Below are positions 1-61,815 of a stretch of 61,815 nucleotides of DNA, piece by piece. Source of the DNA: Bacteroidota bacterium (GTDB lineage: Bacteria; Bacteroidota; Rhodothermia; Rhodothermales; UBA10348); contig JADFHF010000021.1 of assembly GCA_022567305.1 (NCBI GenBank), positions 1 to 61,815 of the forward strand. Reading direction: 5' to 3'. A program made the translations under genes and the position numbers. Each line of letters opens with the position of its first letter. Within the stretch, counting starts at the first letter, position 1. The notes beneath the pieces were generated by a model. The model was given only the letters and a program-made list of their open reading frames with translations, made no database searches and had not been told where the DNA came from.

Positions 1-1
1 T

Positions 2-2047
2 GTTGCAGATTTTGCTACTCTGAGCGAAGATTCGATCGTTCAGATCGACATTTTAGGAAATGACACGGACGTCGATGGAGATGAAATTGACGCCTCTTCG
101 GTCTCGATAGAATCTGCGCCACTGAATGGATCGATTACGGACATCAATACGCAGACCGGGGCCGTTACATATACGCCGGATGCCGATTTCTTTGGACTCG
201 ATAGCTTCACCTATCTCGTTCTGGACAATTCTGGAGAAGCTTCCACCGCAGTACTCGTTTCTCTTACGGTGAATGGGGTCAACGACGCGCCGCGCCTCGA
301 GAACGGACCGATTGTTCGCGGCGCGACGAATATTCCGTATCTGTACGAACCCATCTTCAACGACCCCGAGGGCGAGCTCGTTACGATCACCGTCGTAACC
401 CTTCCAGGTTGGTTGTTATTCACGGATAACGGTGACGGATCTGCCACTCTTTCCGGGACACCATCACCGAGCGACGTTGGCGATCACATCGTTGTAATCA
501 CCGCTAGCGATCAATCGGGAGGGGTAGAAACGCTCAATTTTACGGTGAGTGTTTCTGGAAATGCAGCTCCAAGGGTCGTGCTAGACGAAGTTACGACGGA
601 CGAAGATGTCACTGTGTTGATTGACGTTCTAGCTAACGACACCGACCCCGAGAATGACGCTTTGGACATTACTTCGCTAACCATCGTATCCCCACCAGAC
701 CACGGAAATATTCTTGAGATCGATCAGCAGTCTGGCCAGATTACCTATGATCCGGAATTGGATTTCAACGGAACAGACAGTTTCGAATACATTGTTGGAG
801 ACGTGAATGGCAATGTTTCTGACCGGGCTACCGTTGTGATTACCATCGCTCCCGTTAACGATGCCCCGTCTGCGACGGCTGACAACGCCTCCACGTTGGA
901 AGATGGCTCTGTGGTCATCGACGTGCTCGCAAACGACTGGGATCTGGACGGAGATCTGTCCTGGGTAACGGCTGTCTCATCTGCTTCGAATGGAACCGTA
1001 AGTATAAATCAGGATGAGAGCTCGGTCACGTATTTCCCCGAATCAGACTTTTTTGGGACGGATTCGTTTACGTATACCATCCGGGATCCGGATGGATTGT
1101 CGTCGTCTGCGTTGGTAGTAATCACCGTCGATCCGGTCAACGACCCTCCGGTGATTGCCTCTGCCCCTGAGACCGTTGTGACGCCGGGGACTCTATACGA
1201 GTACTTGTTCAGCGCAGCAGACATAGACGGAGATGTTCTCTCGATATCTGCTCCCTCCCTACCGACTTGGATCGAAATGATTCCCGGAGAAAATGGAGAG
1301 GCCACGTTTTCAGGGACGCCGGAGGCGATCGATATAGGTCTCCACAGTGTGTTGATCGAGGTTAATGATGGCACGATCACCGTCCAGCAGCAGTTTACGG
1401 TGCGTGTTTCCGAAATTACGGCTCTACTGACGCAGGCCCCCGTCGCGACTAGCCCTGGATGGGGCGCTCTGAACATGCCCGTCAATCCACGTTTCACATG
1501 GCAGGCCGTGGAAAATGCGACGAATTATCACCTGCAAGTTTCCAACGAGAAGGACACGGAATTCGCCTCTCCGGCAGTCGAAGATTCGACGATATTCCCT
1601 ACTGCCGGAATGAGCACACCGGGCTCCGTCGTGCACTACGACGTCTCTGACTTAGAGGAGGGGGTGACGTATATCTGGCGCGTTCGCGCACGAAACGCGG
1701 GTGGCCACAGTCCGTGGTCCGCTGTAAGTCAGTTTACGACTTTTAGCGTGTCGACTCCGACTGAAGTCGCTCCGGAAGTTCCAGATGTCGCAGCACTGCA
1801 CCAGAACTACCCTAATCCGTTCAATCCGACGACCACGATTGCTTTTGAGTTGCCGTCGACATCCGGAGTCACGCTGACCATTTACGATTTAATGGGGCGC
1901 GAAGTGGATGTCCTGGTTTCCAAGACACTTTCTGCGGGCCGTCACGAGATTCGATGGGATGCCCGAGATCTCGCGAGTGGACTCTATCTCTACCGTTTGA
2001 TTGCTGGCTCGTATGTGAAGGCTAAGACGCTGTCGTTGATCAAATAG
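2..2047 (+). CDS. Secreted Ig/cadherin-like repeat protein with T9SS sorting domain (5' partial)
   Basis: The frame is open from the first bases of the window, so the start lies to the left; 681 residues are visible. Three cadherin-like/Big_9-type repeats (about residues 1-90, 190-290 and 290-385) share the pattern ID(V/I)LANDxDxDGD, then YxPxxDFxGxDSFxY, then VNDAP. They alternate with putative-Ig (He_PIG-like) domains at about 90-190 and 385-475, recognisable by LSGTP and FSGTPEA. A fibronectin-III-like segment (YIWRVRARNAGG) follows. The C-terminus from about residue 605 has QNYPNPFNPTTTIAFELP and ends GLYLYRLIAGSYVKAKTLSLIK-like, a typical Por/type IX secretion sorting domain. The Asp-rich loops suggest calcium binding. 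Such proteins are exported through the outer membrane and attached or released at the surface; an adhesin or matrix role is inference. Confidence 0.85.
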   Translation, partial: VADFATLSEDSIVQIDILGNDTDVDGDEIDASSVSIESAPLNGSITDINTQTGAVTYTPDADFFGLDSFTYLVLDNSGEASTAVLVSLTVNGVNDAPRLENGPIVRGATNIPYLYEPIFNDPEGELVTITVVTLPGWLLFTDNGDGSATLSGTPSPSDVGDHIVVITASDQSGGVETLNFTVSVSGNAAPRVVLDEVTTDEDVTVLIDVLANDTDPENDALDITSLTIVSPPDHGNILEIDQQSGQITYDPELDFNGTDSFEYIVGDVNGNVSDRATVVITIAPVNDAPSATADNASTLEDGSVVIDVLANDWDLDGDLSWVTAVSSASNGTVSINQDESSVTYFPESDFFGTDSFTYTIRDPDGLSSSALVVITVDPVNDPPVIASAPETVVTPGTLYEYLFSAADIDGDVLSISAPSLPTWIEMIPGENGEATFSGTPEAIDIGLHSVLIEVNDGTITVQQQFTVRVSEITALLTQAPVATSPGWGALNMPVNPRFTWQAVENATNYHLQVSNEKDTEFASPAVEDSTIFPTAGMSTPGSVVHYDVSDLEEGVTYIWRVRARNAGGHSPWSAVSQFTTFSVSTPTEVAPEVPDVAALHQNYPNPFNPTTTIAFELPSTSGVTLTIYDLMGREVDVLVSKTLSAGRHEIRWDARDLASGLYLYRLIAGSYVKAKTLSLIK

Positions 2048-2057
2048 TGCTCGCCAG

Positions 2058-2089
2058 GCCGTCTCTGTGGCCGTCTCTGTGGCCGCGTT
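2058..2089. repeat. Short GGCCGTCTCTGT tandem repeat in a convergent gap
   Basis: The 12-base unit GGCCGTCTCTGT occurs twice in a row, followed by GGCCG and a further AGGCCG, in the 42-base gap between two convergent genes. No clear hairpin with a T-run is seen, so a terminator role is not supported. Confidence 0.5.
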
Positions 2090-3052
2090 CTAGGCCGTAG
2101 CTGATAGGAGATCGTCGAAGTAGGCGATCGTGGTCTTGAGTCCTTCATCGAGTTCGATGGACGGCTTCCAATTCAGCACAGTACGAGCGAGTGATATATC
2201 TGGCTGACGACGCACCGGATCATCGCTCGGCAACTTTTTGTACGAGAGCTTTGAGTTCGAACCCGTCAGATCGATGATTTTCTCCGCAAGTTCGAGAATC
2301 GTTCGACTGTCCGGATTACCTAGATTTATGGGGCCCGTAACTTCGTTGGAGCTTTTCATCAAGGATAGGAATCCATTTATTAGATCGTCAACGAAGCAGA
2401 ATGATCGCGTCTGACTCCCATCTCCGTAAATAGTGAGTTCTTTTCCCTCTAATGCCTGTACGATAAAATTAGACACGCCACGACCATCATTGGGATGCAT
2501 TCTAGGACCATACGTGTTGAAGATACGTGCGACCTTGATCCGAAGACCGTGCTGCCTATAGTAATCGAAGAACAACGTTTCAGCGCAACGCTTGCCTTCG
2601 TCATAACAAGATCGCACACCGATCGGATTAACATGTCCCCAGTATGACTCGGTCTGGGGATGCTCTTCTGGATCTCCATAAACTTCGCTCGTAGAGGCCT
2701 GAAAGATTTTTACTTCCAGTCGCTTGGCCAGATCGAGCATATTGATAGCACCGTTTACGCTTACTTTCGTCGTAGCGACAGGATCAAGCTGATAATGAAT
2801 CGGTGAAGCAGGACACGCCAGATTGTAGATCTCGTCTACTTCGACGTTGAGTGGAAAACAGACATCATGGCGTATTACCTCAAATAGAGGATGACTCATA
2901 AGATGTGCAACGTTTTCTTTTCTCCCGGTATAAAAGTTGTCAACACAGAGAACATCATTGCCCTCCTTTAACAGTCGCTCACAGAGATGGGAACCCAGAA
3001 ATCCAGCACCACCCGTTACCAGGATTCGTTTTGATTCGATTCCGTTATTCAT
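2090..3052 (-). CDS. UDP-glucuronate decarboxylase (UDP-xylose synthase), SDR family
   Basis: This 320-residue extended short-chain dehydrogenase converts UDP-glucuronate to UDP-xylose using bound NAD+. The Rossmann motif [10 protein letters not shown] is at residues 13-22, and the catalytic Tyr-x3-Lys is Y150-D-E-G-K154 inside the [20 protein letters not shown] block, which is characteristic of the UXS subfamily rather than Gal[22 protein letters not shown] is also UXS-like. The ATG at 3052 begins just before the first beta strand. It lies 96 bases downstream of a GDP-fucose synthase on the same strand, so both probably supply activated sugars for surface polysaccharide. The length is normal for the family. 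Confidence 0.92.
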
Positions 3053-3148
3053 CTGGGAATAGGCGTCGTATTGGTATTGATGAGGGCCTCTGAAATATGA
3101 AATGTGAGAAAATGTGCACCTAGTAACGCACTAGAAGGGCGCTCTATA

Positions 3149-4123
3149 TCACTCTACTTGCATACTTTCTGATTCTTTATACCATTCATATGTATGCTGG
3201 ATTCCTTCCTTCAGGCCCGTTTTCGCTTCCCATCCCATCGACCTCATTCTCGATACATCCATGAGTTTGCGGGGCGTTCCGTCGGGCTTGGAAGTATCGA
3301 ACGTGACCGTTGCCGACGAACCGATAGCATCTTGAATCGTCGTGGCCAACTCTTCGATCGTTAGATCGCTGCCAGCGCCTACATTCAGCAATCCGTTTAC
3401 TGAGTTTCTCTCGATTTCTTCCTCCGATGTGGTCAGTACGAACAGACTCGCGTCTGCAAAATCATCAATAAAAAGAAATTCTCGTCGGGGCTGGCCGGTT
3501 CCCCACAACATCACGGATTCACTCCCTTTGCTGGATTTTGACTCGTGAAACTTCCGAATCAGGGCCGGCAGAACGTGGCTTGATTGAAGATCGAAATTGT
3601 CCCCCGGTCCATAGAGGTTCGTCGGCATCAGCGAGATGAAATCAGCATCGTATTGTTTTCTGTATGCTTCGCAAAGCTTAATGCCGGCAATTTTTGCGAT
3701 CGCGTACCATTCATTGGTCTCTTCGAGTGGCCCAGTTAGAAGGTATTCTTCCTTTAATGGCTGTGGAGCGAGTTTCGGATAGACGCATGAACTCCCAAGA
3801 AAAATCAGTCGACTTACGCTCGATTCATACGAAGCTCGGATAACGTTAAGCTCAATGCTGAGATTGTCTTCCAAAAACAGAACCGGTGCCTGACTATTTG
3901 CGAGGATGCCACCAACTCGAGCCGCCGCCAAAACCACAAATTCGGGTTTTTCAGATTGAAAGAACTGATCAACGGCACTCTGCTTTCTGAGGTCGAGTTC
4001 ATCAGATGAACGAGTCAAAAGATTCGTATACCCGTCTGTTTCGAGCTTCCGCACAATCGCAGAGCCTACAAGCCCGCGGTGACCCGCGACGTAAATCCGT
4101 GAATCTTTGCTTTGGAGATGCAT
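3149..4123 (-). CDS. fcl: GDP-L-fucose synthase
   Basis: A 324-residue SDR enzyme that carries out epimerisation and NADPH reduction of GDP-4-keto-6-deoxymannose to GDP-L-fucose. The N-terminus IYVAGHRGLVGSAI (10-23) is the GxxGxxG nucleotide-binding motif in its Fcl form. GSSCVYP (110-116) and Y140-x3-K144 (EWYAIAKIAG) give the catalytic Ser-Tyr-Lys set, and TNLYGPGDNFD and GTGQPRREFLFIDD are Fcl signatures. The start is the ATG at 4123. It precedes the UDP-xylose synthase in a probable two-gene transcript. No GDP-mannose dehydratase (gmd) is in the window, so the substrate supply must be encoded elsewhere. Confidence 0.93.
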   Translation of the reverse strand: MHLQSKDSRIYVAGHRGLVGSAIVRKLETDGYTNLLTRSSDELDLRKQSAVDQFFQSEKPEFVVLAAARVGGILANSQAPVLFLEDNLSIELNVIRASYESSVSRLIFLGSSCVYPKLAPQPLKEEYLLTGPLEETNEWYAIAKIAGIKLCEAYRKQYDADFISLMPTNLYGPGDNFDLQSSHVLPALIRKFHESKSSKGSESVMLWGTGQPRREFLFIDDFADASLFVLTTSEEEIERNSVNGLLNVGAGSDLTIEELATTIQDAIGSSATVTFDTSKPDGTPRKLMDVSRMRSMGWEAKTGLKEGIQHTYEWYKESESMQVE

Positions 4124-4272
4124 CAGTTAAAGTATTGCAAAGCGTATGCCCATAGAATACGTCATCTCATCAAATCGTGCGCCAGAGAGCGTCTGAATGT
4201 GTGAAATGTTCGGTTTTCCAAGGAGAGATCCTCTATTGATCTAAATGGACTCTAAGATCAACGTGAGGCGTT

Positions 4273-6570
4273 ATGAGAATTCGTACTGCAGTTTTAGTTA
4301 TCGGTTTGATATTCGCTCTTAATGGAATTTCCGTGAGCGGACAGGTAATCGTCCTTACCGAAGACTTCGACTCGGTTACAGCCCCGGATTTACCGAACGG
4401 CTGGCAAATCCAAGGAGACGGCTGGGTATCCAGCACTTCATCTTCCTCGTCCGGATCGGGCGCCAATAATCTGGCTCATATCGGTGGGTCTGCGGGATCT
4501 GTGATTTCACCGGCAATCGATTTATCGGGATTTGTATCTCCTGAACTCTCTTTTCTCGCCAGGAGGACGTCATCGTATCCGCAAGATAGTCTTGCCATAC
4601 ACGCTTCTATCAATGGCGGTGTATCGTATCCGATTCTGGTCGCTGCGCAAGGAGTACCATTGCCGGTTTCGACCAGCACATACGAATCCATTGTGATCTC
4701 TTTGCCAGCCGTCCTGTCAAACCAGCCGTCTGTCAGACTTCGATTCGACGCGCTGGGCGGAACCACTGGTGGATCGAATATTCGGTTCGATGATCTTGTT
4801 CTAACTGCCGCGGCGGACAACGGTGGGACCGTCCCGCCGGATTCGGCATCAACCATCGGCTTCAGTTCTCCGTCATCGACCGCACTCGAACCGTCGACAG
4901 TTATCGCCATTCCGATAGAACTTGTTGCCGTTGACTCCCTGCATAGTCTTCAATTCACAGTATCCTGGTCATCTGCCATCATTTCGCTTGTAGATGTTCA
5001 AGGCGGCTCGAGCATCGCTGACTCTCTGAACTGGAAGCTTGATTGGGCAACCGTGGGAGACTCAGTACAGATTTTACTCGTAGCGAACGATGTATTCGGA
5101 CTCTCTCCAGGTACCTACACAGATTTTCTTTCCCTCCATTTCGGCATACAGTCGCTTGATTCATCTGTAAGCGAGTTCGTACAACTCCTTATTTCAAGGC
5201 CGATCGCTGCGCGATCAACACCCTCTGGAGACGATGCCGAGTTAGGATTGGGCCAATTCCGGCATGAACTAGAGATAGAGGCGCCAAAGGCCTTTTTCGT
5301 ACCCGCTGAAATCGAATTAGATTTTGGCTTTGTGGTTGCTGATTCTGTGTCGACACTCGATTTATCTATATCGAATCCATTGGGCACCAAGGATTTAGTC
5401 GTTTCCAGCGTCGCGAGTAGTAGCGTGGTTTTTGCTCCTCTCGACACCACCCTCACGGTGCCTCCTAATCAGACTGCAGTTCTGCGTGTCGCCTTCGAGC
5501 CGACAGTCCTGGCCTTCGGTTATCTGTCTGCAACGCTAACAATTGAACATAACGGCACTCAAGGCCCCACCGATATCATACCGATGTCTGGTGTTGGAAC
5601 GGGGGGACGAGGAGATGCCGATCACGATGGCGTCGTCGATATCGGCGACGTCATCGTGGGTATCGATGTCATCCTGGGGCGTCTCGCGTCATCCCAAGTA
5701 CAAATCGCCCCGATTGACCTACACCCGTTTCCGTCGGGAAATAGTGAGATGGACGTGCGTGACCTGACCGTTCTCATGCACGCTGTTGTACGTGGTTATT
5801 GGCCCGACTCAATAAATATTCCCTCCGTTTCGCCAAACCAGCAGACAGTGATAACGACAACGTTTGCTCACTCGGATGGAGGCTTCACTGCACCGGTTTC
5901 CTTTCTTTTTCGATCGGAATCGGATGAATCGATCGAAGTTTATCTATCGAATGTGGTCCCTATACGTGGATTCGAACTTAGACTTGAAGACCTTGATTGG
6001 GTCAATTTTGACCCTGCTTTCTCGATCTCATCGAATTCTTCTGCCTTCGTTTTTACGCATTTTGATGAAAGGAACCGATCGGCGCACATCCTCTTTGCCT
6101 CGTCAACGGAAACTTCAATTGAACCCGGATTATGGCATATGGGGAAAATCAGACTTAACAAGCAAAACGGTCTTCCTGAGGTGGCTTACGCTACAGCCAT
6201 CGGGGACGATCGACGCCGACTCAACGTCGCCGCTAGGATTGTTGCCGTGACTACTGAGTCGAGTGATCAGAATCTAGATTCCACGCCGACCTTAGGGATG
6301 CCATTTCCGAATCCATATTCACTTGGAACAGGCCGTTTGATAACGATTCCAATAATTGGCGGCCAATTAGTGGAAAACCTGAGGTTAGAAGTCTATGATA
6401 TTTTGGGTAGGCGACTTCTTCAAAAGCCTATTACTCCAAATTCGTTGACGGTGAAGCTGGACCCACGGAATGAGGACTTGAATCTCTCACCTGGAGTGTA
6501 TTTCGTCAGGATGGTGTACGGCTCATTCAGCACGACTCGATCGATTACCATAACTCATGGGGCCTTATAG
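4273..6570 (+). CDS. Large T9SS-secreted protein with cohesin-like and dockerin-like regions
   Basis: The 765-residue product has a signal peptide (about residues 1-24, ending VSG-Q). A MAM/choice-of-anchor-J-like domain follows (about 30-180, EDFDS...LPNGWQ...FDDLVL). Around 195-300 there is a cohesin-like beta segment (IPIELVAVDSLHSLQFTVSW, DVQGGSS, VANDVFGLSPGTY). An ASPM-SPD2-Hydin-like domain follows (ELDFGFVVADS...VAFEPT). At about 446-500 there is a dockerin-like calcium-loop pair (GDADHDGVVDIGDVIVGIDV, then MDVRDLTVLMHAV). The C-terminus (GMPFPNPYSLG...YDILGRRLL...LSPGVYFVRM) is a type IX sorting domain. Functions of the cohesin-like and dockerin-like parts are inferred from pattern only. 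The ATG at 4273 gives the signal peptide. Confidence 0.75.
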   Translation: MRIRTAVLVIGLIFALNGISVSGQVIVLTEDFDSVTAPDLPNGWQIQGDGWVSSTSSSSSGSGANNLAHIGGSAGSVISPAIDLSGFVSPELSFLARRTSSYPQDSLAIHASINGGVSYPILVAAQGVPLPVSTSTYESIVISLPAVLSNQPSVRLRFDALGGTTGGSNIRFDDLVLTAAADNGGTVPPDSASTIGFSSPSSTALEPSTVIAIPIELVAVDSLHSLQFTVSWSSAIISLVDVQGGSSIADSLNWKLDWATVGDSVQILLVANDVFGLSPGTYTDFLSLHFGIQSLDSSVSEFVQLLISRPIAARSTPSGDDAELGLGQFRHELEIEAPKAFFVPAEIELDFGFVVADSVSTLDLSISNPLGTKDLVVSSVASSSVVFAPLDTTLTVPPNQTAVLRVAFEPTVLAFGYLSATLTIEHNGTQGPTDIIPMSGVGTGGRGDADHDGVVDIGDVIVGIDVILGRLASSQVQIAPIDLHPFPSGNSEMDVRDLTVLMHAVVRGYWPDSINIPSVSPNQQTVITTTFAHSDGGFTAPVSFLFRSESDESIEVYLSNVVPIRGFELRLEDLDWVNFDPAFSISSNSSAFVFTHFDERNRSAHILFASSTETSIEPGLWHMGKIRLNKQNGLPEVAYATAIGDDRRRLNVAARIVAVTTESSDQNLDSTPTLGMPFPNPYSLGTGRLITIPIIGGQLVENLRLEVYDILGRRLLQKPITPNSLTVKLDPRNEDLNLSPGVYFVRMVYGSFSTTRSITITHGAL

Positions 6571-6597
6571 CTCCTAACGAATAGATAGACGAAGTAT

Positions 6598-7377
6598 TCA
6601 GCCCGACGATATACCGAGGGCAACTGCAATTTTCTGAAGCCAACTTCTTTCTTCAACTTCAAGAACGTTATCAGATTCTGAGATGCGCTGTAGGTCCCGA
6701 TCAATGACTGAAACATGGTGCCTAGGTACGAGGCGACGTATAGTCCCGGTTGCGGCTTGCACATTATCGTCAGCACCGCGCGCAATAAAAAGTGCCATTG
6801 CATCTCTCAGAGCTAATTCTGTTTCGTCCTGGTTTGCATCTCGGATCCACTGGCCAAGTTGAGCGAGCATGCTTTCACGTTCGGAGAGACTTATTTCCGC
6901 GTCAGGGAGATACGAGATCGACAGATACAATACGGCCAAAGCCTGAAGGGCTTCGCCGCGAATTCCGCCTTCACCAGGTATACTGCAATCCCCTAGTTGT
7001 CCTTCAAGAAAAGTTACCCCCCACGTTTCTTTGACCTTTTGGATGAATTCCGCTTCGGCATAAAGGAATTTCCGATCCGCCAGACCAATTTTGGACAACT
7101 CTGTCAGCGTAGTTCGTTTTTCGCTTTCCGAGAATAATTTATCGAGTCGTGCTACAGCATCGCCGACCACGTTTTCCCACGAACGGTCTCCATTCTCAAA
7201 CGTCGTGACAACGCTGTCTACTAAGGAAGGAATCCCGTCGGCTGAGTCTGTCGTCACTTTGCTTCGGAGTAGATCCGTAACGAGTTCTCACTCTCTAAAG
7301 TGGAATTGGCCGTCTGTTCCCATTGCCAATCCGATGTAAAGAATTGCGAGATCTTTCAGATGTGAATCTTCGTCCAT
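6598..7377 (-). pseudogene. TerB-like protein gene interrupted by an in-frame TGA
   Basis: The obvious ORF starts at a GTG (7257), but the same frame is clearly coding upstream: ATG 7377 gives MDEDSHLKDLAILYIGLAMG and continues TDGQFHFRE, then TGA (7288-7290), then ELVTDLLRSK into the rest with no frame change. Without the stop it would be 259 residues. An upstream in-frame ATG at 7416 with AGGA before it could add 13 residues. Segments such as LAMGTDG...E and ISESDNVLEVEERSWLQKIAVALGI resemble TerB/DjlA-N helical repeats (acidic DG loop followed by helices); the TerB assignment is moderate. A nonsense mutation (for example CGA to TGA) or a sequence error is most likely. Internal restart at the GTG could give a shortened protein. 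Confidence 0.6.
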
Positions 7378-7551
7378 TGGCGATCTGCAGCGTGTAGGAA
7401 TTACGATTGTACGCATTCATTCCTATAACGTGATTCGAAGCCCCTTTAGATCAATTTACCCGAACAACCTGCGACAGACAGGAGATTTCTTCGCGACAGT
7501 TGGGCCCTTCACGCCCACAGTACAAAGCCATCTGAGGCTCAGTCCGTTCTT

Positions 7552-7983
7552 CTACCCGAATAGGTATCGATCCATATACAGGAAAAGAAGTGTACTCGCC
7601 GTGGACACCCAGATTAGAAACATGACGACAAGACCGGCCAGCTTCCACGACTCAGTCGAGGGCGTTGGCTTTGTCACGAGAGATGCCAGTGGAAGATCAA
7701 TCACATGGGTACGCGCCATCGTCAGTTGAACGCTTTCAGACCGGCCGACATCCTGTAGCCTGCGAGCAGCGTAGCCATCTCCTGAGAACGGCGTATTGGA
7801 ATCGCGGCTGGGAATTCCGTCTCCAGAAGAAAAATGATCTAGGTCTGAATCCCGGAATCCATCCCCCGAAGAGACCTGCTCTGGGTCTGGAGCACGGAAT
7901 CCAGTTCCCGAATAATCCGCAAAAGGCAAGTCAATCAAGTCCCCCGAATAATCCTGGTTTGAGCTGTAATTGCGCGGCGGCAT
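7552..7983 (-). CDS. Tail-anchored membrane protein with SGDG repeats (hypothetical)
   Basis: I do not recognise a family. The 143-residue product has a single hydrophobic segment near the C-terminus (about 116-137, GLVVMFLIWVSTASTLLFLY), followed by only a few residues, so it should be a C-tail-anchored or type II-like membrane protein with the N-terminal part facing the cytoplasm. The first 80 residues hold about five imperfect repeats of 12-17 residues, each beginning with SGD or SGTG: YSGDL, YSGTGF, SGDGF, SGDGI, SGDGY. They are rich in D, S and G. The ATG at 7983 is the only convenient start. It sits alone between the broken TerB-like gene and aroC. Confidence 0.55.
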   Translation of the reverse strand: MPPRNYSSNQDYSGDLIDLPFADYSGTGFRAPDPEQVSSGDGFRDSDLDHFSSGDGIPSRDSNTPFSGDGYAARRLQDVGRSESVQLTMARTHVIDLPLASLVTKPTPSTESWKLAGLVVMFLIWVSTASTLLFLYMDRYLFG

Positions 7984-8154
7984 TGCAAGGCTTGGTCTGA
8001 CGATCGAAAATCATGTGCCTGAACTACCACTTGTAAACGCTACAATTCAAGAATTTTGTGCTGTCTGATGGATTTATGCGCGGGACCGTGTTACGTTTTG
8101 ACGCCCGGCGACAAAGTATACAATCTCGAAACCACTCGACATTCCATCAAAAGA

Positions 8155-9333
8155 TCAGCCGCGCGGATACCTCGCGATGATCTCTTCGACGCTGTCACCG
8201 CCATACTTTTCCAGAAATGCGTTGGCTATTACAAAGGCGACGGTGGCTTCCGCGACTGTCGAGGCTGCCGGAACAGACGTCACGTCACTCCTCTCGTATC
8301 GAGTCGGGCTGGCTTCACCCGTGGCTACATCGACAGACGGTAATGGTTTGATTAACGTCGGGATCGGCTTCATATAACCCCGAATGATGATTGGCATTCC
8401 GTTAGAGATTCCACCTTCAATTCCACCTGCTCGGTTGGAGCTCCTGTTAAATCCAGATTCGTCTTTCATGATTGGATCGTGCACCTGAGAACCTGGCCGT
8501 GAGGCGCCAGACACACCGTCTCCGATCTCTACTGCCTTTTGCCCCTGTATCGAAAGAATGGCTTGTCCCAACTGCCCGTCGAGTCGACGATCCCAATGAA
8601 CGTACGAGCCGAGTCCAGGACGCACACCCGTCACGATCACTTCGTACACGCCCCCCAAAGAATCACCTGCTTTCTTGGTCTCCCTTATTTGGGACATGCA
8701 CTTTTCAGAATCGTCCGGATTCAGCATTCGCACTTCACTCGTATCAGCGACTGCACTTAACGCTTCGGCGCCCGTCTCCAGCAATTGTCCAACGGTTGGA
8801 TCCGATCCATCCGATCCCGAGGTTCCGACTGCACCGATTTGGATGACGTGACTTCCAATTTCAATCCCAAACTCTTTCAGAAACTTCCTTGCAATGGTGC
8901 AGCAGGCTACACGCATGGCTGTTTCTCGCGCACTTGCCCTTTCAATGACAGGTCGAATATCGCTGAATCCGTACTTCTGAATCCCCACCAAATCAGCGTG
9001 TCCAGGTCTCGGGAGGGTTACCGGTTCAACTCCTTCGCCGTCCCCATCGACGGCCATCTGTCGGGGCCAATCAGACCGATCCTTATGGTGAGCTGCGTTC
9101 TCCAGTCGGAGAGCGATAGGACTTCCCATCGTTTTGGAAAACCGAACACCTGAGAAAAGTTGAACCCGGTCTTTTTCAATTTTGGATCGACCTCCTCTTC
9201 CGAACCCTAACCAGCGACGCGCTAATTGGATATCAATGTACTCCGCTGTCAACTCAAGCCCAGCTGGAACCCCTTCGACAATGCCGATCAGGGCGTCGCC
9301 GTGTGATTCTCCGGACGTCAGATAACGAATCAT
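8155..9333 (-). CDS. aroC: Chorismate synthase
   Basis: This enzyme makes chorismate from 5-enolpyruvylshikimate-3-phosphate (EPSP) in the last common step of aromatic amino-acid synthesis, with reduced FMN. The 392-residue product shows the family blocks from the first residues (MIRYLTSGESHGDALIGIVE), then RWLGFGRGGRSKIEKD, TLPRPGHADL, IRPVIERASARETAMRVA and GGIEGGISNGMPI. The ATG overlaps the end of the upstream htrA-like gene in an ATGA junction (9330-9333), so the two are translationally coupled. No other shikimate gene is adjacent. Confidence 0.96.
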   Translation of the reverse strand: MIRYLTSGESHGDALIGIVEGVPAGLELTAEYIDIQLARRWLGFGRGGRSKIEKDRVQLFSGVRFSKTMGSPIALRLENAAHHKDRSDWPRQMAVDGDGEGVEPVTLPRPGHADLVGIQKYGFSDIRPVIERASARETAMRVACCTIARKFLKEFGIEIGSHVIQIGAVGTSGSDGSDPTVGQLLETGAEALSAVADTSEVRMLNPDDSEKCMSQIRETKKAGDSLGGVYEVIVTGVRPGLGSYVHWDRRLDGQLGQAILSIQGQKAVEIGDGVSGASRPGSQVHDPIMKDESGFNRSSNRAGGIEGGISNGMPIIIRGYMKPIPTLIKPLPSVDVATGEASPTRYERSDVTSVPAASTVAEATVAFVIANAFLEKYGGDSVEEIIARYPRG

Positions 9334-10913
9334 GGTTGCGGAACGTCGACTTCGAAAAACAGCGAAATTCCATCCGATCGAGTAACCTGTACTACGACAG
9401 ATTCCGCAGTTTGGAGTGCTGCTTCTAATGCTTCGGTAGCGCTTTCGACACTACCGATCGGCCGATCGTCAATGGCTGTGAGAAGCACGTTTCTTGGGAC
9501 TCCCGCCTTTCCAAACGGTCCATCTTTCTCGACAAAAGCAACATATGTACCGTGGGGGACACTAAATCGATTTCGAAAACGAGTGTCAAGGTGGGCCAAC
9601 CCGACGCCCCATTGTTCCAAATTTTTCACATCGACGCCAGGCGGAGTGTATTCCCGCTCAGCTCGGCCCTGATCGTTTCGACGGGCTTCTAGACTTGCGA
9701 ACCACTCCTGATATCGAGGATCATCGCGGCCAACCAACTGGACTGATAATTCCATCACGCGCCTATTTCTCCAAATTTCGACCATGAACTCCTCTCCGGG
9801 TCTATGGAGTGCTATCGCGCTCTGCAATTCATTTGGCTCTGACACTCCCTGTCCGTCAATTGACAAGAGAACATCTCCATCTTGCAGCCCGGCCGCGTCC
9901 CCGGCAAGGCCTTCAACAACGTCGTACAAATACACTCCTCGCACTTCCGGAAGGCCCAGTTTCCGAGCCGAACTAGCATCGAGCGGTTGAATGCTGACTC
10001 CCAGATAGCCGCGATTGACTTCACCGAATTGGATGAGATCCGAGACTACGCGCTCCATGAGGTCTACCGGTACAGCAAATCCGTAGCCCTCGTAAGAGCC
10101 GGTTTCCGTTGCAATCGCAGTTGCAATACCAATTAACTCCCCTCGAAGATTGACGAGAGCACCTCCAGAATTTCCAGGGTTAATAGCGGCGTCAGTCTGA
10201 ATAAAGCTCTCAATTCCAAAATCACCATTGATCACTTCAACGTGCCGTCCCAGAGCGCTCACGATCCCCGCGGTAACAGTTGATGTCAAACGAAAGGGAT
10301 TACCGACTGCAATTACCCACTCTCCTACCTCTAATTCCTTGGATGAACCAAGATGAATCGACGGCAAGATTTCTGCATTATTCAATTTCAGGACAGCCAG
10401 ATCGGTATCGCTATCCGTCCCTACAACGGATGCTTCAAATTCACGTTTGTCTTTAAGGGTGACCAAGATTCGGTCTGCACCCTCGATTACATGATTATTC
10501 GTAACAACGTAGCCCTGCTCACTGATAATAACACCGCTCCCGACACTTCTCGGGACAAGAGACGGTTGGCTTCGATTTCCAAATGATCGAAAAAATCCAG
10601 TCCGTGCGGACTGAACCTCAATAAAGACCACAGAAGGCGTAACCTGTGCGGCCACGAATGTGAAAGCTTCGTTGAGAGACAATGCATCAAATAGCACGGG
10701 TGGCGCATCCGATTCCGGAGGTGGAATAAACGCAGTTTCATTGCGACTTCCCAGTTCTACGCGTTCAACGATTGCAGGACGTGAGGTAACGAGATCTCCC
10801 GATCTCGTGACGAGCAACGTAACAAGGATTCCTGCCAGAAGGCCTAATACGAGTAGTCCGTACCGCACTATAACGCTTTGATTCATTCCGTTTGTATTGG
10901 TTTCAGTGGTCAT
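9330..10913 (-). CDS. htrA: HtrA/DegP-type periplasmic serine protease with PDZ domains
   Basis: A 527-residue envelope quality-control protease. One N-terminal membrane segment (about 15-36) anchors it, with the protease facing the periplasm. The S1C catalytic triad is visible: H141 in VVTNNHVIEGA, D171 in DSDTDLAVLKL, and S249 in INPGNSGGALVN. PDZ domains follow at about 290-390 (RGYLGVSIQPLD, GDVLLSIDGQ) and about 430-525 (WGVGLAHLD, VLLTAIDDRPIGS). It is co-transcribed with aroC through a 4-base overlap, an unexpected pairing that probably reflects only shared transcription. Downstream regulation is not evident from the sequence. Confidence 0.93.
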   Translation of the reverse strand: MTTETNTNGMNQSVIVRYGLLVLGLLAGILVTLLVTRSGDLVTSRPAIVERVELGSRNETAFIPPPESDAPPVLFDALSLNEAFTFVAAQVTPSVVFIEVQSARTGFFRSFGNRSQPSLVPRSVGSGVIISEQGYVVTNNHVIEGADRILVTLKDKREFEASVVGTDSDTDLAVLKLNNAEILPSIHLGSSKELEVGEWVIAVGNPFRLTSTVTAGIVSALGRHVEVINGDFGIESFIQTDAAINPGNSGGALVNLRGELIGIATAIATETGSYEGYGFAVPVDLMERVVSDLIQFGEVNRGYLGVSIQPLDASSARKLGLPEVRGVYLYDVVEGLAGDAAGLQDGDVLLSIDGQGVSEPNELQSAIALHRPGEEFMVEIWRNRRVMELSVQLVGRDDPRYQEWFASLEARRNDQGRAEREYTPPGVDVKNLEQWGVGLAHLDTRFRNRFSVPHGTYVAFVEKDGPFGKAGVPRNVLLTAIDDRPIGSVESATEALEAALQTAESVVVQVTRSDGISLFFEVDVPQP

Positions 10914-10953
10914 ATGACGCCGTCTGGGTCCTTTACATAGGTATCGTGCTCGT

Positions 10954-11744
10954 TCAGGTATCCATTAAATCGGCCGAATTCATCGTAGAACGCTGCAAGG
11001 CTTCCACCTGATCCTGAGATAATCTCGCAAGTTCCTTTCGATCCTTGCCTTCTGTAGAAATTAATTCCCCGAGCAAAACCTCCATCTCTGTTGTTTCAAC
11101 ACCTAACACCTTCTACGCACTGTGCCACATACTATTACCGGAGGACCAAGCGACCTCTGATTGACTTTGTATTGTGGTCGGCCCTCCACTGAGCATTTTC
11201 GCCCAGATATAGACAGGTAGTACGAAGCCGTCGGGCATCTCTGCGACGGTAGCGAAACCACCCGACTTGAACGGAAGCAGCTCATAGTCGGCGTTGGTCA
11301 TTCCCTCCGGAAAGACCAAAACAGCCACGCCATTCCGCATGCGTTCCCTGACGGATTCAACAAACGAACCGGTGCTCATCCGATATTTTCGATCCACATA
11401 AATAAGACCTGTTGATCTGCCAATCCAGGCAAATACTGGCCATTTGGCCATTTCAATCTTCGCAGCGAAAGCCACTGAAAATTGAGAACCCAGGAGTCCA
11501 AGAGGCCTACATGGTTCGAGACAACCGAAACAGGCTTTTCGACTCGAACATCTCCTTTTGTTGATACCGTAACGCCGAGGATCCGGCAAAGTCGCTGCCC
11601 GCCTTTTCGTTGGAGCGATGCGATGTGTCTGAGACGAGCCGCCTCTTGCATTCGCTTTCCAGAGACGGTCATTTTTCCCGCGTACCAGATGAGAACGATG
11701 CAAAATCCAATAAGGCGCCAAATTCGCTTTATACGAACCTCTAT
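10954..11744 (-). pseudogene. plsC: Decayed 1-acylglycerol-3-phosphate acyltransferase (PlsC-like)
   Basis: The PlsC fold is recognisable only when pieces in two frames are joined. The N-terminal piece reads RIKRIWRLIGFCIVLIWYAG (membrane segment) and carries the HX4D motif in VVSNHVGLLDSW. A one-base shift near 11485 moves the reading frame to VAFAAKIEMAKWPVFAWIG, then VFPEGMTN (the FPEG motif), then LPVYIWA. That piece stops at TAG after NSMWHSA (stop 11113-11115) but coding-like sequence resumes in the same frame (KVLGVETTEMEVLLGELI, EGKDRKELARL) up to a TGA at 10954-10956. The expected start position holds ATA (11742-11744) instead of ATG. Three lesions suggest a true pseudogene rather than a single sequencing error. 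The 5' end overlaps the stop of the amidohydrolase gene. Confidence 0.7.
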
Positions 11745-13351
11745 TGACCACGAACGAACTTGTCCTTTCCACCAACTACTGTTCTCTGGACCTCTACGGA
11801 TTCAATGGACTCCGGGTTGATCTCGAAAAGATTGTGCGACAGCACGACAAGGTCGGCCAAATATCCTGCCCGAAGTATACCTGTTCTATCCTCTGAAAAA
11901 CCTGCGTAGGCAGCATTTGATGTATAAGCTCTGAGCGCGTCTTCAAGGCCAATTTTCTGCTCAGGTACCCAGCCATTCGGATTGGCCCCATCGATCGTTT
12001 TTCTGGTTACAGCCGCGTAAATACCCGCTAACGGATCCAACGGTGCCACCGTCCAGTCTGAACCAAACGTCAAGTTGACTCCGGCGCTGAGAAGACTCCG
12101 AAAGGCGTAAGTAGTCTTGATCCGTTCTGCACCAATGCGTTTCTCCGCCCACCTGCCATCATCGATCGCATGATATGGTTGCATCGACGCGGTGACATCA
12201 AGATCTCTAAAGCGTTCGATCGACGAGCGCGTCAAGTGCTGCGCGTGCTCAATTCGTAGTCTGCGGTCGCGCTCTCCGTTTTGAGTATTGAGCTCTTCAA
12301 ATACGGTCAGAAGCCAATCGTTCGCACGATCTCCGATGGCGTGAACAGCGAGTTGCAGCCCTTGTGAATCGGCCGCGAGAATCTGATTTTTGATGGTTGT
12401 GGAATCTGTTACCAGAAGTCCTGTCGTCTCTTTGGCATCCTCATACGGTTCGAAAAACCACGCCGTCGTTGAGCCAAGCGATCCGTCGACGAATCCTTTT
12501 ACCCCTCCCCACCAGAGCCAGTGATCGCCAGATCCATTCTCGTCCATATAGGAACGCAATCTATCGGACGTTGACAGTGGTACGAATGAATAGATTCGCA
12601 CGCCGAAATTCCCACTCTTATACGCTCTCTGAAAGGTCTCCAGATCAGCCCATCCCCCAAAACTTCCAACATCGTGAATTTGAGTAACACCCATTGAAAA
12701 CGCGTGAGAAATGGCCCGTGCCAGCGATTCGTCATATTCGTCTTGTGAAGGCTGCGGAATCACTTTGTAGACCAGAGCCATCGCTTCGTCCTTTAGTACT
12801 CCGGTGGCGACTCCAGTGGACGGATCCCTCACGATCGTGCCTCCGGCCGGATCTGGAGTACCATCCGTAATGCCTGCCCGTTGTAGTGCGACTGAATTGG
12901 CGAGCCCCATATGAAGATCCAGGCGCGTCACAAAGACGGGATTGTGTTTAGAAAAGGCATCAATCCATTCCTTTGTTGGCAACTCACCGCCCCACGCCTC
13001 ATGATCCCAGGCCCCACCCAAAACCCAGCGTCCGTCCGGAATGGTCTCGATGAATCCGTCAATCCGGTCGGTAAACTCTGGCTGACTCGAAGACGTTCGA
13101 AGGTCCACACTGACTAACTGAAAGCCCCCTGTCAGAAAATGAGTATGATTGTCGATAAAACCCGGGACGGTAAAGGCTCCTTTCAGGTCGATGACATCGG
13201 TGCCTGGATCGGTATTCGCTCGTACGTCATGGGTTGATCCAACTATGGTGATGGTCTCTCCTCGTAATGCGATTGCCTCGGCCCACGGGTTATCTGCGTC
13301 TCCCGTCCAAATCGTACCGTTCACAAATATCCTGTCGGAATTCTGTTGCAT
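11741..13351 (-). CDS. YtcJ/NfdA-type metal-dependent amidohydrolase
   Basis: The 536-residue protein belongs to the amidohydrolase-3 group. It has the composite beta domain at the N-terminus (RIFVNGTIWTGD), the metal-binding HxH in GFIDNHTHF (H69, H71), LAVHAIGDRANDW, RIEHAQHL and the late FGSDWTVAPLDP aspartate. Many bacteria encode such enzymes and their substrates are mostly unknown (exo-enzymes acting on N-formyl or cyclic amide bonds have been described); I cannot assign one here. There is no signal peptide, so it is presumably cytoplasmic. It probably leads the transcript that continued into the now broken plsC. Confidence 0.88.
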   Translation of the reverse strand: MQQNSDRIFVNGTIWTGDADNPWAEAIALRGETITIVGSTHDVRANTDPGTDVIDLKGAFTVPGFIDNHTHFLTGGFQLVSVDLRTSSSQPEFTDRIDGFIETIPDGRWVLGGAWDHEAWGGELPTKEWIDAFSKHNPVFVTRLDLHMGLANSVALQRAGITDGTPDPAGGTIVRDPSTGVATGVLKDEAMALVYKVIPQPSQDEYDESLARAISHAFSMGVTQIHDVGSFGGWADLETFQRAYKSGNFGVRIYSFVPLSTSDRLRSYMDENGSGDHWLWWGGVKGFVDGSLGSTTAWFFEPYEDAKETTGLLVTDSTTIKNQILAADSQGLQLAVHAIGDRANDWLLTVFEELNTQNGERDRRLRIEHAQHLTRSSIERFRDLDVTASMQPYHAIDDGRWAEKRIGAERIKTTYAFRSLLSAGVNLTFGSDWTVAPLDPLAGIYAAVTRKTIDGANPNGWVPEQKIGLEDALRAYTSNAAYAGFSEDRTGILRAGYLADLVVLSHNLFEINPESIESVEVQRTVVGGKDKFVRGQ

Positions 13352-13473
13352 ACACGCACGTTGGGATAAAAAAGAAGAATGACGATTAGTATTCGAAGTG
13401 AGGGCGCCGAACTCAATTTTCTATGCGTCCCCGGTTTGTCTCCTGTAGAGAAGGAAGATGGCAAGAACATACT

Positions 13474-14280
13474 CTATGGATAGAGACGAGGATTTAGGGC
13501 TGTGTCTGCTGGTTCTCCCGGTAGACGACCGGGAATAAAGGCTTTTTGGTCGGTGACTTGTTCCGTTCTACCCGATTCTTTCACCATCATCTGCTCGTCC
13601 ATGTAAATAATGGTCATCGCCTTCCGCATCAAATTCGATCGGTTAGGCTCTGCCCGGTGATAGGTCCACCCGTAATGGAAACTCACATCTCCGAGCAAAA
13701 ATCCATTCATGACGTATTCAAATCCCCGCTCCGAGAGATCTTTCTCCAGGAAAGCTTCACTTTCATCACTGATCACGAGGTCTCGTCCACCTTCATACTG
13801 ATGACTGCGCCTACTGAATGACAAAGGCCCCATTTCGGGCGGTGTATCCTGCAATGGAATCCACGCTGTACATGTATTCCTGGAACTTAATGGCCAATAA
13901 TATTGATCAGCGTGCCAGGGAGTGAGGCCTCCTCCAGGTTCTTTGAAAAGTGCCTGATCATGGTATAGACGGACACCGGACACATCAAGAAGTTGTGTCG
14001 CGATTTGTGCAAGTCGACGGATAAACACCAATTCCTTCACTTTCGACGACTCTAGCCAAACATTGACGACCTGAATGAACGCCAACTCGTAGGTCGTCCG
14101 ATCTTGAATCTGCCTTTCCCGAAGGGGATTGTGTTCCTGGACGCATGCGCTTATCGACTCTTCGTACTCTCGAAGGGTATCAGTGGACAAAACGGAACAC
14201 AGATGGACGAAACCGTCACTTTGAAATTCGAGAATTTGGGCTTCGGTCAGAGGATATTCGGAGTGTAGATCAGAAGCCAT
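13474..14280 (-). CDS. Phytanoyl-CoA dioxygenase (PhyH) family protein
   Basis: This 268-residue Fe(II)/2-oxoglutarate-dependent oxygenase has the facial triad H123-x-D125 (TPWHADQYYW) and H208 (YHRAEPN), plus a downstream Arg for 2-oxoglutarate. The N-terminal helices (LTEAQILEFQSDGFVHL) are typical of PhyH. Bacterial members hydroxylate diverse small molecules (ectoine, secondary metabolites, lipid-derived acids); the neighbours give no substrate clue. The ATG at 14280 fits the usual family start. Confidence 0.87.
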   Translation of the reverse strand: MASDLHSEYPLTEAQILEFQSDGFVHLCSVLSTDTLREYEESISACVQEHNPLRERQIQDRTTYELAFIQVVNVWLESSKVKELVFIRRLAQIATQLLDVSGVRLYHDQALFKEPGGGLTPWHADQYYWPLSSRNTCTAWIPLQDTPPEMGPLSFSRRSHQYEGGRDLVISDESEAFLEKDLSERGFEYVMNGFLLGDVSFHYGWTYHRAEPNRSNLMRKAMTIIYMDEQMMVKESGRTEQVTDQKAFIPGRLPGEPADTALNPRLYP

Positions 14281-14441
14281 TCTGGCCTTGTGTGGTTAGG
14301 ATAAGGTCTTCAAACCACGTGATAATATGACCACAGATCGATTCGGACAATACAGATCTGACGTTCCGAATCGACTAGAAGAAGCAATGGGCTTTGATCT
14401 CGGCGGCTGAACGGATCCTTTCCGGAAAAGAGACGCAGGGC

Positions 14442-17400
14442 CTACCAGGACTGTTCATCTACGTTGCCAAATCCTTTTACGGAAATCGAGGCACCCGTGA
14501 TGGGTTCAGCTCGTGGGAAGGTTACGGTAAATTGACTGCCTTCTCCCTTTTTACTTTCTACAGAAAGATCGCCGTGCATCAATCGGACCAGACGTACGGT
14601 AATAGCCAAGCCTAAGCCGAAACCCTCATAGGATCGCGATGGGCCGTCCGATTCCTGCATGAACTCGTCGAACAAGCGAGGGAGAAACTCTTCATCAATA
14701 CCAATGCCGGAGTCACAAATCTTCATGTGAACGAAATCACCGTCTGCTTCCAGCACAACTTTAACAAATCCTGTTTCGGTGAATTTGATAGCATTCCCAA
14801 TTAGATTCTGAAGGATTCGGAGGAATCCAAGAACGTCTAAATCGACAAAGAGAGTCTCGGACGGTCGTTCGACATGCAGCTTCAGACCCTTTCTTTCGGC
14901 AGTTGCCTCGAGGTCAGAGATGCCATTGATGCACTGGTAGTAGAGATCGCAGGGTTCAAGATTTATCTCCATCATATTCGCTCGGAGCTTTGCCAGATCC
15001 AGTAAAGAGTTCAAGGTTTCCATGAGGCGACTCCCGCTATCTTCAATGATATCAAGGAACTCCAAGTATTCAGCCCCGTCTGGAATTTCTTCACGAAGTA
15101 CGGATGTAAATCCTAGTATCGCCGTAAGCGGTGTTCTTAGCTCGTGAGATGTAGTCGCCAAGAATTCATCCTTAAGCCTGTTCGCTTTCGTGAGGCGTTC
15201 ATTCGCCTCTTGGAGAACCTTATTGACTTCTCGCTCGCGTAACAACTCCTCAGCTTGTTCCGCAGCCAACTTGTGAGCACGCCACATCAAGAAGTATTTC
15301 TGTACCGAGTAAACGACAAGGGAACCTAGAGTCACGTAGAGAAAATAGGCCCACCATGTCCGATACCACGGTGGGAGGATAACGAAGGAATACCCTGCTT
15401 CTCGACTCAATCGACCGGCGGTATTTCGAGCACGTACACGAAAAGTATAGGATCCTTCATGTAGACCTGTGATGTAATACTCGTATTGAACAGACCATTT
15501 AGACCATGATTCGTCTTTGCCTTCGAGCCAGATCTGAAATCGTATATCATCTGGTGCCGTATAGGTAGTTGCTGCGACCCTAAAACTTAAATCCTTCTGA
15601 TCGTAGTTAAGAGTTGGAATGGCCCAGTTCGGCTGATCGAGAACAGCTCCACCGTTTGGTCCACGAAAGGACCCATTGTGAATGGCATCAGGTTGTCCGT
15701 TGACGGATACGCTACTCACAAGCGCGTTGTAAGAAAACTCCGCCGGTAAATCTAACTTCGGGTCATAGCGGATTAGTTCGTCACCATCATTAAACCACAC
15801 AACATCATCATCCTCGACAAGGATAGATGAGGTGCTGGTTTTTCTAAATTTTAGCGCTTCCGGTGCCGTAAATCGGTAGGATCCATCTGAGTTTGGGGTT
15901 GCCTTTACGACACTGTCAGGGAATACCATCCACACATTTCCGTGATGATCTTCAGTCATCGTGAACAGACTATCAGACCGACCGTCCTCAAAGGGCCACA
16001 ACTCCTCATCTAGCTCAAATCGGTCTTCCTCTTCAATAAATCGATATGGACCAAATTCGGAGTAAAAAATTGGGCGAGATCGCGACTTAAGAATATTTAT
16101 TTTCGTGTTTAACGGGAGCCCATGTTCACCCGTGTAGTGAAAAATTTCTTGGCCTGAATTAAAGTCACCATCGTGATGTATTCGAATCACACCATTCGCT
16201 CTTGTCCCCAGCCAAATGTCTGAGTCTAGATTAATAACAGAACGAATAAGCGGAAGAAAGGACTGAGTCAATTCGAGTTGATAATCGCCACCGCTATCGG
16301 CCTTGTAATAGAAGAGACTGTTCCCGCCTCCTATCAATATCGACTCCCCTGATTTTCCAGTAGGTTGTACGCTGTATGATTGACGTCGGTCGATCTGTAC
16401 GATTCTAAAGGGTTCAATTAAATATGTACCTTCCTCTGTTGCAGCAAATCCCCTTTCACCGTCTTGGGAGATCTGCCATGTTGCAGGAACGTTTTCAAGC
16501 TGAACAAATTTATTTCTCGTGTTTGTAGAAGATGAAAGCGAAAATGCTCCGGTCAGCGATCCCACTGTAATAACTCCATTGATTCTGGAGATCGAGTTAA
16601 TACCCCCCTGAAGTCCGCTCGCATTATCGAACTTCGAGAGAGAAAAAGGAAGCTCGAAGCGAAATATCCCATCACTATTCGTGGCAATCCAAAGTCCGTT
16701 TTCGGAATCTGGATATATGTATCGTATCACTTCATCTGTGATGAGCGGCTCTTCGATGAGATAAACGATTTTACCCTCTGATGTGGCAATTACCACACCA
16801 CCTCTAAGCGTCCCGAAAGCGAAAAGACCGTTGCCTAAGGCTGCGCTACAATAAAGCCTGTACATTTTGAGATAGTCATCGAGCTCATTGGGCACCCTTT
16901 CAAGACGCTCTTCTCGAAGGAGATATAGGCCCTGATCTCTCGTTGCGATTAAAATCGAATTACCGTCTTGATGAGGTAAAACTCCGTAAATTTTTGAATC
17001 TGAAAACAGTTCTCCGCTCGAAACGAGTTCAAATTGGTTATTCGTCAAACTCTGCAGGCCTATTTCTCTTTCTCGAACGTAAAGGGTTTCATTTACTGAA
17101 AAAGTAGTGTGAAAACCTGATTCAGAAGTCCAGACTTTAATAGACGTACCATTCCATCTAAAAATATATCTGCTCGTCTGGAAATAGATATCTTCACCAA
17201 TTGCAAGAGTATTCCATACGTCATTAAATGATTGGAACTCTTCTGGTACGAATGGCTGCAACGAGATGAATCGTTCCACGCCTGTTGAATCTGGCTCGAG
17301 GTATCCGAAATCTCCCTGTTCACCGACGAAAACTGTGTTTCCCGCGGAAACTGCTATCGAGCGAACTGTCGTATTCCGATCAGTTTTAATCAGTATCCAA

Positions 17401-17630
17401 GTTTTTCCATCATATCTCAGAATTCCGTCCTTATTAGCGACATAAAGTATTCCCCGGTGATCCTGCGTTATAGCCCAATTTTGAAAGTATGCCCCATAAT
17501 CATCGTCCTGGAAATGACTTACGGCCATTGGGTTGCCAAACTCTCCATGGTGATACTGTGCGAACAATCCCACTGGAGAAACAATGAAAAACGATATGAA
17601 AACGAATAAATTCCTCAATCTCGAAAACAC
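14442..17630 (-). CDS. Periplasmic beta-propeller sensor histidine kinase (Reg_prop/Y_Y_Y class)
   Basis: A 1062-residue membrane sensor. It starts with GTG at 17630, preceded by AGAGGA at good spacing. Signal peptide about 1-25; two-component-regulator propeller repeats about 30-640 (GILYVANKDGILRYDGKTW, NGLWIATNSDGIFRFE); a Y_Y_Y domain about 680-755 (YYITGLHEGSYTFRVRARN); one membrane helix about 763-783; a coiled linker; then a HisKA domain with H829 (TTSHELRTPLTA) and a HATPase with N946 (NLIGNAIKF), DSGIGI and GFGLGLAI. Unlike many Bacteroidota hybrid two-component systems it ends after the ATPase, with no receiver or AraC domain, and no response regulator is encoded nearby. It is divergent from the SDGGNE-repeat lipoprotein gene, a possible target or ligand-related partner (inference). 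Confidence 0.92.
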   Translation of the reverse strand: MFSRLRNLFVFISFFIVSPVGLFAQYHHGEFGNPMAVSHFQDDDYGAYFQNWAITQDHRGILYVANKDGILRYDGKTWILIKTDRNTTVRSIAVSAGNTVFVGEQGDFGYLEPDSTGVERFISLQPFVPEEFQSFNDVWNTLAIGEDIYFQTSRYIFRWNGTSIKVWTSESGFHTTFSVNETLYVREREIGLQSLTNNQFELVSSGELFSDSKIYGVLPHQDGNSILIATRDQGLYLLREERLERVPNELDDYLKMYRLYCSAALGNGLFAFGTLRGGVVIATSEGKIVYLIEEPLITDEVIRYIYPDSENGLWIATNSDGIFRFELPFSLSKFDNASGLQGGINSISRINGVITVGSLTGAFSLSSSTNTRNKFVQLENVPATWQISQDGERGFAATEEGTYLIEPFRIVQIDRRQSYSVQPTGKSGESILIGGGNSLFYYKADSGGDYQLELTQSFLPLIRSVINLDSDIWLGTRANGVIRIHHDGDFNSGQEIFHYTGEHGLPLNTKINILKSRSRPIFYSEFGPYRFIEEEDRFELDEELWPFEDGRSDSLFTMTEDHHGNVWMVFPDSVVKATPNSDGSYRFTAPEALKFRKTSTSSILVEDDDVVWFNDGDELIRYDPKLDLPAEFSYNALVSSVSVNGQPDAIHNGSFRGPNGGAVLDQPNWAIPTLNYDQKDLSFRVAATTYTAPDDIRFQIWLEGKDESWSKWSVQYEYYITGLHEGSYTFRVRARNTAGRLSREAGYSFVILPPWYRTWWAYFLYVTLGSLVVYSVQKYFLMWRAHKLAAEQAEELLREREVNKVLQEANERLTKANRLKDEFLATTSHELRTPLTAILGFTSVLREEIPDGAEYLEFLDIIEDSGSRLMETLNSLLDLAKLRANMMEINLEPCDLYYQCINGISDLEATAERKGLKLHVERPSETLFVDLDVLGFLRILQNLIGNAIKFTETGFVKVVLEADGDFVHMKICDSGIGIDEEFLPRLFDEFMQESDGPSRSYEGFGLGLAITVRLVRLMHGDLSVESKKGEGSQFTVTFPRAEPITGASISVKGFGNVDEQSW

Positions 17631-17777
17631 GATTAGTTTCCTCTAATGTAATCGACTCAGGTCCTCCTTCTTTAAGCCTTAACACCCGCTTCTAAATACA
17701 AATAGTGATGTCGTGATTGTGCCCTAATCTGCGTTTTGTTGTATGAATGCGATCTAAACTCTAAAAAAGGAAGATTG

Positions 17778-17787
17778 TAGTGCACTA
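17778..17787. promoter_or_regulatory. TAGTGCACTA palindrome in the kinase/lipoprotein divergent gap
   Basis: A perfect 10-base palindrome lies in the 190-base region between the divergent sensor kinase and repeat lipoprotein genes, 33 bases before the latter's ATG. It could be an operator half-site, but this is based on symmetry and position only. Confidence 0.25.
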
Positions 17788-17820
17788 ATAAACTGACACG
17801 GATAATCGTTGAGGCAGTCC

Positions 17821-18102
17821 ATGAAAACCACGAATAGACACACAAACGCACGCAATTGGAGTGCGATCACTGTGTTTGTGCTTGCCGTTTCAATAACAAG
17901 TGTTGGATGCAGTCCTGATTCTCTTGTCGGCTCTGATAATGGAGCTATTGTTTTTACAACTTCTGATGGCGGGAATGAACTTGGATCCGACGGAGGAAAT
18001 GAATTTTTCTCAGACGGCGGCAACGAACTTACTTCTGACGGAGGAAATGAACTTTCTTCCGATGGCGGTAATGAATTCTCATCCGACGGAGGAAATGAGT
18101 AG
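17821..18102 (+). CDS. Small lipoprotein made of SDGGNE octapeptide repeats (unknown function)
   Basis: The ATG at 17821 has GAGG six bases upstream, and the product is 93 residues. An N-terminal signal segment (AITVFVLAVSITSVGC) ends at a lipobox-like Cys, so the protein is probably a lipoprotein. After a short linker come six copies of an eight-residue unit S-D-G-G-N-E-(L/F)-x, and the protein ends right after the last SDGGNE. The 24-base DNA units differ mainly at synonymous third positions (GAT/GAC, GGC/GGA/GGT, AAT/AAC), which points to selection on the peptide rather than recent DNA slippage. I know no family with this repeat. An Asp/Asn/Glu-rich, Gly-Gly hinged unit could bind metal ions; that is speculation. 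A strong terminator follows. Confidence 0.7.
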   Translation: MKTTNRHTNARNWSAITVFVLAVSITSVGCSPDSLVGSDNGAIVFTTSDGGNELGSDGGNEFFSDGGNELTSDGGNELSSDGGNEFSSDGGNE

Positions 18103-18160
18103 ATAGCACGATGAGTGCTTGATACATAGAAAATTTTTTCGCGTCGGTGTTAAGTCAGTT

Positions 18161-18204
18161 AAGGTGGGCGATTAGGTAATCCTGATTGCCCGCCTTTCTT
18201 TTTC
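18161..18204. terminator. Bidirectional rho-independent terminator
   Basis: The arms AAGGTGGGCGATTAGG and CCTGATTGCCCGCCTTT pair into a long stem followed by TTTCTTTTT. It sits between the end of the repeat lipoprotein gene and the convergent end of ispG, so it can serve both strands. Confidence 0.8.
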
Positions 18205-18208
18205 CGAC

Positions 18209-19276
18209 CTACTCCTCTCCCCAGGCTTCGATTTCTTCTATTATCGTTGCAACAATTTCGCTCTCGGGGATCGTTCGGATCATCTCGCCTTTCCTAAATA
18301 GATGTGCGCGACCTCGACCGAGAGACACGCCAAGATCTGCCCCAGCTGCTTCTCCAGGTCCGTTTACGGCGCATCCCATCAGGGCAACATTTAGATCTTT
18401 TTCGAAGTTCCGCTCCTTGACAGCAGCCTCTACTTCTTGCACGATCGAGAATAAATCTCCTGTTAGGCGGCCACACGTAGGGCATGCAATAATGTTTACG
18501 CCGGGTCTACCGATACGAAGCGACTTCAAGATTTGGTGGCCTGCTTCTACCTCGTGAACGGAGTCCGCGGCCAGCGAAACGCGAATTGTGTCTCCTATGC
18601 CCTGAGCCAAAAGGGCCCCAATTCCGATGGAGCTCTTAATCGACCCTGTGGTGACTGACCCGGACTCGGTCACCCCCAGATGGAGTGGATAGTCTGTACG
18701 TTCCGCCAATAGGATATTCGATTGGATCATGTAGTTGACGTCTGAATGCTTGACGGAGATCACGAGGTCTTCGAACCCATGCTTCGCACATATCTCTATG
18801 TGACGCATCGCGCTTTCAAATAGTGCCTCGGGCTGGGGATAACCATACTTGTCGAGCAAATCCTTCTCAAGTGACCCTGAATTCACGCCTATTCGAATCG
18901 GAATCTTCGCCTCTTTCGCTGCAAGCAGCACCTCTTTTTCCCACTCTTCCTTCCCGATATTTCCCGGATTAATCCGGACCTTCGCCACTCCAGCTTCTAT
19001 TGCTGTGAGTGCATACTGATAATTGAAATGGATATCCGCTACAATCGGGACATTCGCTCCGTCTACGATTGACGCCAGTGCGTCGGCATCCTCTGGACGA
19101 GGAACAGCTACCCGTACTATGTCAGCGCCGGCGTCTGCGAGCTTTGCGATCTCCTCTAGTGTACTTTCGACTTGGTGGGTCTTCCCCGTTGTCATCGACT
19201 GCACGGTGATGGGGGCCCCACCCCCTATCATAACAGGACCCACCTGAACACTTCTAGATTTTCTTCGGTCTGGCAT
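18209..19276 (-). CDS. ispG: 4-hydroxy-3-methylbut-2-enyl diphosphate synthase (flavodoxin/ferredoxin)
   Basis: An iron-sulfur enzyme of the MEP isoprenoid pathway that converts methylerythritol cyclodiphosphate to HMBPP. The short, single-TIM form has QSMTTGKTHQVESTLEEI, VADIHFNYQYAL, VRINPGNIG and HLGVTESG. The 4Fe-4S ligands are in ACPTCGR and GCAVNGPGE. Reading can extend upstream to 19357, but the conserved family start corresponds to the ATG at 19276 (MPDRRKSRSVQVG), giving 355 residues. Together with ispE and ispH it shows that isoprenoids are made through MEP here. Confidence 0.95.
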   Translation of the reverse strand: MPDRRKSRSVQVGPVMIGGGAPITVQSMTTGKTHQVESTLEEIAKLADAGADIVRVAVPRPEDADALASIVDGANVPIVADIHFNYQYALTAIEAGVAKVRINPGNIGKEEWEKEVLLAAKEAKIPIRIGVNSGSLEKDLLDKYGYPQPEALFESAMRHIEICAKHGFEDLVISVKHSDVNYMIQSNILLAERTDYPLHLGVTESGSVTTGSIKSSIGIGALLAQGIGDTIRVSLAADSVHEVEAGHQILKSLRIGRPGVNIIACPTCGRLTGDLFSIVQEVEAAVKERNFEKDLNVALMGCAVNGPGEAAGADLGVSLGRGRAHLFRKGEMIRTIPESEIVATIIEEIEAWGEE

Positions 19277-19404
19277 TTTCGTGATTCGAGTAAATGATCG
19301 AACTGAAACCGTCCATTTGAATCGTAATTCATGGCTAGGTATGTCGCATCTGCTCACGAATTAACAGAGCACCGTGCAGCATCGACAACTCCCGGCCGTA
19401 TCTC

Positions 19405-20328
19405 CTAATCGTCCCTGCTTGCGTCGAGTAAAGTCGTCTTCTCTTTACGGGTTAACGAGTCGTATCCCTTCTCACTTATTTTGTCGAGAATTGTATCGAC
19501 GTCACTTTCCGAGTCTGTCTGAGATTGCACCTCCTTGTCATGGGGCGCCCTGGAACGCCCTAGGTGATCTGGAGGCGAATTACTCCCCTGTCGATTTTTA
19601 CTCTCAAACCAGGCTTCAAGTGTATGCAATATTCCACCTCTACGCCTTGAATTCCCTGACGGATAAAATATCCTCGCCCAACCAGAAAGATCTACACCTG
19701 CTTGTATGGACTTCGCCCAAATAAACCCAGCAAGTATTCCTCCGCCATGCGCCGAGACAGACGTCCCTCCCGCTGAAAGAAACAAGATATCAAGGAAGAC
19801 AAATCCGAAGACGATATGAATGATGCGGACCGTCCCGATAAACATTAACGCCATACTTTTTTGCGGGTACTGAACTCCGACCGCGGTCATAATGCCGAGC
19901 ACGGCTCCCGACGCCCCGTGCACGATGCCACCAAATGGTCCAAATCCCGGAAATATCGCATGAAGGATGACCGTCAACAGGCCCCCGCCAACTCCACCGA
20001 TAACATAGAGCGCAAGCATTCTGCGCGGTCCATGCATCTGCTCATATTCTCGTCCAATCCAGAGCATCCAAAGCATGTTGAACAGAATATGGAGCAATCC
20101 CCCGAATCCAGTTGACAAATGCAAAAAGCTGTATGTGACGAGTTGCCACGGCTCAAAGAGGATCCCCGGAAGTGTTGGACTAAGTGCGACATGCTGATAT
20201 ACGAGCATTCTGGATGGCTCGAAATGGATCAGAATAATCTGCCAGACTAGGTATGCTACGACATTTATCGTGAGTAGCATCCGAATGGCTCTTGGCTGAG
20301 CCTGATACCATAAGTTAAATCGCGACAC
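19405..20328 (-). CDS. Rhomboid family intramembrane serine protease (copy 1)
   Basis: A 307-residue protein with six predicted membrane segments. The catalytic serine is in HGASGAVLGI and the partner histidine in SAHGGGILAGF; LLHILFNMLWMLWIG is the conserved transmembrane-2 HxxxN-type segment. A charged C-terminal tail of about 90 residues follows the last helix. The start is a GTG at 20328. It lies directly downstream of a second rhomboid gene on the same strand, with 35 bases between them, so both are probably co-transcribed. Substrates are unknown. Confidence 0.9.
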   Translation of the reverse strand: MSRFNLWYQAQPRAIRMLLTINVVAYLVWQIILIHFEPSRMLVYQHVALSPTLPGILFEPWQLVTYSFLHLSTGFGGLLHILFNMLWMLWIGREYEQMHGPRRMLALYVIGGVGGGLLTVILHAIFPGFGPFGGIVHGASGAVLGIMTAVGVQYPQKSMALMFIGTVRIIHIVFGFVFLDILFLSAGGTSVSAHGGGILAGFIWAKSIQAGVDLSGWARIFYPSGNSRRRGGILHTLEAWFESKNRQGSNSPPDHLGRSRAPHDKEVQSQTDSESDVDTILDKISEKGYDSLTRKEKTTLLDASRDD

Positions 20329-20363
20329 GAGTCTCTAGTTTTATCAGGTGAATATTCGTGTCA

Positions 20364-21023
20364 TCACCAATACATCCGATGGGCCGGTTTCCAAGGCAAT
20401 TTTCCCCGCCAGAATTGAATGATAAGGAAGCCAAACAACATCCCGCCGAGGTGCGCAAAGTGAGCAACCATGCTGGGCCCTGTCACTCCCATCCACAATG
20501 ACATTACGCCATAACCAATCACAAACCACTTCGCCTTGATAGGTAAAAGAAAATATATGTAGATGGGCTGTTCAGGAAACATCATACCGAATGCCAGGAG
20601 CACACCAAATACTCCCCCCGAAGCACCTACGGTTGGATAACCTGGCCCTGGTCCCATTGTCGTAACAATCAGCTGAACGATTGCGGCACCGATGACGGTA
20701 ATTAAATAGAAGATTGAGAATCGCTTGGTGCCCCACGTGTTTTCAATCTGTACTCCAAACATCCACAATGCAAACATATTGAACAGCAAATGCGTGAGAT
20801 TCCCGTGGAGAAAAGAGTATGAGACCAACTGCCACGGCCAAAATTGTGGAACACCAGGAAATCCCGGCATGTTGAGGGGCCATAGCGCAAACCAATACGT
20901 CAGTAGACTATTCCATTGTACCTCCTGAGCAAAGAAAATCAGCCCATTAAGAATCAGCAGATTCTTGATTACAGGAGGAAATACAGAAAATTGGGTGGGT
21001 GGTTGGTATGTCCCGTTGCTCAT
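20364..21023 (-). CDS. Rhomboid family intramembrane serine protease (copy 2)
   Basis: A 219-residue compact rhomboid: catalytic Ser in GASGGVFGVLLAFG, His in FAHLGGMLFGF, and the LTHLLFNMFALWMFG segment with the His-x3-Asn pair. It has the minimal six-helix core and lacks the long tail seen in the downstream copy. The pair have the same topology but differ strongly in sequence, which points to an old duplication or two separate roles. Confidence 0.92.
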   Translation of the reverse strand: MSNGTYQPPTQFSVFPPVIKNLLILNGLIFFAQEVQWNSLLTYWFALWPLNMPGFPGVPQFWPWQLVSYSFLHGNLTHLLFNMFALWMFGVQIENTWGTKRFSIFYLITVIGAAIVQLIVTTMGPGPGYPTVGASGGVFGVLLAFGMMFPEQPIYIYFLLPIKAKWFVIGYGVMSLWMGVTGPSMVAHFAHLGGMLFGFLIIQFWRGKLPWKPAHRMYW

Positions 21024-21257
21024 TTAGACGGATTTTTGCACGCGATGAATTTTGGAAATCGGATACACGATCATAACCAATAGGATCCGCTGTCTGGTCC
21101 CTTTTCGTGGTCGATTATAGCGATGTCAACCGATCTATGTTACGCTTTGTCCATTTCGAAGGAGTCGACCTTCGACCACGAGATCGTCGTTTCTTCCGTA
21201 GTTTCCGTCTGCGTCCACCGATTTCATGCAACACCAAATCCTTAGCTCAGCGTACGA

Positions 21258-21980
21258 TTGATCCTGGTTTTCTCAGATATCCACTTTGGCAGAACTGAAG
21301 AAAAAGACCATCATTTATCCCAAAGTCTTCTGGACTGCGTTCGAGCATATGGCGCTGAGTTGGAAGAAATCATTTTTCTGGGGGACGTTTTTGAATCGTA
21401 CATGGAGTATAGATTGCGAATCGATTCGGAAGTGAGCTATTTGCGGCCCGTTGTTGTCGAAGCCAAATCACGAAACGTGACCCTTTCTTACCACGTCGGA
21501 AATCACGACCCGTGGCATCTAGATTTTTTTGAAGATCAACTAGGGTTCAACCTCGTTACTCAACCGCTTATAAGAATGCTATTCGGTCGTCAAGTGTACC
21601 TCTCTCATGGCGACGAGGAAGATGTACGAGGATTCAGATCCAGATTCGCGAGGCATCTGATGCGTACGCCCATCTACTATAATCTCTATCGCCTCATTCC
21701 GTCCAGAGCCGGGCAGGCGATACCTCGATGGGTTAGTCGAAAATATGCCGACCCTCGTCCCAATGAACGTACAATTGATAGGTTAAGGGTAGCGGCGTCT
21801 AAAATTCTCAAATCAGAGAAGATTGACTGCGTCATATTCGGCCATTCTCACCAGCAAACTCACGTTCCAGATCGGAACGGAGACTATTTCAATACCGGGT
21901 CATGGTTCATCGATTTATCGTACTTGGAGATATTGCCGAATACTACAGTACCGCGATGTTGGCCCGACCATGATAGCTGA
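21258..21980 (+). CDS. LpxH-like metallophosphoesterase (UDP-2,3-diacylglucosamine hydrolase family)
   Basis: The 240-residue product has all the calcineurin-type metal motifs: FSDIHFGR, FLGDVFESY, GNHDPWH, LSHGDEED and FGHSHQQTH, with an FNTGSWF end as in LpxH and related enzymes. In lipid A synthesis, LpxH removes UMP from UDP-2,3-diacylglucosamine at the inner face of the inner membrane; several Bacteroidota paralogues have uncertain substrates. The first start after the upstream in-frame stop is a TTG at 21258, which leaves only MILVF before the first motif. No good ribosome site is visible. Confidence 0.8.
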   Translation: MILVFSDIHFGRTEEKDHHLSQSLLDCVRAYGAELEEIIFLGDVFESYMEYRLRIDSEVSYLRPVVVEAKSRNVTLSYHVGNHDPWHLDFFEDQLGFNLVTQPLIRMLFGRQVYLSHGDEEDVRGFRSRFARHLMRTPIYYNLYRLIPSRAGQAIPRWVSRKYADPRPNERTIDRLRVAASKILKSEKIDCVIFGHSHQQTHVPDRNGDYFNTGSWFIDLSYLEILPNTTVPRCWPDHDS

Positions 21981-22129
21981 TACGATTACGACTGCCTCGA
22001 ACTCAAGAGACAACAATTTTCCTCTGTAAATCGTTTACGTTCAGCAAGAAGTGTTTTCGATGGCAACTTTTTGCCTACGACGAGTTCCTATCGAGAATAC
22101 TCGCGCATTTATGCCAATAAACACTCGAC

Positions 22130-24472
22130 ATGCCTGATTGGCCCTATTCAGACGAAGAGCTTTCCAAGTACTTCAGCGATCCGAATTCGCGCAAATCCGA
22201 AGTCCCGAAGGGTTTCAATAGCAAGCCTCGAACACCGATTGGGCGTTTCTGGCTTGCCAAAACTAAATGCCCGGAGAAAGCCCAAGCAGCTACGATCATA
22301 TCGGTCGTGATGTCGATCGCTTTTCTCGGTGTGCTGGCGGTATCCGTCTTGTTCATCTCCCTGATTGATGAGCTACCGGCTCTCAAAGAAATTGAAAATC
22401 CGGATTTTCAGTTGGCCACGATTGCCTACACTACGGACGGTCAGGAGCTGGCGCGCTATGCACTACAGAATCGATCCTGGGTATCGTATGATGAAATATC
22501 ACCCCACGTCATTAATGCCCTCCTGGCCACTGAGGATCACCGGTTCTACGCTCATTGGGGAATTGACATGTTTAGAACGATGGCGATTCCTTATCACGTG
22601 CTTCGAGGCAATCCACAGGGTGGATCTACCATCAGCCAACAGCTTGCTAGAAATCTCTACAATAAGCGAATCGGACGCGAGGTGACTGTATCTCGCAAGC
22701 TGAAGGAAATGGTTACGGCAGTTCAGCTGGAGAGGCGATATACGAAGCCTGAGGTCATCGAAATGTACCTGAATACGGTAGAGTTCGGTTATAATTCGTA
22801 CGGCATTGAGGCAGCATCCAGGACCTTTTTCGGAAAGGAGCCAATTGAATTGGATGTACTTGAGAGTGCGACACTTGTCGGCATGTTGAACGGGACAACT
22901 CTTTATAATCCAATCAGAAATCCTGAAAATTCACGTTTTAGAAGGAATTTGGTTCTTGGACAAATGGTCAAGCGTGGATTGTTACCCAGTCAGTATTTGG
23001 AAGAACATCGAGCGGACTCAATAATAACCAGTTACAAATCAGCAGATATTACAGAGAGCCTTGCTCCGTATTTCGCCGAGCACGTCCGCCAGTGGCTCAA
23101 CGTGTGGTCTCGCGAAAATGGACACGACCTTTACGAAGACGGATTGGTTGTGTATACCACTCTTGATTCGAAGCTACAGCAAATGGCAGAAGCTGCGGTA
23201 GACACGACGATGAACTGCCTTCAGGCTGTTGCAGGACATGAGTGGAGTAAAGCAGATAGTCTGGTTGCTTCAATACAACTCTGTGCGTATCTCGATTTCG
23301 ATTTCGAACCATTCAGCTATTTCTGGTCGTCACAACCTGAACTCCTTAATCGATTGATTTCGGAAACTCCGCGGTTCAAATCGCTGATGCGCGAAATCGG
23401 TGATTCGACGGAAGTAATCCGAACGCTTACGCAAACACCTACGTTCATTGACTCTCTCAAATCAAACAAAACACGAGTTGAAGCTGGATTTGTGGCTCTT
23501 GACCCACAAACGGGATATGTGAAAGCGTGGGTCGGCGGGCGTGATCTTGCTACGGATTGGTATGATCACGTCGGAACAGCTGCAAGACAGCCAGGATCGA
23601 CGTTCAAACCCTTTGTTTACACCGCGGCAATCGACAATGGCTGGTCGCCGTATTACACACTTCCAGATGACTCTGTATCCTATATAGATGCCCTGGGCAA
23701 TGAGTGGAGACCTGAGAACACGGAAGCAATGACGGGTCAAATGATGACCCTTAGAGAGGGGCTTGCGAACTCAAAAAACACGATTACGGCTCAGCTCATG
23801 TTAGAAATGGGTCCTTCTCAGGTGGCCTTCTATGCCAGACGGATGGGCATTGAAAGCCCCTTACTTGAGGTACCGTCTCTCGCGCTGGGAACGAGCAACG
23901 TCACGCTGCTAGAATTAACGACAGCATACAGTACGTTCGCCAATGGCGGACTCCTGTACCGACCCACGTTAATTACGCGAATCGAAGACAAGAACGGAAA
24001 TATGCTATATGAAGACACACCCACCCCGAAAGAAGCCCTCTCGGAGGCAACGGCCTATACCATGATTGACATGCTCCGAGCCGTTATACAATTCGGCACC
24101 GGCCGGCGCATAAACGGCCAGTATGGTCTACAAAAGTTCGATCTGGCGGGAAAGACTGGAACCACTCAAAATAGTGCAGACAACTGGTTCATGCTGATGC
24201 ATCCCGACCTGGTGATGGGCTCATGGGTTGGCTTTAACGACCCTCGCTTCAGTTTCAAATCCGACTGGTGGGGCCAGGGCGCGCACACGGCCCTTCATAT
24301 CGTCGGTAACTTTTTTAAGCGAGCGAGCAATCATGAAGACGCATTTATCATCGAAGAGAGTCGGTTCCCGCTTCCTGTTTTGTTCGGCGCTCATTTCGAA
24401 TCCGATCCGAACCCTCCCGCTGATAGCGTTCTTTCGAATACGCGGAAACGTCGTGGCCGCGTGGCTTGGTAA
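22130..24472 (+). CDS. Class A penicillin-binding protein (PBP1A-like)
   Basis: A bifunctional peptidoglycan synthase of 780 residues. There is a cytoplasmic N-terminus, one membrane helix (about 54-78), and a glycosyltransferase domain with catalytic Glu135 in LLATEDHRFYAHWGID and GGSTISQQLARNLY. The transpeptidase domain carries S490 in RQPGSTFKPF, the SxN motif in SKNTITAQL and K675 in AGKTGTTQNSADNWF. A linker of about 90 residues with little similarity to other members precedes the transpeptidase. The ATG at 22130 is supported by the short soluble N-terminus typical of Bacteroidota homologues. Confidence 0.95.
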   Translation: MPDWPYSDEELSKYFSDPNSRKSEVPKGFNSKPRTPIGRFWLAKTKCPEKAQAATIISVVMSIAFLGVLAVSVLFISLIDELPALKEIENPDFQLATIAYTTDGQELARYALQNRSWVSYDEISPHVINALLATEDHRFYAHWGIDMFRTMAIPYHVLRGNPQGGSTISQQLARNLYNKRIGREVTVSRKLKEMVTAVQLERRYTKPEVIEMYLNTVEFGYNSYGIEAASRTFFGKEPIELDVLESATLVGMLNGTTLYNPIRNPENSRFRRNLVLGQMVKRGLLPSQYLEEHRADSIITSYKSADITESLAPYFAEHVRQWLNVWSRENGHDLYEDGLVVYTTLDSKLQQMAEAAVDTTMNCLQAVAGHEWSKADSLVASIQLCAYLDFDFEPFSYFWSSQPELLNRLISETPRFKSLMREIGDSTEVIRTLTQTPTFIDSLKSNKTRVEAGFVALDPQTGYVKAWVGGRDLATDWYDHVGTAARQPGSTFKPFVYTAAIDNGWSPYYTLPDDSVSYIDALGNEWRPENTEAMTGQMMTLREGLANSKNTITAQLMLEMGPSQVAFYARRMGIESPLLEVPSLALGTSNVTLLELTTAYSTFANGGLLYRPTLITRIEDKNGNMLYEDTPTPKEALSEATAYTMIDMLRAVIQFGTGRRINGQYGLQKFDLAGKTGTTQNSADNWFMLMHPDLVMGSWVGFNDPRFSFKSDWWGQGAHTALHIVGNFFKRASNHEDAFIIEESRFPLPVLFGAHFESDPNPPADSVLSNTRKRRGRVAW

Positions 24473-24526
24473 TGTACCTTGAACGCCGCATGATGAGTAC
24501 ACCTTGTGGGCTCGAGGAGTACTATC

Positions 24527-25390
24527 CTACGTATTGATTGGACGTCCTACCCAACCATCATTCCCGCTGGTAGCGAGTGCATTTCTAGCTTTTTCAACGG
24601 ACTCGAACAATCCAAATACTGCGGATCCGGACCCGCTCAAGGAGGCATACATCGCACCCGAGCCAAGCAAGTGTCTCTTGATATCCCGAAGCTCGGAATA
24701 TCTATTGAAGATGGGTTCCTCGAAATCGTTCGTTAACTCATATTGCCATCCGTCGACAGATCCTTTTAGGATGGTAATGAGTGAGTCCCGATCTGTCCCC
24801 GATCGAGGATACACGAGAGAGAACGCTTCCTTAGTCGAAATAACGATAGGGGGGGTTACAACTGCCACCATGAAGGTCGGCTTAGAATCAGAAGACATGA
24901 AGAGCTTATCCAAGTATGTTAATCGCTCGCCTCGTCCCTCCCCGACTGCAGGTCTTGGATCTAGAAAAAACGGAACATCCGAACCCAATTCCGTTGCCAA
25001 GACATGTAGATCTTTAGGCCCGACATCACAATTCCAAAATTTCGCCAGGCCTGTCAAGGTCGCTGCCGCATCACTCGATCCGCTACCAAGACCGGCCCCA
25101 TAGGGTAGATTCTTTTCCAGGTGAATTGCGGCGCCAGAGGATACGGAGAAACGGTCGGCCAGTAACCGCGCGGCTCGAACAACCAGATTCCCTTCATCCG
25201 TGGGCAGTGACGGATTAGTGCAGGTCATCGAAATTACGGAAGACGACGAAATGGAGAGTTGGTCATACCAGTCGAGAGCAAGAAAAGCTGTTTGAATATC
25301 ATGAGATCCATCCGTTCTCTTTGCAAGTACGCGAAGACCCAGATTAATCTTTGCCGGAGCTCGAAGACGAACGCTTTTCACACGAGTCAT
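24527..25390 (-). CDS. ispE: 4-diphosphocytidyl-2-C-methyl-D-erythritol kinase
   Basis: A GHMP-superfamily kinase of the MEP pathway. It has APAKINLGLRVLAKRTDGSH at the N-terminus, the ATP-binding PYGAGLGSGSSDAAATL loop, and LSGSGSAVFGLF near the end. I place the start at the ATG 25390 (MTRVKSVRLRAPAK), since family members begin shortly before PAKINL. A GTG at 25411 would add seven residues. The gene converges on the penicillin-binding protein gene. Confidence 0.93.
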   Translation of the reverse strand: MTRVKSVRLRAPAKINLGLRVLAKRTDGSHDIQTAFLALDWYDQLSISSSSVISMTCTNPSLPTDEGNLVVRAARLLADRFSVSSGAAIHLEKNLPYGAGLGSGSSDAAATLTGLAKFWNCDVGPKDLHVLATELGSDVPFFLDPRPAVGEGRGERLTYLDKLFMSSDSKPTFMVAVVTPPIVISTKEAFSLVYPRSGTDRDSLITILKGSVDGWQYELTNDFEEPIFNRYSELRDIKRHLLGSGAMYASLSGSGSAVFGLFESVEKARNALATSGNDGWVGRPINT

Positions 25391-25557
25391 TGTGGAGTGA
25401 CTTGATTGCACAGGGCCGGTAGAAACCTTAGTTTACGCCAAAATTCGTCAATTCGATTAGCGTGTCTACACAACTGCTGCCTATCTAAAGATCGTTACGA
25501 GCAGCTATCTAATAGCGCTGCGTTCTGCGCAATTTGAGATTCGAAAGGATCTTTAAC

Positions 25558-27324
25558 ATGACGAATCTAAAAAGCGGACGATCCGCATTAGCTCTTTTAG
25601 GGATAGTTGTTGGGTTTTTCGTACTCGATGCTCATACGGCTCGAGCCCAGGTCAACTCGATCAATCCATATGGACTTTCGGACGCACTCGCGAATCCGTT
25701 AGAGGAACTCCAACGCCGACTCAGTCAGTCCGCCCTCTCGAACGCAATGTTACCCATGGAGGGGGCTGTTGACCCCGATACCTACATCGTTGGTCCAGGA
25801 GACATCTTTTCTATATCGATGCCTCTTATCAAAACCATCGTACCGGAAATATCGGTAGGAGCCGATGGTCGAATGATCTTGCCGGACACGGGGCCCGTCT
25901 ATATCGCGGGTCTAACCTTGTCCGAGGCTCGAGACCTGATTCTTGTGCGACTTAAGGAGTCCTTCCAGAATATGCCGGTAGATGTTGTTCTGCTTCAGTC
26001 TCGGCAATTCTATGTTCATGTTGCAGGAGCCGTACCGTCGCCCGGTAGGTACCTGGCACTCCCGGTGGCTCGCGTTTCTACGATCTTGGAAATTGCATAC
26101 GCAGATACATCATGGTCACCCGTCTCCAATCGAGATCTGCGACCGTCTCTACGAAATATTCAGCTGATTCACACGAATGGAGAGACCATATCAGTGGACC
26201 TGATGCAATATTTCGCATCCGGAAATACGGATACGAATCCTTATTTGCAGGACGGAGACGTCATCCACATCCCTGGTTTTGATCCCGCATTCACTAGCGT
26301 TTATATCGATGGAGCCGTTTTATTCCCGGGACCTTACGACTATAGATCGGATGACACGATTTCGAGTCTGATCAGTGTAGCAGGTGGAATAAGTAGCGAG
26401 TCATCCATTTCGATTATTCGAGTTCGACGAGAAAATAGCGACGGTAGTGCACAAACTTTCGAATTCGACGTCGCGGACGTATTGGACGGCGACGCTGGGA
26501 CCTTCCCGATTGAGCCGCGAGACAACATTTCCGTAGCGAGAGTCGAGCATATTTTGGGTTCGGCAACGGTTGAGGGAATGGTACACCATCCTGGTACGTA
26601 CCCAATTGTTGACGGTGTAACGACGCTGCGAGAATTGGTGGAAAAGGCAGGTGGCTTGCGAGATGATGCATTGATTAGAGGAACATACCTCGAACGCCGA
26701 GCGCTTCCGGACGCGACTGAAAAGCCTCGTCGTTCTGTCTTCGAGAAACCGTTGGATGAGATTGAAAAACTTCTAGTAGTAGACTCAACCGAGATCATGC
26801 TGCGCTTACGCATGACGGACCTCGACTTCCTCAGCCGCGCTTATTTCGCCCAGGAAATACGAATGCAAAATCGTGTTTCGATCGACTTTGGCGCAACGAT
26901 GAATGGTGATGCCAGACCCACACTTCTGAGGGACCAGGATCGACTTGTAGTTCCACGTGACGAGAAAACGGTATATGTCTTCGGTCAGGTCAGGAGACCT
27001 GGGTTTGTCGGGTTCGAAGACGGTAGAGACGCTGAGTTCTACATAAAAAATGCAGGAGGGAGAGGAGATTTTGCCTTAGACACGGTAATTATACATCCCG
27101 GTACGAGCGACATGGAACGGGATACCGATCAGATCGTCGGTTCCGGAGATATGATCTTCGTCGATCGGAAAACCGATATTGCAGAAAATCCCGAATTGCA
27201 GCGCCTGGTGAGCGAACAAATCAGGACACGCTCGGACGCACGAATTCGGACCATGCAGACCATTTTGCAGTCGGTCACAACCGTGGCATCGGTCGCCGCT
27301 CTGATCATCAGCCTCAGAAGATAA
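25558..27324 (+). CDS. Wza-like polysaccharide export protein with SLBB domains
   Basis: The ATG at 25558 follows AAAGGA at good spacing and yields a clear signal peptide (ALALLGIVVGFFVLDAHTARA) cut before Gln. The mature part begins the Poly_export domain (YIVGPGDIFSISMP, LPDTGPVYIAGLTLSEA), then repeated SLBB beta-grasp domains (VHVAGAVPSPGRYLALP, VYIDGAVLFPGPYDY, TVEGMVHHPGTYPI, VYVFGQVRRPGFVGF). A hydrophobic C-terminal helix (VTTVASVAALIISL) should insert in the outer membrane. It would form the outer-membrane exit channel for a capsule or exopolysaccharide and leads an operon with Wzz-, Wzy- and barrel-type genes. Confidence 0.92.
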   Translation: MTNLKSGRSALALLGIVVGFFVLDAHTARAQVNSINPYGLSDALANPLEELQRRLSQSALSNAMLPMEGAVDPDTYIVGPGDIFSISMPLIKTIVPEISVGADGRMILPDTGPVYIAGLTLSEARDLILVRLKESFQNMPVDVVLLQSRQFYVHVAGAVPSPGRYLALPVARVSTILEIAYADTSWSPVSNRDLRPSLRNIQLIHTNGETISVDLMQYFASGNTDTNPYLQDGDVIHIPGFDPAFTSVYIDGAVLFPGPYDYRSDDTISSLISVAGGISSESSISIIRVRRENSDGSAQTFEFDVADVLDGDAGTFPIEPRDNISVARVEHILGSATVEGMVHHPGTYPIVDGVTTLRELVEKAGGLRDDALIRGTYLERRALPDATEKPRRSVFEKPLDEIEKLLVVDSTEIMLRLRMTDLDFLSRAYFAQEIRMQNRVSIDFGATMNGDARPTLLRDQDRLVVPRDEKTVYVFGQVRRPGFVGFEDGRDAEFYIKNAGGRGDFALDTVIIHPGTSDMERDTDQIVGSGDMIFVDRKTDIAENPELQRLVSEQIRTRSDARIRTMQTILQSVTTVASVAALIISLRR

Positions 27325-27374
27325 TCGCTTTAATCATGACGCCGCCGAAATGACAGGGCGCGAACTCGTCGAAG

Positions 27375-28577
27375 ATGGAAGAAATCCAGTTAGCGGACGA
27401 ACAACGCAAGAAGAACGCCGACTCCGCGTGGTGGAATTTGCTTGGTGTTCTCTGGCGATGGAAGCGCTTTATTATCGTTCTCACGGGAATCACTGCAATT
27501 GCATCCGTAGTGGTCAGTCTGATTCTACCTAATTGGTTTAAAGCAACCTCGAGACTTCTCCTCCCCGAATCTTCCTCTGGCGGCCTGAGCTCCGCGCTTC
27601 TTGGAGATGTATCCTCGGCGCTTTCGCTGATTGGAGGCGGTGGTGGAGACTACGTTCGATACCTGGCGATATTAAACAGCCGTACGGTCGTTGGAAGTGC
27701 GGTCGACTCGTTCGACCTGGTTCGGGTATATGAACTCGAAGACGAAGACTTTCCGTTCGAAGACGCTATCGCCGTCTTGAGAGACAATGTTGAATTTGTA
27801 ATCGATGACGAACTGGAATATTTGTCCATCGAGACCCTGGACCAGGATCCTATCCGAGCTGCCGATATCTCAAACTATTTCGTTCGTGCCCTGAATCGGG
27901 TTGACAACGAATTAGCATCCAAGACAGCCGGTCAGTTCCGACAGTTCGTTGAACAGCGATTTCACGAATCGACTGCTACTCGAATCGTACTCTTGGACTC
28001 GCTGCAGGCTTTTCAGGAGAATTATGGAGTATTTGATCTTGAGGCGCAGACCGTGGCCTATTTCGAGCAGTTGGCCGAAATGCGCATCAGCGTTTTCTCT
28101 TCCGAAATCCGGTATATGTCCTTGAAGAGTCAGTTTGGAGACGAAAACCCGACGGTTCAGTCTACGGCAGAGGTACTACGCGCCGCCCGGCAGCTTTACG
28201 ACGCAGCGCTTGCTGGAAAGGAACAGGTGTTCCCGGTCTCTCAGGAGGATGCACCTGGCATGATTCATCGATACGCAGAACTCATGATGGAAAAGACGAT
28301 TCAGGAGAAAATTCTCGAGTTGGTGGCTCCTATGCTCGAGAAAGCGAGATTCGATGAGCAGCGAAAGGTAGAGGCGGTTCAGATCGTGGATTCTGCTGTT
28401 CCCCCGTCCGAAAAATTCAAACCCAAACGCTCAATCATCGTTGTAGCGTCCACTCTCTCGGGATTCATTCTCGCCGTTCTCTACGCTTTTCTCGTCAACT
28501 GGTGGAAAACGAACCACGTGTATCTAGCTCGTCGCCTGGATGAAGCGGCAACGGTGTCCGCTCAGGCGAAAGTCTGA
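27375..28577 (+). CDS. Wzz/GumC-type chain-length determinant protein
   Basis: A 400-residue polysaccharide co-polymerase. There is an N-terminal membrane helix (about 33-52, IIVLTGITAIASVVVSLIL), a large periplasmic, mostly helical part (about 55-350) with coiled segments, and a second helix at about 353-375 preceded by the Pro-rich PPSEKFKPKRS that marks the family. It has no tyrosine-kinase domain, so the regulating kinase, if any, is encoded elsewhere. It starts 50 bases after the Wza-like gene and ends nine bases before the polymerase gene. Confidence 0.9.
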   Translation: MEEIQLADEQRKKNADSAWWNLLGVLWRWKRFIIVLTGITAIASVVVSLILPNWFKATSRLLLPESSSGGLSSALLGDVSSALSLIGGGGGDYVRYLAILNSRTVVGSAVDSFDLVRVYELEDEDFPFEDAIAVLRDNVEFVIDDELEYLSIETLDQDPIRAADISNYFVRALNRVDNELASKTAGQFRQFVEQRFHESTATRIVLLDSLQAFQENYGVFDLEAQTVAYFEQLAEMRISVFSSEIRYMSLKSQFGDENPTVQSTAEVLRAARQLYDAALAGKEQVFPVSQEDAPGMIHRYAELMMEKTIQEKILELVAPMLEKARFDEQRKVEAVQIVDSAVPPSEKFKPKRSIIVVASTLSGFILAVLYAFLVNWWKTNHVYLARRLDEAATVSAQAKV

Positions 28578-28586
28578 GCTGAATCC

Positions 28587-30032
28587 ATGTCCGCCGCGAC
28601 CATCCACTCCGGTTTACGACATTCCAGTCTTCTAAGGATAGGTACCAACGTACTTAGCCTCTGCCTCATCTTCGGCCTTTCGATCGTCTTTTGGGTGGTG
28701 TGGACGGCCCCCGATCTCACTCCGTTTCTTCCGCTGGTATTAGTCGGCGCCGTGGGACTCGTGATCCTCTTCCAATATCCTCTGATGAACCTCTGCCTTG
28801 TCCTTTCCAGCTTCGTTCTAATTGCAGGTTTCGAAGAGGGATTTCAAGTCACAGAAATCCTCTATGGGCTGTACTATCTGGGCTTTCTCGGACATTGGTA
28901 TTTCACTCGTATCGTCCTTTATCGGGAAGCTGTATTCCGGCGCCCCGAGGAACGTACGCTGGTGATTTTCTTGGTGCTGGTTTCGCTCTCGTTTCCCCTG
29001 ACCATCCTGTTTGATGGCTCCTTCAGCGGTTTTGTGAGCGAATGGCTCTCCATTTCGTTCCTTGGTTTGTATTTCCCAATCAGAGAGGCGATCGAGCGAA
29101 ATCGACAAGGACTGGTCGCAGTTCTGGGTGCCATCTTGCTCGTCGGAATGTTCGTCCTGATCCGCAATGTCCTCAATTTTCAAGACGTAATTTCGAGTGC
29201 TGAATACGCCTATGAAGTTGCGAGAGGACGTGCGGTCACCAATGAGAGTCTTCTGATCGTTCCGGCCATTATGTGCCTGGTTTTCATGATCTTTCAGACT
29301 CGCTGGATACCCGGACTCGCATTCTTCGCCCTATTTCTCGCTTTTTTCGCCGGGGTGCTTCTCACCCAAAGTCGCGGATACTGGTTGGCCTTCCTGATGG
29401 CTTCGCTCGTAATCCTCTTGATCGTCCCGATTCGTCAAAAACTGATATTGACCATTTCTTCTATCGTCACGATAGTCGGAATCGTCGTGATCGGCATGGC
29501 CGTTTTTGGAGATGTAATTTTGCTGCTGGTGTATGGAGTTGCGGAACGATTCCTTTCGATTATGACCGCTTCAACGAGCGATATTTCACTCGTGAATCGA
29601 TTTACCGAAGCGATGGGTGTTTGGGAATATGTAAGGTTGAATCCGATTCTGGGCTATGGAATGGGCGTTGAATACAGGGTTCATGACATCATATACGATG
29701 TAACCGTCGTAAAGACATTCATTCACAACGGCTACATCGCCCTCTGGTACAAATTCGGAATATGGGGAACGAGTATGATGTTTTTCTTTCTCGGCTCCGT
29801 GCTAAGGCGCGCGTTCCTTGTTTTCAGATCGAAGGATTTGGAATCTATTGTCCGATTGGGAGGTCTGGTGGTCGTTGCCTCTTTTGCCGCGTTTTTAATC
29901 TCTGCACTCACATCCAACCCGGTTTATATCAATGACGCCATGTTCATCATATCGGTCCTTGCTGGCATTGGCGGAGGATGTTGGTCTTTGAAACTGATGC
30001 GAGATGCGCGCCCATCAGGGAGCAGGCGCTAG
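28587..30032 (+). CDS. O-antigen polymerase/ligase family membrane protein (Wzy/WaaL-like)
   Basis: The 481-residue protein has roughly 11-12 hydrophobic helices. The family signature is visible in GVLLTQSRGYWLAFLMASLVI and in the large periplasmic loop before LNPILGYGMGVEY and FIHNGYIALWYKFGIWG. Members either polymerise lipid-linked sugar repeats or attach chains to lipid A. The placement with Wza- and Wzz-like genes favours a polymerase for an exported polysaccharide. No glycosyltransferases or flippase lie in this operon. Confidence 0.88.
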   Translation: MSAATIHSGLRHSSLLRIGTNVLSLCLIFGLSIVFWVVWTAPDLTPFLPLVLVGAVGLVILFQYPLMNLCLVLSSFVLIAGFEEGFQVTEILYGLYYLGFLGHWYFTRIVLYREAVFRRPEERTLVIFLVLVSLSFPLTILFDGSFSGFVSEWLSISFLGLYFPIREAIERNRQGLVAVLGAILLVGMFVLIRNVLNFQDVISSAEYAYEVARGRAVTNESLLIVPAIMCLVFMIFQTRWIPGLAFFALFLAFFAGVLLTQSRGYWLAFLMASLVILLIVPIRQKLILTISSIVTIVGIVVIGMAVFGDVILLLVYGVAERFLSIMTASTSDISLVNRFTEAMGVWEYVRLNPILGYGMGVEYRVHDIIYDVTVVKTFIHNGYIALWYKFGIWGTSMMFFFLGSVLRRAFLVFRSKDLESIVRLGGLVVVASFAAFLISALTSNPVYINDAMFIISVLAGIGGGCWSLKLMRDARPSGSRR

Positions 30033-30132
30033 TACCCCGCTAAGGGTTGTAACCCTTTCTCAGTCACGTTCGTATCTGTATCACACCCGAGAAGTCTTCC
30101 GGGAATACAGCCATAGCACCCTTTCTATTGTC

Positions 30133-31857
30133 ATGAAACGCGGCATTCTCCTATTCACGTCGGTTTTTCTCCTAATTATCGGTACTACTGTACCAGGATT
30201 CGGCCAGGACAGGCAGATAGCGGTTTCGGATCGTTCGTCCAGCGATCAAGAGGTCGTTCTCTCGGCCCTCAGGACGGCTATTTCTATTATCCAGGATATT
30301 ACACTGCGGCACGCAAGTACTCCGATTTCAGAGCAATTGCAACTGCTCTCCGGGCGGATGTCTGATGCCGCAGATGAATACGGAGGGTTCAGATCTGCGG
30401 ATTCCCCCCTTCAAGCAGTTGAGTTGTCGGAAATTCTCTCTGAGATTAGAAGTGATATGCGCTCCATATTGCGTGAATTGGAACGAATCGGAGAAGAAAA
30501 ACTTGCCGAAGATTTATCCGATACGGTGGACGAGATGCGCAGGGCCGTTCGAATGGCAAAAGAGCTTGAGCGGGAATCCACACCAATCCGCACCGATCGA
30601 TTTTCCGAGGGCGGATATGAACATTACCGTCGAGATAATCGACGACACCGAATAACCATTCGGGATACGGACGACGAAACTCGCTCGTCAAGACGCGACC
30701 GAGATGACGATTCTTTTTGGAAAGTGAGGGACATCGACTGGCATCGCCAGGCCTCAACCTTTGTTGGAGAATTCACGCATCGCTGGCCGTTCAAAGAAAC
30801 AGCTCTTTACCGACCGATCCCAGCCTTTCGATACAACCGAGTCGAAGGCCTTGTCTTAGGTGTGCGACGCCTGCCGCTTGATTGGAGTGATTATGAACAA
30901 GGGCGCGTGTATGGACAAATCGGATATGCTTTCTCACTCGACGATTGGCGATATGAAATCGGAGCAGAGACCAAACTCAATCACTCATATCGAAGACGAG
31001 AATTCGATCTGAAGATCGGTGGGGCCTATCGTAAAAACACAAGCACCAGTGACCTGTGGAAGTCCAGCTGGGGTGAAAACTCATTGGCGGCAGGCCTTTT
31101 CAGGTATGACTTCTTCGATTACTACGAAACAGAGGGCTGGACTGCATACGTTGTGGGAAAACTGACTCCGTTTGTACAATTCAGCGTCGGATATCGGGAT
31201 GACGACTATCGAACGTTGGAAAATGAAACGACTTGGTCGCTGTTTGGTGGCGATCCGTTTCGGTTTAATCCGAGCATACAAGATGGCCAAATGCGAACCG
31301 TAGTTGCTTCTCTCGAAGGCGGCCGAATTCGTGGCTACAGTTACCTGCCCACCGGCTTCGCGTTTCGGTTCGAAGCAGAATTCGGAAAAGGAATGGGGGG
31401 CGACTTCTCGTTTAATCGATACGTAGGAGATTTACGTTCATATACCCGACTGAGTCGATACACAGGCCTGAGCCTACGGCTCCGCGGTGGATATGCTGAT
31501 GGTGACGTTCCTGTTCAAAAGGCGTTCACGCTCGGCGGAGTTGGGTCCGTTCGAGCCTATTCACAAAACGCTATTTTCGGTACGAGAATGCTTCTGGCCA
31601 ACGTCGAATACACGCTTTTTAGACCGGGATTCTTCGATGACCTGTTCGATGACATAGCATTTTTTGGTCTGTTTGATGCAGGATGGACCAATGCCGGCGG
31701 GATGAGTGAATTCAGATCTGACGACCTCTTTTCTGCCGCTGGATTCGGAATCTCCCTGGATGATCGAAACATTCGTCTGGAGATAGCCTGGCCCCTTCAG
31801 GATCTGGGAATGGGAACAGATCCTTCAGTGTGGCTGCGCCTGAATCCAACGTTTTAG
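30133..31857 (+). CDS. Outer-membrane beta-barrel protein (BamA/TamA/DUF5686-like) in the polysaccharide operon
   Basis: The frame is open from 30004, but the ATG at 30133 gives a proper signal peptide (ILLFTSVFLLIIGTTVPGFGQ) and a 574-residue protein. Residues 25-190 are charged and helical, with coiled-coil character and a very Arg/Asp-rich stretch. From about 215 the pattern alternates like a barrel. The end has the surface-antigen motifs FTLGGVGSVRAYSQNAIFGT and LLANVEYTLF, with a C-terminal aromatic (WLRLNPTF). There are no POTRA domains. Its position right after the polymerase suggests a role in polysaccharide transit or anchoring, by inference. Confidence 0.8.
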   Translation: MKRGILLFTSVFLLIIGTTVPGFGQDRQIAVSDRSSSDQEVVLSALRTAISIIQDITLRHASTPISEQLQLLSGRMSDAADEYGGFRSADSPLQAVELSEILSEIRSDMRSILRELERIGEEKLAEDLSDTVDEMRRAVRMAKELERESTPIRTDRFSEGGYEHYRRDNRRHRITIRDTDDETRSSRRDRDDDSFWKVRDIDWHRQASTFVGEFTHRWPFKETALYRPIPAFRYNRVEGLVLGVRRLPLDWSDYEQGRVYGQIGYAFSLDDWRYEIGAETKLNHSYRRREFDLKIGGAYRKNTSTSDLWKSSWGENSLAAGLFRYDFFDYYETEGWTAYVVGKLTPFVQFSVGYRDDDYRTLENETTWSLFGGDPFRFNPSIQDGQMRTVVASLEGGRIRGYSYLPTGFAFRFEAEFGKGMGGDFSFNRYVGDLRSYTRLSRYTGLSLRLRGGYADGDVPVQKAFTLGGVGSVRAYSQNAIFGTRMLLANVEYTLFRPGFFDDLFDDIAFFGLFDAGWTNAGGMSEFRSDDLFSAAGFGISLDDRNIRLEIAWPLQDLGMGTDPSVWLRLNPTF

Positions 31858-31891
31858 GATGGGACAAACCGCCCCTAACGTCGTCACCTGT

Positions 31892-33388
31892 CTATTCAAC
31901 TCCCTTTATCAGTTTGCGAATCGGCGGACTGAATAAGACCGCGAGAACACCCGCACCGCCTATCAATAGTGCGACGTTCAAGAAAAGGCTACTCGGCGCT
32001 AAGGTTTCAAGCCGTCCTGCAACCAGACCGGCGAAAAGATTTCCAAGTGCCGTTCCGACAAACCAGATCCCCATCATCTGCCCGACTCGATTGACCGGTG
32101 CGAGCTTCGTAATGGAAGACAATCCGACTGGAGATAAGCAAAGTTCGCCAACGGTGTGCAAAAAGTACATGACGACGAGCCAGGCCATCGGTGATGGATT
32201 TTCTGCACTTGCGTTAGCTGCGCCCCACGATATCACGAAGAACCCCGCGGCTAGCCCGAGTAGCCCCAGAGCGAATTTCACCGGAATCGACGGGTTTGCG
32301 TTCCTCTTTGCGAGCCAAATCCAGAGCATGCCGAACAGCGGGGCCAACATGATGATAAACGTCGAATTAACAGACAGAAGCCACCCTGCTGGCATTTCCC
32401 AACCGAAGACCATCCGATCCGTAAAGTCGCGTCCGAACAGGTTTAGCGAAGATCCTGCTTGTTCGAATCCTGACCAGAAAATGGCGGAGAGAAGAAAGAG
32501 CCAGATAATGACCCCGATGCGTTTCTTCTCATCCTTTGTATGTCCCGCGAATGCGAGCAGATAGATGAAGTACAGGGCTACGAGAATCAGAATTGCGGAT
32601 CCGAGAAAAGTGGCGATCTCGGTCAGCGTTAACGGAAGTACTCCCGATGACACTAGAAATCCGAATATCACCAAGACAGAAGCGACCACGCCTGTCACGA
32701 GGTAGAATTTTTTCTCTTTCCTTGCAATGTCTTCTTGATCATCGGATCTAAGAAGCCCGGCGTCGCCGAGATGTTTGTAGCCCATTTTGAATTGAATCAA
32801 TCCGAGCACCATCCCGATGCCCGCTAGAGAAAATCCCCAGTGCCAGTTGTAGTTCTCTCCCAGGAACGAACACAAAAGCGGGCCGATGAGCGCGCCCATA
32901 TTGATTCCCATATAGAAAACACTGAAACCCGCGTCACGACGTGCACCGCCCTCTGGATAGAGTTCCCCCACTACCGTACTCACGTTGGGTTTGAGAAGTC
33001 CGGTGCCCAGGATGATGAGAATGAGCCCAAGAAAAAACGAGTACTCGGATGGCACGGCCATGGTGAAATGGCCAAGCGCGATAATACAGCCTCCTACGAA
33101 AACCGCCTTCCTCTGACCCCAGATATTGTCGGCGACCCATCCCCCCGGGAGTGCCAGCAGATAGACCAAGCTTGTGTACAATCCATAAATGGCAGCAGAC
33201 GTAGGAACGTCGTAACCCATTCCTGGATTTGAAGAAATCGTCTCTTCGGTCATGAATAGTATGAGCAATGCCCGCATCCCATAGTAGCTGAAACGCTCCC
33301 ACATTTCTGTAAAGAAGAGCGTTGCCAATCCCCTGGGATGGCCAAAAAATGTTCGATCGGCGATCAATCCGGACTCTTGAGAGGACAT
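31892..33388 (-). CDS. POT-family proton-dependent oligopeptide transporter
   Basis: A 498-residue major-facilitator protein with 14 likely helices. The proton-coupling motif ExxERFSYYG is present at the N-terminal helix (TEMWERFSYYGMRALL), and the POT signature GGWVADNIWGQRKAVFVGG and FSVFYMGINMGALIGPLL are clear. Such carriers import di- and tripeptides with protons. It is a single-gene unit convergent with the polysaccharide operon and divergent from aspS. Confidence 0.95.
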   Translation of the reverse strand: MSSQESGLIADRTFFGHPRGLATLFFTEMWERFSYYGMRALLILFMTEETISSNPGMGYDVPTSAAIYGLYTSLVYLLALPGGWVADNIWGQRKAVFVGGCIIALGHFTMAVPSEYSFFLGLILIILGTGLLKPNVSTVVGELYPEGGARRDAGFSVFYMGINMGALIGPLLCSFLGENYNWHWGFSLAGIGMVLGLIQFKMGYKHLGDAGLLRSDDQEDIARKEKKFYLVTGVVASVLVIFGFLVSSGVLPLTLTEIATFLGSAILILVALYFIYLLAFAGHTKDEKKRIGVIIWLFLLSAIFWSGFEQAGSSLNLFGRDFTDRMVFGWEMPAGWLLSVNSTFIIMLAPLFGMLWIWLAKRNANPSIPVKFALGLLGLAAGFFVISWGAANASAENPSPMAWLVVMYFLHTVGELCLSPVGLSSITKLAPVNRVGQMMGIWFVGTALGNLFAGLVAGRLETLAPSSLFLNVALLIGGAGVLAVLFSPPIRKLIKGVE

Positions 33389-33546
33389 ATAATTGATTCT
33401 GCTAATGTTGAAAGGCGGCCCAAAGATAGAGAATGGGCTCTTTGCTGTCTAAACCAATTATTCAGCAGACATCAATTATCTCTCATGGTTGCTGGCAGTA
33501 TATTCACCCACAAGTGTTGAACGAGACGAATCCGACAAATTCGTGC

Positions 33547-33569
33547 GGGCCGAAAGGCCCTTTTTATTT
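33547..33569 (+). terminator. Hairpin with T-run just upstream of aspS
   Basis: GGGCC-GAAA-GGCCC followed by TTTTTATTT forms a compact rho-independent terminator reading on the plus strand, 8 bases before the aspS ATG. No plus-strand gene precedes it (the neighbour is divergent), so it should end a leader or small RNA, or act as an attenuator for aspS. Confidence 0.75.
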
Positions 33570-33577
33570 CTGATTTG

Positions 33578-35425
33578 ATGACGCAACGGGCATTAATGCA
33601 CAGTGAACCTGGAAGCGAGTTAAGAACGCATACTTGTGGAGAGTTAGGCAGAGATCACATTAGTGAAATCGTTGTCCTGAAGGGCTGGGTAGATACAAGG
33701 CGCGATCTGGGGGGACTCATTTTCGTCGACCTCCGTGACAGATATGGGCTTACGCAGATCGTGTTTGAGCCGCAGCAACAGAAAGAATCCCATAGAATCG
33801 CCGAAGGGCTCAAGTCAGAATACGTTATATCGATAGAAGGTAAAGTCGTCGCAAGATCTGAAGACCAGATCAACAAAATTCTACAGACGGGCGCCATCGA
33901 GGTTTTGGTTCATCAGTTGGAGATACTGAATAGCTCGGAACCCATCCCCTTTACGGTTTCAGCGCACGAGAAAAAAAGACAAAAGGCGAACGAGGACTTA
34001 AGACTTCGGTACCGATATCTGGATATGAGACGTCCGGAGCTTCAGGGTAATCTGATTCTTAGGCACAAGCTATGTCAGTCTGTTCGGCGCTATTACGATT
34101 CGAATAATTTTATCGAGATCGAGACGCCGGTTTTGATGAAATCGACCCCGGAAGGGGCGCGTGATTACCTGGTCCCGAGCCGCCTGCATCCTGGGAAATT
34201 CTACGCCCTTCCCCAATCTCCCCAGACGTACAAGCAGATTCTTATGATCGGTGGCATGGACCGGTATTTTCAGATCGTAAGGTGCTTCCGAGACGAGGAT
34301 TTGCGAGCTAACCGGCAGCCCGAGTTCACACAGATTGATGTGGAGATGGCATTTGCAACAGAGGACTTGGTCCACGAGAGCACCGAAGGACTGATGTCTG
34401 CAATCTGGAGCGACCTAAAGGGCGTTGACCTTCCCATTCCTTTCCCGCGGATGAGCTACGAAGAGGCCATTCGTCGCTATGGATCTGACAAGCCTGACCT
34501 CAGATTCGATATGGAGTTACACGACCTGTCAGAAGTTTTCCAGGATTCTGGCTTCAAATTATTTGACGATGTCCTTTCGGACGGGGGTAGTATCGTCGGT
34601 GTTACAGTTTCTGGAGAAGGAGATCGTGGTCGTGGTGCCATGGACCAGCTCGACAAGAGCGTAGTCCGGAAGAAGATCGGTGCCGGTGGCCTCATCTATT
34701 TCCAGCGTCCGTCTGATGGTTCCGAGTCGAAATCGAGTGTAAAATCCGAAATTCTTCCTTCGACATTTGTCGAGAAGGCGTTGGAATCCACCGTTGCAGA
34801 GGTCGGTGATCTTGTTTTACTTCTTGCTGGAGCCGCACCTCGGGTATTCGAACAGATGGGATCGCTTCGACTGCACATGGCGAATGAATTGGAATTGATC
34901 TCCCGATCGGACGACGGCCCGTGGGAATTCCTTTGGATAACCGACTTCCCTTTGGTCGAACTGGACGAAAACGAAAATGGATTTACAGCGGTCCACCACC
35001 CATTCACGGCACCTAAAGTGAGTGACTTAGAATTCATGTACTCGGACCCGGAGTCTGCTCGCGCTCGGGCCTATGACCTCGTGCTGAATGGCACGGAGTT
35101 GGGAGGTGGATCGATTCGAATTCACCAACAAGACGTGCAGCGCCAGATGTTCAAGATCCTGGGGATTTCTGATGACGAAGCCGAGCGGCGATTTGGATTT
35201 CTTTTGGAAGCATTTCGGTATGGCGCGCCACCCCATGGTGGAATCGCCCTTGGCCTGGATCGAATAGCGATGCTTCTATCAGGGTCGGCGTCGTTAAGAG
35301 AAGTCATTGCATTTCCGAAGACGCAGAGTGCTCAGGAACTCATGGTGGGCTCGCCGGATAGGGTAGACCAAGGCCAGCTTGAGGAACTGCACATCCGGGT
35401 TGTTGAAGATGAAGAAAACGAGTGA
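33578..35425 (+). CDS. aspS: Aspartyl-tRNA synthetase
   Basis: A 615-residue class II synthetase that charges tRNA-Asp in the cytoplasm. The OB-fold anticodon-binding domain (about 15-120, VLKGWVDTRRDLGGLIFVDL) is followed by motif 1, motif 2 (FRDEDLRANRQPEFTQIDVE) and motif 3 (GGIALGLDRIAMLL), with the bacterial GAD insertion between. The ATG at 33578 follows an in-frame TTG. Its last codons overlap the next gene, and a terminator-like hairpin precedes it. Confidence 0.97.
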   Translation: MTQRALMHSEPGSELRTHTCGELGRDHISEIVVLKGWVDTRRDLGGLIFVDLRDRYGLTQIVFEPQQQKESHRIAEGLKSEYVISIEGKVVARSEDQINKILQTGAIEVLVHQLEILNSSEPIPFTVSAHEKKRQKANEDLRLRYRYLDMRRPELQGNLILRHKLCQSVRRYYDSNNFIEIETPVLMKSTPEGARDYLVPSRLHPGKFYALPQSPQTYKQILMIGGMDRYFQIVRCFRDEDLRANRQPEFTQIDVEMAFATEDLVHESTEGLMSAIWSDLKGVDLPIPFPRMSYEEAIRRYGSDKPDLRFDMELHDLSEVFQDSGFKLFDDVLSDGGSIVGVTVSGEGDRGRGAMDQLDKSVVRKKIGAGGLIYFQRPSDGSESKSSVKSEILPSTFVEKALESTVAEVGDLVLLLAGAAPRVFEQMGSLRLHMANELELISRSDDGPWEFLWITDFPLVELDENENGFTAVHHPFTAPKVSDLEFMYSDPESARARAYDLVLNGTELGGGSIRIHQQDVQRQMFKILGISDDEAERRFGFLLEAFRYGAPPHGGIALGLDRIAMLLSGSASLREVIAFPKTQSAQELMVGSPDRVDQGQLEELHIRVVEDEENE

Positions 35426-35792
35426 GCTCTTCCAGCCGGATTGGATTGTCTGGGATCGACTCATAGCCCAGAACGGAATTACCATTGATCGACCTATCGG
35501 ATCCGCTCATCCGGTCCACGCAGATATCATTTATCCCATTGATTACGGATACGTTAACGAGACCGTAGGAACGGATGGAGAGGAGGTTGACATTTTCGTA
35601 GGAACGGCATCGAATGGCCTCGTTGGAGCGATTCTTTCGACGGATTTTCGAAAAGATGATCGAGAATGTAAGCTGATCTTTAACTGCACGAGGGATGAAG
35701 TTTACTTGATAAACGGGTTTATCAATTTTGATCAGGAATTGATGTTGGGAAGGCTCTTGTTGCGTTTCAAGTTGATCGACATTCACGGCTAG
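35409..35792 (+). CDS. Inorganic-pyrophosphatase-like protein
   Basis: The 127-residue product contains the core of the family I pyrophosphatase-like fold: HADIIYPIDYGYVNETVGTDGEEVDIFVG aligns with the YPxDYGF...DGxxxDxxV pattern, with acidic residues for metal. It is shorter than classic Ppa (about 175). The ATG at 35409 overlaps the end of aspS by 17 bases, so the two are translationally linked. Clearing the pyrophosphate released by aminoacylation would make sense of that pairing; activity on pyrophosphate is inferred. Confidence 0.7.
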   Translation: MKKTSELFQPDWIVWDRLIAQNGITIDRPIGSAHPVHADIIYPIDYGYVNETVGTDGEEVDIFVGTASNGLVGAILSTDFRKDDRECKLIFNCTRDEVYLINGFINFDQELMLGRLLLRFKLIDIHG

Positions 35793-35843
35793 AATGGTGC
35801 TCCAATTTTTCTCCAGACTTCAAGAAATTCACTCACGTCAATA

Positions 35844-35875
35844 TTGCCGCGCAGAGACAAGTGTTCGTAGTTTCA
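35844..35875 (+). promoter_or_regulatory. Possible Bacteroidota-type promoter for tRNA-Lys
   Basis: TTG at 35844-35846 and TAGTTTCA at 35868-35875, 21 bases apart, resemble the TTG / TAnnTTTG pattern of the Bacteroidota primary sigma factor. The tRNA begins 26 bases downstream. The match to the second box is imperfect. Confidence 0.3.
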
Positions 35876-35901
35876 ATGATGCCGGTTTTTACTGGCGTCC
35901 T

Positions 35902-35974
35902 GATCCCGTAGCTCAGGTGGTAGAGCATCTGACTTTTAATCAGAGGGTCCTAGGTTCGAGTCCTAGCGGGGTCA
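35902..35974 (+). tRNA. tRNA-Lys(TTT)
   Basis: A 73-base cloverleaf: acceptor GATCCCG/CGGGGTC, anticodon stem TCTGA/TCAGA with loop CTTTTAA (anticodon TTT), and T-arm CTAGG-TTCGAGT-CCTAG. CCA is not encoded. A hairpin (CACGAG...CTCGTG, 36010-36034) separates it from the next tRNA. Confidence 0.97.
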
Positions 35975-36042
35975 CAGGCGTAGGTATCAGGTATATCGGC
36001 GCTCTTGCTCACGAGTAAGACTATTCTTCTCGTGACGCCCAG

Positions 36043-36129
36043 GCCCAGGTGGCGAAATTGGTAGACGCGCCGTCTTGAGGGGGCGGTGTCCGAAAGGACG
36101 TGCTGGTTCGATTCCAGTCCTGGGCACCA
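36043..36129 (+). tRNA. tRNA-Leu(GAG)
   Basis: A class II tRNA with acceptor GCCCAGG/CCTGGGC, anticodon stem CCGTC/GGCGG with loop TTGAGGG (anticodon GAG), a variable arm GTCC-GAAA-GGAC and T-arm CTGG-TTCGATT-CCAG. The 3' CCA is encoded, unlike the other tRNAs in the window. Confidence 0.95.
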
Positions 36130-36336
36130 CGGGTAATTACAGAATCGATGTTCATCGACCTGGATTCTTCACGATAACGCTGACTGAGAAAAACAGAGAC
36201 TGATTTTTTTACAAAATTAATATGGGAAAGGATCTCCACCGTTGAAAGTGAGATCATTCGCACCGGTTACTGTGTACTTCGATTTGCGCCTCAGCACGGC
36301 CGTAGCGTGAGCCGTTCATTTCAACCAGGACTACAG

Positions 36337-36810
36337 ATGAAAAATCTGATCGGGTTCCTGTTTCTCTTCATACTTATTCCGGTCTGCAATGCCCAGGATC
36401 AAAACATCGACGCTGCATCGTGGCTTTCCGGTTGCTGGATTTCTTCAAGCGATGCTTCGGGCAGTAAGTCGGTTGTTGAAGAGGTCTGGATGAAGCCGAG
36501 TGGCGGGCTTATGGTCGGCATGTCTCGTACCGTCCGCGACGGCGTGGCCACAGGATATGAGTTTTTGTTGATTCGAGAAGACGACGGTGCCCTCGTGTAC
36601 TCGGCCTATCCGTCAGGGCAGCAACCGACCGAATTCCGAAGTACGGAGATATCAACAGATTTGCTTCGAGTTATCAATCCCGACCATGATTTCCCCCAGA
36701 AAATTGAGTACTGGCGTGTCTCTGGAGACGAAATCCGAGCAAATGTTTACGGAGACGTAGATGCTGACGATCCTGCTTTCGAGTTGCAGTACCAGCGTTC
36801 GCCGTGTTAG
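36337..36810 (+). CDS. DUF6265-type secreted protein
   Basis: The start is placed at the ATG 36337, giving a signal peptide (LIGFLFLFILIPVCNAQ); the frame is open from a GTG at 36307. The 157-residue product has the pattern ASWLSGCWISS...EEVWMKPSGGLMVGMSRTV...YEFLLI and INPDHDFPQKIEYW, typical of the DUF6265 lipocalin-like family. The function is unknown. It is convergent with the DUF3179 gene. Confidence 0.75.
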   Translation: MKNLIGFLFLFILIPVCNAQDQNIDAASWLSGCWISSSDASGSKSVVEEVWMKPSGGLMVGMSRTVRDGVATGYEFLLIREDDGALVYSAYPSGQQPTEFRSTEISTDLLRVINPDHDFPQKIEYWRVSGDEIRANVYGDVDADDPAFELQYQRSPC

Positions 36811-36837
36811 CGTCACGATATCAACCGTGTTGTCGAA

Positions 36838-37968
36838 TCACTTGGTATAGAGCAAGGTGTTCGGCTTCACCACAAACCAGGCGAACGAAAATATATCCCC
36901 GTGGGGAATGGCCTTTAGCTGAGTGCCCGACAATTCGCCCGAGATTGCCCTTCCCATCACATTCCAGTTCGAACCTGTTTCAGAATCGACAAAATGGTCA
37001 CGTTTCCGTCGAAAAGCGAGACTCCGACCATCGCTCAAGACGGGTGAAAACACGCCGGTCGACCCAAGTGTTCTTGATCGTCTGATATTCGACTTTTCAA
37101 GCGCTGAGACAGCTCCGTTTTTCGTATGAAAGATCACGATCTCAGTCCCACCCACAGAGTCGTGAATAACGCCTTCATGACGAGTTAGCTTATGAGCGTA
37201 TGCCTTGTCCACGTTTTCGATCGTCACCGCGACGACCTTTTCCATGGGAGGAAGGCGATCGTCAAAGGAGCCGCGAAAGAGCCAGGGCTTCTCAGAAATA
37301 TCGTCATAACCGACATAGGGGTTTTTTCCGTATCGACGTGTATATCCCGTTTCTTTTGATAACACTCGCCCGTTTTCAAATTCATCTTTGAACTGCTGAA
37401 AAGAGATGATCTGAGCTGGTATCTGCTCGAGCACTGTCCCCGCGAATGTCCCCACTATCGCGTCCCCCGAGAGCTGCTGCCAAAGTGAATGAGTTTCCCG
37501 GTCAAACATGACCAGATCGGAATACCGAAGCATGCCAGAGACACCAAAATGATACTCGTCGCCCCTAATAGAACGCTTAAAAACAAGAGCACTGTAACAC
37601 AGAGGGCAAAAGGTGACGACAATCGGCGTGTCTCCAATCCGATCATTGACGATCTCGTGCCAGATCAGGACCTGAAGCGGATACGCGCGAGCAGCAGAAT
37701 CTAGCTCAACTAGGATTACGGGTTCGTTGTCGCCTACCCACTGTTCTGCTTCAGACACGGACACAAATCGCGGATGGTCAATGGACGGAATAGCATCACG
37801 AGCGACACTGGCTTCAAGTTCTGAGAGATCGATCGATGTCTTTGCCCAATCCGTCCGCCAGTCGGTGTCAGGAAGCTGCAGGGGTGTTTGCGCAACGATG
37901 ATGCCGCTCATGATTGCCCAAACACCCATCACAAAGACTAAAAATTTAAGGATAGATTCTGATTTCAT
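36838..37968 (-). CDS. DUF3179 domain-containing secreted protein
   Basis: A 376-residue product with a signal peptide (about 1-26). The DUF3179 hallmarks are present: AYPLQVLIWHEIVND, VVTFCPLCYSALVF with a CPLC pair, HFGVSGMLRYSDLVMFDRETHSLWQQ and GDAIVG. The domain's function is not established. The CxxC and its conserved Asp/His suggest metal or redox chemistry in the periplasm. The ATG at 37968 is preferred over an earlier non-ATG start. Confidence 0.85.
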   Translation of the reverse strand: MKSESILKFLVFVMGVWAIMSGIIVAQTPLQLPDTDWRTDWAKTSIDLSELEASVARDAIPSIDHPRFVSVSEAEQWVGDNEPVILVELDSAARAYPLQVLIWHEIVNDRIGDTPIVVTFCPLCYSALVFKRSIRGDEYHFGVSGMLRYSDLVMFDRETHSLWQQLSGDAIVGTFAGTVLEQIPAQIISFQQFKDEFENGRVLSKETGYTRRYGKNPYVGYDDISEKPWLFRGSFDDRLPPMEKVVAVTIENVDKAYAHKLTRHEGVIHDSVGGTEIVIFHTKNGAVSALEKSNIRRSRTLGSTGVFSPVLSDGRSLAFRRKRDHFVDSETGSNWNVMGRAISGELSGTQLKAIPHGDIFSFAWFVVKPNTLLYTK

Positions 37969-38174
37969 ATTCTGTAACCCTATCAACTATTCGCGCACCC
38001 AGTGAAGAGTTTTATCTCTCAACTTGTCAGTTAGGGCGCCTCATTCGCGAACCGTTACATATTCGATATCTTCGTTCGAATACCGTCGACGTTTCGGAAC
38101 TGATACCCAGTTTCACATTCTGAATCCCGCATTTTGATCTTCAACCTGAAATACATCGCCCCTTGGAGGTAGTT

Positions 38175-38567
38175 ATGAAGTACGCACCACTTGTTGGACG
38201 GATTTTATTCTCTTTGATTTTTCTCATGTTTGGAATAGGGCATTTGACCGATCCTCAGACCTACAGCGGCATGGTTCCTGGTTTTTTGCCTGCACCTACT
38301 TTCATGGTCATCGTCACAGGAGTCGCTCTTGTTGCGGGTGGCCTGAGTGTGATGCTCGGATACAAAATCAAACTGGGAAGCCTCATCCTTTTCGTTTTCC
38401 TACTGTCAACCACACTGCTCGTGCATTTAGGTGGATTTATTGAAGGCGATCAAATGGCAACTCCGATGTTTTTCAAGGACCTCGCACTGTCCGGAGCCGC
38501 TCTCTATATGTACCACTTTGGAGCAGGTCCGTATAGTCTCGACGCCAAAGCAGAAGCTGCCGACTGA
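38175..38567 (+). CDS. DoxX-family membrane protein
   Basis: The 130-residue protein has four membrane helices. GRILFSLIFLMFGIGHLTDP and the YSGMVPGFLPAP loop are typical of the DoxX/SURF4-like family, members of which have been tied to thiosulfate:quinone oxidation or oxidative stress. The ATG at 38175 is six bases after GGAGG, a strong ribosome site. The substrate is not predictable here. Confidence 0.85.
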   Translation: MKYAPLVGRILFSLIFLMFGIGHLTDPQTYSGMVPGFLPAPTFMVIVTGVALVAGGLSVMLGYKIKLGSLILFVFLLSTTLLVHLGGFIEGDQMATPMFFKDLALSGAALYMYHFGAGPYSLDAKAEAAD

Positions 38568-38622
38568 TTCTGAAATGCTCGGCGGCGGAATCGCTCGCCT
38601 TCGATGATTGAGGCGGACGAAA

Positions 38623-39819
38623 TCAGCCCAATCGGTCTGACACGCGCTCGCCAAGCAATTGACCGATTCGGAGGGCCGCTGTTGCTGCGGGTGACGGCGC
38701 ATTGCAAACATTGATCACGGACTTCGATTCGATGATCACGAAGTCGTCGACTAATTCGCCCGTTCGAGCAACGGCTTGAGCACGAATTCCAGAACGGCAT
38801 GGTACGATATCCTTGTTCGTTAGGGCAGGAATTAACCGCCGCGCCTCTTTCAGATATACGCGTTTTGAAGCCGTTCGAACAATCTCCTTGAGCCCTTTCC
38901 TCCAGTGTTTTAGAGACAGGCGCTGAAACCCGGGGAAGCCCACATATTCCAGTATGTCTTTTAGAGACCCCGAGGCGAAAGTATAGCCCTCCCGGCCTGT
39001 GGCAATAACGGCATTCGGACCACATTCCACGCGTCCGTCCATCATCCTCGTAAAGTGAATACCCAGAAACGGGTAGGATGGATCGGGTACAGGATAGATG
39101 AGATTGTTGCAGAGGTATCGCGATTCTGGTCGAAGCTCGTAATAGATGCCTCGAAAGGGAATGATTTTAAATTCCAGTGAGGCTCCCGACATTTTTGCGA
39201 TACGGTCTGAATACAGCCCTGCGCAATTAACGACTACGTCCGCCTCGAAGTCTCCGTCTGATGTCTGAACGACGGTCGAGTTGGTCCTTTGTGACATTCC
39301 GATAACGCGAGCATTGGTCCGAATCTCGAATCCTCGCTCTTCGCAGCGCTGAGCCAGTCTACGGCAGACGGCGGAAAAATCTATAATACCAGCATCCGGA
39401 ACGTGGATAGCCGCGAGCCCACTGACATTGGGCTCCAATTCTCGAAGACGATCAAGCCCAATAGGAGTACCATCTATCCCATTTTCAATACCCCGTTGTG
39501 AGATCGACCTGAGCCTTGGTAATTCGTCCTCCGACGTCGCGACAATTACTTTCCCGCAGAGTTCAAATGGAATGTTTTCTCTTTCGCAAAACTCAATCAA
39601 TTGCCGGCGACCCAGGCGGCAATTCTCCGCTTTTTGAGAACCTGGACGGTAGTAGATCCCCGAGTGAATCACACCCGAATTCCGACCCGTCTGGTGTAAA
39701 GCCAGAGATGACTCTTTCTCCAAAATGACTAACCGACGAACAGACGGATGGTCGATCAGCCGATAAGCCGTCGCGCAGCCAAGAATCCCACCACCGATAA
39801 TTGCTACATCAACTTTCAT
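38623..39819 (-). CDS. lhgO: L-2-hydroxyglutarate oxidase
   Basis: A 398-residue FAD-dependent oxidoreductase of the DAO family that returns L-2-hydroxyglutarate to 2-oxoglutarate. Evidence: the dinucleotide fold VAIIGGGILGCATAYRL, the diagnostic TGRNSGVIHSGIYYRPGS, VNCAGLYSDRIA, and the C-terminal NVCNAPSPAATAALRIG-like FAD segment. The YgaF/LhgO assignment is strong. It lies 19 bases downstream of the class V aminotransferase on the same strand. Confidence 0.92.
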   Translation of the reverse strand: MKVDVAIIGGGILGCATAYRLIDHPSVRRLVILEKESSLALHQTGRNSGVIHSGIYYRPGSQKAENCRLGRRQLIEFCERENIPFELCGKVIVATSEDELPRLRSISQRGIENGIDGTPIGLDRLRELEPNVSGLAAIHVPDAGIIDFSAVCRRLAQRCEERGFEIRTNARVIGMSQRTNSTVVQTSDGDFEADVVVNCAGLYSDRIAKMSGASLEFKIIPFRGIYYELRPESRYLCNNLIYPVPDPSYPFLGIHFTRMMDGRVECGPNAVIATGREGYTFASGSLKDILEYVGFPGFQRLSLKHWRKGLKEIVRTASKRVYLKEARRLIPALTNKDIVPCRSGIRAQAVARTGELVDDFVIIESKSVINVCNAPSPAATAALRIGQLLGERVSDRLG

Positions 39820-39838
39820 CAGAACGGAGCCAAAAGTG

Positions 39839-41146
39839 CTAGAGATATTTCTCTGGCAGTCCGTCCCTTATGACTGTTTCCATGGCTTCCACAAATCGGT
39901 CGAGTTCCTCCAATGTTGTGTATACGTTGGGCGTAATCCGCATTCCCTCGAACTCGGCGTGTTTGATCGGGGTGATGATGATTCGATGTTTATCCCACAT
40001 ATAGCTTCCGATAGCGCCTGAGTCTACGCCTTGCACCTCGACGACGCCTATGCCGCAGGAATTTCCCGGCTTTTGACTGGTGTGAAGGACCACTCTTTCA
40101 TGCTTGAGTAACGGTTCAGCCCAGTAATTTGTCAAATACTTGAGGCGTTCCTCCTTCCTCTTCGGGCCGATACCCTGATGAAAGGTCAGAGCATCAGCAA
40201 TGGCGAGATGATTGGCCGCCGGGTGGGTTCCGATCTCCTCGAACTTGCGAATGTCCTCGTCCTGGTTCTTGTTGGCCGCCATCATGGGCCAGAGATCCTT
40301 GATTTTATCTTTTCGGACGTAGAGCATGCCTGTTCCGTGAGGGGCAAACAACCATTTGTGCAAACTGGTCACATAGTATTCGCAGTCGAGGTCGTCGTGA
40401 GTGAAATCCCAGTGGGCGAATGAGTGTGCGCCATCAACAATGACCGGGATTCCGTAAGTGCGTGCCATCTGAACAACTTTCTTTACGGGAAGAATCTGGC
40501 CAGTGATATTCACAATGTGGCACATCAGAATCACTTTCGTTCTCGAAGTAATATTCTGCTCAAACAGTGCAACAACCTCGTCTGGATCTTCTGCCGGAAT
40601 CGGTAAGGAGAACTGCTTCAGGACAATTCCCTCTCGCCTCTCTCGTTGCCTGAACGTAGTCAGCATTCGACCATAGTCATGCGTCGTCGTAAGCACTTCA
40701 GCCCCGGCCTCCAGATCCATCCCAAGTTGACAGATCTGAAGCCCTTCGGATGCATTTCTTACGATGGCAATTTCCTCCGTGTCGCAATGGAATGCCCGTG
40801 CAAGTCGCTGGCGCGTACCCTCCTTCTGCGGCTCGAGAATACGCCACATGGTATACACCGGCGCCTCATTTGAGTAATCCAAATGCCGTTTCATCGCTTC
40901 CTGAACGGCCCATGGCGCGGGACTCACGCCACCATTATTGAGATTTACGAGCGAGCGATCAACCGTGAAGGCCTGTTGGATTGGCCTCCAATACTCTTCA
41001 TCTCTAGCTATTTCCGCGGGTGTTCCGCTGTGGTAAGCCAGTGCATCGAGTAATTCCGGAATGGATCGTGGATTCAAAGCTGCCAGGGTCATAGATGCCG
41101 CGGCGGGAGCTCCAAATGCTCCGAGAAATTGTCTTCGGGAGTACAT
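39839..41146 (-). CDS. Class V PLP aminotransferase with Tat signal (isopenicillin-N-epimerase-like)
   Basis: The 435-residue protein starts with a twin-arginine signal (YSRRQFLGAFGAPAAASMTLAAL), so a folded PLP enzyme is probably exported. The aminotransferase core has NLNNGGVSPAP, IVRNASEGLQ, VIVDGAHSFAHWDF (PLP Asp and His) and the Schiff-base Lys in YVTSLHKWLFAPHGTGMLYV. Relatives are annotated as isopenicillin-N epimerase or cysteine-desulfurase-like. The substrate is unknown. The downstream neighbour is lhgO, hinting at amino- or hydroxy-acid metabolism. Confidence 0.88.
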   Translation of the reverse strand: MYSRRQFLGAFGAPAAASMTLAALNPRSIPELLDALAYHSGTPAEIARDEEYWRPIQQAFTVDRSLVNLNNGGVSPAPWAVQEAMKRHLDYSNEAPVYTMWRILEPQKEGTRQRLARAFHCDTEEIAIVRNASEGLQICQLGMDLEAGAEVLTTTHDYGRMLTTFRQRERREGIVLKQFSLPIPAEDPDEVVALFEQNITSRTKVILMCHIVNITGQILPVKKVVQMARTYGIPVIVDGAHSFAHWDFTHDDLDCEYYVTSLHKWLFAPHGTGMLYVRKDKIKDLWPMMAANKNQDEDIRKFEEIGTHPAANHLAIADALTFHQGIGPKRKEERLKYLTNYWAEPLLKHERVVLHTSQKPGNSCGIGVVEVQGVDSGAIGSYMWDKHRIIITPIKHAEFEGMRITPNVYTTLEELDRFVEAMETVIRDGLPEKYL

Positions 41147-41253
41147 GGGTCGTGGGGAGATGGTTCGAGTACGTGGATCGCCTCAATGTAAACGATTTTC
41201 CCGACAAGAAAGTAGTCCCGATTCACGTCTTCCAAACACCGACGCTGGAGTAA

Positions 41254-41427
41254 TCAAGCCTTTAACACCATGAGGATGGGCGATCCCAGGTCGTAATAAA
41301 CCATAACTTCCCGCGCCAGGAAATAGACGGCCAACATCGTGACCACAAAGAGCAACGTTGCCCAGATCGGCACATGAGAGGAGGGTTGACTATTCGAATT
41401 GTAGGGTCGACGGTCGAGCTTTTGCAT
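41254..41427 (-). CDS. 57-residue single-pass membrane protein
   Basis: A small ORF starting with ATG at 41427. A polar N-terminus (QKLDRRPYNSNSQPSSHV) is followed by one hydrophobic helix (PIWATLLFVVTMLAVYFL) and a short amphipathic end (GSPILMVLKA). It fits neatly in the gap between the aminotransferase and lipoprotein genes and shows typical coding character. I do not recognise a family. Confidence 0.5.
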   Translation of the reverse strand: MQKLDRRPYNSNSQPSSHVPIWATLLFVVTMLAVYFLAREVMVYYDLGSPILMVLKA

Positions 41428-41540
41428 TCCAATATGTGCTATTGCTGACGGATTCGACTCGATAATATAGGATTTCCAGATTAAATCGTTGTATCCCGGT
41501 GCTCTCCACTACCTGGGGCTGCTCACGCCTCTCGTGCCAC

Positions 41541-41969
41541 TCAAGGCACAATGATGCTTCTTACTCTCGCTCCATGAATTGGCAGATCCGAATCGATGAC
41601 TTTCCGAAAACTCTTATTACTTCGGGCTTCGATGTCTAGAACGGTGACAAACATGGAGGAAATTCTTCTATTGTTTCCGTCGAACAAGGAGACGTCGATC
41701 TGCACGACCGGGACGGGTTTTTCCCCGTCGTTCACGAGCTTCCCTGTTATGATTCTTGCTCCACCCCGCAGCAAACGATAGCGCAGATCCTGCACATGGA
41801 CCTGATTTAGCGCCGACTCCTTCTCAGAACAGCCTGAGATCGTCAACACAAATACGCCTATGAAGGATAGAAGCAGTAACCGCCAAGGAATTTGAAACGC
41901 CGATCTGTAATTCCCATTCTCTCGAGCAGATTTTATCTGAAGCGGCACTTCGAGACTGGAATCTCGCAT
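41541..41969 (-). CDS. Lipoprotein with FxLYD-like domain
   Basis: A 142-residue product with a long N-terminal lead, a hydrophobic segment and lipobox TISGC (Cys47). The mature part (ITGKLVNDGEKPVPVVQIDV, then FDGNNRRISSMFVTVLDIEA) resembles the FxLYD immunoglobulin-like fold used in cell-surface proteins. It begins 4 bases after the end of valS on the same strand, so it is a likely passenger of the valS transcript. Confidence 0.65.
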   Translation of the reverse strand: MRDSSLEVPLQIKSARENGNYRSAFQIPWRLLLLSFIGVFVLTISGCSEKESALNQVHVQDLRYRLLRGGARIITGKLVNDGEKPVPVVQIDVSLFDGNNRRISSMFVTVLDIEARSNKSFRKVIDSDLPIHGARVRSIIVP

Positions 41970-41972
41970 GGA

Positions 41973-44639
41973 TTAGCCTAGCTCTTCGAGGCTTGTACGT
42001 AGCCGGGTCAATTCATCAGCAGCGTCGCTGGCTTTCTGTTTTTCCTTCTCCACGACGTCAGCTGGCGCCTGCGATACAAACTGTTCATTTTGAAGCTTTC
42101 GCTCGAGCCCAGATCGGTATTTCTCCTTCTGCTCAATTTCCTTGCGCAACCGGTCTCGTTCTACTTCCAAATCAATCATGTCGGCTAACGGAACGAATAT
42201 CTGGCTCTTGCCCACCACGGCAGAGGCGCTGGCGGTTGGGCGGGCGACCCCCGACTCAACCGACAGATTGGTCACTTTGGCCAGTTTCCCGAAGTAATCA
42301 CTATTTGCCAGGAGCGCGTTTGACAGGTCTGCTTCAGACTCATCTACATTCAAAATAGCTGCGATTTCTTTTCCCGGTGGAACGTTGTACTGACTTTTGA
42401 TATTGCGGATGGCGGTTATCATTTCCTGCATGGTCGTGAAGAGACCAGCCTCTTCGACCGAGATTTCGTTTTCGCGAGAGGTTGGCCACTCCGAGGTCAT
42501 ACACGAGTCTAATTCCTCACGGGCCTCGAGCTTCCACCATAGCTCCTCGGTGATGAAGGGCATAAACGGGTGTAGCAATTGTAGAAGCTGTCCAAAAATT
42601 TCGGCGGCCAGGGCGATCTTCTCTTCCTCCATCTGTTCGCCATATTTCGGTTTGATCAGTTCCAGATACCAATCGCAATAATCGCCCCAAAACAAGGTGT
42701 AAACCGTTGCAAGCGCCTCGTTGAGACGGTACTTCCGGACATGTTCGTCGACCTCACCGATCGTCTGGTTCATTCGGGTGAGCATCCATTTCTCAACGAG
42801 GTCGAGTTCCTCAAAGCTTCGGGACCTGCGATACTCCTTTCCTTCCTCCATGAATTGCCCGAAGACGTTAAAGGCATTCCAGATTTTGTTCGCGAAATTG
42901 CGACCCATTTCAAATTTGGTCGGATCGAGCTTGATGTCCTGTCCTTGGGCGCACAGGATTGTCAACGAAAATCGCACAGCGTCGGCGCCGTATTGTTCGA
43001 TCATATCCAATGGGTCGATCCCATTTCCCAGACTTTTCGACATCCAGCGGCCGAGCTTATCCTTAATCATACCGGTGATAAAGATGTCCGTATACGGCAC
43101 CTTTCCGGTGAAATGCAGCCCTGCCATGATCATTCGGGCGATCCAGAAAAAGAGAATATCATATCCCGAGACGAGGACATTCCCCGGATAGAAATACTTG
43201 ACGTCCTCTGTCTCCTCAGGCCATCCAAGCGTAGCAAACGGCCACAGCCATGACGAGAACCACGTGTCCAGAACATCTTCATCCTGGACCATTCCTTCTT
43301 CCGGCTGATCTACTGAGACGACGAACTCGCGGGACTCATCAATCTCGCCGTCGCCATCCGTGTAATACCAAACGGGAATTCGATGCCCCCACCACAGCTG
43401 TCTCGAGATGGTCCAGTCCCGGATATTTTCAAGCCATCTGAAATACTCGTTCTCCCATCGTTTTGGATGAAACTTGATTTCTCCTGATCGCACGGCCGCC
43501 ATCGCTGGTTCAGCCAGCGGTTTCATGCGTACGAACCACTGTCTAGAAATCAGCGGCTCGATAATGGCCTTCGATCGATGTGATATCGGAACCGTCGATT
43601 TATATGGCTCAATCTTCTCGAGCAGGTCTTGGGCTTCCAGATCCTTCACAATTTGCTTCCGCGCATCGAAACGGTCCATTCCGGCGTACGCGAATCCCGA
43701 TTCATTGATGGACCCATCGAGGTCGATAATGTTGAGTGTGGGAAGCCCGTGCTTTTGACCAATCTCGAAATCGTTTCGGTCGTGACCAGGAGTGATTTTC
43801 AGGGCTCCAGCGCCGAAATCCTGTTTCACGTACTCGTCGGCTATAATCGGTATCTCTCGATCGGTGAGAGGAACTTTTACTTTTTGCCCGACCAGATGCG
43901 TATATCGATCATCTTCCGGGTGAACGGCTATCGCGGTATCTCCCAGCATGGTTTCGGGCCGTGTCGTGGCGATAATGATGTGTCCGTCTCCGTTGGCGTA
44001 GGGATAGCGGATATACCACAGGTGCCCATCCCGCTCGACGTTATCTACTTCCTCGTCGGACAACGCCGTCTGATCAACAGGACACCAGTTTATCAGATAT
44101 TCTCCCCTGTAGAGCAGGCCCTCATCGTAGAGTCGTACGAAGACTTCCTGCACCGCACGAGAGAATCCGTCATCCATCGTAAACCGTTCTTTCGACCAGT
44201 CACATGAATCACCCAGACGTCGTTTTTGCTGAAGAATGATGTCGCCGTACTCATCCTTCCACTCCCACACCCTTTTGACAAATGCCTCGCGGCCATATGC
44301 ATGTCGGTCCTTCCCTTCGTCTTCCAAAAGGGTCTTTTCTACCACATTTTGCGTGGCGAGGCCGGCATGATCCATCCCCGGTAGCCAGAGCGCCTCGAAC
44401 CCCTGCATCCGTCGCATTCGAGTGATGGCATCCTGAATAGTATCCTGCAGCGCATGGCCCATATGCAGTCGACCCGTGACGTTGGGTGGCGGCATAACGA
44501 TCACGTGCGGTTCCTTCCCGGATTGGGGTGTTGCCTTAAAGAGAGAATGACTTTCCCAGTATTCGTACCACTTTCCTTCGATCGCCTTCGGATCGTAAAT
44601 GGTTCGTTTGGGTGCGTCGTCCGAATTCGAAGTAGGCAT
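41973..44639 (-). CDS. valS: Valyl-tRNA synthetase
   Basis: An 888-residue class I synthetase. The HIGH motif lies in PPPNVTGRLHMGHALQDT; the editing domain has TTRPETMLGDTAIAVHPED; and the KMSKS equivalent is RWMSKSLGNGIDPLDM, where Trp takes the place of the first Lys. The C-terminal coiled-coil arm (LEVERDRLRKEIEQKEKYRS) is typical of ValRS. The ATG at 44639 leads directly into the conserved N-terminus; a GTG at 44681 could add 14 residues. Confidence 0.97.
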   Translation of the reverse strand: MPTSNSDDAPKRTIYDPKAIEGKWYEYWESHSLFKATPQSGKEPHVIVMPPPNVTGRLHMGHALQDTIQDAITRMRRMQGFEALWLPGMDHAGLATQNVVEKTLLEDEGKDRHAYGREAFVKRVWEWKDEYGDIILQQKRRLGDSCDWSKERFTMDDGFSRAVQEVFVRLYDEGLLYRGEYLINWCPVDQTALSDEEVDNVERDGHLWYIRYPYANGDGHIIIATTRPETMLGDTAIAVHPEDDRYTHLVGQKVKVPLTDREIPIIADEYVKQDFGAGALKITPGHDRNDFEIGQKHGLPTLNIIDLDGSINESGFAYAGMDRFDARKQIVKDLEAQDLLEKIEPYKSTVPISHRSKAIIEPLISRQWFVRMKPLAEPAMAAVRSGEIKFHPKRWENEYFRWLENIRDWTISRQLWWGHRIPVWYYTDGDGEIDESREFVVSVDQPEEGMVQDEDVLDTWFSSWLWPFATLGWPEETEDVKYFYPGNVLVSGYDILFFWIARMIMAGLHFTGKVPYTDIFITGMIKDKLGRWMSKSLGNGIDPLDMIEQYGADAVRFSLTILCAQGQDIKLDPTKFEMGRNFANKIWNAFNVFGQFMEEGKEYRRSRSFEELDLVEKWMLTRMNQTIGEVDEHVRKYRLNEALATVYTLFWGDYCDWYLELIKPKYGEQMEEEKIALAAEIFGQLLQLLHPFMPFITEELWWKLEAREELDSCMTSEWPTSRENEISVEEAGLFTTMQEMITAIRNIKSQYNVPPGKEIAAILNVDESEADLSNALLANSDYFGKLAKVTNLSVESGVARPTASASAVVGKSQIFVPLADMIDLEVERDRLRKEIEQKEKYRSGLERKLQNEQFVSQAPADVVEKEKQKASDAADELTRLRTSLEELG

Positions 44640-44938
44640 GTTGATCGTGTTGTCTCCGCCGTGAAGGATGAGCGCGGTCACGTGTCAGCAGATGTCGCTA
44701 GGAGATTTGTTGACAACGAAAGTTCAGCACCAACGAAAATAAAGGATTTCGGTTTTCACCCCTTGCTTCGCGCATTAAGAAGGTGTTAGAAATTTTTCGC
44801 GATGCCGATTCAAGAATCCAGGCCAACGCAATAAGGAATGCATCCTGCATGGTCATCTGATCTTTGGTATTTTCGCCACCGCCTTCGCACATAGATCGCG
44901 AGTGAGTTCCAACCGTCCCACCTTATCTTTTCAATCTG

Positions 44939-45577
44939 TTGCCCAACGCTGGAAAGAAATACGTTGCAGTTGCCGGTAACATCGGCTCCGGAAAGAGTTC
45001 TCTTACGCGTATTCTTTCTGACTACTTCAAGTGGGAAGCCTTTTACGAACGAGTGGATGATAATCCGTACCTGACAGATTTCTATGACGACATGCACCGC
45101 TGGTCGTTTAATCTACAGGTCTTCTTTCTGTCTAGCCGATTTAACCATCAGCGAACGATCGAAGAAGCTCCCCACAGTGTTGTTCAGGACAGATCTATCT
45201 ACGAGGACGCAGAAATATTTGCTCGCAATCTCCATGAAATGGGGCTGATGGCTGGAAGAGACTATGAAAACTACACAGATCTTTTCCACATCATGACATC
45301 TTATCTCAAATCTCCCGATCTACTGGTCTATCTCCGGGCAACCGTTCCAACGCTGGTAGGACACATCCAATCTCGAGGGCGGGAATTTGAAAGTACGATC
45401 CGCATTGAGTACCTCGAACGCCTGAATCAACATTACGAAGACTGGATTACAAGGTATACGGAAGGCCCTAAAATCATTATTGACGTGGACGAACTCGACT
45501 TTGTCAACGTACCAGAGGACCGGCACGAAATTATTGCACGAATAGAGAGTAGGCTCTTTGGACTTTTTCCGGAGTAA
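44939..45577 (+). CDS. Deoxynucleoside kinase (dNK/dGK-type)
   Basis: The 212-residue product phosphorylates deoxynucleosides for salvage. Motifs: P-loop GNIGSGKSS at 14-22, YERVDDNPYLTDFY, VVQDRSIYEDAEIF (the DRS signature), and a lid region with RGREFESTIRIEYLERL. The start is a TTG at 44939, the first codon after an in-frame stop that preserves the N-terminal strand; no ATG is available. It overlaps the following gene by 20 bases at most and is divergent from valS. Confidence 0.9.
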   Translation: MPNAGKKYVAVAGNIGSGKSSLTRILSDYFKWEAFYERVDDNPYLTDFYDDMHRWSFNLQVFFLSSRFNHQRTIEEAPHSVVQDRSIYEDAEIFARNLHEMGLMAGRDYENYTDLFHIMTSYLKSPDLLVYLRATVPTLVGHIQSRGREFESTIRIEYLERLNQHYEDWITRYTEGPKIIIDVDELDFVNVPEDRHEIIARIESRLFGLFPE

Positions 45578-47537
45578 CGACGGCAAGCACGGTGTGAGGT
45601 CAATCTTTGCATTCGCACTTTTGTTGGGATTCGTGAGTCCCTCCAATAGTCAGGTCATCGACTCGCTTTATTCTGAAAACGGTCGCGAACCCATTGCAAC
45701 TGATTCGCTACTCCGACCCGGCTTCCTCCAGGTAGATTCCGGCCTCGAAACGGATATCGGACGACCCTCCAGGCGGGTAGAACTTGATCTACCGGCTCTT
45801 TTAAGCACTCTTCCCGGTATGATGGCTTATTCATTCGGAACTCCTGGATGGCCCAGCTCAATAAGTCCATTTGGACTCGATCCAAATCAAGTTGATTTGC
45901 AGCTCGACGGTATTCGGTTGAACGATTTGATTTCGGGAAGGCCCCGATTTGACCTACTGCCCTACGTGTTGCTCGAAAGTGTGAGAACGCGCTCAGACCC
46001 AAGCACCCGTCCGTTCGGCGTACTAACCCAATCCGGAGCCTTTTCGTCTGCTTCTCCAAAGACCGATATCAGGTATAGATCGACGAACACGGGTCTCCAA
46101 TCAATAGGCGTCGTCCATGCCCAGTCCAGACGTGTTTCAATCTTTCGACCCGAGGATCGACTCAACATCGTAATTGGATATGCCGGCGCAGCTGCGGATG
46201 GAGAATATCCGGGAAGTCGCCTTGAGCGAGCCCGGCAACTCATGTCGCGGATCCGACTTGAAAGCGGCTCATGGACAATCGAAATCTTTGAACTGTATAA
46301 TCGCCGAAAGGTCGGTGCACATGGCGGAGTGATCCCTCTGACGGGTCGCCCCTACTCGTCCATATATCAGCGCCTGGGAGCCACGGTCACTCATTCAGAG
46401 GCGAAACGGACCACCATTCGAAATGATCTCTCAATTCGATTTAGGACTCTGATCCGGGAGTCTCCTTTCACCTTTTCAGGATTCTGGTCAACCCAAACAC
46501 TGCAATACAAAGCGGACTCAGATACTGTACTAGCGAGTGTCGGCCGCCTTGGGGTATCAGCCGTTCACAAAATTTCTGGTAATCAAAACAGTCTCCGCTT
46601 CTCGGCCACGGCATGGCAAGATCATTTTCGACATGGAAACGCGTTTATCGATGGCTTTGACAAAGGTCGATCGTTCGTGGAGTTCGTGGTAGGCGGCTCG
46701 TCCGCTTTTGGTTCCGTTTTGGCGAGTGGGTCAGTCGGTATTCATGCCGACGACGGCTATACATTTGCTTCGGCTTCCATAGGCTTCACTCATAGATATA
46801 TCTCACTCTCGGTGAGTACGTCTGGGACGCGCTCAACGTGGATGGAAGACTGGGGATTCGGTACACGAACAACGCCCTTGGAGAAGCGACCTGGATCGAG
46901 GGTTGATCGTCTTAGACTTGATCTTCATCACAAGATTGGTGACCTACGTCTGGGTGCCTCTCTGTTCTATTTATCAGAAACTGGAAAGTTTACATGGATG
47001 CGCGATGGTCTGAATGGCCAGATACTTGGCCAGACCAATCCGGACGCTTTGACCCATACAGGAGCAGCGCTGGAGATCTCATACCGAAACGACGAAGAAA
47101 GAGGCGTTTACACCCTGCTTCGACCCGCATTCATTCGGGCATCGTCGTCTCGGGATTCGGAGCTGGGAAGACTGCAATCCTCAGCCGTTCCAGAATTCTG
47201 GATCAACGGAAGACTCGGAATGAGGGCATTGCTATTCCGAGGCGACCTTGACGTTGATTTGTCGGTTCGCGCCTATTTCTGGGAATCGATGGTCGGAAGG
47301 CGACTCGACACTCGTTCAGGTTTGCTGGTGCTTCCGTCGGACGATAGTCAGGTCGTACCCTCGTCTACGATGGTGGATGTAGTCGCTGAGGCGGGCGTCC
47401 GCACCGCCACGATTTTTCTTGCGTACGAGAATATATTCAGTGGGACGAATGCGCTCGTAGGAAACCTCCTGGTGCCGGACTACCCCCTGCCCGCTAAGCG
47501 CTTTCGATTCGGCGTGTTTTGGCCAATTACTGACTAA
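45558..47537 (+). CDS. TonB-dependent receptor-like outer-membrane protein
   Basis: A signal-like segment (RSIFAFALLLGFVSPSNSQ) precedes a plug-like region (about 70-150, LPGMMAYSFGT, VDLQLDGIRLND, PYVLLESVRT). A large beta-rich region of alternating hydrophobic/aromatic strands follows, ending FRFGVFWPITD, as expected of a barrel of about 500 residues. It lacks an obvious carboxypeptidase-like domain and a strong TonB box, so transport of a ligand is an inference. The start is TTG at 45558 or GTG at 45594; neither has a clear ribosome site. Confidence 0.6.
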   Translation: MDFFRSNDGKHGVRSIFAFALLLGFVSPSNSQVIDSLYSENGREPIATDSLLRPGFLQVDSGLETDIGRPSRRVELDLPALLSTLPGMMAYSFGTPGWPSSISPFGLDPNQVDLQLDGIRLNDLISGRPRFDLLPYVLLESVRTRSDPSTRPFGVLTQSGAFSSASPKTDIRYRSTNTGLQSIGVVHAQSRRVSIFRPEDRLNIVIGYAGAAADGEYPGSRLERARQLMSRIRLESGSWTIEIFELYNRRKVGAHGGVIPLTGRPYSSIYQRLGATVTHSEAKRTTIRNDLSIRFRTLIRESPFTFSGFWSTQTLQYKADSDTVLASVGRLGVSAVHKISGNQNSLRFSATAWQDHFRHGNAFIDGFDKGRSFVEFVVGGSSAFGSVLASGSVGIHADDGYTFASASIGFTHRYISLSVSTSGTRSTWMEDWGFGTRTTPLEKRPGSRVDRLRLDLHHKIGDLRLGASLFYLSETGKFTWMRDGLNGQILGQTNPDALTHTGAALEISYRNDEERGVYTLLRPAFIRASSSRDSELGRLQSSAVPEFWINGRLGMRALLFRGDLDVDLSVRAYFWESMVGRRLDTRSGLLVLPSDDSQVVPSSTMVDVVAEAGVRTATIFLAYENIFSGTNALVGNLLVPDYPLPAKRFRFGVFWPITD

Positions 47538-47567
47538 AACGTACCTTATTGGTCCCTCGAGGGCCGA

Positions 47568-48482
47568 ATGATAACCTTTTTGGGATTCTGCGTATACGAG
47601 GTTTGCTATTTCAAAATCAGACTGAGCTGGCCTAGAAGAGAAGTGAATTCCCCGTCGGACTATGAACGCAAGGCGCTTGATGAAATCAGTGCGTGGCGTA
47701 ATCCTCCACGAACCTGGTATAGCTCGGCGAAAGAAAAGGCTGAAATGGCCTGGAACGATGTCACCGACGTTGTACGGCGAGTTCCGGGTGTTGAGTGGAC
47801 CATGGACAATGTAGTTGCTGGTCTTCTGAATCTCACCAACGAGATTACCCAGGATTCCGTGTGGACAGATGCAGTCTTCAAACAGTTCAATGACGCCGGT
47901 CATCGCGTTGAAACTCACACGGATATCCACGGCCTGGATTTAGAAGAAGTCGACAAGATCTCCGCCGGCCTCGGAAAAAAATACACGGCTCTGGCTGCGG
48001 CGGAGGGAGCAGCGACCGGTCTCGCCGGGGCAGCCGGCATCGTACCCGATCTCATTGCTCTCGTCTCGATTAATCTTCGTGCGGCAGGCGAATACGCCAC
48101 CTATTGTGGCTTCGAAATTGCTAATCCTGAGGAGCGACTTTATGCTCTGGAACTGCTCGATCAAATCGCACGGCCCAGTACAAAAGCCAAAGATTTCACG
48201 TTTGCTCCGGCGGTTAGAACGGCTACGCGCGTTGCTCGAAATCAGAGCGCACAGGCCCTGGAACAGATGGGGCTGATGAACGCCATTGAGCGCGCAGCTC
48301 GCGCCCTCGGCATGAAGCTTACGGGTGCCAAGCTAGCTCAAGTGATCCCCGTCACAGGTGCTTTAATAGCCGGTGGATTCAATGCATACTATACGTCGAA
48401 AGTGTGTCGGGTCGCTCGTTTCCTGTATCGTGAACGATTTTTGATGCAGAAGTATGGAAGCGATGTCGTGGGTACTGCCTAG
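47568..48482 (+). CDS. EcsC family protein
   Basis: The 304-residue product has the EcsC core: YERKALDEISAW near the N-terminus, GLGKKYTALAAAEGAATGLAG, PDLIALVSINLRAAGEYATYCGF and VIPVTGALIAGGFNAYYTSKV. EcsC was first seen with an ABC exporter in Bacillus, but the protein's role is undefined. An internal GTG at 47643 (SPSDYERK after it) preceded by AGAAGAGA may be the true start, since family members begin close to the YERKAL motif. Confidence 0.8.
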   Translation: MITFLGFCVYEVCYFKIRLSWPRREVNSPSDYERKALDEISAWRNPPRTWYSSAKEKAEMAWNDVTDVVRRVPGVEWTMDNVVAGLLNLTNEITQDSVWTDAVFKQFNDAGHRVETHTDIHGLDLEEVDKISAGLGKKYTALAAAEGAATGLAGAAGIVPDLIALVSINLRAAGEYATYCGFEIANPEERLYALELLDQIARPSTKAKDFTFAPAVRTATRVARNQSAQALEQMGLMNAIERAARALGMKLTGAKLAQVIPVTGALIAGGFNAYYTSKVCRVARFLYRERFLMQKYGSDVVGTA

Positions 48483-48939
48483 GCGAGTGAACCCTAGAGC
48501 TTTCAGAAGTGACCAACAGATTCAGAATACTCAGATTTTGCTCCTCGTCGTAGGAAAACACGGGCAACAAACTGGCGAGGTTCTGCACGAAAATGCGTTT
48601 CCCCTCATGCGCTCTCTGAAAAAGACACCGAAGTACGGTTTTCAGGAAAGAATTTAGCAGCGTCCGAGAGGAAATCGGACAGTATCACTCGAGTTCTGTC
48701 CTATTCCAGCTTCGGAAATGAATTCTCCGTTTTGCGATCAACCATCGTTCTGTGAGTCTTCCCGAGAATTGCTGCCAAAAAAGAGGTTGGACCCCTCCCT
48801 TGAATCATGATTCGGGGTCATTCTGTTGGCATTTGTTTGTTTAAGGTTTTACGGAAAGCGTGCGATATATGTACCACGACGGCCTCGTTCTGGCGCGTTT
48901 CAAACGGTGTTCTGTATTACAGTCAGGTTGGATTCGGCG
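48483..48939 (+). other. Structured intergenic region upstream of clpX
   Basis: No convincing gene lies in these 457 bases. Two mutually exclusive hairpins occur at 48662-48701: GTCCGA pairs with TCGGAC (62-67 with 75-80), while GGACAG (77-82) can instead pair with CTGTCC (96-101). A perfect 12-base palindrome GAATCATGATTC is at 48802-48813, flanked by ACCCC and GGGGT arms, 127 bases before the clpX ATG. These may be leader or operator elements. Confidence 0.4.
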
Positions 48940-50211
48940 ATGAGTGATCTACGTGATGAAGATGTAATCCGGTGTTCTTTCTGCGGCCGTACCGCGCACG
49001 AAGTAACCTCTATGGTTGCTGGACCGGAGGTCTACATATGTGATCGATGCATCAACGATGCTTCCGGAATCGTCCATAGTGATCTTTCCGGGGTCCAGCA
49101 GCCTGCAGCAGCACAAACCCAGACGACTAGTCCGCTACGACGTCTCGCTCCCACAGAGATCAAGCAGGCCCTGGACGAATACGTTATTGACCAGGACCAT
49201 GCAAAAAAGGCGCTCTCCGTTGCCGTTTACAATCACTACAAAAGAATCGATGCTCATGAGTTCGTAAGCGAATACAGCGATGTCGAGCTTGAGAAATCGA
49301 ACATCCTTTTAATCGGACCGACGGGTACGGGTAAGACTCTTCTTGCAAGAACACTCGCTCGAATTCTCGACGTTCCGTTCTCAATCTCCGACGCAACTGC
49401 ACTCACCGAAGCAGGATACGTTGGAGAAGATGTCGAGAGCATCCTCGCTCACCTCCTCCACGCTGCCGACTTTAATGTAGAACGGGCCGAACGCGGCATC
49501 ATTTATATTGATGAAGTGGACAAGGTGGCTCGGAAGTCCGACAATGCATCGATTACGAGAGATGTTTCAGGCGAAGGGGTTCAACAGGCGCTGCTCAAAA
49601 TCCTTGAGGGCACCATAGCCGGTGTGCCTCCAAAAGGTGGACGTAAACATCCTGAACAAAGCCTGATCAACATCGACACGTCGAACATTCTGTTCATTTG
49701 TGGTGGAGCTTTCGACGGGCTAAACGATATCATTGCCCATCGACTTTCCACAAACACCATCGGATTTATGGCGGATTTAAGGGATAATATTGAGAAGAAT
49801 GACCCCACTATTTTCCAGCATGTTGAGCCAGATGACCTTTTACGATTTGGGCTCATTCCGGAGCTTATTGGACGCCTACCCGTCATTTCGGCTCTCAACA
49901 AGTTGTCCCGCGGCGCGATGCGGAATATTCTTCTTAAACCCAAGAACGCCCTACTCAAGCAGTATCAGAAGTTATTTGCGATGGACGGGATCGACCTAAT
50001 TTTCGAAGAGGATGCCATTGTCTCCATCGTCGATAAGGCCCATCAACTCGGAACTGGAGCACGCGGCCTTCGAGCAGTTCTAGAAGAAACCATGCTCGAT
50101 ATCATGTTTAAGATCCATTCATTGTCGGACGTCGCCGCGTGTCGTATTACGCGAGAAACCGTTCTTCACCCATCAGAACCCATCTTCGAACTTAGAAAGG
50201 CATCTGCCTAA
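48940..50211 (+). CDS. clpX: ATP-dependent Clp protease ATP-binding subunit ClpX
   Basis: The start is the ATG at 48940 ([12 protein letters not shown]), which places the C4 zinc finger at C12, C15, C34 and C37. The AAA+ core has Walker A ([14 protein letters not shown]), Walker B ([14 protein letters not shown]), the pore loop ([11 protein letters not shown]), the RKH-type loop (KGGRKHPEQ) and sensor 2 ([13 protein letters not shown]). The IGF loop for ClpP docking is seen as NTIGFMAD. No clpP is adjacent. The reading frame is open further upstream but lacks family similarity there. Confidence 0.97.
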
Positions 50212-50389
50212 AACGGACGCTCCCCAGGCCTCGATACCACCCGACACCCGCGGAAGCCCAAGCACGGCTTTTCGTACCTTTCGCATGTTGCCGTATAGAC
50301 GACATGGGTTCGAAACCGGAGGCTCTTGAAACAGCCCAAGGATCGACGGCGACTCTCGCGCGACTTTAACGACCTGCACTTCCTTCTGT

Positions 50390-51297
50390 ATGCTTCTCGG
50401 TAATTACGCGTCCATACCCCGGTATTACGCGAGCGGGATTTATCGGGAATTGCACAAAAAAACATATTTCTCTGGGCGCAAGCCATTGCTTTCAAGGTAC
50501 TCGTCACCTTTATACCCCTGATCGTTCTAGGCACGGGATTGGTCGCTCAAACCATCCAACCTGAACATCCTTCTGCTCTCATCGGCCTCATCATCCAAAC
50601 GTTTTTTCCGGAATACCAACGCGGAGAACTCGTTCAGTTTTTGGAGCAACTCCAGCAGGCGTCTGGCACCATTACGCTCATAGGGATAGTCAGCCTTACG
50701 GTTACAGCGAAAACGCTTTTTGCGACGCTTCGGGCTGTGCTCTCAAACATCTTTCGTGAAGAGTGGCACGATCACCGAACGCCACTCCGCGCATACATTT
50801 TCGATTTACGAATGGCCTTTCAGGTGGGGGCATTTTTCGTTCTTTCTATCGCTATAACGTTATTCGTTCAAAGCCTGAATGCGTCTGCTATTGAAATGCT
50901 GTCAGAAATGGGATATGAAAACACGTGGTTTAGCGACGGGCTCCACGGTGTGTTTCGATGGTTTGCGTGGCTTTTTCCCCTTTTCCTGAACGCCGTCATG
51001 TTCTTTCAACTCATTTATTTCACACCGATTCCGAAACCGCCCGCGCGGAGCGCATGGGTGGGAGCCATTGTGGCCGCATGTCTTTGGGAACTAGCCAAGG
51101 TGCCATTTACCATGTACGTGGCTCGCCTAGCCACATTTCAGGATACCTGGATAGCCGCCTTTGGAAGTACCTTTGTTCTAATCCTGGCTCTTGTGCTCTG
51201 GGCATATTATTCAGGAATCGTCCTGAACGTGGGATCGATCGCGACACTCTTGCATGAGCGAAAACATCGCTACGACGCTGAAGCAGCCCCAGCCTAA
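50390..51297 (+). CDS. YihY/BrkB family membrane protein with a frameshift at an A7 run
   Basis: From TTG 50539 the ORF is clear, but family similarity continues upstream in the same frame (IFLWAQAIAFKVLVTFIPL) without any start codon. In the other frame an ATG at 50390 reads MLLGNYASIPRYYASGIYRE to LHKK and reaches a seven-A run (50456-50462). A minus-one shift there joins the two pieces into a full N-terminus typical of YihY. Six membrane helices and the conserved FxxLYFTPIPKP-like loop and WELAK motif follow. A sequencing error in the homopolymer, a true lesion, or transcriptional slippage could explain it. Confidence 0.65.
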
Positions 51298-51380
51298 CCG
51301 CTGATGATGTGTTACTCCTTCCTTACGGCCCGATCATCTGGTATGGATCGTTGGACGCGGTCCACTGTTAGTTGCCTGAC

Positions 51381-52514
51381 ATGATGAAATTTGAGCTTGA
51401 GCATACAGACTCGTCGTCACAGGCGCGTGCGGGTACCATCGAGACCGATCACGGTCTGATCAAGACTCCTGTTTTTATGCCTGTAGGGACCGCAGGCACC
51501 GTAAGAGCAGTCTGGCCTTCAGAGCTGGAGTCGGTCATTGGATCCCAGATTATTCTTGGCAATACATATCACCTTTATCTCCGACCCGGCACGGAAGTCC
51601 TCCAGAAGGCAGGAGGGTTACATCCGTTCATGCAGTGGAAAGGGCCCATCCTCACAGATTCGGGCGGATATCAAGTTTTCTCGCTGGCGTCCCGGTGCAC
51701 TCTCTCAGAGGAAGGTGCAGAATTTCAGAGTCACCTCGATGGCTCAACACATCAGTTCACACCTGAATCGGTTATCGACATCCAGCGCGCAATTGGTTCG
51801 GATATCATGATGGTGTTGGATGAATGCCCTGCCGGAGATGTAACGAAAAATTATGCAGCCTCATCGATCAAGCTCACACTCAGATGGGCAGCGCGGTGTA
51901 AAAAACGCGCGGAGGAAACGAATTCGATCTACGACCATCATCAAGCACTGTTTGGGATTGTTCAAGGGGTTGTCTACCCCGACCTTCGTCGAGACTCTGC
52001 TCGAGCACTGGTCGATCTGGACTTTCCCGGATATGCCATAGGTGGTCTTTCGGTTGGCGAACGGGCTGATGAAATGTACGTGATGGTCGAAGTCGTGAAC
52101 GAAGTCCTCCCTCCGGACAAACCGCGATACCTCATGGGTGTCGGAACGCCGGCAAACCTCGTAGAGAACGTCGCTCGTGGAGTCGACATGTTCGACTGTG
52201 TGATGCCGACTCGAAATGGTCGGAATGGCATGCTTTTCACCACCGAGGGTATTATTAATATCCGAAATCGAAAGTGGCGAGATGATCATTCACCCGTCGA
52301 TCCGGACCTCAGCGGAGATGCATCTCAAAATTTTTCGAAAGCTTATCTTCGTCATCTCTTCATCTCTGGTGAACTACTTGGCCTACAAATAGCATCCGTT
52401 CATAATTTGACTTTCTACACATGGCTCATGGCCGAGGCGCGACGCGCTGTACTTGAGGATAGATACGATGCCTGGAAGCGGGGTATTCGCTCTAAAATAG
52501 ATCGACGTCTCTAG
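51381..52514 (+). CDS. tgt: Queuine tRNA-ribosyltransferase (TGT), zinc-site cysteines missing
   Basis: The 377-residue product swaps guanine at position 34 of certain tRNAs for preQ1. Substrate and catalytic blocks are intact: LTDSGGYQVFSLA, DECPAGD, and the nucleophile Asp in GVDMFDCVMPTRNGRNG. Two features are odd. The usual CxCxxC zinc motif before the AYLRHL helix is replaced by DLSGDASQNFSKAYLRHL (about residues 306-325), with no Cys at all, although the later His (SVHNLTFY) remains. The usual GIVQGG is GIVQGVV. The start is ATG 51381; the frame is open from a TTG nine bases earlier. Confidence 0.93.
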   Translation: MMKFELEHTDSSSQARAGTIETDHGLIKTPVFMPVGTAGTVRAVWPSELESVIGSQIILGNTYHLYLRPGTEVLQKAGGLHPFMQWKGPILTDSGGYQVFSLASRCTLSEEGAEFQSHLDGSTHQFTPESVIDIQRAIGSDIMMVLDECPAGDVTKNYAASSIKLTLRWAARCKKRAEETNSIYDHHQALFGIVQGVVYPDLRRDSARALVDLDFPGYAIGGLSVGERADEMYVMVEVVNEVLPPDKPRYLMGVGTPANLVENVARGVDMFDCVMPTRNGRNGMLFTTEGIINIRNRKWRDDHSPVDPDLSGDASQNFSKAYLRHLFISGELLGLQIASVHNLTFYTWLMAEARRAVLEDRYDAWKRGIRSKIDRRL

Positions 52515-52582
52515 GGGTAATGGACGAACTCTCAGCATACGCAAACGTATGATTCTGACCCGTAGCCCAAAGTCTACACGGC

Positions 52583-53818
52583 ATGGCCAGAACGTTTAAT
52601 CTTCCTTCTTTTTACCAGTCCTCAGTGGTGAGTCGGATCAAGGAGATTCGAAATCAATCGGACCCACTTAAACGAGATCTCTCGCCTTCGTTACTCGATT
52701 TTGGCCCTGTTCGATTCCACTTAGCGCGCCACTTTGGCTTTTGCTACGGCGTAGAAAACGCGATTGAAATTGCCTACCGGGCACTGGATGAACATCCGGA
52801 CAAACGTATTTTCTTACTCTCTGAGATGATCCACAATCAGCGAGTGAATGATGACCTAAAGGAACGAGGCATGACGTTCCTTCGAACCACGACTGGAAAG
52901 CAGCTTTTTCCGCTTGCCGAACTGAACGCAGACGACATTGTGATTATTCCAGCATTCGGGACCACCCTTGAAATTGAGGAAGAACTGATTCAGAAGGGAC
53001 TCGACGTGCGTACGTACGATGCTACATGCCCCTTTGTTGAGAAGGTTTGGCGTCGAAGTAGTCAAATTGGTCAGAGTAATTACACGGTTGTTATACACGG
53101 AAAGCGATATCACGAGGAAACTCAAGCTACCTTTTCACATGCAGAAAAGACGGCGCCAGTGATTGTCGTTCGAGATCTAGGAGAAGCGCAAATCTTGTCG
53201 CGGTTTATTACCGGCGAAATCAGCGTTGCTCAGTTTCACAGCGCTTTCGAGGATCGGTATTCCGTGGAATTCGATCCTGAAAAAGATTTAGTTCGTATCG
53301 GGGTTGTTAATCAAACAACGATGCTGGCAACAGAAACCAAGGCCATCGCGGAATTACTGAAAACTGCGATAGTTGACCGATACGGAACAGAACAATTGGG
53401 CGAACATTTTGCCGATACGAGCGATACGCTTTGCTACGCGACCAACGAGAATCAGGATGCCACCCGCGCACTCGTCGAGGAAGAAGCTGACGTTGCCATC
53501 ATCGTTGGCGGAATAAATTCGTCGAATACGAGTCACTTGGTTGAGATTTGCGAAGACCGGTTGCCCTCCTATTTCATCAGCAGCGCCGACCAGATCGCCG
53601 GATCGTCAAACATTAAGCATTTTAGTTTGCTCACGAAAAGGCTGACTCAGACTGACAATTGGTTGGATTATGGAACACCGGTAAAGGTCTTGCTAACCGC
53701 CGGCGCATCATGCCCGGACATTATTCTTGAGGAAGTTATCGCGAAAATCACGTCCTGCTTTGACGGAATTCGAACCAACGACGATGTGATTTCTACTTTT
53801 TCCGAACCCATCACATGA
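52583..53818 (+). CDS. ispH: 4-hydroxy-3-methylbut-2-enyl diphosphate reductase (long form)
   Basis: The last MEP-pathway enzyme, giving IPP and DMAPP, with a 4Fe-4S cluster held by three Cys: FGFCYGVENA, DATCPFVEKVW and TAGASCPDI. At 411 residues it is longer than the proteobacterial form (about 315). An N-terminal extension and an insertion before IGVVNQTTML match the cyanobacterial/plant-like long form. It lies 68 bases after tgt on the same strand. Confidence 0.95.
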   Translation: MARTFNLPSFYQSSVVSRIKEIRNQSDPLKRDLSPSLLDFGPVRFHLARHFGFCYGVENAIEIAYRALDEHPDKRIFLLSEMIHNQRVNDDLKERGMTFLRTTTGKQLFPLAELNADDIVIIPAFGTTLEIEEELIQKGLDVRTYDATCPFVEKVWRRSSQIGQSNYTVVIHGKRYHEETQATFSHAEKTAPVIVVRDLGEAQILSRFITGEISVAQFHSAFEDRYSVEFDPEKDLVRIGVVNQTTMLATETKAIAELLKTAIVDRYGTEQLGEHFADTSDTLCYATNENQDATRALVEEEADVAIIVGGINSSNTSHLVEICEDRLPSYFISSADQIAGSSNIKHFSLLTKRLTQTDNWLDYGTPVKVLLTAGASCPDIILEEVIAKITSCFDGIRTNDDVISTFSEPIT

Positions 53819-53889
53819 TCACGTATTATTTTGCGTTCGCAGACGCCGAATTCACTCATCTGATCTTGATCACTATCGCGCTTTAGTAT

Positions 53890-54624
53890 ATGGCTTGGTA
53901 TGAACAGTGGTTCAGTAGAGACGAATATGAGATCGTCTACAGAGACCGAAACGAAGAAGAAGCCGTCAGCCTCGTCGACTTGATTGAACGAACCGTGGAG
54001 CTAACTGCAGGTTCAGAACTCCTGGATGTCGGGTGCGGTCGTGGTCGACACGCCATCGAGTTTGCGAAGAGAGGCCTTCAGGTAACCGGGCTTGATCTAT
54101 CTGAACGCTCTCTTGAAATTGCCAGAGAAAATGCTGCTGAAGAAAACCTTAACATCACCTTTATTGCCGGCGACATGCGAAACCCCGTTGGACAAAATCG
54201 CTTTGACGGAGTCGTTAATTTGTTCACAGCCTTCGGATATTTCGAAGAGTGGGACGATCACCAAAAGGCGGTTGACGCCATGGCTTTAGCGGTAAAACCT
54301 GGCGGTTTTGTCGTCCAGGATTTTTTGAATCGAGCCGCTGTTGAGTCGAACCTCATTCCATCTGACACCCGAACGATCGGAGACGTCGTGATCGATCAGC
54401 GGCGATGGGTTGAGGAAGGTCGGATTCTAAAAGAGATCGTCTTTTCGAGTGAAGGCGGCTCTCATACTTTTTTTGAATCTGTAGCGCTCCTGGAACGATC
54501 AGATTTTGAATCGCTTTATGAGAGCGCCGGTCTGGAATTGGAGACAATATTCGGAGACTACTCAGGGGCCCCGTATGATGATGAATCCCCCAGAATGATT
54601 TTATTTAGTCGAAAAAAGGACTAG
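53890..54624 (+). CDS. SAM-dependent class I methyltransferase
   Basis: A 244-residue Rossmann-fold methyltransferase: ELLDVGCGRGRHAIEFAKRG (motif I), VTGLDLSERSLEIA, FIAGDMRNP, DGVVNLFTAFGYF and a C-terminal beta region. The WYEQWFSRDEYEIVYRDRNEEEA start is common in a conserved bacterial subfamily of unknown substrate. It is followed closely by two lipoprotein genes. Confidence 0.85.
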   Translation: MAWYEQWFSRDEYEIVYRDRNEEEAVSLVDLIERTVELTAGSELLDVGCGRGRHAIEFAKRGLQVTGLDLSERSLEIARENAAEENLNITFIAGDMRNPVGQNRFDGVVNLFTAFGYFEEWDDHQKAVDAMALAVKPGGFVVQDFLNRAAVESNLIPSDTRTIGDVVIDQRRWVEEGRILKEIVFSSEGGSHTFFESVALLERSDFESLYESAGLELETIFGDYSGAPYDDESPRMILFSRKKD

Positions 54625-54647
54625 CCTCTACATGGACCATTGATCAG

Positions 54648-55223
54648 ATGTCACGGCTTTTCGGGTCAATATTGTCGGTTCTTGCTACGAGTGTCCTTCT
54701 TGCGGGCTGCTCCCTCTTTTCGACCCGGACACCCGATGAACCCGTTACAGATGCTGGCACCTTTTCACAGCCGGATACTCCTGAACAGGTCATCGATAAC
54801 ATTATCGCTGCTGTCGGTGAAATGAACGCCCTCAACTATAGGAGGTCTCTGAAGGACGATCTTCTTTTTCATCCTACGGCCAGTGCAGAGGCCCGCGAAT
54901 CCGTGTTTGCCAACTGGGGACGCGCCCAAGAGGATCAATATTTCACTGCCGCCGCCGCCGCTGCGCGCTTAAACACAGGGCATAGTCTCGTACTGAACGA
55001 TCGCTCCTTTACAATCATATCGGATACGGAGTATTTATTGGATGCGACGTATGTACTCACCATCAATCACAGTCGCCCGGATGCGCCGTCGGAGGTTCAG
55101 GGCAGGCTCCAGTGGCTCGTCGAACAGAGTTCGAACGGGCTTTGGGACTTGAAGGAATGGACGGATCAGGAACTGGGTGGAAAGACATCTTGGAGTGACC
55201 TAAAGGCCGAATTTCTAAAGTAG
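54648..55223 (+). CDS. Lipoprotein of unknown function (NTF2-like?)
   Basis: A 191-residue product with a clear lipobox (SVLLAGCSLF, Cys21). The mature part TPEQVIDNIIAAVGEMNALNY...W...LQWLVEQSSNGLWDLKEWTDQ resembles the SnoaL/NTF2-like arrangement (helix, strands, WxLxxW). It is probably a paralogue of the next gene, with the same size and ending; function is not predictable. Confidence 0.65.
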   Translation: MSRLFGSILSVLATSVLLAGCSLFSTRTPDEPVTDAGTFSQPDTPEQVIDNIIAAVGEMNALNYRRSLKDDLLFHPTASAEARESVFANWGRAQEDQYFTAAAAAARLNTGHSLVLNDRSFTIISDTEYLLDATYVLTINHSRPDAPSEVQGRLQWLVEQSSNGLWDLKEWTDQELGGKTSWSDLKAEFLK

Positions 55224-55270
55224 GCTGTCTAAAGTAGCCTGATGGCCCGTCGAACGATTAATTTGCCCGA

Positions 55271-55786
55271 ATGAGAAAGCCGAGTCTGTTTGTCGTAACC
55301 GTGTGGGCATTATCGATGATTGCTGCCTGCAATCCGTTTGCACCCGCTCTGGAGGAGGGGGACCCGTTTGGAGGGTTGATCGGTGACCAGACCACGATCG
55401 AGGGCTTCTTTACCAATTTCAAAAATGCTTATGAGCTCCGAGATCTATCGTTATACGAGCCGCTATTAGATTCGTCATTCACGTTTCTTTGGAGAGATTA
55501 CGATGCGCAGGTGGATCGAGAGTGGGGCTTTGCTCAGGACCTGGAAACAACCCGCAGGTTATTCCAGAATTCGAGCCTGATCCGATTGCAGTGGAATCAA
55601 ATAATCACCCAGGACAACCTGGTACCTCAGTTTGAGGTACGCGTTGTTCGGTCGTTTAACTTGACGGTTACCCTGGAACAAGGAGATGTCTTTCGAACCG
55701 ATGGAAACGTCAACTTTAATCTTTCTCGAAAGGACTCCACCGCGGTGTGGAGACTCAAACGCTGGCGAGACGAAAGCGAATTGTAG
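55271..55786 (+). CDS. Lipoprotein of unknown function, paralogue of the preceding one
   Basis: The 171-residue product has lipobox MIAACNPF (Cys20). It shares the helix-then-strand pattern (TTIEGFFTNFKNAYELRDL...VWRLKRWRDESEL) with its upstream neighbour, again suggesting an NTF2-like cone fold. It lies 47 bases after it on the same strand. The two may be secreted partners. Confidence 0.65.
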   Translation: MRKPSLFVVTVWALSMIAACNPFAPALEEGDPFGGLIGDQTTIEGFFTNFKNAYELRDLSLYEPLLDSSFTFLWRDYDAQVDREWGFAQDLETTRRLFQNSSLIRLQWNQIITQDNLVPQFEVRVVRSFNLTVTLEQGDVFRTDGNVNFNLSRKDSTAVWRLKRWRDESEL

Positions 55787-55914
55787 GTGAGCCAGCGCGC
55801 GACATGGCTTGGGATTATTCACGTAGATCAGATCTCGCGCTAGTGATAACGCGACTTTCTTCTCCTAGTTTGAGACCTCCATTTGTTTCAACTATTAAGA
55901 GACCCGCCGGCGCG

Positions 55915-57282
55915 ATGGACAAAGCACTCGCTTATGCTGAAGAGAATTTCGACGGATTTGTAACCGAGCTCAACGAGCTGCTCCGGATACCCTCAGTGAG
56001 CACAAATCCTGATCACGTCCAAGATGTCCGCCGGGCGGCTGATTGGTTATCGGATCATCTGAAATCACTCGGTATTGAGAAAGTCGAGGTTATGGAAACG
56101 GCTGGTCATCCTGTTGTGTACGCTGAATCCGTCAAGGACCCCAACCTACCCACGCTTCTTGTATACGGGCACTACGATGTCCAACCGCCAGACCCGCTCG
56201 AATTATGGGATTCACCCCCATTCGAGCCCGTTGTGAAAGACGGCGTTCTGTATGCCCGCGGATCGTGCGATGACAAAGGTCAGTTGTTTATGCATCTCAA
56301 AGCAGCTGAGTCATACCTGCGGACAGGGGGTGCATTACCACTCAACGTCAAATACATCTTCGAAGGAGAAGAGGAGAATGGGTCGGAAAACCTACCCGCA
56401 TTCATCGAGGCTAATAAGGAATTATTGTCGGCCGACGTAGTCGTGATTTCTGATACCGCGCTATTCGGATCGGGTGTTCCGTCAATCACATATGGACTTC
56501 GCGGGTTGGCCTATGTCGAAGTTACCTTAACCGGCCCCGATCGCGACCTGCACTCGGGCGTTTACGGCGGCGCCATTGAAAATCCGGTCAATGTGCTGGC
56601 CCGGATGATTTCTGCGCTCCATGACGATGATTATCGGATCACGATTCCCGGATTTTACGACGACGTGATTCCACTCACCGATGAAGAACGAACTACGTTT
56701 GCCTCTCTTCCATTTGATGATCAGGAGTGGATTGAGGAAGTCGGTGTTACTAAAGCCCGAACCGAAACAGGATACTCGATCCTCGAAGGCACAACAGCCA
56801 GGCCAACGCTTGACTGTAACGGGATCTGGGGAGGATACATTGGAGACGGTGCGAAAACGGTCCTGCCTTCGAAGGCGAGCGTAAAGATCTCAATGCGACT
56901 GGTTCCGGATCAAAGCCCGGAGGATATAACGGAGAAGTTGAAAAAGTACTTCGAATACAATACGCCGCCAACCATGAAACTTGCATATACAGAGCTTCAT
57001 GGCGGGAACGGAGCCCTGGTCGACACGGAAAGCTCCGCCATGGCCGCCGCCTCCGAAGCCATGGAGGGTGTCTATGGAGAGAAACCGTACTTCGTTCGAA
57101 CCGGTGGGAGTATCCCCATCGTTGCCGATTTCAAGAAACTCTTGGGCTTGGACACGGTGCTTATGGGGTTCGGATTAGACTCCGATGCCATTCACTCCCC
57201 AAACGAGTGCTTCGGACTGGATCGGTTTCGAGATGGCGTTCGATCCATCATCCGATTCATGTCTATCTATGCGTCGAAGTAG
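55915..57282 (+). CDS. M20 family metallodipeptidase
   Basis: The 455-residue protein belongs to the M20 (ArgE/DapE/CNDP-like) dipeptidases with two zinc ions. Visible motifs: YGHYDVQPPDPLELWDSPPF (His ligand and catalytic Asp), ARGSCDDKGQLFMHLKA (bridging Asp), FEGEEENGSENL (general base and ligand Glu), SDTALFG and a dimerisation lid with DRDLHSGVYGG. The C-terminal His ligand appears in LDSDAIHSPNECFGL. I chose ATG 55915, which begins just before the conserved first helix (AEENFDGFVTELNELLRIPS). No signal peptide is seen; cytoplasmic action is expected. Confidence 0.92.
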   Translation: MDKALAYAEENFDGFVTELNELLRIPSVSTNPDHVQDVRRAADWLSDHLKSLGIEKVEVMETAGHPVVYAESVKDPNLPTLLVYGHYDVQPPDPLELWDSPPFEPVVKDGVLYARGSCDDKGQLFMHLKAAESYLRTGGALPLNVKYIFEGEEENGSENLPAFIEANKELLSADVVVISDTALFGSGVPSITYGLRGLAYVEVTLTGPDRDLHSGVYGGAIENPVNVLARMISALHDDDYRITIPGFYDDVIPLTDEERTTFASLPFDDQEWIEEVGVTKARTETGYSILEGTTARPTLDCNGIWGGYIGDGAKTVLPSKASVKISMRLVPDQSPEDITEKLKKYFEYNTPPTMKLAYTELHGGNGALVDTESSAMAAASEAMEGVYGEKPYFVRTGGSIPIVADFKKLLGLDTVLMGFGLDSDAIHSPNECFGLDRFRDGVRSIIRFMSIYASK

Positions 57283-57373
57283 AGAGCTGAGTCGGCGTGG
57301 GGCGACGTCGTTCAGATGGATCCCGAGAATTCGCAGCGCGTATCCGGCGGCCTGATACGGCTATCGCACATTT

Positions 57374-57456
57374 GCCCGAGTGGCGGAATTGGTAGACGCA
57401 TGCGACTCAAAATCGTATGTCCTTTGGACGTGTGGGTTCGAGTCCCACCTCGGGTA
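57374..57456 (+). tRNA. tRNA-Leu(CAA), integration target
   Basis: A class II tRNA with acceptor GCCCGAG/CTCGGGT (ending in a G-U pair), D-arm GGCGGAATTGGTAGACGC, anticodon stem TGCGA/TCGTA with loop CTCAAAA (anticodon CAA), variable arm GTCC-TTT-GGAC and T-arm GTGGG-TTCGAGT-CCCAC. No CCA is encoded. Its 3' part from the anticodon loop onward is duplicated exactly at 61704-61755. Confidence 0.96.
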
Positions 57457-57457
57457 C
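57406..57457 (+). repeat. Left copy of 52-bp direct repeat (att-like, in tRNA-Leu)
   Basis: This is the 3' half of tRNA-Leu(CAA) plus one base. It is identical over 52 bases to 61704-61755, with sequence diverging at once on both sides (A versus T before, G versus A after). It is the shape expected of the attachment site that keeps the tRNA intact. Confidence 0.9.
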
Positions 57458-57490
57458 GATAGGTTACACAACGAGTTACGATATCTAGTC

Positions 57491-57546
57491 GGACTACCGT
57501 GTTAGTGTAGTCCCATAGATTTACCGACTACTCTTCGACTACTCTT
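57491..57546. promoter_or_regulatory. Possible integrase arm-type sites next to the tRNA
   Basis: GGACTAC (57491-57497) and GTAGTCC (57507-57513) form an inverted repeat, followed by an 11-base tandem CGACTACTCTT twice (57525-57546). The shared GACTAC core occurs four times within 56 bases, just inside the element. The related sequence GAGTAGTAG closes the window at 61807-61815, outside the other repeat copy. A role as integrase-binding arms is inferred. Confidence 0.3.
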
Positions 57547-57551
57547 TCAAC

Positions 57552-57728
57552 ATGGACAGCGCAGATAAAAAGGATTTGATCGAATCAATAATGTCTTATT
57601 TGGATTGGGCAATTGAGAACAATCACTTTCAGATACTTGACTTCAACCTAATAATATGCGCTTGTTGTGCGTCGGGCCAGGTATTTGTTATCGGACGAAG
57701 ACCTGCTCGCGAGCATCGGATACGTTGA
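57552..57728 (+). CDS. Small hypothetical ORF at the tRNA-proximal end of the island
   Basis: An ATG at 57552 opens 58 codons (MDSADKKDLIESIMSYLDWA start, ending REHRIR). The following stretch to 57768 has coding-like sequence in another frame (LLSDEDLLASIGYVENRNDA), without a start, ending at a TAG. This looks like a decayed gene with a frame change rather than two genes. No family is recognised. Confidence 0.3.
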   Translation: MDSADKKDLIESIMSYLDWAIENNHFQILDFNLIICACCASGQVFVIGRRPAREHRIR

Positions 57729-57791
57729 AAATCGCAACGATGCCCTTCGGGATGCTGTCACCATCTAGGACGGCGTTTAAGCATACCAATG

Positions 57792-60626
57792 CTAATCGTA
57801 TCGTAATGAATCGACAGGATTAGATAGTGATGCCCGCAGTGCCTGTCCGCCGACCGAAATGATGACTAGCGCGAGTGTGATGGCAGCAGTGATGAGGAAG
57901 ACTTCCGCGCCGATCTCCGTTCGGTAGGCGAAATTGTCGAGCCATTTATGCATCAAAATGTATCCGACTGGCCAAGCCATGCCATTTCCGATTAAGAGCA
58001 GCCAAAAAAAGCGTGTTGACAGGAGTTGAATTACGCTTTGAACCGAGGCACCAAGTGTTTTGCGAATACCGATTTCTTTTGTCCTTTGTTCGGCCATAAA
58101 AGCCGCTAGGCCAAAAAGTCCGAGGCACGCGATGATTATGGCTAGCATGGAAAAAAAGCCAAATACCTTGCTCAGCTGTTTCTCGGCTTTGAAGAGCCTA
58201 GCAAAGTCCTCGTCAAGGAATGAATAGTTAAGCGCATCGCCTGGAATGAACTCATTCCATGTTCGCTCAATTGCGGCGATTGTTTCTGAAACAGTTCCAC
58301 TTCGGAGGCGAACTAAAATCTGCGCAGGCATACCATTTGGATAAAACGGCGAAAAAATAGTAGGTTGAATTGCCGTACGCATATCGGCATATTGGAAGTC
58401 TTTCACGACTCCAACGATAGGACTATCAAAGCCCTTCGGCGTATACGCGTCTCCTTCGAGAATGGCGAGACGATCTTCAACTGTGCTGCCGATTGGAGAC
58501 TCGGGTCCAAACAGTTCTGCGGCTGTTTCGTTAATGACAAATGCTCCCATAGCGGCGTCACCAATGTTAACATTTCGCCCTGAAACAAGAGGTAGTTGAA
58601 GCGTTTCGAAAAACGCTGAGTCAATGAACTGCAGTCGAATATCGATATCGGAACCGCTAGAAGTCGTTAATGAGTTGACGTTAATCCCAAATCCATTTTC
58701 CCGTCCAGGTACAACAGAAGAAAACGATGCGCTTTGAATACCGGGTATTGCAAGAAGTTGCTGCTGGAACACGCGAAGACGTCTCCCGGTCATAAAAAAT
58801 AGCCGATCGACTTCTCCACCAGAAGCCTCAATGAGTTCCGCCTGCTCGCGCCGATTCAGCGACATCCAGTCATCGACGGTATATCCGCGCTCGGACATTA
58901 AGCCTCGCCAAGCAAAAGATTCTGCGTGCATAAATTTATTGGGTACGTTCTGAAGGACGAGCACGCGCTCGCCGTCGAATCCTAAATCTTTGTTTTGCAT
59001 GAAAGACAATTGATTGAAAACCACCACAGTTGCGACGATAAGAAGTACTGAAATAAAAAATTGAAAGATGACGAGGCCGTTGCGAAGTGAGACGCCTCGG
59101 CGGCGCGTATGCAGCGACCCACTCAGCAATTCTGCGGGGCGGAAGGCAGAAAGAAAAAAAGCCGGGTAACTTCCAGCAAGAACACCGACTGTCAACGCAA
59201 CGATGACCAATCCAGCAATGTGATACCCGTTGCCAATCGGGTCAAAGGTGATCTCGGTGCCCAGGAAATCATTAAATACGCCAAGGAAAACGACAACCAG
59301 GGCGCAGGCAATCGCCGCCGAAATTAAGCTGACAACGGTCGACTCAACAAGGAATTGGTAAATGAGTTGTTTGCGTGACGATCCGACGACCTTTCGAATA
59401 CCGACTTCTTTGATGCGGCTTGATGACCGAGCAGTCGCCAGGTTCACAAAATTGACACAAGCTAAAATGAGTATGAAAAGGGCGATAATCAAAAAGAACG
59501 TAATATTTGTTCGACTCCCACTGCGCCCAAGTGCACCCTCATACTGAGCCTCATATCGATTGTCGAGGTGCACATCCGTTAAGGCTTGGAGGCTTAGCGT
59601 CCAGCTTCGCCCAGAGTTTTTTAGTTCCTCCCAGGAAGATCCTTCTGATTTCGCGACTTCCGGACCGATATAGTCATCGACGAAAGATGGAAGTTTTTCC
59701 TCTAGTTGCTCAGGGGAAGAATATTTCGGCAGAACGATATACGTATAGCCGCCTCCCCAGCGTCCGGTTACGGCCGCACGATCCGAGGGTTTGGGCTTGA
59801 CCCGAACGAGATAGTCAAATTGAAAATGAGAATTAGTTGGCATATCTCTGGCCACAGCTGATACCGTCAAGTCAGATCTAAAAATCGTCGGTTCGGTGAT
59901 TGTAACCGTCTTGCCAATTGGATCGTCGATTCCAAACAAGAGATTGGCTGCGCTTTCGCTTATCACGATAGACTCATAATTGGGAAGTGGCTGTTGGGAA
60001 TTGCCGCTCACTATAGCGATGTCAAACAGATCGAATATCGACGGATCCACTGAATGCACAGTCTTTTCGCTAAATAATTTTTCGCCATGCTGAATCGTGT
60101 ATCGAGAATCGGTGGTGAATCGTGTTACCTGAGTTATTTCCGGGAAGTTTTCAGACAGTAATTCGCCGATCGTCCAACCAATGGCGGCAGTAGAGCCTTG
60201 TTCGCTCGGTAAATTGAAATCCTGAACTACTCGGTAAATTTGGTCAGACTTCGAAAAATCCTGATCGAAACTGTATTCGTGCTGCACGAAAAGCAGCGCA
60301 AAGGTGGTTACAGCAATACCGACAGAAAGGCCAACAACATTTAGAATCGTATATCCTTTATGAGATCGAAGCGTTCGAAGTACGGTCTTGAGATTGTTAA
60401 TAATCATCACGGTGGCCCAGTAAACGGATGCGAAGAGAAATAATGGAACGGACCTGATAACCTGGCCCCAATACCAAAGACGTGCCCACTCAGCCCTTCC
60501 GTTCTCGTGGATCCGGTTGTAGGTTTCTTCTACATCTCCAAGAACCTCATCAGCATGCACATCGTGCAGTGCTCTATCGAGAATCCACTGGGCTACTCGT
60601 GGCGGTCTGTGGCTTCTACGTTTCAT
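57792..60626 (-). CDS. FtsX/MacB-type ABC transporter permease (PadR-linked family)
   Basis: A 944-residue permease. The N-terminal part (PPRVAQWILDRALH...LGDVEETYNRI) is the permease-prefix domain found in PadR-linked proteins, followed by two MacB periplasmic-core/FtsX units: about 80-470 (LRSHKGYTILNVVGLSVGIA, LATARSSSRIKEVGIRKVVG) and about 490-940 (FQFFISVLLIVATVVVFNQL, AEQRTKEIGIRKTLGASV). I chose ATG 60626, which overlaps the PadR stop in an ATGA junction. No cognate ATPase gene is present. Such permeases are thought to move peptides or lipids in response to envelope stress; the substrate is unknown. Confidence 0.88.
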   Translation of the reverse strand: MKRRSHRPPRVAQWILDRALHDVHADEVLGDVEETYNRIHENGRAEWARLWYWGQVIRSVPLFLFASVYWATVMIINNLKTVLRTLRSHKGYTILNVVGLSVGIAVTTFALLFVQHEYSFDQDFSKSDQIYRVVQDFNLPSEQGSTAAIGWTIGELLSENFPEITQVTRFTTDSRYTIQHGEKLFSEKTVHSVDPSIFDLFDIAIVSGNSQQPLPNYESIVISESAANLLFGIDDPIGKTVTITEPTIFRSDLTVSAVARDMPTNSHFQFDYLVRVKPKPSDRAAVTGRWGGGYTYIVLPKYSSPEQLEEKLPSFVDDYIGPEVAKSEGSSWEELKNSGRSWTLSLQALTDVHLDNRYEAQYEGALGRSGSRTNITFFLIIALFILILACVNFVNLATARSSSRIKEVGIRKVVGSSRKQLIYQFLVESTVVSLISAAIACALVVVFLGVFNDFLGTEITFDPIGNGYHIAGLVIVALTVGVLAGSYPAFFLSAFRPAELLSGSLHTRRRGVSLRNGLVIFQFFISVLLIVATVVVFNQLSFMQNKDLGFDGERVLVLQNVPNKFMHAESFAWRGLMSERGYTVDDWMSLNRREQAELIEASGGEVDRLFFMTGRRLRVFQQQLLAIPGIQSASFSSVVPGRENGFGINVNSLTTSSGSDIDIRLQFIDSAFFETLQLPLVSGRNVNIGDAAMGAFVINETAAELFGPESPIGSTVEDRLAILEGDAYTPKGFDSPIVGVVKDFQYADMRTAIQPTIFSPFYPNGMPAQILVRLRSGTVSETIAAIERTWNEFIPGDALNYSFLDEDFARLFKAEKQLSKVFGFFSMLAIIIACLGLFGLAAFMAEQRTKEIGIRKTLGASVQSVIQLLSTRFFWLLLIGNGMAWPVGYILMHKWLDNFAYRTEIGAEVFLITAAITLALVIISVGGQALRASLSNPVDSLRYD

Positions 60627-60952
60627 TTCGCGCCTGCAAGACCGGCAAGGGGCCTGCTCTTCCACAGAGCATCCTGAACCCGTCGGATCTTGATTAGAGC
60701 AGCCTTACCATCAGGAGTCAATTCAAAAAAACGTTTGCTCCGTCCACCGCGATGAGGTGTTGGTTTTCCCTTGAAGGATCTGACATAACCTTTGTGAGCC
60801 AGCCGGTCGAGCGGAATATAGATAGCTCCAATCGACCAATCGTAGCCGGAGACGTCTGTGAGATGATCTCGAATAGCTGCACCATAAGCATTGTCCTGCA
60901 AATTCCAGATGGACAACAGGATAAGCTCTTCGGTGCGTGTCAGGAACGACAT
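60623..60952 (-). CDS. PadR family transcriptional regulator
   Basis: A 109-residue winged-helix regulator: SFLTRTEELILLSIWNLQDN, YGAAIRDHLTDVSGYDWSIG, GAIYIPLDRLAHKGYV (recognition helix) and GRSKRFFELTPDGKAAL (wing). It precedes the permease gene with a 4-base overlap, so it probably controls its own operon. PadR proteins usually bind inverted repeats near their own promoter and respond to small molecules. Confidence 0.93.
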   Translation of the reverse strand: MSFLTRTEELILLSIWNLQDNAYGAAIRDHLTDVSGYDWSIGAIYIPLDRLAHKGYVRSFKGKPTPHRGGRSKRFFELTPDGKAALIKIRRVQDALWKSRPLAGLAGAK

Positions 60953-61620
60953 TTTGATGCTCTTCGATAGTTGATCTTTGATATAATCATAATTCTAAAA
61001 CAAATATTATACAATTGCAAATATTTTCCTTAAAACATTGAGAATAATAAAACCGACAAGACTGTAATGACGAGTGTGATAGGTCTGACGTCGAAGAAAT
61101 ATCGCCAGTCTATTCCTTGTTTTCCGTACTCAGCTCGACGTCAGTTCTGGTCAATCCCCGACGCATAACATGTATTCTATGAACCCAGCGTTTGGGACGC
61201 TGTTAAATACTATTGGTCCATCTTTATGTCAAATGTAACGGACACAGCTTTTTTGATGCAAGAAAGAAGGTCCACATATCGCATATGCCACATATCACAT
61301 CGTCTATCTATCACGCCGCCACTTAGCGCCGAATCCACAGATCACTCCCGCAACATAGCGTGCGCACCACATGTCGCGATACAACAATCTGAATTGATTT
61401 AAGATGACGGAAAGAGATAATTGATATCGTCATTTGCGTCATCACTTTGAGAACCCGTCTCAGCGAATCAGGCGAAGGAAGGAAATTGAAAATCCGTCCG
61501 CCCCGGGCGCCGAACTGTCTCGTCTTCTCAGTTTAGTCTGCCTTTTCAATCTCAGAGCGAATGGAAATTGCACTTCCGCCCAGCATCCCTTTTCTTTAGC
61601 CGAACCTCACGTGCATCACC
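60953..61620. other. Gene-poor region between padR and the kinase fragment
   Basis: I see no supported gene here. The first part (about 60985-61060) is AT-rich and probably holds the padR promoter. A 10-base inverted repeat CTGACGTCGA/TCGACGTCAG (61085-61094 and 61135-61144, 40-base spacer), each half containing the GACGTC palindrome, and a direct repeat CCACATATC (61272-61280 and 61288-61296) are possible regulator sites. Confidence 0.4.
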
Positions 61621-61773
61621 ATGGTTGGCAAATCACTTTCCCATTACAAGATCACCGCTGAGCGGGGCCGTGGTGGCATGGGAATCGTCTACCAGGCGGA
61701 AGTCTCAAAATCGTATGTCCTTTGGACGTGTGGGTTCGAGTCCCACCTCGGGTACAAAATGGATTTCGACTGA
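61621..61773 (+). pseudogene. 5' stub of a Ser/Thr protein kinase gene fused to a tRNA-Leu fragment
   Basis: The ATG at 61621 reads VGKSLSHYKITAERGRGGMG and IVYQAEV, the start of a Pkn-type (Hanks) kinase through the glycine-rich ATP loop (GRGGMG). At codon 28-29 the reading passes straight into the 52-base tRNA-Leu repeat and runs to a TGA at 61771-61773. Only about 27 of the 270 or more residues of a kinase domain are left, with no catalytic Lys beyond the loop. The truncation point coincides with the edge of the repeat, so the rest of the gene was lost by recombination at this site. Confidence 0.7.
61704..61755 (+). repeat. Right copy of 52-bp direct repeat (att-like tRNA-Leu fragment)
   Basis: Exact copy of 57406-57457: anticodon loop, variable arm, T-arm and acceptor 3' strand of tRNA-Leu(CAA), without the 5' half. 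It cannot fold as a tRNA. It marks the far boundary of a 4.3-kb tract and is the displaced target fragment expected after insertion of an element in the tRNA. Confidence 0.9.
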
Positions 61774-61815
61774 TTAGCGCTGATGCAGAGAAACGCCTGC
61801 TACGTTGAGTAGTAG

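Follow-up and report, generated by a model that had tools for sequence, protein, structure and literature searches.

The 61,815-bp window, which is the entire contig C89 of its genome (G000), ends in a tract that we consider a probable non-autonomous unit, inserted site-specifically in a tRNA-Leu(CAA) gene and carrying exchangeable cargo, in this case an integron platform without the integron integrase gene intI. Site-specific insertion is well supported; the crossover chemistry, a helper recombinase and present-day mobility are inferred. The first-pass annotation had left three options, a remnant, a non-autonomous element or the scar of an exchange, and the second of them fits best.

Borders of the tract

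The tract is bounded by an exact direct repeat of 52 bp, with mismatches immediately outside both copies. The repeat runs from base 1 of the seven-base anticodon loop (CTCAAAA) to the 3' end of the tRNA, and the 3.76-Mb assembly of G000 holds two copies of it, both placed here:

57374-57457, plus strand: tRNA-Leu(CAA), folded by ARAGORN; functional copy, completed at the left junction
57406-57457, plus strand: left 52-bp repeat, attL-type core
61704-61755, plus strand: right 52-bp repeat, attR-type core, bare 3' part of the tRNA

The first-pass annotation had described a 52-bp identity that stops at once on either side, one copy completing a folded tRNA and the other a bare 3' fragment. Coordinates and flanking mismatches bore out the former, and the ARAGORN fold of the tRNA-Leu(CAA) at the left copy the latter. 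This layout, with an intact tRNA at one end and its 3' fragment, equally oriented, at the opposite end, is that of a tRNA-integrated island. Since the window is an entire contig, just 60 bp lie 3' of the right repeat.

Genes of the tract and the search for a recombinase

Four coding features were placed between the repeats:

57552-57728, plus strand: truncated small ORF, MDSADKKDLIESIMSYLDWAIENNHFQILD..., longer in the corresponding unit of G005 (contig C83)
57792-60665, minus strand: intact permease of 957 aa with MacB_PCD and FtsX twice
60623-60952, minus strand: intact PadR-family regulator (PF03551), overlapping the permease gene
61621-61703, plus strand: N-terminal stub of a Ser/Thr kinase, MVGKSLSHYKITAERGRGGMGIVYQAE, 27 codons including the glycine-rich loop, truncated at the right repeat

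The regulator passed the gathering cut-off of PF03551 (39.1 bits against 27). The permease scored 293.8 bits against the ADOP model TIGR03434, below the NCBI cut-off of 622.3, and was 35% identical to another PadR-linked permease within G000; judged by sequence it is ADOP-like, and its function is a predicted one. The small ORF gave no significant match to Pfam. The kinase stub terminates precisely where the right repeat begins. The content list of the first-pass annotation stood as regards PadR, permease, kinase stub and the missing integrase, while its reading of the small ORF as decay did not, as this ORF sits in a conserved end of the element.

No recombinase was found in the tract, either by Pfam searches of the main ORFs or by tblastn with about 30 recombinases, and a PF00589 search of G000 gave no match on contig C89; the tract thus has no integrase inside, where a tRNA-integrated island would have one. 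Tyrosine recombinases were listed in six genomes (G000, G005, G012, G009, G014 and G008) and compared in part. One recombinase family was common to G000 and G005 (67-79%), and none of its members was seen at tRNA-Leu(CAA). A recombinase of G014 situated 10.4 kb from tRNA-Leu(CAA) was considered as helper, but no 52-bp repeat was detected there. For these two reasons we name no helper, and that no recombinase is tied to the tRNA-Leu(CAA) site counts against our explanation. Neither an excised circle nor a pair of empty and occupied sites of the same strain was seen, which counts against it too. On contig C121 of G005 (L208 330-2751) three adjacent tyrosine recombinases lie on one strand, resembling a recombinase-in-trio element.

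Conserved ends and tandem units in relatives

A matching tRNA was present at E<=1e-8 in 37 of the 41 genomes searched. The first-pass annotation had proposed to compare presence and absence at tRNA-Leu(CAA) with the same borders, and this check was carried out. Past the 52 bp, the left end was found at the same tRNA in three of the 27 family genomes (G000, G005 and G012) and not in the remaining 24, and the right junction was found twice in G005. The latter genome, Bacteroidetes bacterium B25T1L10, is a MAG of another genus in the same family as G000. Its comparison with the window delimited two ends:

57458-57636: conserved left end of the unit, from comparison with G005
61367-61703: conserved right end of the unit, from comparison with G005 contigs C83 and C186

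At offsets 66-213 past the tRNA (148 bp) G000 and G005 were 98.6% identical, against 70.6% in the upstream flank; between G005 and G012 the first 107 bp past the tRNA reached 97% and the flank 71%. The right end was 88% identical to C83 over 389 bp, and its last ~140 bp were 90% identical to C186, within a match of 190 bp. Ends this similar beside flanks of about 71% between genera indicate, therefore, that movement or exchange of the ends is recent by comparison with the chromosome. The left end holds two tandem copies of CGACTACTCTT (57525-57546), which may be arm-site-like. No viral contigs carrying the left end were found. The right flank of C186 was tried as the native flank of the window and rejected, as G000 has no matching neighbourhood.

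One T-stem pair of the core follows the host, being T-A in G000 and G-C in G005. This counts against our explanation, in that both cores of G000 have the host allele and a recent transfer from G005 would need conversion. The shortness of the right flank, 60 bp up to the contig end, counts against it as well.

In G005 the tRNA is on contig C174, while C83 and C186 each carry one further copy of the 52 bp, immediately preceded by the same kinase start. The cargo of C83 between the same ends is CopA, CopB and a DUF2231 protein, a copper operon. The first 205 bp of C83 recur at 95% after its own right-hand core, forming a second left end, and the units are therefore in tandem. We infer the order of the units, because no end overlaps were found between the G005 contigs. 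Tandem accretion with related elements, as in cis-mobilizable elements (CIMEs), was thus found in G005 (C174, C83 and C186) and not in the window. None of the units contained an integrase. In the one on C83 a relic of a tyrosine recombinase survives, 37 codons long and 81% to an intact protein of 439 aa on G000 contig C80; it lies directly against the right end, at the very point where the similarity to the window sets in.

The origin of the right end could be traced to kinase genes. Positions 61566-61700 match about 15 kinase genes of G000 at their starts, and positions 61385-61692 match a full kinase gene on G005 contig C101 (77%). The right end therefore consists of the first part of a kinase gene of the lineage, with DNA from upstream of it, fused to the tRNA fragment, and the fusion is common to G000 and G005. 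Ser/Thr kinase genes make up an expanded family with conserved upstream DNA and start regions in G000, G005 and G008 (L060, L075, L077, L078, L079, L101, L261). A kinase stub on G000 contig C38 was rejected as a further element end, as it adjoins an IS3-type transposase fragment. On G000 contig C31 (L206 4787-5701) the 3' part of a C80-type tyrosine recombinase is followed ~85 bp later by a truncated kinase start, MIGQTVSHYQIEEQLGQGGMG.

Integron parts of the cargo

The first-pass reading of the tract had missed two things, the tandem units with other cargo and the nature of the cargo in the window. The latter is framed by three features:

57636-57670, minus strand: 5' half of an attC site (R''-L''), GCACAACAAGCGCATATTATTAGG..., by similarity to integron attC of relatives
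61163-61182, minus strand: attI-like site, TCATAGAATACATG^TTATGC, insertion point of the first cassette, reading into PadR-permease
61183-61330, minus strand: attI-platform leader with GATATGTGG repeats and a Pc-like promoter, by alignment with intI-adjacent leaders

The order on the minus strand is thus attI, PadR-permease and attC half, and on sequence grounds PadR and permease would constitute an integron cassette on a platform lacking intI. The patterns of the attC half site and of attI each matched once in 61.8 kb and not at all in 100 shuffles. The 35-bp motif at 57636-57670 was met again in six of the order's 114 genomes, all six belonging to the family, with no match for the reversed control. 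Nine attC sites in G008 start with RYATAACAAGCGCATTTT and end with CCAGCCG^TTATGC or close variants; the motif is the first half of the attC sites of this family's integrons. The covariance model R1 found no complete attC in the window, and the half site had a DNA fold z of -0.8. A complete attC within 57458-57675 was considered and rejected. Only half an attC is claimed, because folds on either strand were no better than those of shuffles, and because G005 does not conserve the R'-like ACACAAC next to the core. The cassette may therefore no longer be excisable, a further point against our explanation.

With a profile built from six intI-adjacent attI regions the site in the window was the best match (E 0.0027; next 1.6), and a broader profile, from which the window was excluded and which was trained partly on leader copies of G000, gave it an E of 2.3e-8. 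The leader contains a promoter-like pair, TTGCAT (61261-61256) and TACATT (61237-61232), with the aligned form TTGCA-TACA(C/T)T, which we regard as a putative Pc-like promoter. A tblastn search with eight IntI gave just a weak match of 15 residues. Compared with a complete integron, the tract accordingly has attI (by similarity) and a predicted promoter (by alignment), and lacks intI and a complete attC; nor does it have the two or more attC sites without intI of a CALIN.

Elsewhere in the family, IntI scored above the family cut-off in 13 of the 27 genomes, and attC arrays are present in relatives. Contig C25 of G008 (L143) bears a chromosomal integron with intI, attI and the nine attC. Apart from a relic on C8 (L145 8697-8894), a search of G000 at the threshold applied gave no intI. 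The relic is the C-terminal part of IntI, ~86% to the IntI of G005 over 56 residues, with an attC and two attI-like sites nearby. Copies of the promoter-attI leader are dispersed through G000, about 15 of them counting that of the window (C42, C53, C64 twice, C74 twice, C93 three times, C23, C106, C100 and C8 twice). The promoter-attI loci are L252, L253, L254, L255, L256, L257, L260, L047, L145 and window positions 61163-61330. Similarity between the aligned copies ends at G^TTA, the cassette insertion point. The scattered modules may be gene-capture sites or no more than copied promoters; if functional, they would provide many gene-capture points per genome, with one integrase serving all. 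On G000 contig C42 (L047 1011-3655) tRNA-Leu(CAG) is followed by leader and attI-like site and two cassettes with complete attC, without intI, making this a second intI-less platform adjoining a tRNA-Leu.

Proposed mechanism and alternatives

We propose that a tyrosine recombinase outside the unit, acting in trans or since lost, would cross over at the anticodon loop. The unit would bring its own 3' part of the tRNA, restoring the tRNA on the left and leaving the 3' fragment on the right. Units of this kind would have fixed ends, the left one after the core and the right one with the kinase 5' stub before the core, around exchangeable cargo, and could stack in tandem at one tRNA, as in G005. 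The unit would behave like a CIME or a decayed genomic island, and att-type ends around DNA without integration or transfer genes were indeed found. The cargo in the window would be Pc-attI, then one cassette of two genes (PadR and the MacB/FtsX permease) with half an attC at its end, and IntI, present in relatives and as a relic in G000, probably captured the cassette before intI was lost. A wider scheme, which we consider unlikely, would have two layers of capture: scattered intI-less promoter-attI modules loaded by IntI in trans, at least one of them packaged in tRNA-Leu(CAA) units that are interchangeable, form tandem stacks and cross between genera.

Three other explanations were weighed. 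It is possible, if somewhat doubtful, that the tract is a fixed remnant, that is, an old complete island which lost its integrase and transfer genes by deletion and is now inert, the shared ends being due to homologous exchange between relics rather than to site-specific mobility. The truncated small ORF, the kinase stub, the half attC, the missing intI and the recombinase relic in the sister unit would all suit such a history. However, the left end is near-identical between genera with neighbours at about 71% and both 52-bp cores are intact, which speaks for recent movement or exchange, and PadR and permease are intact too. It is very unlikely that the integron integrase itself placed the cassette beside the tRNA and that the 52-bp repeat is secondary. 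Such an event would agree with the attI and attC half inside the tract and with the intI-less attI platform beside tRNA-Leu(CAG) in G000, but IntI crosses over at G^TT of attI or attC and the borders of the repeat have no such site, the C83 unit of G005 shares these borders and has neither attI nor attC, and the position of the repeat at the anticodon loop is the textbook one (PMC4383910). Finally, the 52-bp repeat is neither chance nor assembly artefact: a misassembly, or two real tRNA copies misjoined, might be suspected where the contig stops 60 bp past the right repeat and G005 contigs break nearby too, but it is scarcely credible, because the junction of kinase stub and core is present twice in an independent MAG of another genus, a result that contradicts the artefact of two tRNAs envisaged in the first-pass annotation, and the right copy comprises part of a tRNA only, the assembly holding no more than these two copies.

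Comparison with known systems

The unit that we propose, non-autonomous and inserted in tRNA-Leu(CAA), resembles the CIMEs of ICE/IME families, e.g., those related to ICESt1 (PMC5704250), in its attL/attR-type ends, the lack of integration and transfer genes and the tandem accretion. What defines a CIME is that it has lost its integration genes and retained its att sites, and CIMEs commonly accrete in tandem (PMC5704250). The hosts, ends and cargo of the unit are, however, unrelated to theirs, its mobilization is a presumed one, and no ICE or IME with its ends was found. The ssrA islands of Dehalococcoides, 15 of them without integration modules, are alike in standing in tandem at an RNA gene, in 3'-end repeats, in a conserved motif just before the repeat and in differing adaptive cargo (PMC3146451). 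They differ in that a serine recombinase acts at the T-loop of the tmRNA and the repeat is 20 bp long; in the unit the repeat has 52 bp and starts at the anticodon loop, and a kinase gene start forms the conserved end on the right.

Class A anticodon-centred tDNA islands, as defined with Islander (PMC4383910), share with the unit a restored tRNA, a displaced 3' fragment and a crossover in the anticodon loop. SGI1 with In104 is likewise a site-specific island with integron attI and cassettes, for which tandem arrays were observed, but it encodes an integrase and carries a class 1 integron, while the unit has neither int nor intI (PMC2297512). As in CALIN and In0, a component of the integron is missing; CALIN are attC clusters and In0 are integrases without attC (PMC9024848), whereas the unit consists of attI, one cassette and half an attC. 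Units of this kind would be missed by Islander, which demands an internal integrase and would filter them out (PMC4383910), and by IntegronFinder, which seeks intI or attC arrays. The kind of element is already known, and what is new is that interchangeable tRNA units lacking an integrase are combined with an attI cassette that lacks intI. It would join, in an uncultured lineage of Bacteroidota type, one tRNA unit without integrase that holds an integron cassette with its own promoter-attI and a sister unit whose cargo is copper resistance.
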